Source of the DNA: Lentilactobacillus parabuchneri DSM 5707 = NBRC 107865
Lineage (GTDB): Bacteria > Bacillota > Bacilli > Lactobacillales > Lactobacillaceae
Direction: 5' to 3'
NCBI RefSeq assembly: GCF_001435315.1
Contig: NZ_AZGK01000001.1
Coordinates: forward strand, 63,476-127,475
DNA length: 64,000 nt
How positions within the stretch are numbered: position 1 is the stretch's first letter; each line of letters begins with the position of its first letter. The notes under the pieces were generated by a model. That model searched no databases. It had not been told where the DNA came from and was given only the letters and a program-made list of their open reading frames with translations. Positions 1 to 64,000 of this stretch are shown one piece after another. Both the position numbers and the translations under genes were made by a program.

Positions 1-591
1 GTTACTCAAAATGCGGTTCGATTATTGAAAACCAATGGTCATCAGCCTTGGATTACGTCCGGCCTATTTGCCACAATGGGCGTTGGTTTACCAGGATCCA
101 TTGCAGCCAAGTTAAGTTATCCTGACCGTCAAGTGTTCAATCTGACAGGTGATGGCGCTGCAGCGATGGTCATGCAGGATTTGAGTACCCAAGTCGGATA
201 CAAACTGCCGATCATTAACGTCGTCTTTTCAAACGAAGCCCTTGGATTTATTGAAGACGAGCAGGAAGATGACAACCACGAATGGTTCGGCATTAGCTTA
301 CCGGAGACTGACTTTGCCAAGGTTGCTGAAGCACAAGGCATGACCGGAATAACGGTGACTTCGGTTGACCAAATCACCGCGGCCTTTGATAAAGCTGTCG
401 AACTGACCAAGGCAGGCAAACCGGTGTTGATTGACGTCAAGATCACAAACGAACGACCAATTCCAGTTGAAAAATTGGCATTGGATCCCGATCAATTTGA
501 CCAAAAGACGATTGACGAATTCAAGAAACGTTACTATGCAGAAGATTTGGCGCCATTAAGTGAATTCTTAAAGAAACACGGCGTTCAATAA
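1..591 (+). CDS. pox: Pyruvate oxidase, C-terminal part (truncated by window edge)
   Basis: The frame is open from base 1 to TAA at 589-591, so only the last ~196 residues are here. They form the TPP-binding domain of the pyruvate oxidase/acetolactate synthase family: a GDG motif (TGDGAAA) followed about 28 residues later by the conserved Asn region FSNEALGFI, which together hold the Mg-diphosphate of thiamine diphosphate. The family converts pyruvate, phosphate and O2 to acetyl phosphate, CO2 and H2O2. The C-terminal tail (ERPIPVEKL, RYYAEDL) resembles lactobacillar pyruvate oxidase more than acetolactate synthase. The exact substrate cannot be proven from this fragment. A strong hairpin follows the stop codon. 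Confidence 0.85.
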   Translation, partial: VTQNAVRLLKTNGHQPWITSGLFATMGVGLPGSIAAKLSYPDRQVFNLTGDGAAAMVMQDLSTQVGYKLPIINVVFSNEALGFIEDEQEDDNHEWFGISLPETDFAKVAEAQGMTGITVTSVDQITAAFDKAVELTKAGKPVLIDVKITNERPIPVEKLALDPDQFDQKTIDEFKKRYYAEDLAPLSEFLKKHGVQ

Positions 592-594
592 AAT

Positions 595-647
595 AAAAAA
601 TCCCCAAGGACGATTGAAATGCACAAATCGCGGCTTGGGGATTTTTT
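595..647. terminator. Bidirectional Rho-independent terminator
   Basis: The arms AAAAAATCCCCAAG and CTTGGGGATTTTTT pair. The A-run on one side and T-run on the other let it end both the pyruvate oxidase gene (plus) and the lipoprotein gene (minus). Confidence 0.85.
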
Positions 648-651
648 GTGG

Positions 652-1191
652 TTATTTTGTAAAATCAAATTCTGTTGGCACTGACTTCTTTGAATGACCG
701 ATCGTGGTGCTGTCGGATTTGAAGACTAAATAGGGTGCCGGCGAAGTCGCTTTGATATTTTTACCAATCATGATCAACTGCGATTGGGCAAAGCTTTGGG
801 CGTGGTTGGCAACGCTCGTCTTCGAAGCAGTGTTTAATTGCTGGAAGTTAGTGCCAACTTTAACGATATAGCCATTGTCAATGTCATACGAAATGCTTTG
901 CACATACTTGGACCACTGGTACATTTTTTTGCCTTGTTCAGCTTCTTTTTGATCCTGAGCAAGGGCGTGGCTCATGGTGTCATTGTATGCAGTTTGTTGT
1001 TTGGTTGAAAGTTTGGGATTAGTAGATTGAGTGCTTGTTGAGGATGTCGAATTTGATCGCTTTGATGTTGTGCTGGCCGTCACTTTGGACGAAGATTTGT
1101 GGCTGGATTTTTCGCTGGTACTTCCGGTTCCACACCCAGATAACAATAGACCAATGGTGAGAACCAGTATTAATCCTTTCGTTTTATGCAT
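652..1191 (-). CDS. Predicted lipoprotein with Ser/Thr-rich linker, unknown function
   Basis: About 179 residues. The ATG at 1191 is chosen because GGAGG lies seven bases upstream; the longer reading frame has no ribosome site. The N-terminus (MHKTKGLILVL...) is a lipoprotein signal peptide with lipobox LLSGC, so the mature protein should be lipid-anchored outside the membrane. Residues ~20-55 are very rich in Ser, Thr and Lys, a typical low-complexity tether. A folded region of ~110 residues follows, with no motif I recognise. It ends at the shared terminator and is transcribed away from the next minus-strand genes. Confidence 0.75.
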   Translation of the reverse strand: MHKTKGLILVLTIGLLLSGCGTGSTSEKSSHKSSSKVTASTTSKRSNSTSSTSTQSTNPKLSTKQQTAYNDTMSHALAQDQKEAEQGKKMYQWSKYVQSISYDIDNGYIVKVGTNFQQLNTASKTSVANHAQSFAQSQLIMIGKNIKATSPAPYLVFKSDSTTIGHSKKSVPTEFDFTK

Positions 1192-1310
1192 GAAATGCCT
1201 CCGAGGTTGAAAATTTTGATTACGAAGCAAATTTTAGCACAACTGATTGATTGATTTTAAAGGATGAAACGAACTAAACCGATATTTAACGTTTGTCGAA
1301 AAATTTGTAA

Positions 1311-1347
1311 ATAAAAACAGCAAGGCATTAATCCCTTGCTGTTTTAG
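1311..1347 (-). terminator. Terminator overlapping the end of the 79-aa gene
   Basis: On the minus strand, AAAACAGCAAGG and CCTTGCTGTTTTT pair around a short loop that contains the TAA stop codon of the 1328-1567 gene. A T-run follows. Confidence 0.75.
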
Positions 1348-1567
1348 GTGTGTATTCATTCTTAATAAATTCGCGGGCTTCTTCATTTTCAGGTGCAATC
1401 CTTGCCAGTTCAATCATGGAGTCCAGCATGTGGATCCATTCAGGATGGTTTCCCTGGGAATGGTCGGCCTTAAATTTTTCCAACCCGGCAACGTCGTAAT
1501 TTCGGACCAATTCCAGCATTTCATTGACGAGGCCACTGACTTCATTAAAGACTTTTTCGTTATCCAT
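1328..1567 (-). CDS. Small acidic protein, unknown function
   Basis: 79 residues, ATG at 1567 with GGAGG seven bases upstream. The sequence is rich in Glu and Asp and looks fully helical (NEMLELVRNYD, MIELARIAPENEEAREFI), with no signal peptide, membrane segment or cysteine. I recognise no family; a small helical cytoplasmic protein is all that can be said. It is the last gene before a terminator that overlaps its stop, and lies downstream of the membrane protein gene at 1633-2115 on the same strand, 65 bases away, so the two may be co-transcribed. Confidence 0.7.
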   Translation of the reverse strand: MDNEKVFNEVSGLVNEMLELVRNYDVAGLEKFKADHSQGNHPEWIHMLDSMIELARIAPENEEAREFIKNEYTPKTARD

Positions 1568-1632
1568 TTTCTAACCTCCATTAATTCATTCACGATTTTT
1601 GTCATTGTGCGGTGATTTTGATATTTGCCTGA

Positions 1633-2115
1633 TTATTGGGTTGAACTGTCCATTTGCCGCAATTCCGATAAGAGCTGGAGTAATTGCGCGTGGTATACGT
1701 CCGAGCGTAACTGGGCATTTTGTTGACTGAACCAGTACTGCTTGGCGGGGGCAACGTAACTTTCCGGAACTTGATATTTATCCGCGATCCGCTGGAAGGT
1801 TGTTGGGTTGTCGGCGGCTTGCTGGAGGCGATAAAGGGGTTCTTCTTGAATAATTTTAACAACTTGCGGGCGAACGGCTTCCGGCAGTTTTGGCTGAACG
1901 ATTTTGACGACGGTATTTTTAATTGGTTTATCTAAAATTGTGTTGGTTTGCCGTTGGGCGTCGGTTAATTCGTGAACTTGATGGCCAACGTACAAAAACC
2001 CACCAAGAATGATGACTAGAATGCTGAGCCAGACGATTAATTTCGTGTGCTTGGACTTTTTATTTTCCAGCTTGGCTTGTTTTTGCTCAACGCGAGATGG
2101 CGTTTGATTTTGCAT
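1633..2115 (-). CDS. Single-pass membrane protein, unknown function
   Basis: 160 residues from the ATG at 2115, preceded by a GGGGGGAA ribosome site; the upstream in-frame ATG at 2160 lacks one. A basic cytoplasmic N-terminus (~25 residues, EQKQAKLENKKSKHTK) precedes one membrane span (LIVWLSILVIILGGFLYVG). The outer part of ~110 residues is predicted helical and Gln-rich (RLQQAADNPTTFQRIADKYQVP, ending in MDSSTQ). No catalytic motif is visible. The topology (short basic inside, long outside) suggests an extracytoplasmic partner-binding role, which is inference only. Confidence 0.7.
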   Translation of the reverse strand: MQNQTPSRVEQKQAKLENKKSKHTKLIVWLSILVIILGGFLYVGHQVHELTDAQRQTNTILDKPIKNTVVKIVQPKLPEAVRPQVVKIIQEEPLYRLQQAADNPTTFQRIADKYQVPESYVAPAKQYWFSQQNAQLRSDVYHAQLLQLLSELRQMDSSTQ

Positions 2116-2160
2116 CAATAATTCCCCCCTCAAACATTTTTGACGACTTGAGTATACCAT

Positions 2161-2450
2161 TTATCTCAAGTCACTTATTCATTAAGGCCCGTCATAGCAG
2201 TGAGCTTAAATAATTTTTATATAAAAAATGGCAAGCCGCTTCGACCTTCTGAACGCAAATGCGCCGATCGTTACGAACTCACCTTGGTTTGGCACCGATT
2301 GAGAGTATAGCATGGAATAGGTTGGTTTGGCAAATAAAAAATGAATGCACGTGGGATAATCTTGGTCGCGGTTTGACGAAATACAGGCGGGAAATAACCG
2401 CAGTTAACTGGTTTTTTCACGGATTTAGGATTGAGCGATGTATTGAAGAC
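2161..2450. other. Intergenic stretch without a supportable gene
   Basis: The two opposing reading frames here (2259-2492 and 2271-2483) have no ribosome site and run into the tmRNA terminator. I see no convincing hairpin or operator. It probably holds the promoter of the minus-strand membrane protein gene. Confidence 0.5.
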
Positions 2451-2502
2451 AAAAAATCCGGTTACAACCAACGCTTCACGCATTGGTTATAACCGGATTT
2501 TT
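2451..2502 (-). terminator. tmRNA terminator
   Basis: On the minus strand AAAATCCGGTTATAACCAA pairs with TTGGTTGTAACCGGATTTTTT around a short loop, just after the tmRNA 3' end. Confidence 0.85.
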
Positions 2503-2510
2503 ACTATCAA

Positions 2511-2874
2511 TGGAGTCGGCGGGAGTTGAACCCGCGTCCGAGCATATTGCCACCTAGATATCTACGTTCGTAGATTTATTATTTAAAATTCACCTGCTGA
2601 AACGCCATAAATCAAGGCACCCACAGTAGGCTAACCTGATTAGTCTCTTCAGTTTGCTTCAGGTGGGAGCAAACTGCGTGAGCCCACTTAATTTAGGACC
2701 CAGATCTAACCCATGGGCGAAGTTAGGAGGATCTACGCTAAGCGCTTATTAGGCAGCTAATGCGTAAGAATTGTTATTATTTTTTGCAGTTATAATAAAC
2801 TGGACGTTTTTACGTGACGCAGCACGAAACGCAATCCAGGCTCAACCTATACCCGTCGAATCCATAACGACCCC
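2511..2874 (-). ncRNA. ssrA: Transfer-messenger RNA (tmRNA)
   Basis: The minus strand begins GGGGTCGTTATGGATTCGAC and ends with a T-arm and acceptor TTCAACTCCCGCCGACTCCA, which encodes its own CCA; these are the hallmarks of a one-piece tmRNA of ~364 nt. The resume codon GCA is at 2787 and the tag frame (2787 down to TAA at 2749-2751) reads AKNNNNSYALAA, a degradation tag of the usual type ending ALAA. tmRNA with SmpB rescues ribosomes stalled on broken messages and tags the unfinished protein for proteolysis. Confidence 0.97.
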
Positions 2875-2891
2875 GATACATCTTGTATCTT

Positions 2892-2919
2892 ATCATATTC
2901 AACGACAAGATAGAAGCAA
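2892..2919 (-). promoter_or_regulatory. Probable tmRNA promoter
   Basis: On the minus strand TTGCTT, a 16-base spacer and TATGAT lie 18 bases upstream of the mature tmRNA 5' end, consistent with 5' trimming by RNase P. Confidence 0.55.
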
Positions 2920-2926
2920 TCTGACT

Positions 2927-3700
2927 TTAAAGTAAGCCGTAATGTTTCAATCCATTGACGATTCCGTGGTCGGTATTTTTAGTTGTGATAAATTCCGCGT
3001 AGGCTTTAACGTGATCGAGGCCGTTTTCCATAACAACGGGGTGGTCAACGAAGTCTAACATGGGGATGTCATTATTGCCGTCGCCAAATGCATAGGTGGG
3101 GATGCCATCTAATTTTGCATTGGCAATTAGCTCTTGAATTCCTTTTTTCTTGGAGCTGCCCTTGTGCACAATATCCATGCTAAATGGTGTGTTTCTAAAG
3201 AAAGTCAGCGTATCATTAAAGCGATCAATATAACGTTCATCAGGCCCCTTGGTGTTAATTAACATCATCACGACTTCCTGTTTGTTAACAAAATCTTCAA
3301 CGCCCAGATTTGGCATTCTTGAATTGATAAAGTTGTAGTTACCACGGACAATGTCGTTGATGAAGTTAATCTTGGCACCAACACTGTTCATAACGGTGGT
3401 GGCTTCATGATTTTCCTTGGCGAACTGAATAAAGTCCAACGCCACTTGTTTATCAATCAGTGCTTTATAGACGGGTTTTCCCTCAAAGACAACGTAACTG
3501 CCGTTTGCAGAAACGACCGTATCAATTCCAGTTTGTTTCATGGTAGTTGGGATTTCAAATAAATTTCGGCCAGTTGAAATGACTGGCAGAACATTATTTT
3601 GTTTAAGTTGATGCATAGCATCGGCAACTTCAGGGTCGACGCGGGTATGCTCATTGTAAAGCGTATGGTCTAGGTCAAAGAACGCAATTCCTTTATACAT
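2927..3700 (-). CDS. HAD-superfamily (Cof-type) sugar/nucleotide phosphatase
   Basis: 257 residues. Motif I is FFDLDHTL near the N-terminus (nucleophile Asp and acid/base Asp); motif II is the Ser/Thr of ISTGRN; motif III is a Lys in the KKKGIQEL stretch; motif IV is FGDGNNDIPML. The large cap between motifs II and III is of the C2 type seen in Cof/YidA phosphatases, which dephosphorylate sugar phosphates, FMN or similar small molecules. The substrate cannot be assigned. The ATG at 3700 follows AGGAAGG. It stands alone upstream of tmRNA and is divergent from the C39-like gene. Confidence 0.9.
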   Translation of the reverse strand: MYKGIAFFDLDHTLYNEHTRVDPEVADAMHQLKQNNVLPVISTGRNLFEIPTTMKQTGIDTVVSANGSYVVFEGKPVYKALIDKQVALDFIQFAKENHEATTVMNSVGAKINFINDIVRGNYNFINSRMPNLGVEDFVNKQEVVMMLINTKGPDERYIDRFNDTLTFFRNTPFSMDIVHKGSSKKKGIQELIANAKLDGIPTYAFGDGNNDIPMLDFVDHPVVMENGLDHVKAYAEFITTKNTDHGIVNGLKHYGLL

Positions 3701-3825
3701 AGGTAAACCTTCCTATCCGGATAAATATTAAAGTATAATCAACATTCCTATCATAACAATATTAAGACTTTCCAAGCAAGTTTCTTATTTTATTGGTAAA
3801 ATGAAGTATATATGAGGTGAGACGA

Positions 3826-4524
3826 TTGAGAAAAACAACCATTGCCAGCGAAAAGACCAGCCGGTTCTTTGTGCGATTACGCCGCATTCCTGGTGAGCAT
3901 TGGTACTTGGCAACTGACGCCGAAACAAAAGTGACTTCAAAAGATAAAACCCGGATTCCTGACGATATTAAGGCACAGGATTTTTTGATCGATGAAATTC
4001 GCTTTTTTAACAAACTTGTTTGGTATCATTTTACGTTTGGGGATTTATCGGGCTGGCTGCCAAAACGCAATATTCGAAAAACATTCCGCAGGTTGGATGT
4101 TGCCCCATTGAAACAGGCAACCCAATCAGACATTGATAACCAATGTACCGCGCTTTTGATGCTGCTGAGAAGTTCGGGCAGTTCAATTTCCGCAGCAGCT
4201 TTAAAAAAAGCGGTTGAACAATCTCACGGAAATTCAGGCCATCTCATTGATTTAAGTGAGTTAATCATCTCTGAAACTCATTCGATCCGCGACCTGAACC
4301 GGGCTAATTTTCGCCAGCTCAACAAACAGTTGATGCGAAGAAGGCCGGTCGTTATTAAGGTGGCCGGCGTCGACAACTTGAAGTCCAGTTACATACTATT
4401 AACCGGATTCAACAGAAAGTTATATTATTATAATGATCCTTGGACAGGAAGATTAGAATCCATTTCGCAAAATTATTTAAGAAAGCATTGGAAACGCGGG
4501 GATTTAGAAGCAATTAGTTATTAA
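3826..4524 (+). CDS. C39-like (YvpB-type) protein lacking the catalytic His, first gene of a two-component operon
   Basis: 232 residues from TTG at 3826; the GTG at 3817 falls inside the ribosome site GAGGTGAGA, so TTG fits better. No signal peptide or membrane span is visible, so it should stay in the cytoplasm. Residues ~50-85 (LVWYHFTF...SGWLP) look like a GW/SH3-type module. The C-terminal half follows the C39-like papain fold: Cys in DNQCTALLMLL, the TGFNRKLYYYNDPWTG block and the closing W-x-G-x-x-x-AISY pattern. Where relatives carry the catalytic His just before the V-L-V-T-G strand, this protein has Ser (KSSYILLTGF), so it is probably not an active peptidase. Fourteen bases separate it from the response regulator. 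Its link to signalling is inferred from position. Confidence 0.7.
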   Translation: MRKTTIASEKTSRFFVRLRRIPGEHWYLATDAETKVTSKDKTRIPDDIKAQDFLIDEIRFFNKLVWYHFTFGDLSGWLPKRNIRKTFRRLDVAPLKQATQSDIDNQCTALLMLLRSSGSSISAAALKKAVEQSHGNSGHLIDLSELIISETHSIRDLNRANFRQLNKQLMRRRPVVIKVAGVDNLKSSYILLTGFNRKLYYYNDPWTGRLESISQNYLRKHWKRGDLEAISY

Positions 4525-4538
4525 AGGTGGGGATTTAA

Positions 4539-5270
4539 ATGAAATTGTTAATGATTGAAGATAACAAATCAGTATCTGAAATGATGCAGATGTTTTTCCA
4601 AAAGGAAGGCTGGGATGTCACCTTTGCTTATGATGGCATTGAAGCGATCGACCTATTCAATGAAGATCCGGATAGTTGGGACATGATTACCTTGGATTTG
4701 AATTTGCCCAAAAAAGATGGGATGGAGGTTGCCAAAGAAATTCGGGCCAAATCACAAACTGTCCCGATCATTATGTTAACCGCCAGAGATTCCGACAGCG
4801 ATCAGGTACTTGGATTTGAAATGGGCGCCGACGATTACGTGACTAAACCATTTTCACCAATTACGCTGGTTGCAAGAATTAAGGCGTTACAGCGGCGGGC
4901 GCATACGGAGCCGGAAAAAGAAGCGGTTCCTGAGGAGTCGTCAAAGCAGGCAATGGATATTGAGACGGACAATTTTAAGTTGAACATCGACACTCGGGAA
5001 GCTTATTTGGATAACAAATTAATTCCGGATCTGACACCCAAGGAGTTTGAATTGCTGAAGACGTTGGCTCAAAAGCCGCGTCAGGTATTTTCGCGCGAGC
5101 AGCTGCTGGCAGCCGTTTGGAACTATGAGTATTACGGCGACGAACGAACGGTTGACGCCCACGTCAAAAAATTACGACAGAAGATTGAAAAAGTCGGTCC
5201 GCAAATTATTCAAACTGTATGGGGGGTCGGCTATAAATTCGATGATAGTGAAGTGGACAAGAAAAAATGA
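4539..5270 (+). CDS. OmpR/PhoB-family response regulator
   Basis: 243 residues. The receiver domain (1-118) shows the acidic pair at Glu7/Asp8, phospho-acceptor Asp53 in TLDLNLP, the switch Thr in MLTARD and the Lys of YVTKPF. A linker rich in Glu leads to a winged-helix DNA-binding domain (~140-235) with LTPKEFELLKTLAQ and the recognition-helix region ERTVDAHVKKLRQKI. It should be phosphorylated by the histidine kinase whose gene overlaps its stop codon. ATG follows GGTGGGG. Targets are unknown; a role in envelope or stress control would be typical of the family but is not shown here. Confidence 0.95.
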   Translation: MKLLMIEDNKSVSEMMQMFFQKEGWDVTFAYDGIEAIDLFNEDPDSWDMITLDLNLPKKDGMEVAKEIRAKSQTVPIIMLTARDSDSDQVLGFEMGADDYVTKPFSPITLVARIKALQRRAHTEPEKEAVPEESSKQAMDIETDNFKLNIDTREAYLDNKLIPDLTPKEFELLKTLAQKPRQVFSREQLLAAVWNYEYYGDERTVDAHVKKLRQKIEKVGPQIIQTVWGVGYKFDDSEVDKKK

Positions 5271-6730
5271 AAATGATTTATCAGCAATTGCTGGGATTCT
5301 TTCTGGTTATCGCCTGTACGATTCTTCTCTTGGGCTTTTCGTTTGGTAGAATGTCAAAAACATTTGTGTACGATACGACTTGGCGCAATTTGGAAAAGTA
5401 TTCCGACAGCTTGATCCAGCAATCATTGACGATTAATTCAAAGAAAAGTGCCAAAGTCACTTTTGATGAAGAAAAGCTCAAAAATTCCGAAGCATTGTTG
5501 GAAAACCAGGCGGTCCACTTTACCGTATTTAGTCCTAAAGACCAGGTAATTTACCCGAATAACGGCGTTGCCCCGAAGATTACCAAGACCGACTGGCAGC
5601 ACCTTCGTAAAAATCAAATTGTTCGGAAGGTTAACAATAAAAACTTCAAACTCAAGAATGGTAAGACACGTCCAGCGATGATTGAAGTTTTAAAACCATA
5701 CTATTATAAAAAGAAATTGGTTGCAGCCGTCACGGTTGGGGCGTTTATTTCCGATGTTAACTCAAACGTTGACCGCATTAATCGGGACCTACTGAAGGCT
5801 TTGTTTATTGCGTTGATTATTTCAATGTTTGTCAGCTATTTTATTGCCCGCAGGTTGAATCGGCGGATTAGTAAATTGCGTAACGCGGCCAATCAGGTGT
5901 CAAACGGCAACTATCAGATTCGGTTGAAGCCTGGTGGCAAAGACGAAATTGGCGAACTGATCGTTGATTTTAACCATATGACCGAATCACTCCAACAGGC
6001 GAATAATGAAATTCAGCGGCAAGAGGAGCGCCGTCAAGAGTTCTTGGCGAACGCTGCCCACGAGATGCGAACCCCGCTGACGACGATTTCCGGCATTCTG
6101 GAGGGCATTAAGTACGATGTTATTCCACAAGAATCACGTGCCAAGAGTATTGATTTAATGAGTAGTGAGACGCAACGGCTTATTCGACTGGTGAATGAAA
6201 ATTTGGACTACGAAAAGATCCGTTCGAATTCGATTCAATTGGATAAACGTCATTTTAATGCCACCAAGGTATTGGCAAACGTCATCGATCAGCTGACCAG
6301 CAAGGCAGAGGAATCTGGGGACGAGTTGGTCCTCAACGCGCCTAAAGACCTGACGATTTATGCGGACTACGATCGGTTTGTTCAAATTGTCTTTAATATC
6401 GTCACCAATGGGATTCAGTTTACCAATAATGGGACGATCACGATTACTGGTGAGCGGGGCTACAACGAAACAATCATTAAGGTTGCCGACACTGGAATCG
6501 GCATGTCTTCCGATCAACAGAAAAATATTTTTGAACGGTATTACAAAGCTGACGCATCCAGAAGAACCGGTAAGTATGGGGAATCTGGACTAGGCTTGGC
6601 AATCGTTCACCAATTAGTAAAGTCCCATGGCGGCAAAATTTCGGTATCATCTGAGCTAGGTAAGGGAACGACGTTTACCGTCATTATTCCCGATGCGACC
6701 GCGGCTGAAAAGGACAAGGAACGTCATTAA
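5267..6730 (+). CDS. Membrane sensor histidine kinase (HAMP, HisKA, HATPase)
   Basis: 487 residues; its ATG overlaps the response regulator TGA by four bases, so translation is coupled. Membrane span 1 is ~7-27 and span 2 ~176-196, enclosing an outer sensor domain of ~145 residues rich in Lys. HAMP follows (~197-250), then HisKA with the phospho-acceptor His265 in ANAAHEMRTPL and HATPase_c with the N-box (NIVTNGIQF), DTGIGM and GLGLAIV. The outer domain has no recognised ligand motif. A hairpin follows the gene, so the operon is C39-like protein, regulator, kinase. Confidence 0.95.
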   Translation: MKMIYQQLLGFFLVIACTILLLGFSFGRMSKTFVYDTTWRNLEKYSDSLIQQSLTINSKKSAKVTFDEEKLKNSEALLENQAVHFTVFSPKDQVIYPNNGVAPKITKTDWQHLRKNQIVRKVNNKNFKLKNGKTRPAMIEVLKPYYYKKKLVAAVTVGAFISDVNSNVDRINRDLLKALFIALIISMFVSYFIARRLNRRISKLRNAANQVSNGNYQIRLKPGGKDEIGELIVDFNHMTESLQQANNEIQRQEERRQEFLANAAHEMRTPLTTISGILEGIKYDVIPQESRAKSIDLMSSETQRLIRLVNENLDYEKIRSNSIQLDKRHFNATKVLANVIDQLTSKAEESGDELVLNAPKDLTIYADYDRFVQIVFNIVTNGIQFTNNGTITITGERGYNETIIKVADTGIGMSSDQQKNIFERYYKADASRRTGKYGESGLGLAIVHQLVKSHGGKISVSSELGKGTTFTVIIPDATAAEKDKERH

Positions 6731-6788
6731 AGATGCAGGCCCGAGGTCATTTGGGGCTAGATGGTTCAAATTGTTATCAAAAGAAAAC

Positions 6789-6827
6789 AGAGGCTGGGAC
6801 ACGAGCAAATGCTCCTATCTCAGCCTC
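6789..6827. terminator. Bidirectional terminator with nested hairpin
   Basis: AGAGGCTGGGA pairs with TCTCAGCCTCT, and GAGC/GCTC forms an inner stem. It separates the kinase gene (plus) from the small minus-strand gene; the better T-run is on the minus strand. Confidence 0.75.
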
Positions 6828-6837
6828 TATTTGATTG

Positions 6838-7071
6838 TTATTTTTGTGCTTCCTTTGCAGCATGTTCCTCATAAGCCTTGGTGCCTTTTTCGGTTAAGCC
6901 GTTAATTTCGTTATGTTCGGTTTCGATATAACCAGCTTCAACCAGTGGCTTTGGATCACCGCCAATGACGTTATCACAGTAATCAACAAAATGGTTAACG
7001 GGTGTCCCAGAGGAAACGCGTCCAGTATAAATTGCCTTTAAAATTTCATAGTCAGTATCAGTTAATTCCAT
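6838..7071 (-). CDS. Small protein, possibly winged-helix-like, unknown function
   Basis: 77 residues from the second of two adjacent ATG codons (7071), which is six bases from GAGGAGG; the first ATG would be only three bases away. The pattern ELTDTDYEILKAIYTGRV ... PLVEAGYIETEHNEINGLTEKGTKAYEEH resembles the recognition-helix/wing layout of small winged-helix proteins (helix, helix, short beta wing, LTEKG). No metal or ligand site is evident. It stands alone between the two-component operon and the tRNA pair. DNA binding is a guess from fold pattern only. Confidence 0.65.
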   Translation of the reverse strand: MELTDTDYEILKAIYTGRVSSGTPVNHFVDYCDNVIGGDPKPLVEAGYIETEHNEINGLTEKGTKAYEEHAAKEAQK

Positions 7072-7084
7072 CATGAACCTCCTC

Positions 7085-7393
7085 AAAGTTGTTGGTTTTA
7101 TGATACCACGCAACCAATTTACCGGATGGAAATATGCTTTGGTGAGATTCCTCTAGACAATTATGAAAAAGTGTATAGGAAATTTTTTGAAATGAATGAG
7201 CCGACTATGAAACATCAGGACGATTATTTTCTGCATGCTTAATATAAAGGACAAAGGCGGTAAGTCAAAGTCGCATAGTTTGTACCGGCAAAATAGATAT
7301 CCGAAAAAATTTTGAATTATTTGTATTTGATGTTGAATTCGAGGACAATGCAGACATTCTGCGATCTCAAACAGAATGAATTCTGGACACAAC
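7085..7393. other. Intergenic stretch without a supportable gene
   Basis: About 300 AT-rich bases. The minus-strand frame 7153-7395 has no ribosome site, an odd residue composition and ends within the tRNA terminator. I see no repeat or hairpin here. Confidence 0.5.
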
Positions 7394-7433
7394 AAAAAAG
7401 CTGCTAAACGTTATTCTAGCAACGCTTAGCAGC
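7394..7433 (-). terminator. tRNA-Glu terminator
   Basis: On the minus strand GCTGCTAAGCGTT pairs with AACGTTTAGCAGC, followed by TTTTTTG. Confidence 0.85.
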
Positions 7434-7449
7434 CTTATCTTGTTCCTTA

Positions 7450-7523
7450 TCACCCGCACGGGGCTCGAACCCGTAACTCCGCCTTGAGAGGGCGACGTCT
7501 TAAACCAGTTTGACCAGCGGGCA
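7450..7523 (-). tRNA. tRNA-Glu, anticodon CTC
   Basis: The minus strand folds into a cloverleaf: D arm GTC...GAC with an enlarged loop, anticodon stem TCGCC/GGCGG with loop CTCTCAA (anticodon CTC, reads GAG), T arm ACGGG/CCCGT with loop TTCGAGC. The body matches bacterial tRNA-Glu. The acceptor is odd: TGCCCGC against GCGGGTG gives U1-G72 and G2-U71 as the two outer pairs, where tRNA-Glu normally has G1-C72. CCA is not encoded. A promoter and terminator flank it, so it is probably expressed. Confidence 0.75.
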
Positions 7524-7545
7524 ATGCTTTCAAACTCACTATAAT

Positions 7546-7574
7546 ATAATATCGAACTTACCCATGTTTGTCAA
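7546..7574 (-). promoter_or_regulatory. Promoter of tRNA-Glu
   Basis: Minus strand TTGACA, 17-base spacer, TATTAT; near-consensus and 22 bases upstream of the tRNA. Confidence 0.8.
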
Positions 7575-7596
7575 CAAAGCAATTACAAATCCGGAG

Positions 7597-7625
7597 TTGA
7601 CAAAAGGCGGAAAAATCTATAATAT
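7597..7625 (+). promoter_or_regulatory. Promoter of tRNA-Gln
   Basis: Plus strand TTGACA at 7597, with TATAAT at 7618 (15-base spacer) or TAATAT at 7620 (17-base spacer). It lies back to back with the tRNA-Glu promoter. Confidence 0.75.
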
Positions 7626-7644
7626 ATTTAGTTGTGATATTCAT

Positions 7645-7716
7645 TGGGTATTCGCCAAATGGTAAGGCAACGGACTCTGAATCCGTAATTTACTGGTTCG
7701 ACCCCAGTATACCCAA
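7645..7716 (+). tRNA. tRNA-Gln, anticodon CTG
   Basis: Cloverleaf with acceptor TGGGTAT/ATACCCA (U1-A72, normal for tRNA-Gln), anticodon stem ACGGA/TCCGT with loop CTCTGAA (anticodon CTG, reads CAG) and T arm CTGG...CCAG with TTCGACC. CCA is not encoded. It is divergent from tRNA-Glu(CTC). Both are C34 isoacceptors. Confidence 0.92.
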
Positions 7717-7728
7717 TAATGAACGTTC

Positions 7729-7775
7729 GCTCGGCTTTACAGGCTATTGATGTCCTGTGAAACCGAGCTTTTTTA
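7729..7775 (+). terminator. tRNA-Gln terminator
   Basis: GCTCGGCTTTACAGG pairs with CCTGTGAAACCGAGC, followed by TTTTTT. Confidence 0.85.
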
Positions 7776-7879
7776 TTGCTCTAAAAGAAACAAAGCAACT
7801 ATTTTAATTTCAGCAGCTTTTTCTTTTCCCACCATCAATGTTATTGTAAAGACACTAATGAAATCGGGGAGGGTGCAAA

Positions 7880-8233
7880 ATGCAACGAAAAGAAGTTGAA
7901 GCATACGTCAAAGATAAGTATCAAACAACACCGGAATTTATGTGGAAGAAATATCCCAGTTATGCTGTACTGAGGCATCAGGACAACCGCAAATGGTATG
8001 GATTATTAATGACGGTTGAGAGAGGTCAACTCGGTCTTGAAGGCGATGGCAGTGAAGAAATTATGGACATCAAGCTTGACCCGAAGGAAGTTGAGCTTCG
8101 CCAAGGCACCGCCGGATTCCTGCCCGCGTATCATATGAATAAAAGCAACTGGTTATCCGTCCGATTAAGCCAGGTGCCAGAAAAACAAATTTGTGATCTG
8201 ATTGATGAAAGTTATCAAATTACTCAAGCATGA
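7880..8233 (+). CDS. MmcQ/YjbR-family protein
   Basis: 117 residues, ATG after GGGAGGG. The pattern KYQTTPEFMWKKYPSYAVLRH ... KWYGLLM ... DPKEVELRQG ... GFLPAYHMNKSNWLSVRL ... CDLIDESYQ is typical of the MmcQ/YjbR family, a small alpha/beta fold that structurally resembles DNA-binding domains but whose function is unknown. The family's usual size is 110-120 residues, so this is full length. It is a single-gene unit closed by a terminator. Confidence 0.88.
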   Translation: MQRKEVEAYVKDKYQTTPEFMWKKYPSYAVLRHQDNRKWYGLLMTVERGQLGLEGDGSEEIMDIKLDPKEVELRQGTAGFLPAYHMNKSNWLSVRLSQVPEKQICDLIDESYQITQA

Positions 8234-8236
8234 TAC

Positions 8237-8273
8237 AAAAACGGCGGTGAATAGTCCGGTCACCGTCGTTTTT
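8237..8273. terminator. Bidirectional terminator
   Basis: AAAACGGCGGTGA pairs with TCACCGTCGTTTTT. It lies between convergent genes. Confidence 0.8.
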
Positions 8274-8275
8274 GA

Positions 8276-8899
8276 TTACTTACTTTCATAATATGTGTCA
8301 GCTTTATCCCGCAGTTGATTGGTTTCAAGTGTCTTTAGGTTCAGCTTCTGAAGTGTTGATTTCTTAAAGGTCGACTTCACAATTGTCTTTTTTTGACCAT
8401 TGCCGACGTTTCGATTAAAAACAATTTCAAACTCATTGAATTGCTGGTACTTGGAATTCTTAATGGCTTTTAAAATTGCGATCGTGGTTAAGCGAAATGA
8501 TTCTTTTGTATCCCGCTTATCGGTGACTTCAATGGTCGCGACCTGCCCACGTGAGCTGAACTTGGTCTGGTGAACAAACAACAGTGTTCTAGTTGTACTC
8601 AGGGTTTGTTTGACGGAAGCCTTTGTTGTTTTCGTGGGGGTTTGCTGCTTTGATTTAGCCTTTTTTTCCGTACGGGCTTCCTGCTCGGCATTCCCCTTTT
8701 TAATCACATTTTTGCCCTGTGGGGTGTTGAAAAAAAGCGTCCCAAAGACGGCCATTAACACTAATGAAATTAACGCATATTTGCCGTAAGGATACTTTCC
8801 CTTCTTACCGGTCGTTTTGAAGTACACAAACATCGCAAAGAAAATGACCATCGCATAAGACGACAGCTTGGTAATTACATCGAATAACTGACTAATCAA
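8276..8899 (-). CDS. Membrane-anchored protein with DUF4352-like outer region, unknown function
   Basis: 207 residues from TTG at 8899, nine bases after GGAGG; the neighbouring TTG is out of frame and stops at once. Two membrane spans are visible (~13-29 AMVIFFAMFVYF and ~41-58 ALISLVLMAVFGTLFF). A Lys/Thr-rich linker (QEARTEKKAKSKQQTPTKT) follows, then a ~120-residue outer domain alternating short beta-like strands (RGQVATIEV, FEIVFNRNV, TIVKSTF). No catalytic residues stand out. It follows the 110-aa gene by 26 bases, so they form a pair. Confidence 0.65.
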   Translation of the reverse strand: MISQLFDVITKLSSYAMVIFFAMFVYFKTTGKKGKYPYGKYALISLVLMAVFGTLFFNTPQGKNVIKKGNAEQEARTEKKAKSKQQTPTKTTKASVKQTLSTTRTLLFVHQTKFSSRGQVATIEVTDKRDTKESFRLTTIAILKAIKNSKYQQFNEFEIVFNRNVGNGQKKTIVKSTFKKSTLQKLNLKTLETNQLRDKADTYYESK

Positions 8900-8925
8900 A
8901 TCAAATTTCCTCCTTGCTTTTGCGC

Positions 8926-9255
8926 TTATTCAAACGACAGATCGATTAAATACTTGTGCTTATCAACAAGGTGGGAACTTGTGACCCACAGCTCATGATA
9001 ACTGGCATCTTTCACTTTAGTCTGGTCATGAAAAAAGTCCAGTAAGTCACTGTACATCGACATAAAATCCGGTGACATCAAATTAACCATCAAGCGTTGT
9101 TTAGGAAAGTAAATTTCCGGATTGCCCAGTTTAACATCGTCATCCAGATACATTTCGACAACGTTGTCATAAACATCACGCTTGGTTTCGACTTTGTCCG
9201 GGTGGGATTTAATATATGAAAGAACGTGATAAATTGTGTCTGAGTTACTTGCCAC
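8926..9255 (-). CDS. Soluble protein, unknown function
   Basis: 110 residues from GTG at 9255, eight bases after GGAGG; the in-frame TTG at 9270 lies within that ribosome site and is rejected. The sequence (ASNSDTIYHVLSYIKSHPDKV ... VEMYLDDDVKLGNPEIYFPKQRLMVNLMSPDF ... HELWVTSSHLVDKHKYLIDLSFE) has no membrane span or signal peptide. I recognise no family. Co-transcription with the membrane protein gene 26 bases downstream is likely. Confidence 0.7.
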   Translation of the reverse strand: MASNSDTIYHVLSYIKSHPDKVETKRDVYDNVVEMYLDDDVKLGNPEIYFPKQRLMVNLMSPDFMSMYSDLLDFFHDQTKVKDASYHELWVTSSHLVDKHKYLIDLSFE

Positions 9256-9422
9256 GTTTATTTCCTCCAATCTGTGAACCGTTTACCCTCTAATTGTACC
9301 AAATCTAGCCTGATTAAGGGCATCTTTTCGTAATTGCCTGGATTTGAGGCGACTTTATCCCAAAAGCGTTTAGCGTTAAAATTAAAACCATTAATGCGTC
9401 TAAGAAACGAGGGAGATCCTTG

Positions 9423-10430
9423 ATGAAATATTCAAAAACAATTGCCAAAATGCATCAATTTGTCGACGCTGGGATCGTCCCCGGGGTCAGCTTTGGAATC
9501 CTTGACAACGATGAAGAGATCACCGATTATTTTGGCCAACAGGAATTAGTCCCTCATCGGATTGCTTTGCATCCTGGAGAACTATACGATTTGGCATCGT
9601 TAACCAAGGTCGTTGGCACAACCAATCTAATTTTAAGGTTACTTGTAACCGGCAAGATCTCTTTAGACGAATCGTTAAGCGACTATCTTCCCGAGTGGCA
9701 GTCACCCCAAGTAACGATTCGCCACTTATTGACCCATACGTCAGATATCGTTGGGTATATCCCCAATCGAAACCAGCTGCCAAAGGATCAATTAATGTCG
9801 GCACTGCTTCAATTGAAGAGTGGGCCGGATATTGGGAAGGTCGTTCACTATCAGGACTACAACTTTATTTTCTTGGGTTGGATCGCAACAAAGGTGTTGG
9901 GGAAACCCGTTCAGGAACTGATTAACGATTATGTCTTGGAGCCGTTGGAATTGGGGCAGGCCACTTTTCACCCTCAAGATATCACAAATGTGGTCCCAAC
10001 TGAAAATATTCCAGGTCAGGGCTTAATTCGCGGGACTGTCCATGATCCAAAAGCGCGGATTTTAGGCGCTGACTGTGGCTCCGCGGGATTATTTGACTCA
10101 TTATCGGACTTGATGCATTTTTCCCGTTGGCTTTTAGGGGATGTCAAATATCCGGATTTTCTTCCAGACGAATGGTTGGACCAACTGTTTGTCGATCAGA
10201 CGCCCGGTCATATGAACAATCGCTCGTTTGGCTGGATTCTAAGAAGTTACGCTGGTCATCCATACATTCTTCACACTGGCTACACGGGGACGTTGATGGT
10301 GATTGACCGCGTTGCCCACACGGCGTTAATTTTCTTATCTAATCGGGTTCATCCAGATCCTGGCAACAAGATGTTTTTACCGTCTCGAAGCGAGTTGATT
10401 CGAACGTTTATTACAGAAGCCAACCAATAA
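9423..10430 (+). CDS. Serine hydrolase of the beta-lactamase/penicillin-binding fold
   Basis: 335 residues from ATG at 9423 (seven bases after GGGAG; the TTG just before is too close). The class C-type motifs are SLTK (SxxK nucleophile), YQD before YNFIFLGW (YxN-like position) and HTGYTGT (KTG-like HTG). HLLTHTSDI is the common lead-in of the family. No signal peptide is present, so it is probably an intracellular esterase or peptidase-like hydrolase rather than an antibiotic-hydrolysing enzyme. Substrate unknown. It is a single-gene unit ended by a hairpin. Confidence 0.88.
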   Translation: MKYSKTIAKMHQFVDAGIVPGVSFGILDNDEEITDYFGQQELVPHRIALHPGELYDLASLTKVVGTTNLILRLLVTGKISLDESLSDYLPEWQSPQVTIRHLLTHTSDIVGYIPNRNQLPKDQLMSALLQLKSGPDIGKVVHYQDYNFIFLGWIATKVLGKPVQELINDYVLEPLELGQATFHPQDITNVVPTENIPGQGLIRGTVHDPKARILGADCGSAGLFDSLSDLMHFSRWLLGDVKYPDFLPDEWLDQLFVDQTPGHMNNRSFGWILRSYAGHPYILHTGYTGTLMVIDRVAHTALIFLSNRVHPDPGNKMFLPSRSELIRTFITEANQ

Positions 10431-10441
10431 TTGCTAAATAC

Positions 10442-10490
10442 AAAAAAGGGAGTTGCCAACGAACCGTATCGTTCGAAGGCAACTCCTTTT
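10442..10490. terminator. Bidirectional terminator
   Basis: AAAAAAGGGAGTTGCC pairs with GGCAACTCCTTTT; it lies between the serine hydrolase gene and convergent gatD. Confidence 0.85.
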
Positions 10491-10522
10491 CGATTGTGTA
10501 AAATTTTCGTAGTGTCAGCTTT

Positions 10523-11227
10523 CTAAAAAGTGGCGCCAACTTTCAGTGCTTCTTGAGAAGTTAAATCGGCATCCGGATACTTGCGCTTCAATGCATTCAT
10601 CAACACGTGTTTGGCAATATCGTTATTCCGCGCCAAAATTGGACCGTGGAAATACGTGCAGTATACGTTTTTGTAAATTGCGCCTTCCGTGTGATCCTGG
10701 CCGTTATTACCATGGCCCTTCAAAACCTTACCAAGGGGGCGTTCGCCTTTACCTAAGAAGGTAATTCCCTGATGATTTTCGAAACCGTGGTACTTCTCAC
10801 CAGTTTCTTCATTTTCAATTTCAACGTCGCCAATGAAACGGTGGTCCTTTTGCTTGTCGGTGTAATGATCCAAAGCACCGATTCCCATCAGCTTTTCGCC
10901 GTTGGCACCAATGTAGTAGTGTCCAAGCAGTTGATAGCCGCCACAGATTGCGACCACTGACCCGCCGTCTTCAATAAAACCAGTCAGGGCCTGTTTTTTG
11001 GTTTGAATATCTTTTGAGATAATTGATTGTTCAAAATCCTGGCCGCCGCCAAAAACCACAATGTCATACTTGTCGGGGTCAAACTCCTGTCCCAAGCTGA
11101 TGACTTCAGAGGTCAGGTTAACACCCATTTTACCGGCCAAATACTTTAAAACCAGGATATTTCCCAGGTCACCATAAGTGTTCATTAAGTCGCCATAAAG
11201 GTGGCAGACATTAAGTGAGTATGCCAT
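10523..11227 (-). CDS. gatD: Lipid II isoglutaminyl synthase, glutaminase subunit GatD
   Basis: 234 residues. Class I glutamine amidotransferase fold: the nucleophile is Cys95 in AICGGYQLLG, and His194 in YFHGPILARN is the partner. GatD releases ammonia from glutamine and passes it to MurT, which amidates the alpha-carboxyl of D-Glu in the lipid II stem peptide, a step that many Gram-positives need for crosslinking. The ATG (11227) overlaps the murT stop by one base, so expression is coupled one to one. GGAGG precedes the start. Confidence 0.96.
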   Translation of the reverse strand: MAYSLNVCHLYGDLMNTYGDLGNILVLKYLAGKMGVNLTSEVISLGQEFDPDKYDIVVFGGGQDFEQSIISKDIQTKKQALTGFIEDGGSVVAICGGYQLLGHYYIGANGEKLMGIGALDHYTDKQKDHRFIGDVEIENEETGEKYHGFENHQGITFLGKGERPLGKVLKGHGNNGQDHTEGAIYKNVYCTYFHGPILARNNDIAKHVLMNALKRKYPDADLTSQEALKVGATF

Positions 11228-12573
11228 TATCCCATTCCTCCTTTGATAAAGCCCTTTGCCGCAAATACTTTTCTTAAGTGTAGCATAGCCGTGTAGGTTG
11301 CGAGGATATAAACCTTTTTGGTAGGGGCATTTGGAATCATTTCAACAACTTTATCCAAATCAGGTTCTACCAAGTGTTTTTGCGGGTCGACTCCCGCAAC
11401 TTGAAGCCGGTAAGTGATGTCTTTATATCGTTCACCGCCGGTAATAAACTGTTCGATATTCATCTTTGGCAGCCGTTCAAATTCACCATCCCAAATCCAA
11501 CTGGTGTCAATTCCGTCAGCATAGTTGGCGTTCAGCAGGCCAATAAACGTGAACGGATCTTTGTCGGTTGAAATCATATCGATGACCTGATTGAGACCAA
11601 CGGGGTTCTTAACCAAAATCAGCGTTACCGACTTCCCGTTGACGTTGATTTCTTCTTGACGACCGAAAATTTGTTTTCCGGTTTCGAATGCCTTCTTGGT
11701 TTGGGCAGGAGAGACCCCCATGAATCGTCCAACCGAATAAGCAGCGAGTGCATTATAAATGTTGTACACACCACCAATTTCAATTTTAATTGGTTCACCG
11801 TCAATTTCAAAACTCGACGACTTGGGTGTCAACTCAGTGATCTTGTTCAAAGCGAAGTTTAACTCAGGCCGTTCAAAGCCACAGTTGGGACAGAAGTACT
11901 TGCCGAGATTTGAGTAGCTGATGAAGTGGTAGTGCAGCACATGTTGACATTGGGGACATAAGACACCGTCCGTATTGGGGGTTGCCTTGATGTCGCCATC
12001 TTTTTGGTTATCAAACCCATAGTACACGATCGGATTTGGCAGTTGCTTGGAATGAAAAATCGGCGCATCACCATTTGCAATAATCGTCGCGTTGGGGGCA
12101 AGGGCAACACCGTTTAAAATTTTATTATAAGTGGTGTAAATTTCACCATAGCGGTCCATTTGGTCACGGAAGATATTGGTGAACACAAAGGCTTTTGGTT
12201 TAATGTACTTTGTGACCATGATGACGTTTGCTTCATCGACTTCCAGTACGGCGAGCGGTCGTTTTCCCTTTGCTTTTGGTGCGTGAAGGAATGTGGTAAT
12301 AATTCCCTGCTCCATGTTTGAGCCGGTCGGGTTGGTTAAAATATTATCGTATTTTTCTTTTAACACTTGAACTGTCAGTGCCGTCGTCAAGGTTTTTCCA
12401 TTCGTTCCCGTAATGACAATCACGTCATAATGATTGCCAAGGGTTGCTAAAATATCCGGATCCAGTCGCTTGGTAATTTTACCAGGCAGCGAACTGCCAC
12501 CCTTCAAGAACGTGTGTAAGAACCAGTATGACGACCGACCAGCTGCAGTCGCAATTGCGCTTTTTAATGACAT
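11227..12573 (-). CDS. murT: Lipid II isoglutaminyl synthase, ligase subunit MurT
   Basis: 448 residues from ATG at 12573, seven bases after GGGAGT; the longer frame has no ribosome site. It is a Mur-ligase relative: ATP loop VITGTNGKT, acidic EVDEAN and the later Mur-ligase C domain. An inserted four-Cys zinc ribbon (CPQCQH...YFCPNCGF, about residues 208-232) is characteristic of MurT. It uses ATP to activate the D-Glu carboxyl and GatD-derived ammonia to amidate it, at the inner face of the membrane. Confidence 0.96.
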   Translation of the reverse strand: MSLKSAIATAAGRSSYWFLHTFLKGGSSLPGKITKRLDPDILATLGNHYDVIVITGTNGKTLTTALTVQVLKEKYDNILTNPTGSNMEQGIITTFLHAPKAKGKRPLAVLEVDEANVIMVTKYIKPKAFVFTNIFRDQMDRYGEIYTTYNKILNGVALAPNATIIANGDAPIFHSKQLPNPIVYYGFDNQKDGDIKATPNTDGVLCPQCQHVLHYHFISYSNLGKYFCPNCGFERPELNFALNKITELTPKSSSFEIDGEPIKIEIGGVYNIYNALAAYSVGRFMGVSPAQTKKAFETGKQIFGRQEEINVNGKSVTLILVKNPVGLNQVIDMISTDKDPFTFIGLLNANYADGIDTSWIWDGEFERLPKMNIEQFITGGERYKDITYRLQVAGVDPQKHLVEPDLDKVVEMIPNAPTKKVYILATYTAMLHLRKVFAAKGFIKGGMG

Positions 12574-12791
12574 AAGATTTACTCCCTTAGTGAAGGACAT
12601 ATTGATACTAATCAACCATTAAGTTTAGCATATGCCAAAGGGTTTGAACATACATCCGCTCACAGCTTAAAGCTTCACTAAAAATTTCTGGGCCAAAAAT
12701 GAGGCTCAACGTTAATTTTCTCATTATTATCGATTTTCAACTATTTTTCTGTATAATGGAAGAGAAGCTCTTAAGGAAAAAGGTGGATATT

Positions 12792-13364
12792 TTGGCTCAA
12801 CTATTTTATCGTTATGGCGCGATGAACAGCGGCAAAACAATCGAGATCATCAAGGTTGCTCACAACTACGAGGAGCAGCACAAAAGTGTTATCATTATGA
12901 CCAGTGCGGTGGATACCCGAGAAAAGCACGGGATGATTGAATCAAGGATTGGCTTGGAACGAAAGGCGGAACCCATTCACGAGAACACAAACGTCTTTGA
13001 CTTGGTTCAAGAGTTGAATCCCCATTCCAGCTGCGTTTTGATCGACGAAGCACAATTTTTACTTAAAAAGCACGTACTGGAACTTGCAAAAATTGTTGAT
13101 GAGCTCAATATTCCCGTGATGGCGTTCGGACTCAAAAATGATTTTCAAAACAATCTGTTTGAAGGCTCAAAATATCTGTTGTTGTATGCGGATAAGATAG
13201 AAGAAATGAAGACCATTTGCTGGTTCTGTGGTAAAAAAGCCATCATGAATCTCCGCTTTCATGATGGCAGCCCGGTATACGAGGGTGAGCAGATTCAAAT
13301 GGGCGGCAACGAATCATATTATCCGGTCTGCAGGAAGCATTACTATAATCCACCTATCAAGTAA
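12792..13364 (+). CDS. tdk: Thymidine kinase
   Basis: 190 residues from TTG at 12792, five bases after AAAGGTGG; this start gives the usual N-terminus ([15 protein letters not shown]). The P-loop is GAMNSGKT, Walker B is LIDEAQF, and a four-Cys zinc lasso is formed by CWFCGKK and a second Cys in PVCRKHY (the C-terminal CxxC/H form). It phosphorylates thymidine with ATP for the salvage of dTMP. It heads the prfA-prmC-sua5-glyA-upp cluster. Confidence 0.94.
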
Positions 13365-13382
13365 CAAAGTGAGGAATATTAA

Positions 13383-14468
13383 ATGGACGAAATTTTCGAC
13401 AAATTACAATCAGTCGTCGATCGTTACGATGAACTTAACGAATTAATTAGTGATCCGGAAGTGATTGCTGATACTCAGAAGTTTATGAAGCTTTCAAAAG
13501 AGGAAGCAGATTTACGTGACACGGTCGCGGCGTATAAAAAGTACCAAAAGGTTACCCAACAATTGGATGACGATAAGGAAATGCTTCGAGACAAAATTGA
13601 TGATCCCGATCTCGAAACAATGGTTAAAGACGAGATTTCTGACTTTACCGACCAAAAGGAAAAATTGGAAAGCGAACTGAAAGTGATGCTTCTGCCACAG
13701 GATCCTAACGATGACAAAAACATCATCATGGAAATTCACGGAGCTGCCGGTGGGGATGAAGGCAGTTTGTTTGCCGGCGATTTGTTCAGTATGTATTCCA
13801 AGTACGCTGAGCGTCAGGGCTGGCAAGTTGAGATTATTGATAAAAATGAAACCGAAGTTGGTGGTTTCAAGGAAATCGTCTTGATGATTACCGGTAACAA
13901 GGTTTATTCGAAGCTTAAATATGAGAATGGCGCCCACCGGGTTCAACGGGTGCCAGTTACCGAATCGGCCGGCCGGGTCCACACGTCAACTGCGACCGTC
14001 GGGGTCATGCCTGAAGAAGAGGACGTTGACATCGATATCGATCCAAAGGACATTCGAGTTGATGTTTACCGCTCTTCCGGTGCCGGTGGCCAGCATATTA
14101 ACAAAACATCGTCTGCTGTTCGAATGACCCATTTGCCAACCGGAATTGTGGTGGCCATGCAGGATGAACGTTCCCAACAGCAAAACCGTGCCAAAGCGAT
14201 GAAAATTTTAAAGGCTCGGGTTTATGATTACTATTCTCAACAGGAACAGGATCAATACAATGCCGAGCGGAAGTCAGCCATTGGAACGGGTGACCGTTCT
14301 GAACGAATCAGAACTTATAATTATCCGCAAAATCGGGTTACTGACCATCGAATCGGATTGACTTTAAATAAATTGGATCGGATTATGAACGGTGAACTTG
14401 ATGAAATCATTGACGCGCTGATTGTTTCTGATCAGGCCAAAAAGCTTGAGAACTTGACCAATGAATAA
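13383..14468 (+). CDS. prfA: Peptide chain release factor 1
   Basis: 361 residues. The GGQ loop ([15 protein letters not shown]) catalyses release, and the codon-recognition tripeptide is PVT in VPVTES (PxT, marking RF1, which reads UAA and UAG). The length is normal. The Gln of GGQ is the target of the methylase encoded next, whose gene overlaps prfA by eight bases. Confidence 0.97.
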
Positions 14469-15309
14469 TCGAACAGAAATGACCTACTTTGAAGCCCGAA
14501 AGTGGGCTTCTTTTCGTATTAAAGATATTTCGGACGTTGATATGTACGACGTCGATTTCCTATTGGAAAAATTATTCGATTTAAGTCCAACGGCCCTCTT
14601 AATTCGGTATCGGCAAAAGATGCCCGCCAAACAGTGGCTGGAATTCCAAACGGCAGTCAGCAAGCTTGAAGCCGGAACGCCACCACAGTATATCGTGGGC
14701 AAGGCTGATTTTTATGGCAGCACATTGACGGTGACGCCGGATGTGTTGATTCCCCGCGTGGAAACCGAGGAACTGGTTGACTGGGTTTTAAATGAAGCCA
14801 CGGCTGATCATCTCAGTGTCTTGGATATTGGGACCGGCAGCGGGGCGATTGCGATTGCGTTAAAAAAAGCACGCCCCAACTGGCAGGTAACTGCAAGTGA
14901 CCTGTCAGAGGCGGCCCTTGAAGTCGCGATGGAAAATGCCCGTCAAAATCAGGCAGATATTCAGTTTATTCTCAGTGATGTTTTTGCCCGGATTTCGTCA
15001 CAATTTGACATCATTGTGTCAAACCCACCCTATATTGCATACGACGAAAAGCGCTATATGGATGCCAGCGTCATTAAAAGTGAGCCGGACATGGCACTTT
15101 ATGCCGCTGATGAGGGATTGGCAGTTTACCGGAAAATTGCTGTCGGAGCCGACGCGCACTTAACTGCCCATGGCCGACTATTTTTGGAAATTGGCTTTAA
15201 ACAAGAAAAAGCCGTTAGTGATATTTTTCAAGCCGCGCTGCCAAAGGCGAAGGTGATTGGCAAACATGACGTTGCAGGACACCAACGGATGATTCAAGTA
15301 AAGAAATGA
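14461..15309 (+). CDS. prmC: Release factor glutamine methyltransferase PrmC
   Basis: 282 residues. The SAM-binding loop is [12 protein letters not shown] and the N-methylase signature is NPPYI ([10 protein letters not shown]), which binds the target Gln amide. An N-terminal helical release-factor-binding domain (~1-85) precedes it. It methylates the GGQ glutamine of RF1 and RF2. The ATG at 14461 lies inside prfA, and coupled translation explains its weak ribosome site. Confidence 0.95.
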
Positions 15310-15321
15310 AGGTTATATAAT

Positions 15322-16344
15322 ATGGAAACATTAGTCTTAAAAGCAACCCAACTGGACCAAGCTGCTGATTTTCTCAAAAAGGGGGAGTTGGTCGCATTTC
15401 CCACCGAAACGGTGTATGGATTGGGTGCGGATGCCACCAACGAGGCGGCCGTTAAAAAAGTCTATGCTGCTAAGGGACGTCCGAGCGACAATCCTTTGAT
15501 TGTGACGGTCTCAAGCGTTTCAATGGTTGAAAAATTTGTGCAGCCGCTTTCCGATGAGGCACGTCATTTGATCCAACAGTTTTGGCCAGGGTCATTGACG
15601 ATGATTTTCAAGTTAAAGCCGAATGCGTTGTCAAAAACCGTTACCGGTGGACTTGACACCGCGGCGTTCAGATTTCCAAATAATCAAACGACCCTTGACC
15701 TGATCTCCAAGGCTGGGGTACCAATTGTCGGACCATCGGCCAACACCTCTGGCAAGCCAAGTCCCACAACCGCCAAGCATGTTTACCATGACCTTAATGG
15801 CAAAATTGCGGCGATCGTTGATGGCGGGCCGACAACGGTTGGCGTTGAGTCGACTATTTTGGATATGTCAGTTGACACACCTTCAATTTTACGACCCGGT
15901 GCGGTCACTAAAGAAGACATCGAGTCAGTGATCCACAGACCGGTCATTGACGAGTTGCATCATGTTGGCGCGAAACAAACGCCAAAGGCCCCCGGAATGA
16001 AATACAAGCATTATGCACCGGCCGCCCAGGTGTACATTGTCGATCCGGACGATGACTGGCACGACGTGGTGGACTGGATCAAGTCCCATCCGCAACCAGT
16101 GGGGGTCATGGCGTTTGATCACGTGATTAAAACCATTAACTGGCCGGATAACGCCGACGTCATTTCACTGGGCAGTGATGCTAAAAGTGCCGCTCACGAT
16201 TTGTTTGCGGAATTACGGGATTTTGATAATCACCCCGAGTATAAAATTATCTTTACGCAAGGCATTGACCCTGAGGGGATTGGCGAAGCTTATATGAATC
16301 GATTGAACAAATCGGCTGGGCAAATGCATTTCAAGCAGTTATAA
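15322..16344 (+). CDS. L-threonylcarbamoyladenylate synthase (Sua5 type)
   Basis: 340 residues. The N-terminal YrdC/TsaC domain shows FPTETVYGLGADA, the KGRPSDNPL motif and SANTSGKPSPTTA; the C-terminal ~110 residues, with PGMKYKHYAP, form the Sua5 domain. The enzyme makes threonylcarbamoyl-AMP from Thr, bicarbonate and ATP for t6A at position 37 of ANN-reading tRNAs. ATG follows GAAGG. It is the Sua5-length form, not the short TsaC. Confidence 0.95.
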   Translation: METLVLKATQLDQAADFLKKGELVAFPTETVYGLGADATNEAAVKKVYAAKGRPSDNPLIVTVSSVSMVEKFVQPLSDEARHLIQQFWPGSLTMIFKLKPNALSKTVTGGLDTAAFRFPNNQTTLDLISKAGVPIVGPSANTSGKPSPTTAKHVYHDLNGKIAAIVDGGPTTVGVESTILDMSVDTPSILRPGAVTKEDIESVIHRPVIDELHHVGAKQTPKAPGMKYKHYAPAAQVYIVDPDDDWHDVVDWIKSHPQPVGVMAFDHVIKTINWPDNADVISLGSDAKSAAHDLFAELRDFDNHPEYKIIFTQGIDPEGIGEAYMNRLNKSAGQMHFKQL

Positions 16345-16365
16345 TTTATTTGTACCAAATAAATT
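16343..16365 (+). repeat. AT-rich inverted repeat before glyA
   Basis: AATTTATTT and AAATAAATT (9 bp) flank the five-base loop GTACC, starting at the sua5 stop codon and ending just before the glyA ribosome site. It could be a weak hairpin that affects glyA translation or an operator. Confidence 0.4.
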
Positions 16366-16380
16366 AGTGAGGTGTTGCAG

Positions 16381-17622
16381 TTGAACTACGATTATAAACA
16401 GCAGGATCCAGAACTTTGGGATGCAATTGCCAATGAAGAGAACCGTCAGGAACATAATATCGAACTGATCGCGTCTGAGAATATCGTATCAAACGCTGTT
16501 CGTGCCGCTCAGGGTTCCGTACTGACCAACAAGTACGCCGAAGGATACCCGGGTCGCAGATATTACGGCGGCTGTGAGTACATTGATGTCGTTGAACAGT
16601 TGGCAATTGACCGTGCCAAGGAATTATTTGGCGCAGAATATGCTAACGTGCAGCCTCACTCAGGTTCCCAGGCGAACCAGGAAGTATACGCTGCCTTCTT
16701 AAAGCCTGGAGACAGAATTCTTGGGATGGGTTTGGATGCCGGCGGCCATTTGAGCCACGGTGCCAAGGTCAGCTTCTCAGGAAAATTGTATGATTCATTT
16801 TCATACGGACTTGATCCAAAGACGCAGCTGATTGACTACGATGAGGTGGCCAAGATTGCCCAAATCGTGCAGCCTAAGCTGATTATTGCCGGTGCTTCTG
16901 CGTACAGCCGAATCATCGACTGGCAAAAATTCCGCGAGATTGCCGACTCCGTTGGTGCTTATTTGATGGTTGATATGGCACATATTGCCGGCCTTGTGGC
17001 AACTGGTTTGCATCCAAGTCCAGTGCCCGTTGCCGACGTTGTGACCACCACCACTCATAAGACGCTTCGCGGTCCTCGTGGCGGCTTGATTCTTGCAAAA
17101 GAAAAGTATGCTAAGAAGCTTAATTCTGCTGTCTTTCCGGGCAGTCAGGGTGGTCCTTTGGAACATGTTATTGCCGGAAAAGCTGCAGCATTTTATGAAG
17201 ATTTACAACCTGAATTTAAGACGTACGGTGAACAAGTGATCAAAAACGCCCAGGCGATGGCGGAAGTCTTTGAGAATTCCAAGACGGTTTCTGTTTTGAC
17301 CGGCGGAACGGACAATCATTTGATGACGATCAATCTCACCCAGACATCATTAAACGGAAAAGAGTTACAAAACGTATTGGATTCGGTTCACATTACAACC
17401 AACAAAGAATCCATTCCAAACGACCCATTGCCACCTTCGAAGACCAGCGGGTTGCGGTTGGGAACGCCAGCCATCACAACACGCGGCTTTAAAGAAGACG
17501 ATGCGCGTCAAGTTGCCAACCTCATTTTGCAGGTGATCGACAACCCAACTGATGAAAAGAACTTGCAGGATGTCTCTGCCAAAGTTGAAAAATTAACGGC
17601 TGATCATCCGATCAATCAATAA
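16381..17622 (+). CDS. glyA: Serine hydroxymethyltransferase
   Basis: 413 residues from TTG at 16381, six bases after AGTGAGGTG; the earlier GTG falls within that site. It is a PLP enzyme of fold type I with the lysine in [15 protein letters not shown] and the N-terminal [11 protein letters not shown] and [10 protein letters not shown] motifs. It interconverts serine plus tetrahydrofolate with glycine plus methylene-tetrahydrofolate, feeding C1 units to thymidylate and purines. This fits its place near tdk and upp. Confidence 0.97.
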
Positions 17623-17629
17623 ATTTATG

Positions 17630-17664
17630 AGGCTTGAAACTAATTGGGGTTTCAAGCCTTTTTG
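17630..17664 (+). terminator. glyA terminator
   Basis: GGCTTGAAAC pairs with GTTTCAAGCC, followed by TTTTTG. Confidence 0.85.
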
Positions 17665-17728
17665 TATGCTTTTCCCGACCACATATGTGATACAATTATT
17701 TCGGAATACAAAAAGGAGTGGGAATATA

Positions 17729-18358
17729 ATGGGTAAGTTTCAAGTTATGGATCATCCACTGATTCAGCACAAATTATCGCTGATCAGGGACAAAAATTGC
17801 GGTACAAAAGAATTTCGGGAAATCGTCAACGAAATTGCGACTTTGATGGCGTTTGAAGTATCTCGTGACATGCCGCTGGCAGATGTTGATATTGAGACAC
17901 CGGAAGGCATTGCACACGCCAAACAAATTTCTGGAAAGAAAGTGGCCATCGTTCCAATCTTGCGAGCAGGAATTGGAATGGTCGACGGCATGCTGAACTT
18001 AATTCCAGCTGCCAAGGTTGGTCACATTGGGATGTATCGTGACGAAAAGACACTTGAACCTCACGAATACTTTGTGAAGCTGCCTTCAGACATTGATCAA
18101 CGTCAGATTTTTGTTGTCGATCCAATGTTGGCCACCGGTGGTTCTTCCATCATGGCGATTGACGCGCTGAAGAAGCGTGGAGCTTCAAACATCAAGTTTG
18201 TTTGCCTGGTTGCCGCTCCAGAAGGTGTTAAGGCACTTGAAAAAGCACATCCGGATGTTGATATTTATACCGCTGCGCTTGATGAAAAATTAAATGATAA
18301 AGGTTATATCGTACCTGGTCTCGGTGATGCCGGTGACCGTTTGTTTGGGACGAAATAG
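17729..18358 (+). CDS. upp: Uracil phosphoribosyltransferase
   Basis: 209 residues from ATG at 17729 after AAAGGAG; the longer frame begins before the glyA terminator. The PRPP motif is [12 protein letters not shown], and the C-terminal uracil-binding segment is [12 protein letters not shown]. It makes UMP from uracil and PRPP. A TACAAT-like -10 lies about 35 bases upstream, after the glyA terminator, so it probably has its own promoter. Confidence 0.97.
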
Positions 18359-18364
18359 CGAAGG

Positions 18365-18401
18365 GGGCTGAAGCAAATATCAATTTTGTTTTCAGCCTTT
18401 T
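18365..18401 (+). terminator. upp terminator
   Basis: GGCTGAA and TTCAGCC pair, with AAGCAAA/TTTTGTT extending the stem, followed by TTTTG. Confidence 0.7.
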
Positions 18402-18453
18402 GTCGTCATTAACAAAGAATTTTAATTTTGATGACCAAATCATTAAGCGACTC

Positions 18454-18468
18454 AACGTGATTCACGTT
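18454..18468. promoter_or_regulatory. Perfect 15-base palindrome upstream of the atp promoter
   Basis: AACGTGA-T-TCACGTT is a perfect inverted repeat about 75 bases upstream of the atp -35 box. There is no adjacent T-run, so it looks more like a protein-binding site than a terminator. The binding protein is unknown. Confidence 0.4.
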
Positions 18469-18541
18469 CAGTAAAGGAACCGGGTGTCGGATATGTGCGT
18501 CCAGCCTACTGTTTAAAGGCAACGCCCGTGTCAATATTGTT

Positions 18542-18570
18542 TTGAATTTTGGAATGATTGGTGGTATGAT
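18542..18570 (+). promoter_or_regulatory. Promoter of the ATP synthase operon
   Basis: TTGAAT, 17-base spacer, TATGAT. The transcript would start near 18577, giving a ~120-base untranslated leader before atpB. The frame 18542-18736 begins inside this promoter and is not a gene. Confidence 0.75.
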
Positions 18571-18699
18571 TTCAGTTGTATTTGAACACGGCTCTGTGTT
18601 CATTACCATCGCAATGTTTCACTTTGGTATTATTGTCTTCTGGACCAAAACCAGATTGATTTGCATGCGTGATTATATCGAGGAAAGAGGTGAGATTTT

Positions 18700-19413
18700 G
18701 TGGGAGATTCTGCTGCTTCTACTTTTGAATTCTTAGGACTGACATTTAATGTCGGTAATATGATTTCAATCTTATTAGCCTGCGTTGTCGTTTTAGTCCT
18801 TGTGTATGCGTTGTCGAGGCATCTAACTTTGAAGCCGGGCAAAGCACAGAATGTATTAGAATTTGCGGTAGACTTTACTAATGGTATTGTCCGAAGCTCA
18901 ATTTCCGGAGAAACAAGTAGAACCCTTGGATTATGGGGATTTACATTGTTTATGTTCATCATTGTTGCGAACTTGCAAGGACTCTTTTTGCATATCGATA
19001 TCTCTGGTGTAACATATGTCAAAAGTCCAACTTCTGACCCGGTGGTTGCAATGACTTTGGCACTTATGACTTTAACGCTTGCCCAATTCTTGGGAATCCG
19101 TAAATTAGGTTATAAGGGACATTTTCAAAATTATTTGAAGCCATTCGTATTATTCTTACCAATTAACTTGTTCGAAGAATTTACAAATTTCCTGACGTTA
19201 GGATTGCGACTTTACGGTAACATCCTGTCAGGTGAAATGCTTCTTGGGATCATTATTGGTATGTCGCATGGTGGAGCAGTTATGTGGATTGTGTCATTCA
19301 TCCTTGAGCTGGCTTGGACAGGTTTCTCAGTCTTTATTGGATGTATTCAAGCCTACGTTTTTGTGACGTTATCATCCGTATATATTTCACGAAAGCTCGA
19401 GCTGGAAGATTAG
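18700..19413 (+). CDS. atpB: ATP synthase F0 subunit a
   Basis: 237 residues from GTG at 18700, seven bases after AGAGGTGA. It has five or six membrane spans. The essential Arg of the proton half-channels lies in LGLRLYGNILSGE, and the last span shows the usual Gln in IGCIQAYVF. It forms the stator side of the proton path against the c-ring. It is the first gene of atpBEFHAGDC; no atpI is present upstream. Confidence 0.96.
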   Translation: MGDSAASTFEFLGLTFNVGNMISILLACVVVLVLVYALSRHLTLKPGKAQNVLEFAVDFTNGIVRSSISGETSRTLGLWGFTLFMFIIVANLQGLFLHIDISGVTYVKSPTSDPVVAMTLALMTLTLAQFLGIRKLGYKGHFQNYLKPFVLFLPINLFEEFTNFLTLGLRLYGNILSGEMLLGIIIGMSHGGAVMWIVSFILELAWTGFSVFIGCIQAYVFVTLSSVYISRKLELED

Positions 19414-19437
19414 TAAAACTATTTTGGAGACTATTAA

Positions 19438-19665
<228 letters not shown>

Positions 19666-19707
19666 TTACTAGTTTAGTCAAATACACAAAGAAGGAGGTG
19701 CCAATTG

Positions 19708-20217
19708 ATGTTTTCATATTCAGTAGTTGGAGCTCAGCTTTATGTTGGTGATATGCTGTTTGTCATGCTCACATTTCTTGTATTAATGTGGTTGATCAAA
19801 CTTGTTGCATGGAAGCCAGTTACGAAGATGATGCAAGACCGTTCAGATAAAATTGTTAATGATATTGATTCCGCCAAAGAATCACGGACAAAGGCAGCTG
19901 AACTTGCTCAAAAACGTCAGGCTGAATTAGATAAGACTCGTGATGACGCGAATGGAATTATTAACAATGCAAAACAGACTGGACAAAGACAACGAGAACA
20001 AATCGTTGAAGATGCTCGAAATGAAGCATCTAATCTTAAGAGTTCTGCTGAAAAGGATATTGAACAACAGCGACAAGAAGCTTTGGCTAATTCTCGAAAA
20101 GATGTGGCAAGCCTTTCTATTGAAATTGCATCCAAGATTATTTCAAAAGAATTAAACGAAGATGATCAAAAAGGACTTGTAGACTCTTACATTGAAGGGT
20201 TGGGTAAGCAGAAATGA
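19708..20217 (+). CDS. atpF: ATP synthase F0 subunit b
   Basis: 169 residues from ATG at 19708 (seven bases from AAGGAGGTG; the TTG at 19705 is too close). One N-terminal membrane span ([15 protein letters not shown]) is followed by a long charged helix ([22 protein letters not shown]...), the peripheral stalk that holds F1 to subunit a. Confidence 0.96.
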
Positions 20218-20756
20218 CATTAGATAATATGAGCGCTTCAAAAAAATATGCAAAAGCCATGTTTGAAGTTCTTAGTGATTCTAATGAACTTGAAACCGGC
20301 TATGCTGATTTGATTGAACTACGAAAAATTTTTGCTGCTAATCCAAAGTTGATTGATATTCTCGATGATATTCGAGTTGCAGATGATGAGAAACAATCAT
20401 TACTGGCTCCTATCACCCAAAATGCATCAGATTTTATTAATAATTTTCTTAAAGTTGTTGGCAGTTATCGTCGATTTCCACAAATTTTGGACATTATTGA
20501 CCAATTTCAGAAAATCTACGAAGACGACAAGAAGATTGTCAGAGCAGAGGTTGTTTCGGCTTCCCCGCTTGATGACGATCAGCTTGATCGCTTGGCCAAG
20601 GCTTTCGAAAAACGAGTTGGCGCTGTAAAGGCGATTTTTGATACTAAAGTTGATCAATCATTAATCGGCGGAATTGTGATCCGTTCGTCCGATGTGATTA
20701 TCGATGGCAGTGTTAAGACTCGAATTAATAAAGTTAAGGAATTATTGTTGAACTAA
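20214..20756 (+). CDS. atpH: ATP synthase F1 subunit delta
   Basis: 180 residues; the ATG overlaps the atpF TGA by four bases. The N-terminal helical bundle ([14 protein letters not shown]) binds the top of F1, and the C-terminal part ([22 protein letters not shown]) is the classic OSCP/delta signature. An internal ATG at 20229 is a possible alternative start. Confidence 0.95.
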
Positions 20757-22340
<1,584 letters not shown>

Positions 22341-22361
22341 TTTTAAGGAGGGTGAGATTAC

Positions 22362-23273
22362 ATGGGTGCTTCGCTGAACGATGTTAAACATCGGATTACT
22401 TCTACTAAGAAGACGCGACAAATTACGAATGCCATGGAAATGGTTTCTCAGGCAAAACTGAACCAGATCCAAAAGCATACGGTTAGTTATGCGGAATATG
22501 CAAGCCAAATCAAATCTGTTGTATTACATTTAGCCCAATCTCACATTTTGGATGGGTTAAAGAAATCCTCAGGTCACTCAGCTGACAATGATCAGTCTAA
22601 GACTAAGAGAAGCGCGTATTTAATTATCACATCCGATCGTGGCATGGTTGGTAGTTATAATAGCAACGTCATTCGCGAAACCAACGAATTTATTGAGAAG
22701 CATTCGGGTTCGAATGACTATCAAATTTTGGCTGTTGGTGGAACCGGCTCTGATTTTTACAAAAAGCGTGGAGATAACGTTTCGTACGAATATCGTGGTG
22801 TCAGCGATGTTCCAACATTTAATGAGGTTCGCCAAATCGTTAAGATGGTCACATCGATGTACGGTAAGGGTGAATTTGATGAATTATATGTTTGCTACGA
22901 ACATTTCGTTAACCGATTGATATCAAGATTTCGGGCTGAAAAGATGCTTCCCATTGATGACGAAGCAATTGCATCAGCTGCCAGTCAAGATATCGAAGTT
23001 AAACCAATGAGTGCCGAATATGACGTTGAACCATCGGAAAAAGAAGTTTTGAATGTTATTTTGCCTCAATATTCTGAAAGCTTGGTCTATGGTGCAATCC
23101 TTGACGCTAAGACTTCAGAACATGCCTCGAGTTCAACTGCAATGAAGTCGGCATCTGATAATGCTGATGACTTGATTTCTTCATTGGAATTGCAGTATAA
23201 CCGTGCTCGTCAGGCCGCAATTACGACTGAAATTACCGAAATTACTGGTGGTCAAGAGGCTCTTAGTCAATAG
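22362..23273 (+). CDS. atpG: ATP synthase F1 subunit gamma
   Basis: 303 residues. The N-terminal ([28 protein letters not shown]) and C-terminal ([21 protein letters not shown]) helices form the coiled-coil rotor shaft; [12 protein letters not shown] is the conserved central motif. AGGAGGGTGA precedes the ATG. Confidence 0.97.
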
Positions 23274-23284
23274 AAAAGATTTGA

Positions 23285-24736
<1,452 letters not shown>

Positions 24737-24749
24737 GGAGGGATTCTAA

Positions 24750-25166
24750 TTGGCTGATAATTCAGTTATTACCGTTAGTATCGTGACTCCCGATGGAAAA
24801 GTTTACGAGCATACTGCTAGTATGATAGTTGTTTCAACACAGTCGGGACAACTAGGAATTATGGCAAACCACGTTCCGATTATTGCGACACTTGACGTTG
24901 ATGAGACGCGAGTCAAATACGACGACAAGGAAGACGATATTGCTGTCAACGGCGGCTTTCTCGAATTCTCAAACAATGTTGCAACAATCGTTGCTGATAG
25001 TGCCGAAACTCAAAATGACATTGACATTGCACGTGCTGAAAAGGCAAAGAAAAATGCGCAACAGCGTATTGAAGAAGCCCGTCAACGACAGGATAAAGCT
25101 GCTCTTGACCGTGCTCAAGTTGCCCTTCGTCGTGCGATCAATCGAATTAACGTTGCCGGAAAGTAA
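24750..25166 (+). CDS. atpC: ATP synthase F1 subunit epsilon
   Basis: 138 residues from TTG at 24750 after GGAGGG. The N-terminal beta-sandwich (VSIVTPDGKVYEH, GQLGIMANHVPIIATL, VNGGFLEFSNN) and the C-terminal helical hairpin (AEKAKKNAQQRIEEARQRQD) are both present, so the regulatory C-terminal domain is intact. It is the last gene of the operon. Confidence 0.96.
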   Translation: MADNSVITVSIVTPDGKVYEHTASMIVVSTQSGQLGIMANHVPIIATLDVDETRVKYDDKEDDIAVNGGFLEFSNNVATIVADSAETQNDIDIARAEKAKKNAQQRIEEARQRQDKAALDRAQVALRRAINRINVAGK

Positions 25167-25207
25167 TCAGATCTTGATTTGAATTTCGGAAACTAAATAG
25201 GATAGTT

Positions 25208-25250
25208 CAAAAGCTGCTGCTTGAATTTAATCAAGCCGCAGCTTTTTTTG
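25208..25250 (+). terminator. atp operon terminator
   Basis: AAAAGCTGCTGCTTGA pairs with TCAAGCCGCAGCTTTTTTT. Confidence 0.88.
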
Positions 25251-25470
25251 CACCCAAGACATAGCTGTAACGTTTCTCAACTTAGTTTGAGTTCTAATTC
25301 TTGAATTCATGGCGGATTCAAGGTAAAATTTCGTTATCTTGTTTGTGAACCAAATATTTATGTTTGCGTTTTATTGGTTGTTTTTCGTTTTTTTATTACT
25401 GTGGACGAATGATAATCCCCTGTTATATAGCGAGTAAGACTTATATTTCAAAAAAACAAACCGAAAAGTT
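25251..25470. other. AT-rich intergenic stretch
   Basis: About 220 bases with no ribosome-site-supported frame. I see no strong hairpin. The promoter of the next gene lies at its end. Confidence 0.5.
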
Positions 25471-25499
25471 GGGACAAGTTCGCGTCTTTATGATATAGT
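25471..25499 (+). promoter_or_regulatory. Probable promoter of the DUF1146-murA unit
   Basis: GGGACA (part of TTGGGACA), 17-base spacer, TATAGT, 26 bases before the start codon. Confidence 0.5.
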
Positions 25500-25524
25500 T
25501 GTCAATGAATTGGGGGAGACTCAA

Positions 25525-25755
25525 ATGAATTCAATTGGCATTCAGGCGCTAATTACATTGATTACATACTTTTTGTTTATCGCTATGGCGTTTTGGAGTG
25601 TTCAGGAAATCCACATCGAGCGTTATATCCCATTGCGGGCTATGCCGGGGAAATTGTTAATCGTACTTGTTTCAGTTGCGATTGGGTACGGCTGCAGTTC
25701 ATTTTTCCTCTCTGTAATATTTAATATTCAAAATTTAATGTATTTAATTAAGTGA
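25525..25755 (+). CDS. DUF1146-family membrane protein (YwzB-like)
   Basis: 76 residues from ATG at 25525, six bases after GGGGGAG. Two membrane spans ([19 protein letters not shown] and [23 protein letters not shown]) flank the conserved short loop EIHIERYIP. The DUF1146 family sits between the atp operon and murA in many Bacilli and has no known function. It is full length and just upstream of murA. Confidence 0.85.
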
Positions 25756-25771
25756 TGTAGGAGGCGTTCTT

Positions 25772-27082
25772 GTGGAAAAAATTATTGTACATGGTGGAAA
25801 TCCACTTCGGGGGACAGTACATATTGACGGGGCTAAGAATGCTGTTTTACCGATTCAAGCAGCTGCAATTCTTGCAGGTGAAGGAAAGACAGTCATCTCA
25901 AACGTTCCTTTGTTGTCTGACGTATATACCATGAATAAGGTATTGCGTTTCTTGAACGTGAAAGTTGATTTTAACGAAGATCAAAACGAAATTACGTTTG
26001 ATGCTTCAACGGATCTGTCCAGTGAAGCGCCATTTGAGTACGTGTCCAAGATGCGTGCTTCAATCGTTGTCATGGGGCCACTATTGGCGCGTTTAGGGCG
26101 CGCTAAAGTAGCATTGCCTGGTGGTTGTGCGATTGGTTCTCGACCAATCGACCTTCATTTAAAGGGCTTTGAAGCATTGGGTGCAACGATTGAGCAGCAT
26201 GATGGCTATGTTGAGGCAAATGCTCCCGAGGGATTGCATGGTGCTGAGATTTATTTGGACTTCCCAAGTGTCGGTGCTACCCAAAATATTATGATGGCAG
26301 CAACTTTGGCAAAGGGCCGCACGGTGATTCAAAATGCCGCCCGGGAACCTGAAATCGTTGATTTGGCAAACGTCTTGAACAAGATGGGGGCTAAAGTTGT
26401 CGGCGCTGGAACTGAACAAATCCGTGTTCAAGGCGTTCCTGAACTTCACGGGACCGATCATGCAGTTGTTCAAGATCGAATTGAGGCGGGAACGTTCATG
26501 ATTGCTGCAGCAGTCACTCGAGGTGATGTCTTCATTGAAGGCGCAATTCCAGAGCACAATAAACCATTGATTCTCAAAATGCGTGAGATGGGTGTCACCA
26601 TTGACGAAAGTGACGAAGGCATTCGTGTCATCGGCCATGACAATCTCAAGCCGGTTGACGTTAAGACAATGCCTCATCCAGGCTTTCCAACCGATATGCA
26701 GCCACAGATGACGATTTTGCAGCTAACGGCTGAAGGTAGTAGTTCGATGACTGAGACTGTGTTTGAAAATCGCTTTATGCACATGGAAGAGCTTCGTCGG
26801 ATGAATGCGAAGTATACGATTTCCGGCCGGACGGTTGTGATGGATGGCCCGACAGATTTTAATGGGGCCGAAGTTGCCGCAACCGATTTACGAGCTGCTG
26901 CATCATTGGTCATTGCCGGCTTGGCAGCCAGCGGTTATACCACTGTTACCAACTTACAATATTTGGATCGTGGGTACCACGACTTCCATAAGAAGTTGGC
27001 CAGCTTAGGTGCCGAAATTAAACGTGTTAATATTGAAGATGATTCGATCGTTTTGAATCAATCACTTAAAAATCGTTCTTAG
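25772..27082 (+). CDS. murA: UDP-N-acetylglucosamine 1-carboxyvinyltransferase
   Basis: 436 residues from GTG at 25772 after [14 protein letters not shown] holds the substrate-contacting Lys and Asn. The catalytic Cys is Cys119 in [11 protein letters not shown], so the enzyme should be sensitive to fosfomycin (relatives with Asp here are resistant). It transfers enolpyruvate from PEP to UDP-GlcNAc, the first committed step of peptidoglycan synthesis. Whether it is the only MurA of the genome cannot be told from this window. Confidence 0.97.
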
Positions 27083-27089
27083 AAAAAAG

Positions 27090-27123
27090 GGGTTGGGATC
27101 GTAATTGATCTCAACCTTTTATT
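27090..27123 (+). terminator. murA terminator
   Basis: GGTTGGGATC pairs with GATCTCAACC, followed by TTTTATTG. Confidence 0.8.
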
Positions 27124-27136
27124 GTCTTCAGTCTTA

Positions 27137-27165
27137 TTAGAAACGCAACTTTTATGTGTTATAAT
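27137..27165 (+). promoter_or_regulatory. Promoter of the mbl-rodA unit
   Basis: TTAGAA, 17-base spacer, perfect TATAAT, located after the murA terminator. Confidence 0.7.
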
Positions 27166-27205
27166 TATTTTTTGAGATTAAAGTTTTTCAGGAGGAAGTA
27201 CACAG

Positions 27206-28216
27206 ATGGCAAAAGACATTGGAATCGATTTAGGAACTGCCAACGTACTCATTTACGTTGCCGGGAAGGGAATAGTATTAAACGAACCATCAGTTGTTGC
27301 AGTCGACACCAGAACTGGCAAGGTTTTGGCTGTTGGCTCCGAAGCATACCGGATGGTCGGAAGAACGCCAAGCAACATTCGCGCCATTCGCCCATTGAAG
27401 GATGGGGTTATTTCAGACTTTGATATTACTGAAGAAATGCTGACATACTTCATCAATAAGTTGGATGTTAAAGGATTCATGTCCAAGCCAAAGATCATGA
27501 TCTGTGCACCGACCAACGTTACTGAGATTGAACGAAATGCCATTATGCAGGCCGCTGAAAAAGCCGGCGGTGGACAGGTTTATCTTGAGGAAGAGCCAAA
27601 AGTTGCCGCAGTTGGTGCTGGAATGGATATCTTCCAGCCGCGTGGTAATATGGTCATTGATATGGGTGGTGGGACTAGTGATATCGCCATTATTTCGCTA
27701 GGCGATATTGTTGCCAGCAAGTCAATTCGAGTTGCCGGAGACAAGATGAATAGTGAGATTGCCACTTATATCAAGCAAAAGCACAACTTGATTATTGGTG
27801 AACATTCTGCCGAAAAGATTAAGATCGAAATTGGAACTGCCAAGAAGGATGATACCGACGTTAAAACGATGGAAGTTCGTGGCCGTGATGCCGTTTCTGG
27901 AATGCCAAGAGCCATTACGATTGACAGCAATGAAATTGCCGAGGCGATTAATGACACGATTCAGTTGATTATCAGTGGTGCAAAAGAAGTCTTGGAAGTG
28001 ATTCCACCTGAGTTAGCATCAGATATTGTTGATCGTGGGATTATGCTCACCGGTGGTGGGGCCCTACTTCGAAATATTGATACTGTGATTGCGGACGCAC
28101 TAACAGTTCCAGTGATTATTTCCGAAAATCCATTGGATAACGTTGCCAAAGGTGCCGGGATTTTGTTGGAGCACTATATTAAGAACCCTAAATTGAAAGC
28201 TAAGGAACAAAAATAA
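27206..28216 (+). CDS. mbl: MreB-like actin (Mbl)
   Basis: 336 residues. The actin-fold phosphate loops are [13 protein letters not shown] and [17 protein letters not shown], and the adenosine motif is [11 protein letters not shown]. It forms membrane-bound filaments that orient peptidoglycan synthesis along the cell length. It is linked to rodA and murA and is one of two MreB paralogues here; the other, at 56679, is linked to mreCD. GGAGGAAG precedes the ATG. Confidence 0.93.
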
Positions 28217-28227
28217 CAGGAGTCAAA

Positions 28228-28503
28228 GTGAAAAAAATTCTGATTGGTCTTGTTCATGGTTATCAGCGGTTTATTTCGCCCTTATTTCCGCCCACGTGCC
28301 GTTATTACCCAACTTGCAGTACTTATATGGTAACGGCTTTAAATAAGCATGGCGCGTTTAAGGGAGCCATTATGGGCATCGCTCGGATCCTTCGTTGCCA
28401 CCCGTTTGTTAAGGGCGGCTATGATCCGGTTCCTGATCACTTCACAATTTTTAGGAATAAGGAAGCACGGGACGATTATCGTCAATCCATGCACCTGAAA
28501 TGA
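28228..28503 (+). CDS. yidD: Membrane protein insertion efficiency factor YidD
   Basis: 91 residues from GTG at 28228. The YidD signature is plain: [23 protein letters not shown], then GARIL-type helix and [14 protein letters not shown]. The three Cys are conserved in the family, which aids YidC-dependent insertion of membrane proteins. It lies 11 bases after mbl, in the same unit. Confidence 0.95.
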
Positions 28504-28524
28504 TCTTTGAACAAGGAGAATATG

Positions 28525-28749
28525 ATGAGTAAAGCAAATAAAAGTATTAACGTTGAAATTAAAGATCGAACGGATTCAAATGGAGATGCGATCTCCGAAT
28601 TGTTTATCAGTAAAAAAATGATCGGTTCAATTAAACAATTGAGCGAGGATAAGTTTGAAGCTGTTAACACCCATGACGAAGCGTTTCATGTCAAAACTTT
28701 CGATGAGGGTGTGACACAGTTAATAAAGGATTTTCATCTTCACCATTAA
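28525..28749 (+). CDS. DUF2969-family small protein
   Basis: 74 residues from the second of two ATG codons (28525), six bases after AAGGAG. The sequence (NVEIKDRTDSNGDAISELFISKKMIGSIKQLSEDKFEAV ... FDEGVTQLIKDFHLHH) matches my recollection of DUF2969, a lactic-acid-bacterial family found beside rodA. It is soluble and mixed alpha/beta, with no known role. It lies between yidD and rodA in one transcript. Confidence 0.75.
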   Translation: MSKANKSINVEIKDRTDSNGDAISELFISKKMIGSIKQLSEDKFEAVNTHDEAFHVKTFDEGVTQLIKDFHLHH

Positions 28750-28779
28750 TTTGGCGATCTTGAATGAGGAGGGTCTAAT

Positions 28780-29982
28780 TTGGATACCAGTCGAAGAACC
28801 TCTAAGGATGACGAATCTCGGATAGACTGGGGAATTATTTTCTGTGTCTTGATGTTGGCACTGATCGGGTTGGCGTCGATTTACGTCGCTGCAACCCATG
28901 ATTCAAGTGCTACCAGCGTCTTGAAACAGGTTGTTTCTCAATTAGTATGGTACGTGATCGGAATTGTTGCTGTGGTGATTATCATGCAGTTTGATTCCGA
29001 ACAGCTGTGGAAAGTGGCACCAATTACTTATTGGCTTGGCATTGCCCTTTTGGCCAGCGTTTTGGTTTTGTATAGTCGAGCCTATTACGTTAACACCGGT
29101 GCCAAAAGCTGGTTTTCACTTTTCGGTTTAACGTTTCAGCCGTCTGAAGTCATGAAACCTGCCTACATCTTGATGATGGGGCGGGTCATTGTCTCACACA
29201 ATGATAATTACCCAATTCGAACAGTGAGAAGTGATTTCTTGCTGATTGGGAAAATGTTGTTGTGGACGTTGCCGATTGCGGTGCTGCTGAAGCTTCAAAA
29301 TGACTTCGGAACAATGTTGGTGTTCTTTGCTATCTTAGGTGGCTTGATTATCGTTTCCGGTGTCACATGGAAAATCATCCTGCCGTCAGCGATTACGATT
29401 TTTGGCTTAGCGGGGACGGTCTTAGCCCTGGTTATTCCCGAGTCGGGGCGGCATCTGCTGGAAAAATTTGGGTTCCAAGCCTATCAATTTGCCCGGGTTG
29501 ATACCTGGCTGCATCCGTCATCAGATACGTCAAACCAGGGATATCAGCTTTGGCAAAGTATGAAAGCCATTGGATCCGGTGGCATTTTTGGGACTGGGTT
29601 TAATCAGTCACACGTGTACGTACCAGTTCGGGAATCAGACATGATTTTCTCCGTTATTGGTGAGAATTTTGGCTTCGTAGGTAGTTGTATTTTAATTTTG
29701 TTGTATTTTCTGTTGATTTATCAAATGATAAAGGTTACATTCGATACTAGAAATGTCTTTTACGCATATATCTCCACTGGTGTCATCATGATGATTTTAT
29801 TCCACGTGTTTGAAAATGTTGGGATGAGTATCGGGCTATTACCATTGACCGGTATTCCACTACCATTTGTAAGTGCCGGGGGATCGGCCTTAATTGGAAA
29901 CATGATTGGGATTGGATTAATTATGTCGATGCAGTATCATAATAAGAGTTATATGTTTGGTGAAGACAAAGAATTTTCATAA
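28780..29982 (+). CDS. rodA: Peptidoglycan glycosyltransferase RodA (SEDS family)
   Basis: 400 residues from TTG at 28780 after GAGGAGGG, with about ten membrane spans. SEDS landmarks: VNTGAKSWFSLFGLTFQPSE, LQNDFGTMLV (with the catalytic-region Asp), GGIFGTGFNQS, PVRESDMIFSVIGENFGF and LPFVSAGGSALI. Its place with mbl marks it as RodA rather than FtsW. It polymerises lipid II for side-wall growth together with a class B penicillin-binding protein. Confidence 0.94.
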   Translation: MDTSRRTSKDDESRIDWGIIFCVLMLALIGLASIYVAATHDSSATSVLKQVVSQLVWYVIGIVAVVIIMQFDSEQLWKVAPITYWLGIALLASVLVLYSRAYYVNTGAKSWFSLFGLTFQPSEVMKPAYILMMGRVIVSHNDNYPIRTVRSDFLLIGKMLLWTLPIAVLLKLQNDFGTMLVFFAILGGLIIVSGVTWKIILPSAITIFGLAGTVLALVIPESGRHLLEKFGFQAYQFARVDTWLHPSSDTSNQGYQLWQSMKAIGSGGIFGTGFNQSHVYVPVRESDMIFSVIGENFGFVGSCILILLYFLLIYQMIKVTFDTRNVFYAYISTGVIMMILFHVFENVGMSIGLLPLTGIPLPFVSAGGSALIGNMIGIGLIMSMQYHNKSYMFGEDKEFS

Positions 29983-29997
29983 AAAGGTGGAATAATG

Positions 29998-30291
29998 ATG
30001 GATACAAAATATTATTGGACTGAAGAAGATAATGGTGTTGTGACAATTGGTTTAACTGACGATGGCAAAAAGGAATTAGGAAACATCACATTTGTTTCAC
30101 TTCCCAAAGTTGGTGCTGAATTAAGCACAAGCGATACGTTATTAAACGTTGAAGCTGACAAAGCCGTTTCAGATATTCCAAGCCCAGTTGCTGGAAAAGT
30201 GACTGAAGTTAATACTGCAGCCGTCAATGACCCTTCAATTTTGAATGGCAGTGACAAAGCAACTTCATGGATCGCTAAAATTCAAAAGTAA
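29998..30291 (+). CDS. GcvH-like lipoyl-carrier protein
   Basis: 97 residues from the second ATG (29998), seven bases after AAAGGTGG. The fold is that of GcvH: VGLTDDGKKELGNITFVSLPKVGAEL-type core, lipoyl-lysine Lys55 in NVEADKAVSD, then SPVAGKVTEVN and NDPSILN. It is shorter than the usual ~125 residues at the N-terminus. No gcvP or gcvT is in this window, so it may act as a lipoate relay to 2-oxoacid dehydrogenases, as GcvH does in Bacillus and Staphylococcus, rather than in glycine cleavage. That role is inference. Confidence 0.85.
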   Translation: MDTKYYWTEEDNGVVTIGLTDDGKKELGNITFVSLPKVGAELSTSDTLLNVEADKAVSDIPSPVAGKVTEVNTAAVNDPSILNGSDKATSWIAKIQK

Positions 30292-30297
30292 AAGTTC

Positions 30298-30326
30298 TTG
30301 ACGGTTAAGTGAATTTTAGGTAGACT
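30298..30326 (+). promoter_or_regulatory. Promoter of metNIQ
   Basis: TTGACG, 17-base spacer, TAGACT, immediately after the GcvH-like gene. Confidence 0.75.
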
Positions 30327-30331
30327 ATCTA

Positions 30332-30619
30332 ATAGTTTGATGAAGAAAAAATTACAAGATGAGTAGATAATTAGAAGCTGTCAAGAGAGCCCGGCATGGT
30401 GAGAGCGGGTCAGCAACGATTTTCGAAGATGGTCTTGATTAAAAATGTATCGGTGAGCTTTGGCAAGCCGGTAATGGGTAACGACCATTATTTCGTTGAG
30501 TATGACAATACTCGATAAGGCCATTGTTGAGAGATGATGGTGAATAAAGGTGGTACCGCGAAGCTTTTCGTCCTTTTGTAAGTCCTAAGCGATTTACAGA
30601 TAGGCGAAAAGCTTTTTTT
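30332..30619 (+). promoter_or_regulatory. T-box leader, methionine-specific
   Basis: A full T-box riboswitch: Stem I region with AGAGAG, candidate specifier ATG at 30445-30447 before GGTGAGC, the T-box AGGTGGTACCGCG and a terminator in which AAGCTTTTCG pairs with CGAAAAGCTT before TTTTTTT (30561-30619). The variable T-box base is T, which fits tRNA-Met (A73). Uncharged tRNA-Met should stabilise the antiterminator and switch metNIQ on. Specifier placement is by eye. Confidence 0.85.
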
Positions 30620-30639
30620 ATACTTAAGGGGTGAACAAT

Positions 30640-31674
30640 TTGATTCGATTTAAAAACGTGTCCAAGCAATACAGCACCAAAGATGGCGGTCTGACAGCCG
30701 TAAACGACGTGAATATTGACATTAACGATGGTGAGATTTTCGGAATTGTCGGATATTCCGGAGCCGGTAAAAGTACGCTGGTGCGGATGTTAGATGGCTT
30801 GGAAGCGCCAACCACCGGCGAAATTGATATTAACGGAACAGACGTATCCAAGCTGCATGGTCATCAACTCAGAAAGCAACGGCAAAAAATCGGCATGATC
30901 TTCCAACATTTTAACTTGTTATGGTCGAGAACCGTTCTTGACAACATTGCGTTACCCTTGGAAATTGCTAAAGTGCCCAAGGATAAACGCCTCAAACGGG
31001 CCGAAGAACTGATCAAGCTGGTTGGACTGGAAGGTCGTGAGCACTCGTACCCATCCGAACTTTCCGGTGGCCAAAAGCAGCGTGTCGGCATCGCCAGAGC
31101 CTTGGCAAACGAACCGACCATCCTGATATCTGATGAAGCTACCAGTGCATTGGATCCGGATACGACTAATGAAGTTCTGGACCTCCTCCTAAAAATTAAC
31201 AAGGAAATGAACCTGACCATTCTCTTAATTACGCATGAAATGCACGCCATTGCTAAGGTTTGTGAGCGGGTTGCCGTCATGGACAGTGGTCGAGTCGTTG
31301 AAACCGGATCGGTGTTTGAAGTCTTCCGTCACCCACAACAAGACATTACCAAGAAATTTGTCAGTGAGGAATTCACACCACAACAAAGTGACAACACTAT
31401 GACCCTTGATGAATTGGTCAAAAAGTATCCGGACGGCCAAATTATCCGACTCGTCTTTCATGGTCCTCAAGCGGAGTTGCCCATTGTCTCAGATGTTGTT
31501 AAGAACTTTCCTGATTTGACTGTCAGCATCATTTCCGGTGCGATTCATCAAACACAGGAGGGGGCACTTGGGTCATTGGATCTCCAATTTGTTGGGGCCG
31601 AGAGTCAAATTAACGATGCCTTGGCTTATCTTAAAAAATTACGAGTTGAAACGGAGGTGATTCATCATGGGTAG
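30640..31674 (+). CDS. metN: Methionine ABC transporter, ATP-binding protein
   Basis: 344 residues from TTG at 30640; GTG at 30631 overlaps the ribosome site AAGGGGTGA. Walker A is GYSGAGKST, the signature LSGGQKQR and Walker B ILISDEATSALD. The C-terminal ~90 residues (from ~255) are the NIL ligand-binding domain that lets intracellular methionine inhibit transport in MetN proteins. The T-box leader sits directly upstream, and metI overlaps by eight bases. Confidence 0.95.
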   Translation: MIRFKNVSKQYSTKDGGLTAVNDVNIDINDGEIFGIVGYSGAGKSTLVRMLDGLEAPTTGEIDINGTDVSKLHGHQLRKQRQKIGMIFQHFNLLWSRTVLDNIALPLEIAKVPKDKRLKRAEELIKLVGLEGREHSYPSELSGGQKQRVGIARALANEPTILISDEATSALDPDTTNEVLDLLLKINKEMNLTILLITHEMHAIAKVCERVAVMDSGRVVETGSVFEVFRHPQQDITKKFVSEEFTPQQSDNTMTLDELVKKYPDGQIIRLVFHGPQAELPIVSDVVKNFPDLTVSIISGAIHQTQEGALGSLDLQFVGAESQINDALAYLKKLRVETEVIHHG

Positions 31675-32362
31675 TACAACTGGATTCAAATCTTACTTTC
31701 AATTCCACAATGTTGATTGGGGATCGATGATGTCGGCGACTTGGGAAACGGTTTGGATGACGCTGGTTTCAATGATTGTGATCGTGATTCTAGGCATTAT
31801 TCTTGGCTTAATTTTATATGAGACCCGCAATAAACCGGGAATCGGCTATAAAGTTTTAAATTGGATTGTGGGTTTGTTTGTTAACATTTTCCGATCAATT
31901 CCGTTTATCATTTTGATCATTTTGTTATTGCCGATTACCATGAAGCTGGCCGGAACAATCATTGGACCACGGGCCGCTTTGCCATCATTAATTATTTCTG
32001 CAGCGCCATTTTACGCACGGATGGTTGAATCTTATTTCCGTGAAGTGGATGCCGGAGTTCTTGAAGCAGCCGAGTCAATGGGGGCAACGACCTGGGGCGT
32101 CATTACCAAGGTCTTGATTCCTGAGAGTAAGCCAGCGTTGATTGCCGGCGCAACCGTCACCACCATTTCGTTAATTGGGTATACTGCAATGGCCGGTGCA
32201 ATTGGGGCCGGCGGACTTGGAAACCTCGCTTATCAAGATGGTTTTCAGGCCAGCAATAACACGGTGACCCTGGTCGCTACCGTGATTATCTGTTTATTTG
32301 TTTTCATCGTTCAGTTTGTTGGCGATATTTTCGTTAAGATCACCGATAAACGAACACTATAA
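31667..32362 (+). CDS. metI: Methionine ABC transporter, permease
   Basis: 231 residues, five membrane spans. The ATPase-coupling EAA loop is ESMGATTWGVITKVLIPES. NIFRSIPFIILIILLLP is the usual MetI span. It overlaps metN, which suggests translational coupling, and is followed by metQ after 25 bases. Confidence 0.95.
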   Translation: MGSTTGFKSYFQFHNVDWGSMMSATWETVWMTLVSMIVIVILGIILGLILYETRNKPGIGYKVLNWIVGLFVNIFRSIPFIILIILLLPITMKLAGTIIGPRAALPSLIISAAPFYARMVESYFREVDAGVLEAAESMGATTWGVITKVLIPESKPALIAGATVTTISLIGYTAMAGAIGAGGLGNLAYQDGFQASNNTVTLVATVIICLFVFIVQFVGDIFVKITDKRTL

Positions 32363-32387
32363 TACATTATTACTTGGAGGGTTTCAC

Positions 32388-33218
32388 ATGAAGAAAAAAT
32401 TATTGAGTTTATTCGCAGTTGTCTTCACGGCATTTTTATTAGTTGGGTGTTCTTCATCATCAAATTCCAGCAAAAAAATGACGACTTTAAAAATTGGTGC
32501 CTCTGCCGTTCCTCACGCACAAATTTTACGTCACGTTGCCCCACAGCTTAAAAAAGAGGGCGTTAACCTTAAAATCACCACGTTCCAAGACTACACGATG
32601 CCTAACAAGGCTTTGGCAAACGGTGAATTGGACGCCAACTACTTCCAACACATTCCATTCTTAAAGCTTTGGAACAAGCAAAACCACGGTACTTTAGTAA
32701 ATGCCGGTGGCGTTCATTTGGAACCAATCGCCGTCTTCTCAAAGAAAGTTAAGAAGCTCCAAGATCTCAAGAAAGGTGCTACGATCATCGTCAGCAGCAA
32801 TGTTCCTGACTATGGCCGAATTTTGCAAATCTTCAAGGATGCCGGGTTGATCACACTTAAGAAGGGGATTGACATTACGTCTGCCAACTTCAGTGATATT
32901 GCCTCAAATCCTCGTCACTTAAAGTTCAAGCATAGTTACGAACCAAAGCTTTTGCCAACCATCTACAAAAACGGTGAGGGTGATGCTGTTGTGATTAACG
33001 CCAACTACGCCGTTGGTGCCGGTTTAAACCCAATCAAGCAGTCAATTGCGATTGAGAAACGGGATTCGCCTTACGTTAACATCATTGCCACACGTAAGGG
33101 TGATCAGAAGAAGCCGGCCATCAAGAAGTTGGTCAAAGCACTTCAATCAACCAGTACACAAAAATGGATTTTACATCACTACAAGGGTGCTGTTCTTCCA
33201 GAAAAGAATGTTAAGTAA
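32388..33218 (+). CDS. metQ: Methionine-binding lipoprotein
   Basis: 276 residues from ATG at 32388 after GGAGGG. It has a lipoprotein signal with lipobox FLLVGC. NlpA/MetQ motifs: LKIGASAVPHAQIL, NYFQHIPFL and INANYAVGAGL. It delivers methionine (often both D- and L-forms) to MetNI from outside the cell. Confidence 0.95.
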   Translation: MKKKLLSLFAVVFTAFLLVGCSSSSNSSKKMTTLKIGASAVPHAQILRHVAPQLKKEGVNLKITTFQDYTMPNKALANGELDANYFQHIPFLKLWNKQNHGTLVNAGGVHLEPIAVFSKKVKKLQDLKKGATIIVSSNVPDYGRILQIFKDAGLITLKKGIDITSANFSDIASNPRHLKFKHSYEPKLLPTIYKNGEGDAVVINANYAVGAGLNPIKQSIAIEKRDSPYVNIIATRKGDQKKPAIKKLVKALQSTSTQKWILHHYKGAVLPEKNVK

Positions 33219-33228
33219 TATCAATTAT

Positions 33229-33282
33229 GTGCCGTCCGCTATATACTTAAGATAGTTATTAAGTTATAGGGGGCGGTTTTTT
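33229..33282 (+). terminator. metQ terminator that carries the next ribosome site
   Basis: GCCGTCC pairs with GGGGGCGG, with an inner TACTTAA/TTAAGT pairing, followed by TTTTTTTT. The 3' arm AGGGGG is also the only ribosome site for the TTG start at 33283. Confidence 0.65.
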
Positions 33283-34152
33283 TTGAAAGAGAAAAGTGTT
33301 TTTCACGTCAATGGCTATCTGGGGTTGATTGCAACCTTGGTCCTTCTGGGACTTGGGGGGTATCTGCTGTGGATTGGCAGTCAAAATGGGTCAATGGGCG
33401 CGATCATTATTGGGGCAATTATTATCATTTTGGCCCTGTTGTTTGCCAGTTCGTTGACGATCATTCAACCAAATGAAGCCAAGGTATTGACCTTCTTCGG
33501 CCGATACATCGGGACCATTCGCAATTCAGGACTTTACATGACTGTGCCTCTGACGAATAAGCAGACAATTTCATTGCGGGTTCGAAATTTTAACAGCTCG
33601 ATTATTAAAGTGAATGATTCTAAAGGAAATCCTGTAGAGATTGCTGCGGTTATTGTCTATAAAGTCGTTGACTCGGCCAAAGCTATTTTTAGTGTTGAGG
33701 ACTATGAACAATTTGTTGAAATTCAAAGTGAATCGGGAATCCGACACATTGCCAGTCAGTATCCATACGATAGTTTTGATGATTCCACCGATAAGTTAAC
33801 CCTGCGCGGCAACGCAACTGAAGTTTCTCAAGCCTTACAAACCGAGTTGCAGGAACGATTGGATGTTGCCGGCCTGCAAATTATTGAAACTCGGTTGACC
33901 CACTTGGCATACGCCACTGAAATTGCCAATGCAATGCTGCAGCGTCAACAAGCAACTGCGATTCTCTCGGCTAGAAAAATCATTGTCCAAGGAGCAGTTG
34001 CTATCTCAGAAGATGCTGTTTCTCAGCTCCAAAAGGATCTTGGGGCGACAATTACCGATGAACAACGGATGAAAATGATTAATAACGTTTTGGTTTCAAT
34101 TATTACTGAACGGGGAACGCAAAACGTCATTAACACAGATAATTTAGATTAA
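33283..34152 (+). CDS. SPFH/Band 7 (stomatin-like) membrane protein
   Basis: 289 residues from TTG at 33283. Two close membrane spans (~12-33 and ~39-60) precede an SPFH domain (~65-240) with TIIQPNEAKVLTFFGRY, RVRNF and VDSAKAIFSVEDYEQFVEIQSESGIRHIASQYPYD, ending in the helical NAMLQRQQATAILSARKIIVQGAV. Such proteins organise membrane domains and protease complexes. No partner gene is adjacent. The start codon lies at the end of a terminator T-run, so readthrough or a hidden promoter must provide the mRNA. Confidence 0.9.
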   Translation: MKEKSVFHVNGYLGLIATLVLLGLGGYLLWIGSQNGSMGAIIIGAIIIILALLFASSLTIIQPNEAKVLTFFGRYIGTIRNSGLYMTVPLTNKQTISLRVRNFNSSIIKVNDSKGNPVEIAAVIVYKVVDSAKAIFSVEDYEQFVEIQSESGIRHIASQYPYDSFDDSTDKLTLRGNATEVSQALQTELQERLDVAGLQIIETRLTHLAYATEIANAMLQRQQATAILSARKIIVQGAVAISEDAVSQLQKDLGATITDEQRMKMINNVLVSIITERGTQNVINTDNLD

Positions 34153-34175
34153 TTTGAGCAGAAGTTCATTAAGGT

Positions 34176-34222
34176 CGCTTCATTTAGATGTTTGTAACTG
34201 ACGTCTAAATGAAGCGTTTTTT
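34176..34222 (+). terminator. Terminator after the SPFH gene
   Basis: CGCTTCATTTAGATG pairs with CGTCTAAATGAAGCG, followed by TTTTTTT. Confidence 0.88.
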
Positions 34223-34224
34223 TG

Positions 34225-34253
34225 TTGACTTTTAGGTCCCTTACATATATAGT
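34225..34253 (+). promoter_or_regulatory. Promoter of the double ABC-transporter operon
   Basis: TTGACT, 17-base spacer, TATAGT; it directly follows the terminator and overlaps the left arm of the inverted repeat. Confidence 0.8.
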
Positions 34254-34277
34254 TAGTTACATAAGTAATTAACTAAC
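34252..34277 (+). promoter_or_regulatory. Inverted repeat, likely operator for the GntR repressor
   Basis: GTTAGTTA and TAACTAAC are perfect 8-base arms 10 bases apart, starting in the -10 box. This is where a repressor would block transcription; the operon's own YtrA-type regulator (36910-37281) is the obvious candidate. Confidence 0.65.
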
Positions 34278-34290
34278 ACGGAGGCTTATT

Positions 34291-35043
34291 ATGACAACTA
34301 AAATTGTGGAAACTGAAGACTTACACAAAACTTACGATAAAAATAGTGCCAAACCATATGAAGCATTGAAGGGAATTAGCTTATCCGTTAATCAAGGAGA
34401 ATTCGTTGGAATTATGGGGGCTTCCGGATCCGGGAAGACGACTTTATTGAATATTTTGGCAACGTTGGACCAACCAACAAGCGGCTCAGTTAAAATTGAC
34501 GGCCAAGATGTGACTAATTTATCTGCGAACCAGATGGCTGATTTTCGTTCTAAAAAATTAGGATTCATTTTTCAGGATTTTAATTTATTGGAAACTTTAA
34601 CGGCTCAAGAAAATATTGCTTTGCCGTTATCACTTCAAAACGCCAAGCAGTCGGCGATTAACACCGCAGTCAAAACTGCAGCCGGTAAGTTGGGGATCGA
34701 AGAATTATTGGGAAAATATCCGACCCAACTATCTGGTGGCCAAAAGCAACGGGTTGCTGCTGCCAGAGCGTTAGTTGCCAATCCATCAATCATATTTGGA
34801 GATGAGCCAACCGGTGCTTTGGATTCCACCAACGCCCGCGAATTATTGGACACGCTGACCAATATTAATCAGCAGGGCGTTTCAATCCTGTTGGTGACCC
34901 ATGATCCATTTTCTGCCAGCTTCTGTAAACGCATCTTGTTCATCAAGGATGGCAGGATTGGTGATGAGATTGATGCTGGTAACAAGCCACGGAATGAATT
35001 TTATCAAGAAATTCTCGAAAAATTAGGAACTTTCGAACAGTAA
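34291..35043 (+). CDS. ABC transporter ATP-binding protein (BceA/MacB-like)
   Basis: 250 residues. Walker A GASGSGKTT, Q-loop FIFQDFNLL, signature LSGGQKQRVAAARAL and Walker B IIFGDEPTGALDS. It belongs to the LolD/MacB/BceA branch, which energises FtsX-like permeases without moving substrate through a normal channel. Its partner is encoded 21 bases downstream. Bce systems protect against peptide antibiotics that bind lipid II-cycle intermediates; the ligand here is unknown. Confidence 0.93.
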   Translation: MTTKIVETEDLHKTYDKNSAKPYEALKGISLSVNQGEFVGIMGASGSGKTTLLNILATLDQPTSGSVKIDGQDVTNLSANQMADFRSKKLGFIFQDFNLLETLTAQENIALPLSLQNAKQSAINTAVKTAAGKLGIEELLGKYPTQLSGGQKQRVAAARALVANPSIIFGDEPTGALDSTNARELLDTLTNINQQGVSILLVTHDPFSASFCKRILFIKDGRIGDEIDAGNKPRNEFYQEILEKLGTFEQ

Positions 35044-35064
35044 TCAATTCAAAGGAGCGCAATT

Positions 35065-36882
35065 ATGTTATTTAAAATTTCATTATCCGGCGTCAAAGCG
35101 CGTTGGAAAGATTATCTGGTCCTGTTTTCAGGAATGATGATTACAACGGCGATCTTTTATATGTTTGAAGCCATTTCAACCAACGATAAATTTACCACAA
35201 ACAGTCCAGTTGGTCAGAATGCAAAAGTCGTCTTCATTTTTGGCTCGATTCTATTGGCGATCATTACACTGGTGTACGTCTTTTATGCCAACAACTTTTT
35301 AATGAGCATGCGAAAGCACGATTATGGCCTGTTCATGATGCTGGGGGCCAAATCAGGCGTCATCAGCAAGTTGATTATCCTGGAAACGATTGTCATCGGG
35401 TTGGTTTCAACCCTGGTTGGGATCGTGTTTGGAATCGGAGTAACGCAGATTCTCAGCGATTTTCTCGGCAATGCGCTGCATATTTCACTCACCAATTTCT
35501 CGGCGTTTTATATGCCGGCTGTTTGGACAACAATTATCATGTTTCTGGTGTTGTTCGTCATTGCCGGGTTCTTGAATGCCAGAACGTTTGTTAAGACGTC
35601 CGCACTACAACTGCTGCGTTCGGGCCAACAAAGCGATTGGAAGCAGCCTAAGACGTCTCATTTGATGATTCAAGCCATCTTGGGAATCGTCCTGTTAGCT
35701 GGCGGATATTATGCCCTTTACGACATTATGCGACTGAAAATTATGGCGATTGCCATTGGCTTGGTGACCATCGTGCTTGGAACTTACTTTGTTTTTAACT
35801 CATTTTTCGTTATGCTGCTGGAGTGGCTTCAGCGATCAAAGATGAGTTCAAAGGGTTTAAATTCATTTACGTTGGCTCAGCTTAAATTCAGAATTCGGGA
35901 TTATACCAAGATTCTCTCCGTTGTCTCACTTTTGTTTGCATTGGCACTGGGGGCCATTACGGTTGGGGTTGGCTTTCAGAATATGGTTCCCAAATTAGCA
36001 GAGGGAAACGGTTATTATTCTGTTGCATTGACTAATCCGACTGCCAAACAGGGCTCACTGATTGGCCAAATTAAAGGTAAATCAACTGTGACCTATCAAC
36101 AGAAGGTCGACTCTCAAACCAAACACGTTTATTACCGGGCCGATCAATTAAAGCAACAACCGATGAAGTATGCCCATTTTACCAATCAGGCCCAACTGAA
36201 ATCAAAAGTTTCCAATGCTTCACTTAAGGACTTCAAAGATGTTAATTCGGATCCATACCAGGCACTGTCGAGTTTGCAGGCACCAACCATTCAATCTTAC
36301 AAGATTCAGGTCGTTTCAGCCCAAACCTTCAGCCAAATTAATGCCAAGACAAACGCCCTTTTCTTAGTCCGGGCACACGATATGGACGCTGCCAGTCCTC
36401 AGTTAACAAAAATTACCGAACTTCAACAAAAACAATACCACGTTAAGGACCTGCAGATGGGGTCATTTACGATGTATCAATTACTCAAAGGTGTCTTTGG
36501 CAGCCTTGAATTTATGGGTATTTTCCTGGGAATTGCGTTTTTGGCCATGCTTGCCAGTTGCTTGATGTTTAAGATTTTAAGCGGGACTGCCAGTGATAAG
36601 ATCCGCTTTGATATGCTGAACAAAATTGGCACCCGTCGTTCTGTCTTGAGCCATTCGATTTTGGCACAAATTCTCGGCTTGTTTGCCTTACCAGCCGTTC
36701 TCGGTATCATTGACGTTGCCTTTGGTCTGCAAATGTTTGTCCAAGGCCACTTGCTAACCAGTGCCTATCAGACATTTGGAATCACGACGATTGGATTTGT
36801 GATTTTATACCTGATCTACTTTGTTGTAACGGTATTGATTTACTCAAAGATCGTGGTTCCAAAGACTAAGGTGGAACGCTAA
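35065..36882 (+). CDS. FtsX-like ABC permease (BceB-like)
   Basis: 605 residues with about ten membrane spans. The layout is that of BceB: spans 1-4 with an FtsX domain (FMSMRKHDYGLFMMLGAKSG-type coupling region), spans 5-6, then a large hydrophilic outer domain (~310-480, with repeated Gln/Lys stretches) between spans 7 and 8 and a final FtsX-like bundle. The outer loop is where BceB proteins sense peptides. No BceRS two-component genes are adjacent; a GntR regulator follows instead. Confidence 0.9.
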   Translation: MLFKISLSGVKARWKDYLVLFSGMMITTAIFYMFEAISTNDKFTTNSPVGQNAKVVFIFGSILLAIITLVYVFYANNFLMSMRKHDYGLFMMLGAKSGVISKLIILETIVIGLVSTLVGIVFGIGVTQILSDFLGNALHISLTNFSAFYMPAVWTTIIMFLVLFVIAGFLNARTFVKTSALQLLRSGQQSDWKQPKTSHLMIQAILGIVLLAGGYYALYDIMRLKIMAIAIGLVTIVLGTYFVFNSFFVMLLEWLQRSKMSSKGLNSFTLAQLKFRIRDYTKILSVVSLLFALALGAITVGVGFQNMVPKLAEGNGYYSVALTNPTAKQGSLIGQIKGKSTVTYQQKVDSQTKHVYYRADQLKQQPMKYAHFTNQAQLKSKVSNASLKDFKDVNSDPYQALSSLQAPTIQSYKIQVVSAQTFSQINAKTNALFLVRAHDMDAASPQLTKITELQQKQYHVKDLQMGSFTMYQLLKGVFGSLEFMGIFLGIAFLAMLASCLMFKILSGTASDKIRFDMLNKIGTRRSVLSHSILAQILGLFALPAVLGIIDVAFGLQMFVQGHLLTSAYQTFGITTIGFVILYLIYFVVTVLIYSKIVVPKTKVER

Positions 36883-36909
36883 TTGCTTATAAAAGGAAAT
36901 GGGTTGGTT

Positions 36910-37281
36910 ATGATGAAATTTGAATTTAATAGTTCGGAACCCATTTACCGCCAAGTTGCTGAACAAATTGAAGATGCGGTTGCATCCGGTGGCTTTGAAG
37001 AGGGCCAACAAATCCCTTCTACCACCGAGATTTCAAAGGAGTTTCACATCAATCCAGCGACCGTTTTAAAAGGCATGAACATTGTCGTTGCCAAGAATTT
37101 AATTGAGAAACGACGGGGCCTTGGGATGTTTGTTCAGCAAGGAGCCAGGCAACGAATCCTCGAAGAAAAACGCAACAGTTTCTTCGAGGAATTTGTTGTG
37201 AATTTGGTTCGCGAGGCGCGTAATTTGGATATTTCCGAAGACGAATTACTAGAATTAGTGAAAAGAGGTTACAAGCGATGA
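36910..37281 (+). CDS. GntR-family regulator, YtrA subfamily
   Basis: About 123 residues. Winged-helix motif: PIYRQVAEQIEDAVASGGFEEGQQIPSTTEISKEF-type head, then INPATVLKGMNIVVAKNLIEKRRGLGMFV. The short C-terminal helical tail without a large ligand domain is typical of YtrA proteins, which repress their own ABC-transporter operons. The start is uncertain: ATG at 36910 or 36913, or TTG at 36883 with AGGTGG eight bases ahead. The stop overlaps the next ATG by four bases. Confidence 0.9.
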   Translation: MMKFEFNSSEPIYRQVAEQIEDAVASGGFEEGQQIPSTTEISKEFHINPATVLKGMNIVVAKNLIEKRRGLGMFVQQGARQRILEEKRNSFFEEFVVNLVREARNLDISEDELLELVKRGYKR

Positions 37282-38159
37282 GTGTACTTGAAGTCAGCCA
37301 CATCACCAAAACATTTGGATCCAAACACGTTTTGTCGGATGTCAATCTTACCTTCGAGGAAGGCAAAATCTATGGCCTTCTGGGTCGAAACGGTGCCGGT
37401 AAAAGCACGTTACTGAGTATCATGACAAATCGGATCTTCGCTGGGGAAGGGGAAGTTAAGATTGACTCCGAAAATGTTGACGACAATGATGCCAAGTTGG
37501 GTTTGATGTACCTGATGAGCGAAGTGAACCTCTATGCTGATGGCTGGAAGCTTAAGCAGATTATCAAAGATTCCGAATCATTTTACGGCAGCTTTAATCA
37601 CGAGCTGGCAGACCGGTTAATCACGGAATTTGGACTGGATATTAATCAGAAGTTTGGCAAATTATCGACGGGTTATAATTCAATTTTTAAGTTGATTTTG
37701 GCACTGTGTCTGCCCGTCAAATTTGTGTTGCTGGATGAGCCGGTGTTAGGCCTTGATGCCAACCACCGAGAACTGTTTTATTCTGAGTTGATCCAGTCAT
37801 ATTCCGATAATCCACGTACCTTTATCATTTCAACACATTTGATTGAAGAAGTGGCCAATATTATTAGCGATGTCATTGTCCTGGATCAAGGGCGGGTGAT
37901 TTTGAACCAGCCGGTTGAAGACGTTTTGGCTAAAACCCATTCCGTGGTCGGACCAGAAAAAGATGTGGATCAATATACCCAAGGGTTGAATGTGATTGGC
38001 CATGACAACATGGGAAGCATCCGGGCCAACTACGTTTATGGCGACTTGGACGACCGGATTTTACCCGATACGGTTCAACTATCGAATTTTGATCTGCAGA
38101 AATTATTTATCTATTTGACCAATCAATATGAGGGGAGTGCCCACCATGAAGACAAATAA
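37278..38159 (+). CDS. ABC transporter ATP-binding protein (YtrB-like)
   Basis: 293 residues. Walker A LGRNGAGKST and Walker B FVLLDEPVLGLD are normal, and the switch His lies in ISTHLIEEV. The signature is divergent: KLSTGYNSIF in place of LSGGQ, as in several YtrB/YxlF-type exporters. A C-terminal extension of ~80 residues follows. It is coupled to the GntR gene (ATGA overlap) and overlaps its permease gene by 14 bases. Confidence 0.9.
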   Translation: MSVLEVSHITKTFGSKHVLSDVNLTFEEGKIYGLLGRNGAGKSTLLSIMTNRIFAGEGEVKIDSENVDDNDAKLGLMYLMSEVNLYADGWKLKQIIKDSESFYGSFNHELADRLITEFGLDINQKFGKLSTGYNSIFKLILALCLPVKFVLLDEPVLGLDANHRELFYSELIQSYSDNPRTFIISTHLIEEVANIISDVIVLDQGRVILNQPVEDVLAKTHSVVGPEKDVDQYTQGLNVIGHDNMGSIRANYVYGDLDDRILPDTVQLSNFDLQKLFIYLTNQYEGSAHHEDK

Positions 38160-38919
38160 AGTGACTCAATATTTATTCCGGCGTCAGATAATTGGTCTTT
38201 TCGAAATGTACGCCTTTTTGTTTGTGGCCTTCCTGATTTTACCGTTTATCTTTTCGCTCATTTCAGGTTCTCTAAGCGACTATTCCTTAGCCGAACAGAT
38301 GCGGGGAACTTGGATTACGGCGGCATTTGGTGTCTACATGTTTGCGATTTCGACCTTATCATATGAGAATTTCAAATTCCTCATTCAAAATGGCATTTCG
38401 CGGACCACTTTTTTTGAAGCTCAGGTAACCGTCTACGGGTTGTTAATTCTAATCGGAAATACGTTCAATTTGTTCTACCAATATGTAGTCTTGATGCCCC
38501 TGGTTCATGCACACAACACCAATATTTTTATGTCGTCTTATGTCAACTACTTCCATAATCCGTTCGTCGGATTCATCTTCAACTTCATTTTTAGCGGCTT
38601 GTTATTAGTCGTTGGGACGTTGATCGGAATGGTCATTGGGAATTTCTTGACGTTATTCTCTAAGATCGTCCAGCGAATAATTTTGATCGTAACCCCGATT
38701 ATTGCTTACATTACCCTGATGTACACGGCATCCAAATTAATCTTGGACGCCAGTTTTCAAATGACATGGGTGGCCAACTTTGCCAAATTCATCCTTGGCT
38801 ATCGGGCAACTGGGGCGTACGATCCGTTTCCAATGATGATTTCGATGCTGGTAGTGGCGGCTGTTCTGCTGGTCATCGTCAAGTATCTCTTCAGCAAAAA
38901 ACAACTAAAACGTGAATAA
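38146..38919 (+). CDS. ABC transporter permease (ABC-2-like)
   Basis: 257 residues from ATG at 38146 after GAGGGGAG, with six membrane spans arranged in three pairs (AFLFVAFLILPFIFSLISG, TAAFGVYMFAISTLSY, VYGLLILIGNTFNLFY and so on). There is no substrate motif; the family usually moves drugs, peptides or lipids outward. It is the last gene of the operon, and I see no clear terminator hairpin after it. Confidence 0.85.
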   Translation: MKTNKVTQYLFRRQIIGLFEMYAFLFVAFLILPFIFSLISGSLSDYSLAEQMRGTWITAAFGVYMFAISTLSYENFKFLIQNGISRTTFFEAQVTVYGLLILIGNTFNLFYQYVVLMPLVHAHNTNIFMSSYVNYFHNPFVGFIFNFIFSGLLLVVGTLIGMVIGNFLTLFSKIVQRIILIVTPIIAYITLMYTASKLILDASFQMTWVANFAKFILGYRATGAYDPFPMMISMLVVAAVLLVIVKYLFSKKQLKRE

Positions 38920-38970
38920 TTGTCATTAATGAGCAGTCTTTAAAAAAGTTATGAGAAGTTAATGAAACTG

Positions 38971-38999
38971 TTTTCAACTTGAATTATCCATGATATACT
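38971..38999 (+). promoter_or_regulatory. Probable ddl promoter
   Basis: TTTTCA, 17-base spacer, TATACT, 46 bases before the ddl start. Confidence 0.5.
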
Positions 39000-39044
39000 T
39001 AAGTTTCTGGAAAACACACGACTATACGAATAGGATGAGAAATC

Positions 39045-40178
39045 ATGGAAAAAAATAAAAAGCTTCATATTGGGTTAATTTTCGGTGGCAATTCCTCCGA
39101 ACACGATGTTTCCAAACGTTCTGCTCATAACATTTACGATGCCATGGACAAGGACAGATATGACGTCAGCTTATTTTTGATGACTAAAGACGGATACTTC
39201 TTGGATCATGAAGCTTCCTCTCGGGTATTTGACGGCGAACCCGAAGACGAAGTTGCCAGACAGGAACTATCCAAACTGGATACCAGAAATCCGCTGGCAC
39301 CAATTTTAAATTTAGGAGAAGCGGCCGATATTGACGTTTTCTTCCCAATTATTCACGGTAATTTGGGTGAAGACGGTACCATCCAAGGCCTGCTGCGCCT
39401 GTTGCACAAGCCATATGTCGGTACCGGCATTTTGGGTTCGGCAATGTCGTTTGATAAAGACATTACCAAAAAGATCGTCAAGCTGGCTGGTGTTCCAACG
39501 ACCCGTTACGAAGTGGTCACACCACTGACTGCGGAACAATTCTCCTATCAGTCATTGAGTGATAAACTGGGTCGCACATTATTTATTAAGCCCGCTAACC
39601 AAGGCTCTTCAGTCGGGATTCATAAAGTTGAAAATGAGGCCGAATATTCTGAAGGTCTCCGTGACGCCTTCCGTTACGACAATAAGGTCTTAATTGAAGA
39701 GGCCATCGAAGGCCCGGAAGAACTCGAAATTTCGATTTTGGGAAATGACCACCCAATTGCTTCAAAGATTGGGGCAATTAAGGTTCCTGCAAGTGATGCC
39801 TTTTATACTTATGACAACAAGTTTGTCGATGCCAGCCAGGTACAATTTGACGTTCCGGTTGATATTTCCGACGAACTTGCGCAACAAATTACCGAAATGG
39901 GCTTAACCACTTATCGGGCCCTCGGACTTAAGGGAATGGCACGAATTGATTATCTTGTTTCAAAGGACGATCAGCCATACATGAGTGAGGTTAACACCTT
40001 ACCTGGATTTACCAACATCAGTTTATACCCACAGCTGTTTGCCGCATCCGGCATTTCATACTCGGAACTGATTGACCGTTTGGTTCAGTTAGCCATCGAT
40101 GAGTTTGAACGCCAGACTAAAATTTTGTACGACTTTAAGCCATTACCACCTAAGGATCAAACGATCGATAATAATTAA
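39045..40178 (+). CDS. ddl: D-alanine--D-lactate/D-alanine ligase
   Basis: 377 residues, ATP-grasp fold: HGNLGEDGTIQG, KPANQGSSVGI and GMARIDYLVSKD...SEVNTLPGFT. The omega-loop residue that is Tyr in D-Ala-D-Ala ligases (EAKY in E. coli DdlB) is Phe260 here (DNKFVDAS). The same change in the Leuconostoc mesenteroides enzyme gives D-Ala-D-Lac ligase activity. Cell-wall precursors ending in D-Lac bind vancomycin poorly, which explains the intrinsic resistance of many heterofermentative lactobacilli. The enzyme class is sure; the D-Lac preference is inferred from this one residue. Confidence 0.93.
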   Translation: MEKNKKLHIGLIFGGNSSEHDVSKRSAHNIYDAMDKDRYDVSLFLMTKDGYFLDHEASSRVFDGEPEDEVARQELSKLDTRNPLAPILNLGEAADIDVFFPIIHGNLGEDGTIQGLLRLLHKPYVGTGILGSAMSFDKDITKKIVKLAGVPTTRYEVVTPLTAEQFSYQSLSDKLGRTLFIKPANQGSSVGIHKVENEAEYSEGLRDAFRYDNKVLIEEAIEGPEELEISILGNDHPIASKIGAIKVPASDAFYTYDNKFVDASQVQFDVPVDISDELAQQITEMGLTTYRALGLKGMARIDYLVSKDDQPYMSEVNTLPGFTNISLYPQLFAASGISYSELIDRLVQLAIDEFERQTKILYDFKPLPPKDQTIDNN

Positions 40179-40190
40179 TCATTACAATTA

Positions 40191-40223
40191 GACTGGTGAA
40201 GAAATTTCTCGCCGGTTTTTTTG
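40191..40223 (+). terminator. ddl terminator
   Basis: CTGGTGAAGAAA and TTTCTCGCCGG form an imperfect stem, followed by TTTTTTT. Confidence 0.75.
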
Positions 40224-40241
40224 CATCTAAGGAAGCTTGTT

Positions 40242-41759
40242 ATGAATGAAAATCAAACCAAAGGCTATTATTATTCGATTGGTGGACTGATAGTTGCCAT
40301 TCTTGTTTTGCGTCATCTGATGGATCAGTTTCACCAATTTGGAAATGTGCTGCTATGCTCGCTGGTGCTGTTTATATTGTTGATGGGTCTCTTTTATTAT
40401 GGGATTTGTCAAACGAGCCAGAAACGGCTGTTAGGGCGGCCCAGAACGATGCTGGCTTACTTGATCAGCTCAATTTACGTCTTTATTCTGCTAATTCCCC
40501 TGGGACTATTTGGCTTTTCGAACTTCATCAAATTTTCAGTGCCAATTTCTGGCAGCCAATTTACCTGGATTACCGTTAATCGCTATGTGATCGCCATCTC
40601 AGCCATTATTATTTATGTGATTTTGGCGTTAGTCGGGATCTTTCTTTCAAAGTATCAACTTGGCCTACTATCAAATCCAAGTGACCGACCAATGGAAGCT
40701 TTGAGGAAAACCATTCGACAGATGTCTTGGAAATCATTTTTGATGAAGTTATTGACGGTGCTTGGCATGCTGTTGTCGGTCACCTTATTTACTCTGTTGA
40801 TGGCAGAAGTCAATCGCTTAGTGATCAATCGTGGCGTGTTTTTGCTATCTCAAGGATTAATTGACGTGGTGTCAATTGGAATCGAACTGGCCGTCATCAG
40901 CCGACTGTTAGGCATTCAGTTTACCCGTATCCATCACGGCGCCTTGGTGACCAGCTTTGGTCTGGCGTTAATCATATTTGCCGGTCTAATGACGGGGTTA
41001 AATCCGGCATATAACGCGAAGCCGACTGCCAAACCAACGATCATCGTTCACCGGGGTGTCATCAACCACAATGCAAAGGGAAATACTATCGCTTCATTAA
41101 CGAAAAACAGCCAGTACCATTTTCCGTACGTTGAAATGGATATCCAAGAAACCAGGGATCATCAATTTATTTGCGCGCATGATGATGACATTCGGATTCC
41201 CGGACGAGGAATGCAAGAAGTGAATCGTTTGGATTTAGCGACGATTAAACGGTATCACCACGTCGATATGTTTGGCGATTACTTGAAAACGGCGAATCGG
41301 TTGGGACAGCCATTAATTATTGAATTAAAAGTCACCAACCAATCCGATCGTTTAATGGGGGTTCGATTTGCTGACCAATTCGGATCACAAATGACAAAAT
41401 TACCTCACCGGGTTCACTCGATTGGGTACCCATTTTTGCGTCAGATTAAACGTAAGTTGCCGACCGTCAAAGTCGGTTTGGTGACCATGCTGAACTTTGC
41501 TGATATTTCACGCTATCAGGTTGACTTTTATACGCTGCAGCACATTACGGCCAACCCATTCTTGATTGCAACGGTTGGGCGAACCGGTCGTCAGGTATAC
41601 TCATGGACGGATGATAGTCGGTTCTCCATGCTGCGGATGGCCATGTTGGGCGTTACCGGCCAGGTGACCGATCAGGCATTTCGCCTTCAAAATTTACGAA
41701 TTAATTATCAACAAGACAGATGGCTGCTACTTTTAAATTCTTTGCAGAATTACTTGTGA
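40242..41759 (+). CDS. Membrane glycerophosphodiester phosphodiesterase
   Basis: 505 residues from ATG at 40242 after AAGGAAG. The first ~265 residues hold about eight membrane spans; the C-terminal GDPD domain starts at His270 in IVHRGVINHNAKGNT and continues with VEMDIQETRDH (metal-binding Glu/Asp) and CAHDDDI (second His). Relatives hydrolyse glycerophosphodiesters or trim lipoteichoic acid; the membrane anchor places this domain at the cell surface. The stop overlaps the region just upstream of tag. Confidence 0.9.
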   Translation: MNENQTKGYYYSIGGLIVAILVLRHLMDQFHQFGNVLLCSLVLFILLMGLFYYGICQTSQKRLLGRPRTMLAYLISSIYVFILLIPLGLFGFSNFIKFSVPISGSQFTWITVNRYVIAISAIIIYVILALVGIFLSKYQLGLLSNPSDRPMEALRKTIRQMSWKSFLMKLLTVLGMLLSVTLFTLLMAEVNRLVINRGVFLLSQGLIDVVSIGIELAVISRLLGIQFTRIHHGALVTSFGLALIIFAGLMTGLNPAYNAKPTAKPTIIVHRGVINHNAKGNTIASLTKNSQYHFPYVEMDIQETRDHQFICAHDDDIRIPGRGMQEVNRLDLATIKRYHHVDMFGDYLKTANRLGQPLIIELKVTNQSDRLMGVRFADQFGSQMTKLPHRVHSIGYPFLRQIKRKLPTVKVGLVTMLNFADISRYQVDFYTLQHITANPFLIATVGRTGRQVYSWTDDSRFSMLRMAMLGVTGQVTDQAFRLQNLRINYQQDRWLLLLNSLQNYL

Positions 41760-41791
41760 TTTTGCGTAATTTTAAAGTAGGAGGTGGGAAA

Positions 41792-42337
41792 ATGGTTAAA
41801 CGATGCGAGTGGGCGACCAAAAGTCCCGAATTAATGATTTATCACGACACCATCTGGGGACGCCCGGAAAGGGATCCTCAGAAATTATTTAAGGCCTTGT
41901 CATTGGAGATTATGCAGGCTGGGTTGGCATTTCAAACGGTCTTAAGGTTTGAAGGCGGCATGGACGAGGTGTTTCATCACTTTTCGATCAGCTATTTGGC
42001 GAGGTGTGGGGATCAGGAAATTGAGACATTTTGCCAAGATAAGCGGATTATTCGCAATCATGCGAAGGTTCGGGCAATTGTGGCCAATGCCAAAGCACTT
42101 CAGAACGATCCAAGTCAGTTAGCGCAGGCAACTTGGGCGCCGGTCAATAATGTTCAAATGGATCATCTGTTGTCCGGGCCAGCCCATGCCGAAAGGTACC
42201 ATGTCTTTACGGAAAAGTTTGTGAAAGCCTTTAAAAATTTGGGCCTTCAGCGGGTCGGACCGATCACGGTATATAGCTACCTGCAAGCGGTTGGCGTGGT
42301 TAATGATCACCTTCTCACTTGTGATTTTCGTGAGTAA
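41792..42337 (+). CDS. tag: DNA-3-methyladenine glycosylase I
   Basis: 181 residues from ATG at 41792 after GGAGGTGGG. The zinc-snap ligands are Cys5, His18, His173 and Cys177 (RCEWA, YHDTIWG, NDHLLTC). The catalytic Glu39 lies in SLEIMQAGL. The base-stacking Trp that follows in E. coli (LSW) is Phe47 here (LAF). It excises 3-methyladenine from alkylated DNA. It lies 32 bases after the phosphodiesterase gene and is probably in the same transcript. Confidence 0.93.
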   Translation: MVKRCEWATKSPELMIYHDTIWGRPERDPQKLFKALSLEIMQAGLAFQTVLRFEGGMDEVFHHFSISYLARCGDQEIETFCQDKRIIRNHAKVRAIVANAKALQNDPSQLAQATWAPVNNVQMDHLLSGPAHAERYHVFTEKFVKAFKNLGLQRVGPITVYSYLQAVGVVNDHLLTCDFRE

Positions 42338-42365
42338 TTATCTTCAAAAATGAGGAATAAATTTC

Positions 42366-42394
42366 TTGATTATTTTAAAAATCTATAATATGAT
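42366..42394 (+). promoter_or_regulatory. Promoter of the XRE-TPR regulator gene
   Basis: TTGATT, 17-base spacer, TATGAT. Confidence 0.65.
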
Positions 42395-42439
42395 ACCAAG
42401 GTTGTATGTTAAGTCCATTAACTATAGGGGAGTCATGAT

Positions 42440-43351
42440 ATGGCAATGGTGATTACTGGGTCGTTGATCCGGAAAGCTAGAAGAGATAAAGGGATGTCCC
42501 AAGTTCAGCTTGCTGAAGAGATTTGCACTCAAGCAACCATCAGTTCCATTGAAAGTCGAAACACGTGTACCAGTGTTGATATCTTATTCAAGATCTGTAA
42601 GCGACTGGATTTAAAGATTACTGATGTTGCGAAGAACTCACGGTATGGCGATAAGGTGTTTTCATATATTGAAGATGATATGCGCAACCATTTGTACGCT
42701 GACGCAAATAAGCACATTGGCCAGATTGATAGTAAAAAGTTGGAATCAAGGTATCTAAAGGGGAAGTATCATTGTTACCAAGGATTCATCGAACTTTATA
42801 TCAATGATGATATTAACGAGGCCATTTATAATTTCAATCTGCAGCTCACCCAATACTCGGCGGATGAATTTACCTTCTACCAGGCTTGGTCGAACTTGGG
42901 GATTGGGTTGGCTTACCAAAAGTTAGGCAAGCTCAAACGGGCTGAAAGCTTTATTGATGCCAGCGCGAAGATCCTGTCCAAGGTTAAAAAGGCCGGCAAG
43001 CACGATATGATCGTGATCGTTGATTTATACGTTGATATTATTGCCGCTTATTCGGAATTGGAAAAGTATGATCGGGCGCTGGTTTTGATTCACGAAATTT
43101 TAAAGCAATTGACTGAAGACGATTTGATTTATAAGGTCGATATTTTAGCCGAACTTGAATCAAAGTGTTTGTATGCCCAAGGTGAGGTGATTGCTGCGAC
43201 GATGAAACAGTTCGCCGCCATGTTCATCGCCGAACTGCGCGGGAACACGGAACTTTCTGAAAAGATTTTGAAGCGTAATCAATCCCATATTGTGCAGATG
43301 GTCAAAAAAGAATTGAAGAAAAACGAAGGCAATCCGACATATGTTCAGTAA
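42440..43351 (+). CDS. XRE-family regulator with TPR-like C-terminal domain
   Basis: 303 residues, ATG seven bases after AGGGGAG. An N-terminal helix-turn-helix (LIRKARRDKGMSQVQLAEEICTQATISSIE-type, residues ~6-65) is followed by ~230 residues of helical pairs with TPR spacing (WSNLGIGLAYQKLGKLKRAESFI, DLYVDIIAAYSELEKYDRALVLI). This is the layout of Rgg/PlcR-like (RRNPP) regulators, which often sense short peptides. No peptide gene is evident next to it, and no target operon is adjacent. Confidence 0.88.
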   Translation: MAMVITGSLIRKARRDKGMSQVQLAEEICTQATISSIESRNTCTSVDILFKICKRLDLKITDVAKNSRYGDKVFSYIEDDMRNHLYADANKHIGQIDSKKLESRYLKGKYHCYQGFIELYINDDINEAIYNFNLQLTQYSADEFTFYQAWSNLGIGLAYQKLGKLKRAESFIDASAKILSKVKKAGKHDMIVIVDLYVDIIAAYSELEKYDRALVLIHEILKQLTEDDLIYKVDILAELESKCLYAQGEVIAATMKQFAAMFIAELRGNTELSEKILKRNQSHIVQMVKKELKKNEGNPTYVQ

Positions 43352-43365
43352 GTCGGAACGAATGG

Positions 43366-43404
43366 GGCTGGGTCAAAAGTGTCAACTTTTGACTCAGCCT
43401 TTTC
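43366..43404 (+). terminator. Terminator of the regulator gene
   Basis: GGCTGGGTCAAAAGT pairs with ACTTTTGACTCAGCC, followed by TTTTC. Confidence 0.85.
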
Positions 43405-43483
43405 TGATGGTTGATATTGTCCAGTTAAACAATACGACAAACGGCTTAATCATTTTTCTACCAGAAGACAAATAGCCAAAAAT

Positions 43484-43525
43484 AAAGGAACTGACAACAA
43501 AACCAAGTTTTGTTGCAGTTCCTTT
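43484..43525 (-). terminator. uspA terminator
   Basis: On the minus strand AAAGGAACTGCAACAAAAC pairs with GTTTTGTTGTCAGTTCCTTT, followed by ATTTTT. Confidence 0.75.
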
Positions 43526-43569
43526 ATAAGTTTTCTATCTAATGATTAATTGGTCAGAAAATTGACGGC

Positions 43570-44052
43570 TTAAACATGTTTGCTGGGGTTAACAGCAGGC
43601 TTGTTGTCCAAGTCTGTTCTGACGACTAAAACATCACATACCGCTGTTCGAGTGACGTACTCAGTAACCGAACCGATTAAGAGTCTTTCAACGGCATTCA
43701 AACCAGTTGCACCGATCATGATTAAATCGATGTTGAGATTTTGTGGAATGTCTCTGGCAATGACGGTCTTTGGTGCACCGTACTCAATCGAATAATCAAC
43801 ATCGTTGAGACCAGCTTTTTTTGCATCTTCAATGTATTTATCCAAAGTTTCTTTTGCGGTATCAGTGACTTGTTCAACCATTGACGTATCAAAGCTTGAA
43901 ATATTTTGAAATGCACGTGTATCAACAACGTGAACTAAGTGAAGTGATGCATTATTACGAATGGCAACGGCAACACCCTTCTTGAATGCCAACTCAGCCT
44001 CGTAGGATCCGTCAACTGGGACCAAAATTTGTTTATATTGTTGTTGTAACAT
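43570..44052 (-). CDS. Universal stress protein (UspA family)
   Basis: 160 residues from ATG at 44052 (GAGGG upstream). Rossmann-like Usp domain: ILVPVDGSYEAELAFKKGV at the start and the ATP-binding loop GATGLNAVERLLIGSVTEYV (G-x2-G-x9-G-S) near the end, so it is of the ATP-binding UspFG/MJ0577 type. Role: general stress survival, with no specific partner here. Single-gene unit with its own terminator. Confidence 0.93.
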   Translation of the reverse strand: MLQQQYKQILVPVDGSYEAELAFKKGVAVAIRNNASLHLVHVVDTRAFQNISSFDTSMVEQVTDTAKETLDKYIEDAKKAGLNDVDYSIEYGAPKTVIARDIPQNLNIDLIMIGATGLNAVERLLIGSVTEYVTRTAVCDVLVVRTDLDNKPAVNPSKHV

Positions 44053-44125
44053 GATGCCCACCCTCATTTCTTTCTAATTAACTTAATTGTACTGTACTTT
44101 CGGGAAAATACAAAGAAATAAATAC

Positions 44126-44419
44126 CTAGTGTTGCTTATGATTGATCACGTTTAGGATCGCAAATTCAACGATTAACCCGTGAGCCGTCATCCATAGAAG
44201 CACAACCAAAATCAAGATATCGTTTTGAATCAATAGTGAAACAATTCCCAATATCGCTAAAAATAAAAACATCCAACCGCCATTTTTGGCAGCACTTTTT
44301 AACCTGGGTTCGTCTTGAACCGAGATATTAAACATTGTTTTCTTTAAATGAGAGAGGAGGTAGTAGCCAATATAGGCTGCAATGATGACGGCAATGCCGA
44401 CTAAAATATTAATGATCAT
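44126..44419 (-). CDS. Small membrane protein, unknown function
   Basis: 97 residues, ATG after GGAGAA. Three membrane spans: IINILVGIAVIIAAYIGYYLL, GWMFLFLAILGIVSLLI and ILILVVLLWMTAHGLIVEFAIL, with a basic inner loop after the first. I recognise no family. It lies 14 bases downstream of rarA on the same strand, so it is probably co-transcribed; that neighbour gives no hint of function. Confidence 0.75.
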   Translation of the reverse strand: MIINILVGIAVIIAAYIGYYLLSHLKKTMFNISVQDEPRLKSAAKNGGWMFLFLAILGIVSLLIQNDILILVVLLWMTAHGLIVEFAILNVINHKQH

Positions 44420-44433
44420 GAGTATTCTCCAAA

Positions 44434-45723
44434 TTATTTTTCAATTGATTGATGGCCTGACGAGTGACGCAATTTTAAGTATTGCTGTTTAAGGGCACTT
44501 TCAATACGGCCGTTTTCCTTCGGGTGATAATACTGAGCGTTCTTAATTTTATCCGGCAGGTACTGCTGCTTGACCCAATCATTTGGGAAATCGTGGGGGT
44601 ACTTGTACGTCACACCACGGCCAAGCTTCTTGGCGCCTTGATAATGAGCATCCTTGAGGTGCAGGGGAACATCACCGTAATTACCGGATCGAATATCGCT
44701 TAACGCGTCGTCGATGGCGGTCATGGCTGAATTTGATTTGGGACTCAAACAGAGTTCAATAATCGCATTTGCCAACGGAATCCGGCCCTCCGGCAGGCCC
44801 AACTGGCGCGCTGCATCGATTGCGGCCACGGTCCGCTCACAGGCACCGGGATTTGCCAATCCGATATCTTCATAAGCAATGACCATCAGCCGGCGCATCA
44901 CCGAAATCAGATCTCCAGACTCAATTAGGCGGCCGGCATAGTGCAGGGCGGCGTCAACGTCGGATCCGCGGATTGATTTTTGAAAAGCCGAAATCACGTC
45001 GTAATGGGCGTCACCGTCCTTATCGGAATTTAAGGCCTTTCGCTGGAGGCATTCTTCAACGACGGCTTGGGTGACTGGGATGTTTCCTTCAGCATTTTTT
45101 TCGGTGGATTTGACCGCCAGTTCCAAAGCGTTCAGCGAGGATCTCAAATCGCCATTGGTTGCTGTCGAAAGAAAGTTGATTGCCGAATCAGTAATGGTGA
45201 CAGGGTAATTGCCAAGCCCCTTTTCCTTATCAGCCAATGCGCGCTGTAAGGCCTTTTTGATGTCATCTGCTGAAAGGGGATGCACCTCAAAAATTTGGGT
45301 TCTGGAACGAATGGCTGGGTTGATATTGATATACGGATTTTCAGTCGTCGCCCCGATCAAAATGATTGAACCGTTTTCCAGTAGTGGCAGCAAGAAATCC
45401 TGCTTGGTTTTATCCAAACGGTGAATTTCATCCAGCAGCAAAACGACCGTGCCGCTCATCTTGGCTTCTTCCGCGACAACTTGCAAATCCTTTTTGGTAT
45501 CCGTGGCGGCGTTCAGCATCCGAAAGGCATACTTGGTTGAGCCGGCAATCGCACTGGCAATACTGGTTTTCCCGGTTCCCGGCGGCCCATAGAGGATCAT
45601 CGACGAGAGCATCTTTGCGCGGACCATTCGATCAATGATTTTACCTGGACCAACCAAGTCTTGTTGACCAACGATGTCTTCAATCCTGGTGGGTCGCATT
45701 CGATAGGCGAGGGGTTGTTGCAT
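44434..45723 (-). CDS. rarA: Replication-associated recombination protein RarA (MgsA), AAA+ ATPase
   Basis: 429 residues. Walker A YGPPGTGKTS, Walker B LLLDEIHRL, sensor 1 IGATTENP and the RarA-type C-terminal domain (IRGSDVDAALHYAGRLIESGD, RRLMVIAYEDIGLANP and YKYPHDFPNDWV). It is related to the clamp-loader family, forms tetramers and acts at stalled replication forks. ATG at 45723 follows GGAGGATCAAT. Confidence 0.95.
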   Translation of the reverse strand: MQQPLAYRMRPTRIEDIVGQQDLVGPGKIIDRMVRAKMLSSMILYGPPGTGKTSIASAIAGSTKYAFRMLNAATDTKKDLQVVAEEAKMSGTVVLLLDEIHRLDKTKQDFLLPLLENGSIILIGATTENPYININPAIRSRTQIFEVHPLSADDIKKALQRALADKEKGLGNYPVTITDSAINFLSTATNGDLRSSLNALELAVKSTEKNAEGNIPVTQAVVEECLQRKALNSDKDGDAHYDVISAFQKSIRGSDVDAALHYAGRLIESGDLISVMRRLMVIAYEDIGLANPGACERTVAAIDAARQLGLPEGRIPLANAIIELCLSPKSNSAMTAIDDALSDIRSGNYGDVPLHLKDAHYQGAKKLGRGVTYKYPHDFPNDWVKQQYLPDKIKNAQYYHPKENGRIESALKQQYLKLRHSSGHQSIEK

Positions 45724-45791
45724 ATTGATCCTCCTTTCTTAAACGTGTTAAAAATCAAAACCTTATCAAGTATAACATGTTCCTAAAGGTA

Positions 45792-45823
45792 CAAAAAAAG
45801 CGCTTTGCCATAAGCAAAACGCC
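45792..45823 (-). terminator. rpsD terminator
   Basis: On the minus strand GCGTTTTGC and GCAAAGCGC pair, followed by TTTTTTT. Confidence 0.8.
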
Positions 45824-45833
45824 CGCTGAATGA

Positions 45834-46445
45834 TTAACCCAACTTGTTGTAGTATTCAACAATAAGTGATTCGTCAATATCAGCATCAAGTTCTTCACGT
45901 TGTGGAAGACGTACCAATGAGCCTTCAAGCTTGTCTGCATCGAAGCTAACGTATTGTGGACGACCCACAACAGCTTCAACAGCATCCTTGATAACTTGGA
46001 GATTCTTGGACTTCTCACGAACAGAGATTACTTGACCAGGTTGAACTTCATATGATGGAATATCAACACGTTTGCCATCAACAGTGATGTGACCATGGTT
46101 AACCAATTGACGTGCTTGACGACGAGTGGTAGCCAAACCTAAACGGTAAACCATGTTATCCAAACGCTCTTCAAGTAAGATCATGAAGTTAACACCATGC
46201 TTACCTTCACGAATCTTACCGGCACGAACGAACAAGTTACTGAATTGACGTTCAGTCAGTCCGTACATGTAACGAAGCTTTTGCTTTTCGTGTAATTGCA
46301 AACCATATTCTGAAAGTTTTGAACGACGGCCTTGACCGTGATCACCAGGAGCATAAGGACGACGTGAAAGTTCTTTACCAGTACCTGATAAAGAGATACC
46401 TAAACGACGTGAAATTCTCCAACTTGGACCTGTATATCTTGACAT
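45834..46445 (-). CDS. rpsD: 30S ribosomal protein S4
   Basis: 203 residues from ATG at 46445, seven bases after GGAGG. N-terminal [16 protein letters not shown], then the S4 RNA-binding domain ([33 protein letters not shown]). It lacks the zinc Cys cluster seen in some S4 proteins (C- form). S4 starts assembly of the 30S body. In Firmicutes it also represses its own mRNA through the 5' leader. Confidence 0.98.
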
Positions 46446-46615
46446 AAGTAATCCTCCAATATTTTTTTGGAGTAAAATAAGCCATTGCAGACTTAGTATT
46501 CGTGCATGTTGCTTTGCTCTTTCGCTCAAGCAGCCGATTGAGTTACTTGCAGAACCAATTGAATGGCAACAACATGTTGACGAGCTTACCGTCTACTGCT
46601 GCGTTATTTTACACA
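46446..46615 (-). promoter_or_regulatory. Long rpsD 5' leader, candidate S4 autoregulatory RNA
   Basis: About 170 untranslated bases lie between the promoter and rpsD. They contain several complementary segments (for instance GCAGCAGTAGACGG early in the minus-strand transcript and a GC-rich middle). Firmicutes rpsD leaders bind S4; I did not resolve a full structure, so this is assigned by position. Confidence 0.45.
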
Positions 46616-46621
46616 AACACC

Positions 46622-46650
46622 ATTGTATAAAGATTTCTACCCTAAGTCAA
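46622..46650 (-). promoter_or_regulatory. rpsD promoter at the msrC 3' end
   Basis: Minus strand TTGACT, 17-base spacer, TACAAT. The -35 box overlaps the last codons of msrC and its stop lies in the spacer. Confidence 0.75.
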
Positions 46651-47101
46651 CATGTTTGACGAAGATGTCACCAAAGGCGTTCAAGTTTTCTTCATCTTCA
46701 CTTGAAAAACGATCCAGAATTGGTGAATCGATGTCCAAAACGCCAATTGCCTGACCGTCCTTGAACAATGGAATGACCAGTTCTGATTTTGAGTTGGCAT
46801 CACAAGCAATGTGGCCGGCAAATTGGTGAACATCGGCGACGCGTAATGAATGCTTTTGCTTGAGCGCCGTTCCACAGACACCGTCACCATTTTTGATGTG
46901 CATGCAGGCGACATTGCCTTGGAAGGGGCCGAGAATCAATTCATCGTCTGAAGGGACGTAACGGTAAAATCCGACCCAGTTGATATCTTCAAGACTAATG
47001 TTTAATAAGGCCGCTGCGTTGGCCATATTTGCAACCAAATCGGTTTCACCTTCTAAAAGGGCGTCAAGCTGTTGGTTCACTAAATTTTTAACGTTTTGCA
47101 T
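46637..47101 (-). CDS. msrC: Free methionine-(R)-sulfoxide reductase (GAF domain)
   Basis: 154 residues from ATG at 47101 (GAGG nine bases ahead). A single GAF domain with the three Cys of the fRMsr family: VACMHI, GVCGTAL and IACDANSKSELVIPL. The enzyme reduces free Met-R-sulfoxide, using thioredoxin. Length and Cys spacing are typical. It lies upstream of rpsD on the same strand. Confidence 0.93.
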   Translation of the reverse strand: MQNVKNLVNQQLDALLEGETDLVANMANAAALLNISLEDINWVGFYRYVPSDDELILGPFQGNVACMHIKNGDGVCGTALKQKHSLRVADVHQFAGHIACDANSKSELVIPLFKDGQAIGVLDIDSPILDRFSSEDEENLNAFGDIFVKHVDLG

Positions 47102-47263
47102 AATTGTTTTCCTCACTTTAAAAATAATATGGTGAAAGGGCCCTACTATGATATAATTCAACTTAGAGCACATTATTTAACTATTCATACATAATAAATT
47201 GTTTTTGACAATTTTACTACAATAACGTTTTTTTATATCTTTATTTCTGAAGGATGGGATCGA

Positions 47264-49000
47264 ATGCTTACTTTGTTGATTGGAATTATCGTGGTAGTGG
47301 GGGCTTGTTACCTGGGATTCGTTTTTTATCAAAGACGGACAATTAAGATGGCAACGAGTATTTACGAGAATAAGCGGGATTTGAACAAGATTCCGTTGGA
47401 TGATGAATTTGCGCTTGCCAAGAAGATGAACTTAACCGGTGAGTCTCACAAAAAGTATGATCAACTGTACAACAAGTATCAGCATTATAAGAACCAAATG
47501 CTGCCGAGTATTGATGAAGGCATTGAGGCCGTTAAAGAAGACGGCAAGGGCATTAATTTCTTAAAGACCAAAAGCGATTGGCAAGCTGCCAACAAAGCAA
47601 TTTCCGACGCTGATTCGACACTCAAAGACATTCAAGCCGGCTTAGCCCAACTTTATGATTTGAATAAGCAGCATAAGTTGGCACTCGATGAACTTGATAA
47701 GAAATACAAGCGCTTGCGAGAAGATATTCTCAATAAGAACCAGTCATTTGGCCCCAGCATTGATAATTTAGAGAAGATGCTTTCAGATATTGAGGGGACT
47801 TTTGATGAGTTCACCCAGTTGACAAAAAGTGGCGATCCAAACAGCGCGGAAGAAGTCTTGAGCGATTTGAACACCGCCACCGATAAATTGGAATCGTATA
47901 TGGATCGGATTCCCAAGCTCTATGAGTTGATTTCTAAAGAATTTGTTGAACAAGTTGACGAAATTGAGTCAGGCTACAACGAACTAAAACAAAAGCAGTA
48001 CAACTTTCCCAATGATCAGTTTGTCAAAACAATCAAGGGAATTCGCGATCAGTTGAAGGTTAACACCAAGAAACTTGAAAACTTGGAAATTGATTCGGTT
48101 GAAAAAGCGACTCAGAATATCGCAGATCGAATCGACCAGATGTATGACGCAATCGATAAAGAATTTAAAGCCCGTCCTGACGTTGAAAAGCACACTAAAG
48201 TCATTGGTGAGTACATTGACCATGTTCGCAAACAAAATGGTGACTTGCAGTTAAGGCTGGAAACACTTAACAAAAGTTATGTCTTGAATCATCAAGAAAT
48301 TGAGAATAATCACCAATATGATCAACAGATTTCAACCATTGAAAAGAAGTATCAAAACGAAGTTCAACAAATGAAGGATGGCGAAGCTGTTTTTTCAACC
48401 ATTCAAACTGATCAAAAACAAATGATGAAGGACTTGAGTCAAATTGAGTCCGAGCAAAAAGCGCTCTTTCAAGCAGCCATCAAATTGCCAAAACAAGAAA
48501 ATGCTGCCAGAAGTGCGCTGGCCGGTTTTGATTTGGAAATGCGGAATAAAAAGCGTCGAATCGATAATCATAATCTACCCGGATTATCAGATGCCTATCA
48601 AGATGCATTTGCCGCCGTTATTCGTGAGATCAATCATTTGGATAATGCAATGAATCAGCCGCAGATTGATATGGATGATATTTCCAAACAGCTGATCATC
48701 ATTCAATCGGACATGGATACACTTGAAGAAAAGACCAGTCAGCTGATCGATGATGCAGTGCTGGCTGAACAGACCATTCAGTACGCCAACCGGTTTATCA
48801 GCACCAACTCCGAAATTGCTGCTGCCAGCAAAACGGCGCAGATGTACTTTGATCAAAAATATGATTATGAACAGAGCTTAAGTATCATCTCTAAGGCGCT
48901 GGAAAAACAGTCTTCCGGCGTTTTCACCAAGATTAAAGATGATTATTTCAACTCCAAGAAACGTTCCAAGTCTGATAATGTCGTTGAAGAAGATCAATAA
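47264..49000 (+). CDS. ezrA: Septation ring formation regulator EzrA
   Basis: 578 residues. One N-terminal membrane span (LTLLIGIIVVVGACYLGFVFY) with a very short outer tail, then ~550 cytoplasmic residues of spectrin-like helical repeats rich in Lys, Asp, Glu and Gln. EzrA binds FtsZ and penicillin-binding proteins and limits extra Z-rings. ATG follows GAAGGATGGG. A terminator closes the unit. Confidence 0.95.
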   Translation: MLTLLIGIIVVVGACYLGFVFYQRRTIKMATSIYENKRDLNKIPLDDEFALAKKMNLTGESHKKYDQLYNKYQHYKNQMLPSIDEGIEAVKEDGKGINFLKTKSDWQAANKAISDADSTLKDIQAGLAQLYDLNKQHKLALDELDKKYKRLREDILNKNQSFGPSIDNLEKMLSDIEGTFDEFTQLTKSGDPNSAEEVLSDLNTATDKLESYMDRIPKLYELISKEFVEQVDEIESGYNELKQKQYNFPNDQFVKTIKGIRDQLKVNTKKLENLEIDSVEKATQNIADRIDQMYDAIDKEFKARPDVEKHTKVIGEYIDHVRKQNGDLQLRLETLNKSYVLNHQEIENNHQYDQQISTIEKKYQNEVQQMKDGEAVFSTIQTDQKQMMKDLSQIESEQKALFQAAIKLPKQENAARSALAGFDLEMRNKKRRIDNHNLPGLSDAYQDAFAAVIREINHLDNAMNQPQIDMDDISKQLIIIQSDMDTLEEKTSQLIDDAVLAEQTIQYANRFISTNSEIAAASKTAQMYFDQKYDYEQSLSIISKALEKQSSGVFTKIKDDYFNSKKRSKSDNVVEEDQ

Positions 49001-49011
49001 TTTGAATGAAA

Positions 49012-49045
49012 AGACGGGCACAATCAAAAATGTGGCCCGCCTTTT
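49012..49045 (+). terminator. ezrA terminator
   Basis: GACGGGCACA and TGTGGCCCGCC form an imperfect stem, followed by TTTTG. Confidence 0.7.
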
Positions 49046-49164
49046 GTTTGTTTTAAAATCGACGCCAACAAGCATCCCGCTTGTGACACGCTGTGTTTGG
49101 GTGTATCATACTGGGAGTTATATTTGTTGGAGTCGAACCAATAAATGAGAGAAGAAGGTTTCGA

Positions 49165-50310
49165 ATGATTTATTTTGATAATAGTGCCACCACAAAAGTA
49201 TTACCTGAAGTTCTTGACACATACAATAAAGTTAGCCAGCAGGTCTGGGGGAATCCTTCCAGCCTGCATAATTTTGGTGAGCAGGCATTCAACTTACTTG
49301 AGCAGTCACGTAAGCAGATTGCCGATTTACTGAACGTTCATCCTGATGAAATCTACTTTACAAGTGGCGGAACCGAAGGCGACAACTGGGTTATCAAGGG
49401 AACCGCAATTGAAAAGCGGGCGTTTGGTAAGCACTTAATTACCACCTCGGTTGAACACGCCGCCGTCAAGAATTCGTTTGAACAGCTCAGACAGTTGGGC
49501 TATGACGTGACCTATTTACCGGTCGATGACGAGGGCCGCATTTCGATTGATGATTTAAAAGCTGCGATTCGTCCGGAGACGACGTTGGTGTCGATTATGG
49601 CGGTCAATAATGAAATTGGGACGATTCAGCCAATCAAAGAAGCGGCTGAGCTGTTAAAACAATACCCTAAAATTCACTTCCATGTCGATGCGGTTCAGGG
49701 ATTAGGAAAGGGAATTCAGGATCAGATTTTTAACGATCGGACTGATTTCGCCGTGTTCTCCGGCCATAAGTTCCACGCACCTCGTGGGACAGGTTTCATC
49801 TACGCACGTCGCGGCCGCAGAATCGCGCCATTAATGAATGGTGGCGGACAGGAAAAAAATCAGCGTTCAGGCACCGAAAACCTTCCCGGAATTACCGCGA
49901 TGTCAAAAGCAATTCGGTTAGTTCTGGGCACAGAACCGGCTGCCATTGATAAGGAACGCCAAATCAAGCAATTGATTATGGACCACATCAGTCAGTTTGA
50001 TAAAGTGACCATTTTTTCAAAGAATGACGCCACGTTTGCACCACATATCTTATGTTTTGCAATCAAGGGTGTTCGTGGTGAAACGATTGTCCATGCCTTT
50101 GAAAAACACGATATCTACATTTCAACCACCAGTGCCTGCTCATCTAAAGATCATGACGAATCAGGAACTTTAAATGCGATGCGGGTCCCGGACGATATTG
50201 CCACCAGTGCGGTTCGAATTTCACTTGGCGATCATAATACACTTGATGAAGCCAAACAATTCGTGAAAGTATTTGATCAATTGTATGAAGAATTTGACAA
50301 ATTAAGTTAG
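49165..50310 (+). CDS. Cysteine desulfurase (IscS/NifS-type)
   Basis: 381 residues from ATG at 49165 (GAAGAAGG). The PLP lysine is Lys202 in FSGHKFHAP; the persulfide Cys is Cys325 in the mobile loop TTSACSSKD. The next gene, nine bases away, is thiI, so this enzyme most likely supplies sulfur for 4-thiouridine in tRNA, like NifZ in Bacillus, rather than for Fe-S clusters. That assignment rests on the gene pair. Confidence 0.93.
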
Positions 50311-50318
50311 GAGTCAGT

Positions 50319-51536
50319 ATGCACTATACAGAAATTATGGTTCGCTATGGCGAGCTGTCCACTAAGGGCAAAAATAAAAAAGAGTTTATTAAGCAGCTTG
50401 GCAGAAATGTCCGAGCTGTTTTGCACCCATTTCCAAAGCTCGAAGTCAAGCCACAGCGGGATCGACTTCACGTTGCCCTTAATGGTGAAGACGATCAGGC
50501 GGTTATCGAGAGTTTGAAGGGCGTTTTTGGAATTGAAAATTTTTATCCATCAGTTCAGTTGGATAAAGACATGGAGACGATTAAACAAACTGCGCTGGAA
50601 ATGGTCAAAGAACAGTACCATGACGGAGCAACGTTTAAAATTAACACCCGTCGTCAGGATAAACATTTTCAATACGACACCAACCAAATCAATAATCTGT
50701 TAGGCGACTACATCCTTGAAAATGTTGACGGTATTAGCGTTGACGTCAAGAACCCCGACATTTCAATTCGTGTTGAAATTCGCATGAACGGGGCGTTTTT
50801 GTCTTCAGAAAAGATTCATGGGGCGGGCGGCCTTCCCGTGGGAACCGGTGGCCGGGCAACCATGATGCTTTCCGGTGGAATCGATTCGCCGGTTGCAACG
50901 TATTTGGCCATGAAACGTGGCGTTAAAATTGACATGATTCATTTTTACAGCCCACCATATACGAGTGACCAAGCCCTGAATAAGGCGAAGCAGTTGACTT
51001 CGGTTTTGGCAAAGTATTCCGGCAATATTCAGTTCATTCAGGTGCCGTTTACCGAGATTCAAGAGACGATCAAGGAAAAGGTTCCCGAAGGCTATCTGAT
51101 GACCATTCAACGGCGGATGATGCTGCGCATTGCCGCCAAAATTACTCAAGAAAGGCATTGCGGCGGCGTCTTTACCGGCGAAGCCCTGGGGCAGGTTGCC
51201 TCACAAACCTTGGAAAGCATGATGGCCATCAACGACGTCACAACGATGCCCGTATTACGACCGTTGGTATCAATGGACAAGACTGAAATTATCAAGATTT
51301 CTGAAAAGATTAAGACGTATGATCTGTCGATTCTGCCGTTTGAGGATTGTTGTACGATTTTTACGCCACCTGCACCAAAGACGCGTCCGGATTTGGACAA
51401 GTCGCGCAAGTTTGAATCATACATTGATGTTGACGGCTTGATGAAAAAAGCGATTGATCATATTCAAATTACCGATATCAAACCTGGCGAAGAGTTCCTT
51501 AACCAAAACCAAGATATCTTTGCCGAACTCCTTTAA
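50319..51536 (+). CDS. thiI: tRNA 4-thiouridine synthase ThiI
   Basis: 405 residues: N-terminal ferredoxin-like part, THUMP domain (~60-165), then a PP-loop adenylation domain with [17 protein letters not shown]. There is no C-terminal rhodanese domain, as usual in Firmicutes, so sulfur should come straight from the neighbouring desulfurase. [12 protein letters not shown] near the C-terminus holds the conserved Cys. It modifies U8 of tRNAs. Confidence 0.96.
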
Positions 51537-51549
51537 TTCACAAAACACC

Positions 51550-51578
51550 TTGCCAAATTTCTTGGAGTGGGCTACATT
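51550..51578 (+). promoter_or_regulatory. Possible tpx promoter
   Basis: TTGCCA, 17-base spacer, TACATT. The alternative -10 TATAAC at 51582 is also possible. Confidence 0.4.
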
Positions 51579-51616
51579 ATGTATAACGTTAGTTAATTGA
51601 CCAAGGGAGTGCTTTT

Positions 51617-52126
51617 ATGGAAATCACGATCAATGGTAAAGAAGAAAGTATGTTTGGCAATCCACCAGAAGTTGGTGAAACCCTGCCAAAGTTTAAGCTT
51701 GAGGACGCTGACGGAAACAAAGTTAAGACTGCTGATATTATTGGCAGAATCACGTTGCTTTCAACGGTTCCCGATATTGATACACCGGTCTGCTCTGTGG
51801 AAACTCGAAAATTCAATCAGGAAGCTGATAAGTTTCCCGATGTTCAATTTTTGACCGTTTCCAATAACACGGTTGAACAACAAAAAAATTGGTGTGCTGC
51901 ACAAGGCGTCGCCAATTTAAAAATGTTGTCCGATGAAAACCTTTCATTAGGTTATGCAATGAAGCTTTATTTACCAAACTTCGGTGCTTTGGCGCGGACA
52001 ATTTACATTGTTGATGCAACCGGCAAGATTATCTATCGTCAGATTGTTCCTGAAATTACCAATGAGCCGGACTATGACGATGTGTTAAATGCGTTGAAAA
52101 AAGTTGCCAAGCGTGTTGACGATTAG
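51617..52126 (+). CDS. tpx: Thiol peroxidase (Tpx-type peroxiredoxin)
   Basis: 169 residues. The peroxidatic Cys is Cys59 in VPDIDTPVCSVET, and the resolving Cys93 in KNWCAAQ has the Tpx spacing. The protein reduces H2O2 and alkyl peroxides with thioredoxin, which is useful in a cell that makes H2O2 through pyruvate oxidase (encoded at the window start) and probably lacks catalase. AAGGGAG precedes the ATG. Confidence 0.95.
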   Translation: MEITINGKEESMFGNPPEVGETLPKFKLEDADGNKVKTADIIGRITLLSTVPDIDTPVCSVETRKFNQEADKFPDVQFLTVSNNTVEQQKNWCAAQGVANLKMLSDENLSLGYAMKLYLPNFGALARTIYIVDATGKIIYRQIVPEITNEPDYDDVLNALKKVAKRVDD

Positions 52127-52149
52127 TCAAAAGTTGGTTAAGATTAAAA

Positions 52150-52384
52150 TTAAATTAAAGTGTTGAGCAAGAGAGTAGCCAACGATCCGGTTTCAGAAAG
52201 AAAATCATTGCTGGGAGATTTTTACCGATTGTTGTGTGAAAGTAACTTGTGAGCTGCCCGCTCGAATTTTGAGAGCGGGACGGGATTATCAGCCCGTTAC
52301 AATGATAGTTAAGTGGGGCTTTACAGCCCAATTTAGGTGGTACCGCGAGCACTTCGTCCTAATGTTTGGATGGAGTGTTTTTTT
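52150..52384 (+). promoter_or_regulatory. T-box leader of valS
   Basis: Stem I with AGAGAGTAG (loop E AGTA), specifier GTA at 52242-52244 (GAA-A-GTA-A, then the helix CTTGT pairing with GCAAG), the T-box AGGTGGTACCGCG and a terminator in which CACTTCGTCC pairs with GGATGGAGTG before TTTTTTT (52349-52384). The variable base T fits A73 of tRNA-Val. Uncharged tRNA-Val should turn on valS. Confidence 0.9.
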
Positions 52385-52429
52385 GTTACATAAAATAAAA
52401 TTGAGATCGGATTTGAAAGGGGCGACGTC

Positions 52430-55090
52430 ATGTCAGACAAGAAGCAAGAAATGTCAACGAAATATGATCCAACTTCCGTGGAAAAGGGAAGATATAATGA
52501 ATGGCTTGAAGAAGGGGTATTTGAACCAAGTGGGGATAAGAAAGCAAAACCATTTTCAATCGTTTTACCGCCACCAAATGTTACTGGAAAGCTCCACTTG
52601 GGCCACGCCTGGGATACCACACTGCAAGATATGATTATTCGCCGCAAGCGGATGCAGGGTTATGATACCCTTTGGCTGCCAGGAATGGACCATGCGGGGA
52701 TTGCAACGCAAGCAAAAGTTGAGGCCAAGCTTCGCAAACAAGGCATCTCTCGTTATGACCTGGGCCGTGAAAAGTTTATCGATAAGGTATGGGAATGGAA
52801 AGACGATTTTGCCCGGACCATCAAGGAACAGTGGGCCAAATTAGGGCTTTCACTGGACTATGAACGCGAACGCTTTACCCTTGACGAAGGCTTGTCAAAG
52901 GCCGTTCGCAAGGTCTTCGTTTCCCTTTATAACAAGGGCCTGATTTATCGGGGCGAATATATTATTAACTGGGACCCACAGGCTCGGACTGCTTTGTCTG
53001 ATATTGAGGTTATTCATAAGGATGACAAGGGTGCCTTTTACCACGTTAAGTATCCATTTACGGATGGCACGACATTTAACGGCAAGGATTACATTGAAAT
53101 CGCAACCACCCGTCCTGAAACCATGATGGGTGATACTGCGGTTGCGGTTAACCCTTCTGATGAACGTTATAAAGAACTGGTCGGCAAAAAGGTTTTGGTG
53201 CCGTTAATTAACCGTGAAGTGCCAATCATTGCCGATCAATACGTTGACCCTGAGTTTGGAACTGGAATGGTTAAAATTACGCCTGCCCATGACCCTAATG
53301 ACTTTAAGGTCGGTAATCGTCATAATCTAAAGCGGATTAATACGATGAACGAAGACGCGTCAATGAACGAAAATGCCGGAAAGTATAAAGGCATGGATCG
53401 TTTTGAAGCCCGAAAAGCAATGGTTAAGGATCTTGAAGACGAAGGCCTGATGCTTTCAATTGATCCAATCGTCCATTCAGTTGGTCATTCAGAACGAACC
53501 GGGGTTCAAGTCGAAGCCCGTTTATCAACTCAGTGGTTTGTTAAAATGAAGCCACTGGCAGAACAAGCCATTCAAAATCAATCAACTGACGATAAGGTCA
53601 GCTTCTTTCCTGAACGATTTGAAGGCACTTTCACCCAGTGGATGGAAAACGTGCATGATTGGGTTATTTCTCGTCAGCTTTGGTGGGGACATCAGATTCC
53701 AGCCTGGTACAACAAGCAGACTGGTGAAACATACGTTGGCATGGAAGCGCCAAAGGACGCAGAAAACTGGGAACAGGATCCGGATGTTTTGGATACCTGG
53801 TTCTCATCTGCACTCTGGCCGTTTTCAACCATGGGTTGGCCAGACGATACTGACGACATGAAGCGTTATTTCCCAACCGACACGTTGGTAACCGGATATG
53901 ATATCATTTTCTTCTGGGTTTCCCGGATGATTTTCCAAAGCCTTGAATTTACCCACGAACGACCATTTAAGGACGTTTTACTTCACGGCCTGATTCGAGA
54001 TTCACAGGGCCGTAAGATGTCCAAGTCACTTGGAAATGGGATTGATCCAATGGATGTCATCGATAAGTATGGGGCGGATGCATTGCGTTGGTTCCTGTCA
54101 ATTGGTGGTACCCCTGGTCAGGATTTGAAATTCAGTTACGACAAGATGGATTCCGCCTGGAACTTCATTAACAAGATTTGGAATGCCAGCCGGTACGTTA
54201 TCATGAACCTGGATGGTATCGACAAACCGGAGCTTCCGGACAAATCGGAATGGCAACTATCTGATAAATGGATTTTAAGCCGTTTGAACGCAACGGTTAA
54301 CCATGTTTCTGAGTTGTTTGAGAAATACAACTTCGGTGAAGCTGATCGTTATCTTTACGATTTCATTTGGAACGATTTCTGTGATTGGTACATTGAAATG
54401 AGTAAAGAAGCACTTAACAGCGACGATGAAAAGCTCAAGAAAAACACCCAGAATATCTTGGCTTATGTTCTTGACCAGACATTACGGTTGTTGCAGCCAA
54501 TCATGCCGTTTGTGACGGAGTATATCTGGCAAATGATGCCACACGTTGGCAAATCATTGGTAACCGCTGAGTATCCGGTTGACCATCCTGAATTTAATGA
54601 CGGCACTGCTGAGCATCAGATGCAGTCACTGATTGATCTGATCACGGCCGTTCGTAATATTCGAAACGAGGCCAACGCACCGTTATCATCACCAATTGAC
54701 ATGTTGATTCAAACGGATAACAGTACCTTAAAAGAAATCTTTGAATCAAACCGTGACTACATTGATCGCTTCTGCCACACCAAGGAACTTCAGATTGGTA
54801 GTGACATCCAAGCACCGAAGCTGTCGATGTCAGCCGTGATTACTGATGCAACGGTCTTTGTACCGTTAGCTGAGCTGGTTGATCTCAAAGATGAGCAAGC
54901 ACGGGTTCAAAAAGATGTTGATAAATTCGAATCCGAGGTTGCCCGTTCTGAAAGGAAGTTGGCCAATAAGCGCTTTGTCGAAAACGCACCGGATGCGGTT
55001 GTTGACGAAGAAAAGAAGAAGCAAGCCGATTATCAGTCCAAGTTGGATGCGGCTAAGGAACGTTTGCAACAAATTAGTAGTGAGATGTAA
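52430..55090 (+). CDS. valS: Valyl-tRNA synthetase
   Basis: 886 residues, class I. The HIGH-like motif is LHLGHAWD and KMSKS is [13 protein letters not shown]1 editing domain (~190-370) clears Thr-tRNA, an anticodon-binding domain lies at ~610-760 and a C-terminal coiled coil (from ~815, rich in Lys/Glu) is present. Full length. Its expression is set by the T-box leader. Confidence 0.98.
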
Positions 55091-55126
55091 AATAGTTGTT
55101 GAGGAAGATCGTTAAATTTTGATAAG

Positions 55127-55195
55127 ACGTGGGGAAAAATACGGTTTACCGGGTCCTCCCGGTAATAGTAACCGTGTTTGACCCACGTTTTTTTA
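55127..55195 (+). terminator. valS terminator with nested hairpin
   Basis: GACGTGGG pairs with CCCACGT before TTTTTTT; within the loop ACGGTTTACCGGG pairs with CCCGGTAATAGTAACCGT. The folC ribosome site AAGGAG follows directly after the T-run. Confidence 0.8.
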
Positions 55196-55205
55196 AGGAG
55201 AAAAC

Positions 55206-56537
55206 ATGATTAACTCGTATCAAGAGGCACTGGCGTTCATTCATGGGCGAACTAAATTCAAGAAGATCCCGACGCTGAAGCGAATGCGCCGATTTTTGGA
55301 TGAACTGGGAGCGCCCGACAAACGGATCAACGCGATTCACATTGCCGGCACAAATGGCAAGGGATCAACGCTGGCATTTTTACGAAATATTTTTCAAGAA
55401 GATGGAAAAACGGTTGGCAGCTTTACCTCACCGTTTCTAATGAAATTCAACGAACGGATCAGCGTTAACGGTGTGCCAATTTCAGACAGTGAAATTCTGC
55501 GGTTGGCACAAACGGTCTATCCCATCGTCAAAAAGTTGGATGACGAGTTGCCCGAGGGTGGGCCGACCGAATTTGAGATTGTAACGGCGATGATGTTCAC
55601 TTATTTTGCCGAGGGCCACGCCGACATTGTTCTGATTGAAGTGGGATTGGGTGGCTTATTTGATTCGACCAACGTGATTGTCCCCAAAGTGTCAGTGATC
55701 ACTTCAATCGGCTGGGACCACATGCATATTCTAGGTGACACGTTACCGAAAATTGCCGCTCAAAAAGCTGGTATTATCAAATCCGGAGTGCCGGTCGTCG
55801 TTGGCGGAGTGGATCAGGAATCCCTAAAAGTTATCCAAAAAACCGCCCAGAAAAAGGGCAGTCCGATTCAGATTTTAGGAAGTGATTTCACGGTCACTGA
55901 TTTAGGCGAATCAAGTTGGCAACAGTCATTTGATTTCAAATCGGGGGCCCATCACTTCGACCAATTGCACACCGGTTTATTGGGCGATTATCAAACGCAC
56001 AACGCTGCTTTGGCAATTGAGGCATACTTGGTCTATCAGCAACTTCAAAGCGCTGCAGCAGCCACAGAATCGGTTGAAAAAGGGGTTGCTGCAACCCAAT
56101 GGGCTGGTCGCTTCGAACGGGTTTCTACCAATCCGACCGTCGTCCTTGACGGGGCCCATAACACGTCGGCGGTTGACCAGATTGTTAAATTGCTGGAAAC
56201 CGATTTTTCGTCCGGCCACATCACCATTTTGATGGGGATTTTGGCAGATAAACAAGCGGATAAAATGGTCGAAAAGATGGATACGATTCCAAACGCGACG
56301 GTTTATTTAACTCAGTTTTCGGGACCCGGCAAGCGCAGTGCCGCCGACCCCAAAAAGCTCGAACACCAGTTGGAAACGGTGGGCGACCAAGCACTGATTA
56401 TTGACGATTGGCACGAAGCCATTTCAACTTTGGCCGGGCAATTGGCGCCGGAGGATATGTTATTGATTACGGGCTCGTTATACTTTATCTCAGACGTTCG
56501 GCAATATTTAAAGGATAACCCGCGAATTTTCAAATAA
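55206..56537 (+). CDS. folC: Folylpolyglutamate synthase
   Basis: 443 residues. Mur-ligase-like fold: P-loop HIAGTNGKGSTLAFL, the omega region (SFTSPFLMKFNERI), GLGGLFDSTN and, in the C domain, LDGAHN. It adds gamma-glutamates to folates, keeping them in the cell, and may also act as dihydrofolate synthase. It follows valS with a terminator between; some readthrough is likely, since no clear new promoter is seen. Confidence 0.96.
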   Translation: MINSYQEALAFIHGRTKFKKIPTLKRMRRFLDELGAPDKRINAIHIAGTNGKGSTLAFLRNIFQEDGKTVGSFTSPFLMKFNERISVNGVPISDSEILRLAQTVYPIVKKLDDELPEGGPTEFEIVTAMMFTYFAEGHADIVLIEVGLGGLFDSTNVIVPKVSVITSIGWDHMHILGDTLPKIAAQKAGIIKSGVPVVVGGVDQESLKVIQKTAQKKGSPIQILGSDFTVTDLGESSWQQSFDFKSGAHHFDQLHTGLLGDYQTHNAALAIEAYLVYQQLQSAAAATESVEKGVAATQWAGRFERVSTNPTVVLDGAHNTSAVDQIVKLLETDFSSGHITILMGILADKQADKMVEKMDTIPNATVYLTQFSGPGKRSAADPKKLEHQLETVGDQALIIDDWHEAISTLAGQLAPEDMLLITGSLYFISDVRQYLKDNPRIFK

Positions 56538-56678
56538 TCTATTAAATCAGTCCACGATTCACTTGATTTTATTTATTTTTGGACGCGTTATGATATACTT
56601 GTTTCGTTAAACAATAATAAATTAATCTATAAAAAATCGAACTAAATTAAGTTGATCGACAACGAAGGGATGGATAAC

Positions 56679-57686
56679 GTGTTTGGATTAGGGGAAAAAA
56701 ACATAGGAATTGATCTTGGAACCGCTAATACGATCGTTTACGTTGAGGGCAAAGGAATTGTCCTTCGTGAACCGTCAGTGGTTGCTAAGAGTACGAAAAG
56801 TGGCGAGGTCATTGCTGTTGGGTCTGAGGCCCGCGCAATGATCGGCCGAACTCCCGCAAGTATTCAAGCGGTTAGGCCAATGAAAGACGGCGTGATTGCC
56901 GATTATGATACGACTGTTGCCATGATGAAGTATTTCATTCAAAAGGCATTGGGACATTCGTCTGGTAAGCCTTACGTCATGGTTTGTGTACCAACAGGGA
57001 TTACAGCCGTTGAAAAACGGGCGGTTATCGATGCCACCAGAGTTGCTGGTGCCAGAGATGCGTACGTCATTGAAGAACCATTTGCAGCTGCAATCGGTGC
57101 CGGTCTTCCAGTCATGGATCCAACCGGTAGCATGGTGGTTGATATTGGTGGTGGGACCACAGACGTTGCCACCATTTCTTTGGGCGGGATTGTTTCCAGC
57201 CGTTCAGTTCGAATGGCTGGCGATAAGCTCAATGAAGCAATTGCACAGTACGTCCGTCAAAAATACAATTTATTAATTGGTGAACGGACTTCCGAGCAGC
57301 TCAAAATTGATATTGGTTCTGCGTCTGAAAAAGCAGCTAAAGAAATCAAATCAGTTCCCGTTCGTGGTCGCGACTTAGTTACCGGACTGCCAACAACTGT
57401 TGAAATTAGCGGTGTTGACGTCAACAAAGCAATTAACGAGTCTGTTATGGCGATTATTGCCACAATCAAGGAAACGCTTGAAGAAACGTCACCTGAAATT
57501 GCAGCTGACGTTATTGACCATGGCATCGTTTTAACTGGTGGTGGTGCGTTGCTCAGAAACATTACCGATGTGATTGCAGATGCGACTCAAGTTCCCGTTT
57601 CCATTGCATCCGACCCACTTGATTGTGTTGCGATTGGTACTGGAGAATCATTAAAGAGCATTAATGTAATGAAGAAAAAGCAATAA
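56679..57686 (+). CDS. mreB: Rod-shape protein MreB
   Basis: 335 residues from GTG at 56679, five bases after AAGGGATGG; this gives the usual start [18 protein letters not shown]. The ATG at 56670 lies inside the ribosome site. Actin motifs: [26 protein letters not shown] and [10 protein letters not shown]. With MreC and MreD (next genes) it guides the elongasome. It differs from Mbl at 27206, so the cell has at least two MreB-type actins. Confidence 0.96.
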
Positions 57687-57731
57687 TTAACCAGTTCAGT
57701 GTTAATTATTAAATAACGAATGGAGGCAATT

Positions 57732-58580
57732 ATGCAAAAATTTTTCTCCAGTCGAAAGCTTGTAATTGTCGTCGTATGTTTGATCGTTAGTTTTGGTTTG
57801 ATGTCCCTATCGGTTGCCATCAGAGACAAGCGCAGCACCCCACCGCTTATTCAACAGTTTGGAAATGACATTGTTGGCTTTGGGGATCGAATCATTGCGG
57901 CACCAATGAATGGCATTCATCACGGGTTTGTTTCGACTAAGAATCTTTTGAACACCTACCAGGAAAATGAACGACTCAAATCCAAAGTTGACCAACTGAC
58001 ACAAACTCAGGTAAAAGATCAAGTTTTGGAACGAGAGAACAAACAGTTAAAGCGTCAATTAAATGTTGGCAGTACGCTGACCGGGTATGAAAAAATTAAT
58101 GCTGCTGTTATTACCCGGACACCTTCTTCATGGGCTAGCCAGATCATTGTAAACAAGGGTCAGGCTGCCGGTGTTAAGAAGGATATGCCGGTAATTGCGG
58201 GACCCGGCTTGATTGGAACGGTTGCTGAAGTGAACAAGACCAACAGTAAGGTTGTCTTGATTTCAAATACCGCAGAAAACTCCAACCGATTTGCGATTCA
58301 AGTTTTGGGAGATAATTCCAAGGTTGTCAACGGGATCATCACATCGTATGATTCGTCTGCCAACCGCATCATTATGGGAAATATTACGTCTAAAGCCAAG
58401 CTTTCGGTTGGTAACCGGGTGACGACTAGTGGTCTTGGCGGTGTGATTCCGAAGGGAATTTACGTTGGGACAGTTTCGAAGGTCACTGAAGACGATTACG
58501 GTCTTGCTAAAAAAGTTTATATAAAGCCTGCTGCTAATTTGAACGACATTGAAGTCGTCTCAATAGCAGTTCGGAATTGA
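57732..58580 (+). CDS. mreC: Rod-shape protein MreC
   Basis: 282 residues from ATG at 57732 after GGAGG. A short inner N-terminus, one membrane span (LVIVVVCLIVSFGLMSLSVAI), a coiled coil (~65-110, QENERLKSKVDQLTQ...) and two outer beta domains with GPGLIGTVAEVN and TSGLGGVIPKGIYVGTV. It links MreB to penicillin-binding proteins. Confidence 0.95.
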   Translation: MQKFFSSRKLVIVVVCLIVSFGLMSLSVAIRDKRSTPPLIQQFGNDIVGFGDRIIAAPMNGIHHGFVSTKNLLNTYQENERLKSKVDQLTQTQVKDQVLERENKQLKRQLNVGSTLTGYEKINAAVITRTPSSWASQIIVNKGQAAGVKKDMPVIAGPGLIGTVAEVNKTNSKVVLISNTAENSNRFAIQVLGDNSKVVNGIITSYDSSANRIIMGNITSKAKLSVGNRVTTSGLGGVIPKGIYVGTVSKVTEDDYGLAKKVYIKPAANLNDIEVVSIAVRN

Positions 58581-58596
58581 TAGGAGGGACAATTAA

Positions 58597-59121
58597 GTGA
58601 AACGAAAAGTTCCTATTGCAATTTACTTTGTGATTGGTCAATTTATTGCGTTCTTTCTTGATGGTTCCCTCAGTCAGACGATGTCTGGGACACTTTATAA
58701 ATACCCAAATTCCATGGTGCCGTATTTAACGGTTCTCTGGCTGATTTTGGCAGCCTTCTTCGGTAATTCCAAGAAGCTTCACCTATACGTTTGGGCAGCC
58801 GTTGTCGGCTTTATTTTCGATATGTACTATACGGGATTATTAGGTGTTTATGTGTTCATTTTTCCACTGGTTGTTTATTTGTGCCAAACGGTATACCAAA
58901 TTTTGCCACCAAATTTCATGAGTGGTTTTTTGGTGTATTTTTTAGGAATTACAGTTTTAGTTAGCCTAGGATACGTTGCAAATGCGTTTATTGGGGAGAC
59001 AAATTCATCAGTTGCCCAATTTCTTGTTAACACATTAGCCCCTACACTGGCACTCAATCTTGTTTTGCTTGCAATTGCTTACTTTCCGGTTGAGACGCTG
59101 TATAGGACTCATAGGCAATAA
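58597..59121 (+). CDS. mreD: Rod-shape protein MreD
   Basis: 174 residues from GTG at 58597 after GGAGGG, with five or six membrane spans and little else. Conserved features are DGSLSQ near the start and FIFDMYYTGLLGVYVFIFPLVVY. It completes the MreBCD complex in the membrane. Confidence 0.93.
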   Translation: MKRKVPIAIYFVIGQFIAFFLDGSLSQTMSGTLYKYPNSMVPYLTVLWLILAAFFGNSKKLHLYVWAAVVGFIFDMYYTGLLGVYVFIFPLVVYLCQTVYQILPPNFMSGFLVYFLGITVLVSLGYVANAFIGETNSSVAQFLVNTLAPTLALNLVLLAIAYFPVETLYRTHRQ

Positions 59122-59136
59122 GAAGGGGAGTAGACG

Positions 59137-59820
59137 ATGCAAGACGCAGCCGTTTTAAAAGGAACCAAAGATGGTTATGAAATTATTTTGGATGAAAATG
59201 CCAATGTTCAAGATATTTATTCATCACTTCGCAAGCTGTTGGATAATTTAAAAACGCAGACCGCTTCAACCGATCCGCAAACCATTGCGTTTGATATTTA
59301 TACGGGAATGCGATTATGGCCGGCAGAAGACCGTTCTGAAATCGAAAAAATTTTTTCGGACTACGAGCTTTTTTCTGTTCATAAAATTACTGCCGACGTG
59401 ATTACAAAGGCTGAATCCAATCGAATCTTGGAACAGTCAAGTGTCCATATTGTGGATCGCGTCATTCGAAATGGACAAGAAGTCCATATTGAAGGCGACG
59501 TTCTCTTCTTGGGGACCGTCCACGAAGGCGGGAAATTACTGGTTACTGGCAATATTTTCGTTCTTGGAAATGTTGAAGGGATTATCCAAGCCGGTGCACC
59601 TGATTTTGAAGATAAGATGATTATTGGGGATGTACATAGTGCGCAACAAGTTCGAATTGGTGAACAATTTGAAATTTTAGCTGATTCTAAGCATCAAATG
59701 GATAGCCGCACCGTTGTTTACGTCAACGACTTGCATGTCTTGGATTACGGTCGAGTTGAGGATTTAAAGCAGATCAACCCCAAGTTTTACAATCAGATAG
59801 GAGGAGTCATCAATGGGTAA
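59137..59820 (+). CDS. minC: Septum site-determining protein MinC
   Basis: 227 residues. The N-terminal domain (~1-105) inhibits FtsZ assembly, and the C-terminal right-handed beta helix shows the repeats GDVLFLGTVHEGGKLLVTGNIFVLGNVEG and the MinD-binding region that follows. It overlaps minD by eight bases. No minE is seen, as in other Gram-positives that use DivIVA/MinJ. Confidence 0.95.
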   Translation: MQDAAVLKGTKDGYEIILDENANVQDIYSSLRKLLDNLKTQTASTDPQTIAFDIYTGMRLWPAEDRSEIEKIFSDYELFSVHKITADVITKAESNRILEQSSVHIVDRVIRNGQEVHIEGDVLFLGTVHEGGKLLVTGNIFVLGNVEGIIQAGAPDFEDKMIIGDVHSAQQVRIGEQFEILADSKHQMDSRTVVYVNDLHVLDYGRVEDLKQINPKFYNQIGGVING

Positions 59821-60619
59821 GTCTTACGTTATAACTTCAGGTAAAGGTGGGGTTGGAAAAACAACTTCATCCGCAAATATTGGGACCGCACTGGCAATGC
59901 TTGGTAAGAAAGTTTGTTTGATGGACCTTGATATCGGTTTGCGGAACTTGGACGTTGTCTTAGGACTCGATAACCGGATCATGTATGACATCGTTGACGT
60001 TGCCAGTGGTCGGGCAAAATTGAGCCAGGCCCTGGTCAAAGACAAACGGTTTGATGATTTGCTCTATCTACTGCCTGCTGCACAAAATACTGACAAAACA
60101 GCTTTGAATCAAAATCAAGTCAAAGAAATTGTTGATGAATTAAAGCCTGATTTTGACTTTGTCTTAATTGACTGTCCAGCTGGTATTGAACAAGGCTTTA
60201 TGAATGCAATTGCGGGTGCCGATAGTGCCATTATTGTCACCACACCCGAAATTTCAGCCGTGCGTGATGCTGATCGCGTCGTTGGCTTGCTTGAACAGCA
60301 TCCACTGCAGGAACAACCTCATTTGATTATTAACCGGATTCGTCAGCACATGATGAAGGATGGTTCGGTGATGGACGTTGATGAAATCACACATCATTTG
60401 GGTGTTGAATTACTAGGGATCGTTTTTGACGATGATGCTGTTATCACCACTTCAAATAATGGTGAGCCGGTAGTATTGCAAGCTGAAAATCCAGCGGGAC
60501 AAGGTTATCGTGATATTGCCCGCCGTCTGGTTGGCGAGTCGGTTCCGTTGATGGAAATGAAAGATGAGCAACAACCATCATTCTGGCAAAAAGTATCTCA
60601 TTGGTTTCATAAGGGATAA
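59813..60619 (+). CDS. minD: Septum site-determining protein MinD
   Basis: 268 residues. The deviant Walker A is GKGGVGKTT; switch regions are MDLDIGLRNLDVVLG and LIDCPAGIEQG. The C-terminal amphipathic helix (SFWQKVSHWFHKG) is the membrane-targeting sequence. The ATP-bound dimer sits on the membrane and recruits MinC. Last gene of mreBCD-minCD. Confidence 0.97.
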   Translation: MGKSYVITSGKGGVGKTTSSANIGTALAMLGKKVCLMDLDIGLRNLDVVLGLDNRIMYDIVDVASGRAKLSQALVKDKRFDDLLYLLPAAQNTDKTALNQNQVKEIVDELKPDFDFVLIDCPAGIEQGFMNAIAGADSAIIVTTPEISAVRDADRVVGLLEQHPLQEQPHLIINRIRQHMMKDGSVMDVDEITHHLGVELLGIVFDDDAVITTSNNGEPVVLQAENPAGQGYRDIARRLVGESVPLMEMKDEQQPSFWQKVSHWFHKG

Positions 60620-60625
60620 AAAGGC

Positions 60626-60654
60626 TTGACGGATTCTCCGATTACGATTATGAT
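60626..60654 (+). promoter_or_regulatory. Promoter of the T-box/amino-acid transporter operon
   Basis: TTGACG, 17-base spacer, TATGAT; the transcript would start near 60661, just before the T-box leader. Confidence 0.8.
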
Positions 60655-60660
60655 GAATTT

Positions 60661-60935
60661 AACTTAATTAAAGATATTTTAAAGACGGTGATCAGAACCG
60701 GTCTTCAATTTGAATTTCAGAGAGCTCATCACGGTGGAAGTTGGGTATTCAGTTGTTGGTCGTCACATCTGGGAGTCATTTTTCTGAACAGAGTAGGAAA
60801 AAGCGGTGAGCACGTTATTGCTGAAGTTTAGTATTAAACTCGTAGAGGCCTTTCACATGAGTGAAGGGCAAATCTGAGGTGGAACCGCGATAAAATCGTC
60901 CTCTTAAGTCATTGATGGCTTAAGAGGATTTTTTT
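60661..60935 (+). promoter_or_regulatory. T-box leader, first (complete) module
   Basis: An early hairpin (AAGAC.../GTCTT) is followed by Stem I: base TTTCAG/CTGAA, then GCTCATC/GGTGAGC with the specifier loop before it (GGAAAAAGC). Stem III is GCCTTTCAC/GTGAAGGGC (60848-60869), the T-box GAGGTGGAACCGCG is at 60876-60889, and the terminator TCCTCTTAAG/CTTAAGAGGA plus T7 is at 60899-60935. The T-box variable base is A, predicting a tRNA with U73. The best-placed specifier is AAA or AAG (Lys), which conflicts with U73, so the amino acid is unresolved. Confidence 0.85.
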
Positions 60936-60947
60936 GTTTACCGGATT

Positions 60948-61049
60948 GACTAAACTTCATGAGGCAGCAGGTGTGAACTTGTTGCAAATTGAGGTGGAAC
61001 CGCGAAAGCCATCGTCCTCTTGAGTCTTGATACTCAGGGGGATTTTTTT
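60948..61049 (+). promoter_or_regulatory. Second, Stem I-less T-box antiterminator/terminator module
   Basis: Right after the first terminator comes a second Stem III (GCAGCAGGT/ACTTGTTGC, 60964-60985), a second T-box GAGGTGGAACCGCG (60991-61004) identical to the first, and a second terminator (TCCTCTTGAGT/ACTCAGGGGGA plus T7, 61015-61049). There is no room for Stem I or a specifier. The order AAAT-(C)-TGAGGTGGAACC is kept in both, so this looks like a duplicated 3' half. Confidence 0.85.
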
Positions 61050-61064
61050 ATGGAGGGATGTCAA

Positions 61065-61709
61065 ATGATTCAATATATTCAAGAAATTTTACCAGCTTTA
61101 TTATCTGGAACCAAAATGACGTTATCAATTTTCTTTTGGACGTTAATTTGCTCAATTCCGTTGGGCGCCTTGGTTGGTTTGGGACTGATTCAGCGCTTCA
61201 AACCATTAACCTGGCTTTTGAACTTTTACGTCTGGATCATGCGGGGAACGCCACTGTTACTGCAATTAATTTTTGTGTTTTACGGATTACCAATTATTCA
61301 CATTGTCTTTCAACGATATGACGCTGCGATGTTTGCCTTTATTTTGAACTATACCGCCTACTTCGGTGAAATTTTCCGTGGTGGTTTCCAGTCAGTTCCA
61401 AAGGGCCAGTTTGAGAGCGCCAAAGTGTTGCGTTTAAGTTATGGCCAAACTATTCGAAAGATTGTCATTCCACAGGTTTTCAAAATTGTGTTGCCTTCAA
61501 TTGGAAACGAAGTCATCAACTTGGTCAAGGACTCTTCATTGGTCTATGTCATTGGCTTGGGCGACTTACTGCGAGCCGGAAACGTTGCGACTGCCCGGGA
61601 TGTCACTTTGCTGCCGCTCATCTTAGTCGGGATTATTTACCTCGCCTTGACCGCGGTTTGCACGATTGTCTTGAAACTCATTGAAAAACGTGAAAATGTT
61701 TGGCGATAG
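61065..61709 (+). CDS. Polar amino-acid ABC transporter permease
   Basis: 214 residues from ATG at 61065, eight bases after GGAGG. Five membrane spans of the HisM/GlnP family, with the coupling loop FESAKVLRLSYGQTIRKIVIPQ. RGTPLLLQLIFVFYGLP and NEVINLVKDSSLVYVIGL are family hallmarks. The T-box leader upstream implies an amino-acid substrate whose shortage is read by its tRNA. Confidence 0.94.
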   Translation: MIQYIQEILPALLSGTKMTLSIFFWTLICSIPLGALVGLGLIQRFKPLTWLLNFYVWIMRGTPLLLQLIFVFYGLPIIHIVFQRYDAAMFAFILNYTAYFGEIFRGGFQSVPKGQFESAKVLRLSYGQTIRKIVIPQVFKIVLPSIGNEVINLVKDSSLVYVIGLGDLLRAGNVATARDVTLLPLILVGIIYLALTAVCTIVLKLIEKRENVWR

Positions 61710-61721
61710 GAGGGAATTCAT

Positions 61722-62357
61722 ATGTTAGAGATTAAAGATTTAACAAAACGCTTTGGCAGTCGAACAATTATTGATGACCTTTCGATGACCGTCAAAGATA
61801 ACGAAATCATGGCGATTGTCGGTCCGTCCGGTGCCGGTAAAACAACCTTATTGCGCTGTATTACGGGATTAGAGTCCGTCGACTCCGGAGAATTTTATTG
61901 GAATGGGAGTCAATTTGATCCGGCCAATACCACTCAAAAGGATACAATCATCGGCGTTGTCTTTCAGGATTACCAACTATTTCCTAACTTAACGGTCCTT
62001 GGCAATATTACATTGGCGCCGACGATGGTTAAAAAAGAACCAATGGATGACGTTAAAAAGTATGCCCGTGAGCTTTTAAGCCGGTTGGGACTTGAAGGAA
62101 AAGAAAATCTTTATCCCTATCAGCTGTCAGGAGGGCAAAAGCAACGGGTAGCCATTGTTCGTGCGTTAGCCATGCGGCCCAAGATTCTCTGCTATGATGA
62201 ACCGACTTCAGCTTTGGATCCTGCGTTAAGAGACGAAGTTGCCCAAATTATTTTGGATCTCAAAAAACAGGAAATGACCCAAATCGTCGTCACTCATGAT
62301 ATGGATTTTGCCAAGAACGTTGCCGACGAGATTCAACAGGTTAAACAAATTCAGTAG
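61722..62357 (+). CDS. Amino-acid ABC transporter ATP-binding protein
   Basis: 211 residues, slightly shorter than the ~240 usual for GlnQ-type ATPases, with a short C-terminus ending FAKNVADEIQQVKQIQ. Walker A VGPSGAGKTT, Q-loop VFQDYQLF, signature LSGGQKQRVAIVRAL, Walker B ILCYDEPTSALD and switch His VTHDMDF are all intact. The usual tail after FVADRIIFMDxG is missing, but the catalytic core is complete. Confidence 0.94.
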   Translation: MLEIKDLTKRFGSRTIIDDLSMTVKDNEIMAIVGPSGAGKTTLLRCITGLESVDSGEFYWNGSQFDPANTTQKDTIIGVVFQDYQLFPNLTVLGNITLAPTMVKKEPMDDVKKYARELLSRLGLEGKENLYPYQLSGGQKQRVAIVRALAMRPKILCYDEPTSALDPALRDEVAQIILDLKKQEMTQIVVTHDMDFAKNVADEIQQVKQIQ

Positions 62358-62367
62358 GAGGGGTAGG

Positions 62368-63234
62368 ATGTTAAAATCAATGAAACGACTTTTATTACTT
62401 ACCAGCTTTCTGCTGATTGCGATTGGCCTTTCAGGCTGCGGTGTTCGGTACGTTAACCGGCAGGGATCTCAAGAAGATCCAGACACCTGGGCAACGGTTT
62501 CCAAGCAAAAGAAAATTGTTGTCGGCTTGGATGATAGTTTTGTCCCCATGGGATTCCAAACCAAGAGTGGCAAAATTGTCGGCTATGACGTTGATCTTGC
62601 CAAGGCCGTGTTCAAACAGTATGGGATCAAGGTCGATTTTCAGCCAATTGATTGGTCAATGAACGTGACTGAATTACGTAACGGGACCATTGATCTTATC
62701 TGGAACGGATTTTCGATTAATCCGCAACGGGCAAAGAAGATTACCTTTAGTGAGCCTTACTTGATTAATGATCAGGTCTTAGTTACCAAGAAAAATCAAC
62801 ACATTAAGAATTTTGCCGACATGAAAGGCAAAGTGGCCGGAGTTCAAAGCGGATCGGCCGGGGCGATGGACATCGATAACCAACCCAAATTATTGAAGGA
62901 TCGGATTAAGGGCCATGAGCCAATTTTATATGACACGTTTACAGACGCGTTTATCGACTTGAATGCCAACCGGATTCAGGGATTGCTGATCGATAGCATT
63001 TATGCAGGCTATTATCTGGAACATCAGAAAAACGAATCCAGCTTTACGTCTATCCCAAGTGAATTTCCAAAGGAACAGTATGGCGTTGGGATGAGAAAGG
63101 GCGATACGGTTTTGAAGCAAAAAATTGATGCCGGCTTGAACCGATTAGCCAAAAATGGGGAATTGCACAAGATTAACATGAAGTGGTTTGGAACCGATCG
63201 TGATAGTCCACTGATGAAGAACGTTCAGAAATAA
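62368..63234 (+). CDS. Amino-acid-binding lipoprotein of the ABC transporter
   Basis: 288 residues from ATG at 62368 (GGAGGGG upstream). Signal peptide with lipobox LSGC. Family 3 solute-binding motifs: VVGLDDSFVPMGFQTKSGKIVGYDVDLAKAV-type N-lobe, TIDLIWNGFSINPQRAKKITFSEPY and GVQSGSAGAMDI. The FSxPY and GYDVDL blocks are those of polar amino-acid binders. Substrate not assignable from sequence. Confidence 0.94.
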   Translation: MLKSMKRLLLLTSFLLIAIGLSGCGVRYVNRQGSQEDPDTWATVSKQKKIVVGLDDSFVPMGFQTKSGKIVGYDVDLAKAVFKQYGIKVDFQPIDWSMNVTELRNGTIDLIWNGFSINPQRAKKITFSEPYLINDQVLVTKKNQHIKNFADMKGKVAGVQSGSAGAMDIDNQPKLLKDRIKGHEPILYDTFTDAFIDLNANRIQGLLIDSIYAGYYLEHQKNESSFTSIPSEFPKEQYGVGMRKGDTVLKQKIDAGLNRLAKNGELHKINMKWFGTDRDSPLMKNVQK

Positions 63235-63536
63235 TCAAGCTATGTGAGTGTGGACCGCTAACGGTTAGCTTTCAACTCGACTGCTTCATGAGAGGTCCAT
63301 ATTATCCAGCTAAAATGTAAAGCAGTTGGCTGATTCCAGCCATTTAAGTCCAGTGATCAATCATTCCACAACTTGGAATAATCGACTACTGGGCTTAAAT
63401 TTTGCGATCAATCCGTTTTTATCGCCGCTCAATTTTGCAATAATTATCTATTTTTGGTAACGTTTGCCGATTTATATTGAGATTTTAATAAATTTATCTT
63501 AATATGAAATTTGTGACTAATTGAGGAGGATACTCA
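63235..63536. other. Intergenic stretch with one hairpin
   Basis: About 300 bases. The only structure I see is the hairpin at 63343-63404. The remainder is AT-rich and should hold the promoter of the M16-like gene. Confidence 0.5.
63343..63404 (+). terminator. Probable terminator of the transporter operon
   Basis: TTTAAGTCCAGT pairs with ACTGGGCTTAAA, with ATTCCA/TGGAAT as the inner stem, followed by a weak TTTTG. Confidence 0.6.
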
Positions 63537-64000
63537 GTGGAATTCGAAATTGCAAAGGACGTCCATTTAACGACGATCCCAACAACAAAATTTAAAAATA
63601 GCAAAATCGTGATGAATTTTACATTTCCCGCTCATCATGAAAATTATGCCAAGCTGGCCTTATTGGCGGAACTATTGGAAAATTGTTCGGCACAGTATGA
63701 CAGCGAATTATTGGTGTCTCGCCAATTATCCAAATTGTATGGTGCAAGCTTTGGGGTAACCGTCTTGAGGTACGGTAACCAACACACACTTCAAGTTTCA
63801 ATCACCTTTCCAAATGATAAGTATCTACCGGAAGGCGAAGTTTTAACGCCACAAATTTTGGCGTTTCTTCGTGAAATGATTGAGAATCCCTTTATTGACG
63901 GCGATCACTTCAACGACGCTTATTTTGAAATTCATCAAAAAAACGTGTTAAATTATTTGGATTCAATTGCAGATAACAAGGAATTTTTCTCGACCTTGGA
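63537..64000 (+). CDS. M16-like peptidase homologue (YfmF/YmfF type), truncated by window edge
   Basis: 154 codons of an open frame from GTG at 63537, with GAGGAGGA seven bases upstream; no stop before the window ends. It begins MEFEIAKDVHLTTIPTTKFKNSKI and continues with ALLAELLENCSAQYDS, where active M16 peptidases carry the zinc site HxxEH. The zinc motif is absent, as in the non-catalytic YfmF partner of the YmfF/YmfH pair. I expect an active M16 partner gene beyond the edge. Function in Bacillales is poorly defined. Confidence 0.85.
   Translation, partial: MEFEIAKDVHLTTIPTTKFKNSKIVMNFTFPAHHENYAKLALLAELLENCSAQYDSELLVSRQLSKLYGASFGVTVLRYGNQHTLQVSITFPNDKYLPEGEVLTPQILAFLREMIENPFIDGDHFNDAYFEIHQKNVLNYLDSIADNKEFFSTL

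Follow-up and report, generated by a model that had tools for sequence, protein, structure and literature searches.

A histidine T-box leader of Lentilactobacillus parabuchneri with a single tRNA reader, two consecutive termination modules and a predicted strand exchange that may link them

How can a single codon-reading domain serve two consecutive termination decisions? This question is raised by a leader in the window analysed here, a stretch of 64,000 nucleotides from Lentilactobacillus parabuchneri (all positions are those of the window). The leader has minD on one side and, on the other, an operon for an amino-acid ABC transporter (permease, ATPase and solute-binding protein). It consists of one complete T-box, after which Stem III, the T-box, the antiterminator and the terminator occur once more but Stem I does not (Table 1).

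Architecture of the leader

The Rfam T-box model RF00230 aligned with module 1 over its full length (60679-60906, model positions 1-219 of 219, 92.7 bits, E 4e-21). Its match to module 2 was partial (60951-61019, model positions 151-216, 15.2 bits, E 0.39) and spanned only the linker, Stem III and T-box. Since module 2 scores only 15.2 bits, surveys based on RF00230 would probably count this leader as single and miss the second module. The score of module 1 is itself 0.3 bits under the gathering score of 93, so the whole leader is missing from the default Rfam list.

We looked for a Stem I-like structure between the modules. Terminator 1 and Stem III-2 are separated by a spacer of 28 bases (60936-60963), which is too short to hold another Stem I or specifier. 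A fully tandem T-box would carry both, and the leader is thus a partially tandem one, in which everything from Stem III to the terminator (Stem III, T-box, antiterminator, terminator) is present twice and Stem I once. An earlier sequence-only reading of this DNA had proposed two decision modules sharing one Stem I, and the Rfam matches, the spacer and the sequence agree with it. It had also reported an identical T-box of 14 bases. Both T-boxes contain AGGTGGAACCGCG, and the identical stretch around them, read from the sequence, extends this repeat to 16 bases (TGAGGTGGAACCGCGA, 60875-60890 and 60990-61005).

For module 1, the antiterminator and the terminator fold can both be drawn, and a switch in response to uncharged tRNA is predicted. 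The Stem I helix CAGA/UCUG shows changes on both sides in the genus alignment, in which minus-strand loci were turned. A search of the genome for the exact pattern of two T-box motifs, spaced by 100-130 bases, matched this leader alone. The T-box model gave 48 matches with E<=10 in the genome, including one with E 6.67. An ordinary single T-box lies elsewhere in the window (52154-52364, + strand, 123.9 bits), just 5' of an 886-aa ORF at 52430 which, by eye, we take to encode valyl-tRNA synthetase.

Table 1. Features of the leader and the downstream operon, in window positions
Feature	Position	Strand	Basis
Promoter-like pair: -35 TTGACG (60626-60631), -10 TATGAT (60649-60654), 17-base spacer	60626-60654	+	By eye, sigma-70-like
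Stem I: base GAC/GUC, kink-turn-like GGUGA/GGA, helix CAGA/UCUG, AG bulge, apical loop GGUGGAA	60684-60777	+	Rfam and genus alignments; boundaries by eye
Specifier CAC (His), then a purine	60764-60766	+	Pattern and eye in relatives
Stem II, S-turn-like loop (UGAACAGAGUA)	60779-60802	+	Rfam alignment; boundaries by eye
Stem IIA/B region, 3' end CGUUA	60803-60817	+	Rfam alignment and sequence
Anchor strand GAAGUUUAG, common to H1 and H2	60823-60831	+	Comparison and folding
Strand 1 UAAACUC, H1 partner of the anchor, just 5' of Stem III-1	60835-60841	+	Comparison and folding
Stem III-1	60848-60869	+	Sequence, Rfam alignment
T-box 1 AGGUGGAACCGCG, antiterminator 1 bulge UGGA	60877-60889	+	Sequence
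Terminator 1 hairpin and U run; seven Ts at 60929-60935	60899-60935	+	Sequence
Strand 2 CUAAACUUC, H2 partner of the anchor, just 5' of Stem III-2	60950-60958	+	Comparison and folding
Stem III-2	60964-60985	+	Sequence; 77/77 relatives
T-box 2, identical to T-box 1	60992-61004	+	Sequence
Terminator 2 hairpin and U run; seven Ts at 61043-61049	61014-61049	+	Sequence; 77/77 relatives
ABC transporter permease, hisY-type by operon order; ribosome-binding site GGAGGG at 61052	61065-61709	+	
ABC transporter ATPase, hisZ-type by operon order	61722-62357	+	
Solute-binding protein family 3, hisX-type by operon order	62368-63234	+	Start picked by eye within ORF 62296-63234

Conservation of the second module and histidine specificity

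The leader was found in all 24 Lentilactobacillus genomes searched, L. parabuchneri included. Loss of the second module was looked for among these close relatives, and every genome keeps both T-box motifs, 104-128 bases apart after turning of the minus-strand loci. Chance does not account for such an arrangement. One genus member (L042) has AGGTGGAATCGCG as T-box 2. We then scanned named genomes with the permease alignment and kept the best 80 loci. Two T-box motifs, 100-131 bases apart, were present in 77 of them and a single motif in three. These 77 two-module leaders from the best 80 loci, hereafter the 77 relatives, span nine genera, all Lactobacillaceae, and the L. parabuchneri leader itself is outside this set. 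T-box 2 reads AGGTGGNACAGCG in seven of them. By loose criteria, a Stem III of at least 6 pairs, the 3' side of the antiterminator and a terminator hairpin (dG below -8) with a T run were found for each module in 77/77. Because the parts of both modules are kept to this extent, the second module is, by sequence comparison, not decaying. BLAST matches in 206 of 350 family genomes were excluded from these counts, as complete leaders and isolated T-box motifs are lumped together in them.

The three hisYZX leaders with one module belong to Secundilactobacillus oryzae (L120), S. malefermentans (L134) and Liquorilactobacillus ghanensis (L159). All three retain, by eye, a hairpin resembling H1 (described below).

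The invariant triplet of the specifier loop is CAC, followed by a purine (76 of the 77 relatives from the best 80 by pattern, the 77th by eye), and a tRNA family search of the genome returned a tRNA-His(GTG) gene as its complementary partner. Outside Lentilactobacillus, GAA and one extra variable base mostly precede the codon (GAA-N-CAC), and the Lentilactobacillus leaders lack this GAA. The bulge opposite the tRNA acceptor end reads UGGN in module 1. UGG matches the CCA of the tRNA, and N was A in 62, T in 13, G in one and C in one of the 77. In the tRNAHis gene we read G-1 as paired with C73, which makes the fourth pair of the bulge non-complementary. C73, being paired with G-1, would be unavailable to the bulge, and the UGGA mismatch is understandable because of this tRNA sequence. 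These His T-boxes seem to do without the discriminator pair, N being rarely G. The bulge of module 2 is UGGC in 16 of the 77. A specificity for Cys, Thr or Gly, suggested by the UGGA bulge and tRNAs with U73, was considered and dropped, as CAC is kept in the specifier loop.

NCBIfam names no substrate for the operon; among the families listed only HEQRo_perm_3TM, a permease domain, passes the cut-off. The order permease, ATPase, binding protein is that of the hisYZ*X operons which, in the accessible text of PMC9413887, are reported with His T-boxes in Lactobacillales, and the leader shares both this order and the amino acid with them.

The distribution was extended with the exact two-motif pattern (spacing 100-130 bases), which undercounts because it allows no mismatch. 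Among 295 Lactobacillales genomes 41 contained it, L. parabuchneri included. Of these, 21 belong to a second Lactobacillales family, and here all 21 leaders have the CAC specifier and a downstream permease 57-63% identical to the L. parabuchneri one. In a sample of the phylum 30 of 398 genomes matched, again counting L. parabuchneri, and a reversed control pattern matched some genomes too. Two phylum loci without a T run (L198 and L213) are probably chance hits. The partial tandems of the phylum sample (L197-L225) precede genes for DAHP synthase, a sodium/solute symporter and PaaK-like proteins, as judged from five proteins searched, and some, by our reading, precede TrpE/TrpD.

The anchor strand and its two helices

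The anchor GAAGUUUAG is a short strand that follows Stem IIA/B and precedes Stem III-1. Together with strand 1, just before Stem III-1, it forms the hairpin H1 (5-10 pairs, mean -5.6 kcal/mol in the 77 relatives from the best 80). Strand 2 (CUAAACUUC), just before Stem III-2, is also complementary to the anchor and, in the relatives, to the H1 loop as well; the helix it would form is called H2. By comparison and computation, H1 and H2 are thus two mutually exclusive helices with one common strand, as strand exchange is defined.

The register of H2 was set by sequence markers, not by pairing: the first RGUU after CGUUA on one side and YRAG before Stem III-2 on the other. The 77 leaders reduce to 58 distinct ones, in which 13 columns were scored. 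Standard pairs made up 90.5%, compared with 31-47% when the register was slid by 1-3 columns. When strands were permuted freely among the 58 leaders, the mean was 65.9% and the maximum 71.6%. Permutation within genera, which leaves relatedness inside a genus in place, gave a mean of 84.0% and a maximum of 87.4%. None of 2000 permutations of either kind reached 90.5%. Genus labels for the within-genus shuffles were mostly those of the record titles; the MAG records L106, L126, L140, L148, L151, L152 and L154, whose titles give no usable genus, were assigned from their leader sequence. Each of columns 7-12 contained 4-6 types of standard pair, and column 13 contained four.

Columns 11-13 of H2 belong partly to strand 1, and the pairing was therefore also scored where H1 leaves the columns unpaired. 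This is so in 26 of the 58 leaders for column 8, 46 for column 9, 56 for column 10, 49 for column 11, 30 for column 12 and 15 for column 13. In the 279 H1-unpaired cells H2 keeps 87.5% standard pairs, against 51.2% for free permutation (maximum 60.6%) and 72.4% within genera (maximum 78.9%), with 0/2000 reaching the observed value in both cases. Since these cells still pair, H1 does not explain the pairing of H2.

Pairing is kept through sequence turnover. The anchor and strand 2 read GAAGUUAUUGUAA/UUACAAUAACUUC, GAAGUUAAUGUAA/UUACAUUAACUUC and GAAGUUCUUGUAA/UUGCAAGAACUUC in Companilactobacillus and GGAGUUUAGUGAU/AUCACUAAACUCC in Lactiplantibacillus. Levilactobacillus (GGAGUUGCUUGCA/UGCAAGCAACUCG), Limosilactobacillus (GGAGUUUAAUUUU/AAAAUUGAACUUA) and Lactobacillus (AAGGUUGAUUAUU/AAUAAUCAACCUA) examples have 12 of the 13 columns paired. 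The poorest of the 58, a Limosilactobacillus leader (L164), pairs badly in the register set by the markers. Within Lentilactobacillus 10-13 columns are paired in all 24 leaders, and the L. parabuchneri H2, with 10 of 13, is among the shortest in the genus.

Duplex energies gave a similar picture in narrow windows, where cognate strands of the 77 relatives from the best 80 reached -17.5 and non-cognate strands -9.6 kcal/mol. The cognate duplex was better than its own non-cognate mean in 77/77 relatives, 21/21 leaders of the second family and 19/24 of the phylum set, four of whose 28 loci were left out for lack of markers. At most one of 100 shuffles was as good as the cognate duplex in 63 of the 77, and 8 of the 21 second-family leaders stand out singly from composition shuffles. 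The test had been weaker in wide windows (cognate better in 59/77, 17/21 and 14/28, respectively), where Stem II and terminator sequence confounded it, and the windows were then narrowed. H2 was predicted in 11-13 of 26 phylum cases, most clearly in L199, L217, L218 and L221-L223 (L214 left out). The clostridial examples are weaker.

The distance from the conserved marker 5' of Stem III to the T-box was measured in 76 relatives from the best 80. It is 33-34 bases in module 1 of all 76, and 33-36 bases in module 2 of 65; the other 11 have 44-47 bases there, which reflects either a wrong marker or a real difference.

To follow the order of folding, growing transcripts were folded from the Stem IIA/B end by partition function, that is, at equilibrium and as RNA alone. 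Once strand 1 is out, H1 has a mean probability of 0.95 (above 0.5 in 77/77 relatives from the best 80), and at the end of terminator 1 still 0.84 (70/77). When strand 2 is out, H2 rises to 0.98 (above 0.5 in 77/77) and H1 falls to 0.01. With strand 2 taken from another genus H2 exceeded 0.5 in only 13 of 58 leaders, and with shuffled letters in 2 of 58. Later, H2 stays above 0.5 in 72/77 after antiterminator 2 and in 68/77 at the end of terminator 2. A wide-region folding control put the leader's own H2 above 0.5 in 69/77 relatives, 18/21 second-family leaders and 11/26 phylum cases. Equilibrium folding thus favours H1 first and H2 afterwards in all 77 relatives modelled. In the L. parabuchneri leader H1 ranges from 0.02 to 0.85 during the synthesis of module 1 and is already at 0.04-0.08 at transcript ends 60940-60950, before strand 2 is complete. 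Its H2 reaches 0.99-1.00 at ends 60960-60990, and varies between 0.08 and 0.93 at ends 61000-61060, as the second T-box emerges.

A putative relay and its relation to known T-boxes

We propose, with a probability of about 0.72, that this is a His T-box leader in which one tRNA reader serves two serial termination decisions linked by the exchange of H1 for H2. The conserved architecture, the mutual exclusion of H1 and H2 and their order of formation are supported by comparison and folding. While module 1 is made, the anchor, 3' of Stem IIA/B, and the strand before Stem III-1 would form H1. The tRNAHis bound to Stem I would probe T-box 1, and uncharged tRNA would let the polymerase pass terminator 1. 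The emerging strand before Stem III-2 would then pair both with the anchor and with the H1 loop, its toehold, and strand 2 would displace strand 1 to give the longer helix H2. Module 1 would be looped out, and Stem III-2 with T-box 2 would take the same place beside the complex of Stem I/II and tRNA, where T-box 2 would be tested by the same reader. If transcription needs two passes, leakage would be multiplied down and the response sharpened.

We infer the tRNA relay, its proofreading effect and its physiological role. The sequence-only reading had listed, among other options, that the tRNA held by Stem I is handed on; this option is favoured because module 2 is connected with the Stem I/II domain by the covarying H2. 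The weak folding of the L. parabuchneri leader and the 11 odd spacings lower the odds of the proposal slightly, and the test on H1-unpaired cells raises them by about as much.

H2 could instead be an insulator that locks module 1 away and prevents cross-pairing between the T-boxes, with module 2 working with little help from Stem I. The 16 identical bases in the two L. parabuchneri T-boxes fit this, and so does the H1/H2 balance of this leader, whose instability as T-box 2 emerges may make cross-pairing a real hazard. However, an insulator has no need for a strand adjoining Stem IIA/B, nor for keeping the T-box spacing of module 1 in most of the second modules, and we consider it unlikely. Less likely still is that module 2 alone senses the acceptor ends of uncharged tRNA, without a codon reader. 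In module 2 the antiterminator bulge is complete and Stem III-2 is present, yet such sensing would not be His-specific without a specifier and does not predict that H2 is kept through strong sequence turnover. We find it slightly more improbable again that terminator 2 is a plain leak barrier, unresponsive to tRNA. Terminator 2 is indeed strong in the 77 relatives from the best 80 (mean -21.9 kcal/mol), but Stem III-2, the T-box sequence and the 3' side of the antiterminator would then be superfluous, and all are kept by the loose criteria above. A decayed partial duplicate, which the sequence-only reading had offered as an alternative and for which the T-box 2 variants could be taken as erosion, is very improbable, given a second module that is present with its parts across the genus and in nine genera, and an H2 that covaries.

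T-boxes with duplicated terminator-antiterminator elements were reportedly named and first described by Vitreschak et al. in 2008. The sequence-only reading had taken the known tandem T-boxes to be repeats of whole units, which was incorrect in part: partially tandem T-boxes, likewise with one Stem I and then two antiterminator/terminator units, appear in the available part of a 2020 review, which lists their mode of action as unknown (PMC7583486). In fully tandem T-boxes of thrS, trp and ilv leaders, two serial terminators both need uncharged tRNA, as the accessible text of PMC12452182 has it. There each unit has its own sensor, whereas here one reader would serve both. The accessible part of PMC9413887, a survey made with RF00230 and Riboswitch Scanner, lists one T-box for most regions and, in five Enterococcus species, tandems upstream of the transporter operon. 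A review of tandem riboswitches covers single-aptamer, dual-aptamer and repeated-unit designs, and no class that combines a single sensor with two expression platforms was seen in its available text (PMC9481103). As far as their accessible parts go, PMC12452182 and PMC9481103 treat complete units.

Strand-exchange riboswitches form group 3 in PMC10907184, where, in the portion available, strand exchange is defined with a toehold. Like H1 and H2, they have two exclusive helices, a common strand and a toehold. Unlike in these riboswitches, the exchange of H1 for H2 is predicted to follow transcription and not the state of the ligand, and to move the reader and not to decide between on and off. 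In the T-box literature searched, as far as it was accessible, we found no description of an exchangeable anchor helix, and the accessible text of PMC2494555 and PMC7778990 contains no such element; the work of Vitreschak et al. 2008, which lay outside the search, may show part of it. The partially tandem T-box itself is already known. The new part, which had escaped the sequence-only reading, is the linker with its anchor strand and an exchangeable and covarying helix that joins module 2 to the single reader.

The anchor strand offers a concrete mechanism for how one sensor serves two decision points. At even odds, it may also exemplify a general RNA relay, in which toehold strand exchange brings a reader with its bound tRNA to each termination decision in turn, giving kinetic proofreading of tRNA charging. 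Such a relay would operate in His leaders of two or more Lactobacillales families, and leaders of the clostridial type at DAHP synthase and sodium/solute symporter genes may use it independently.
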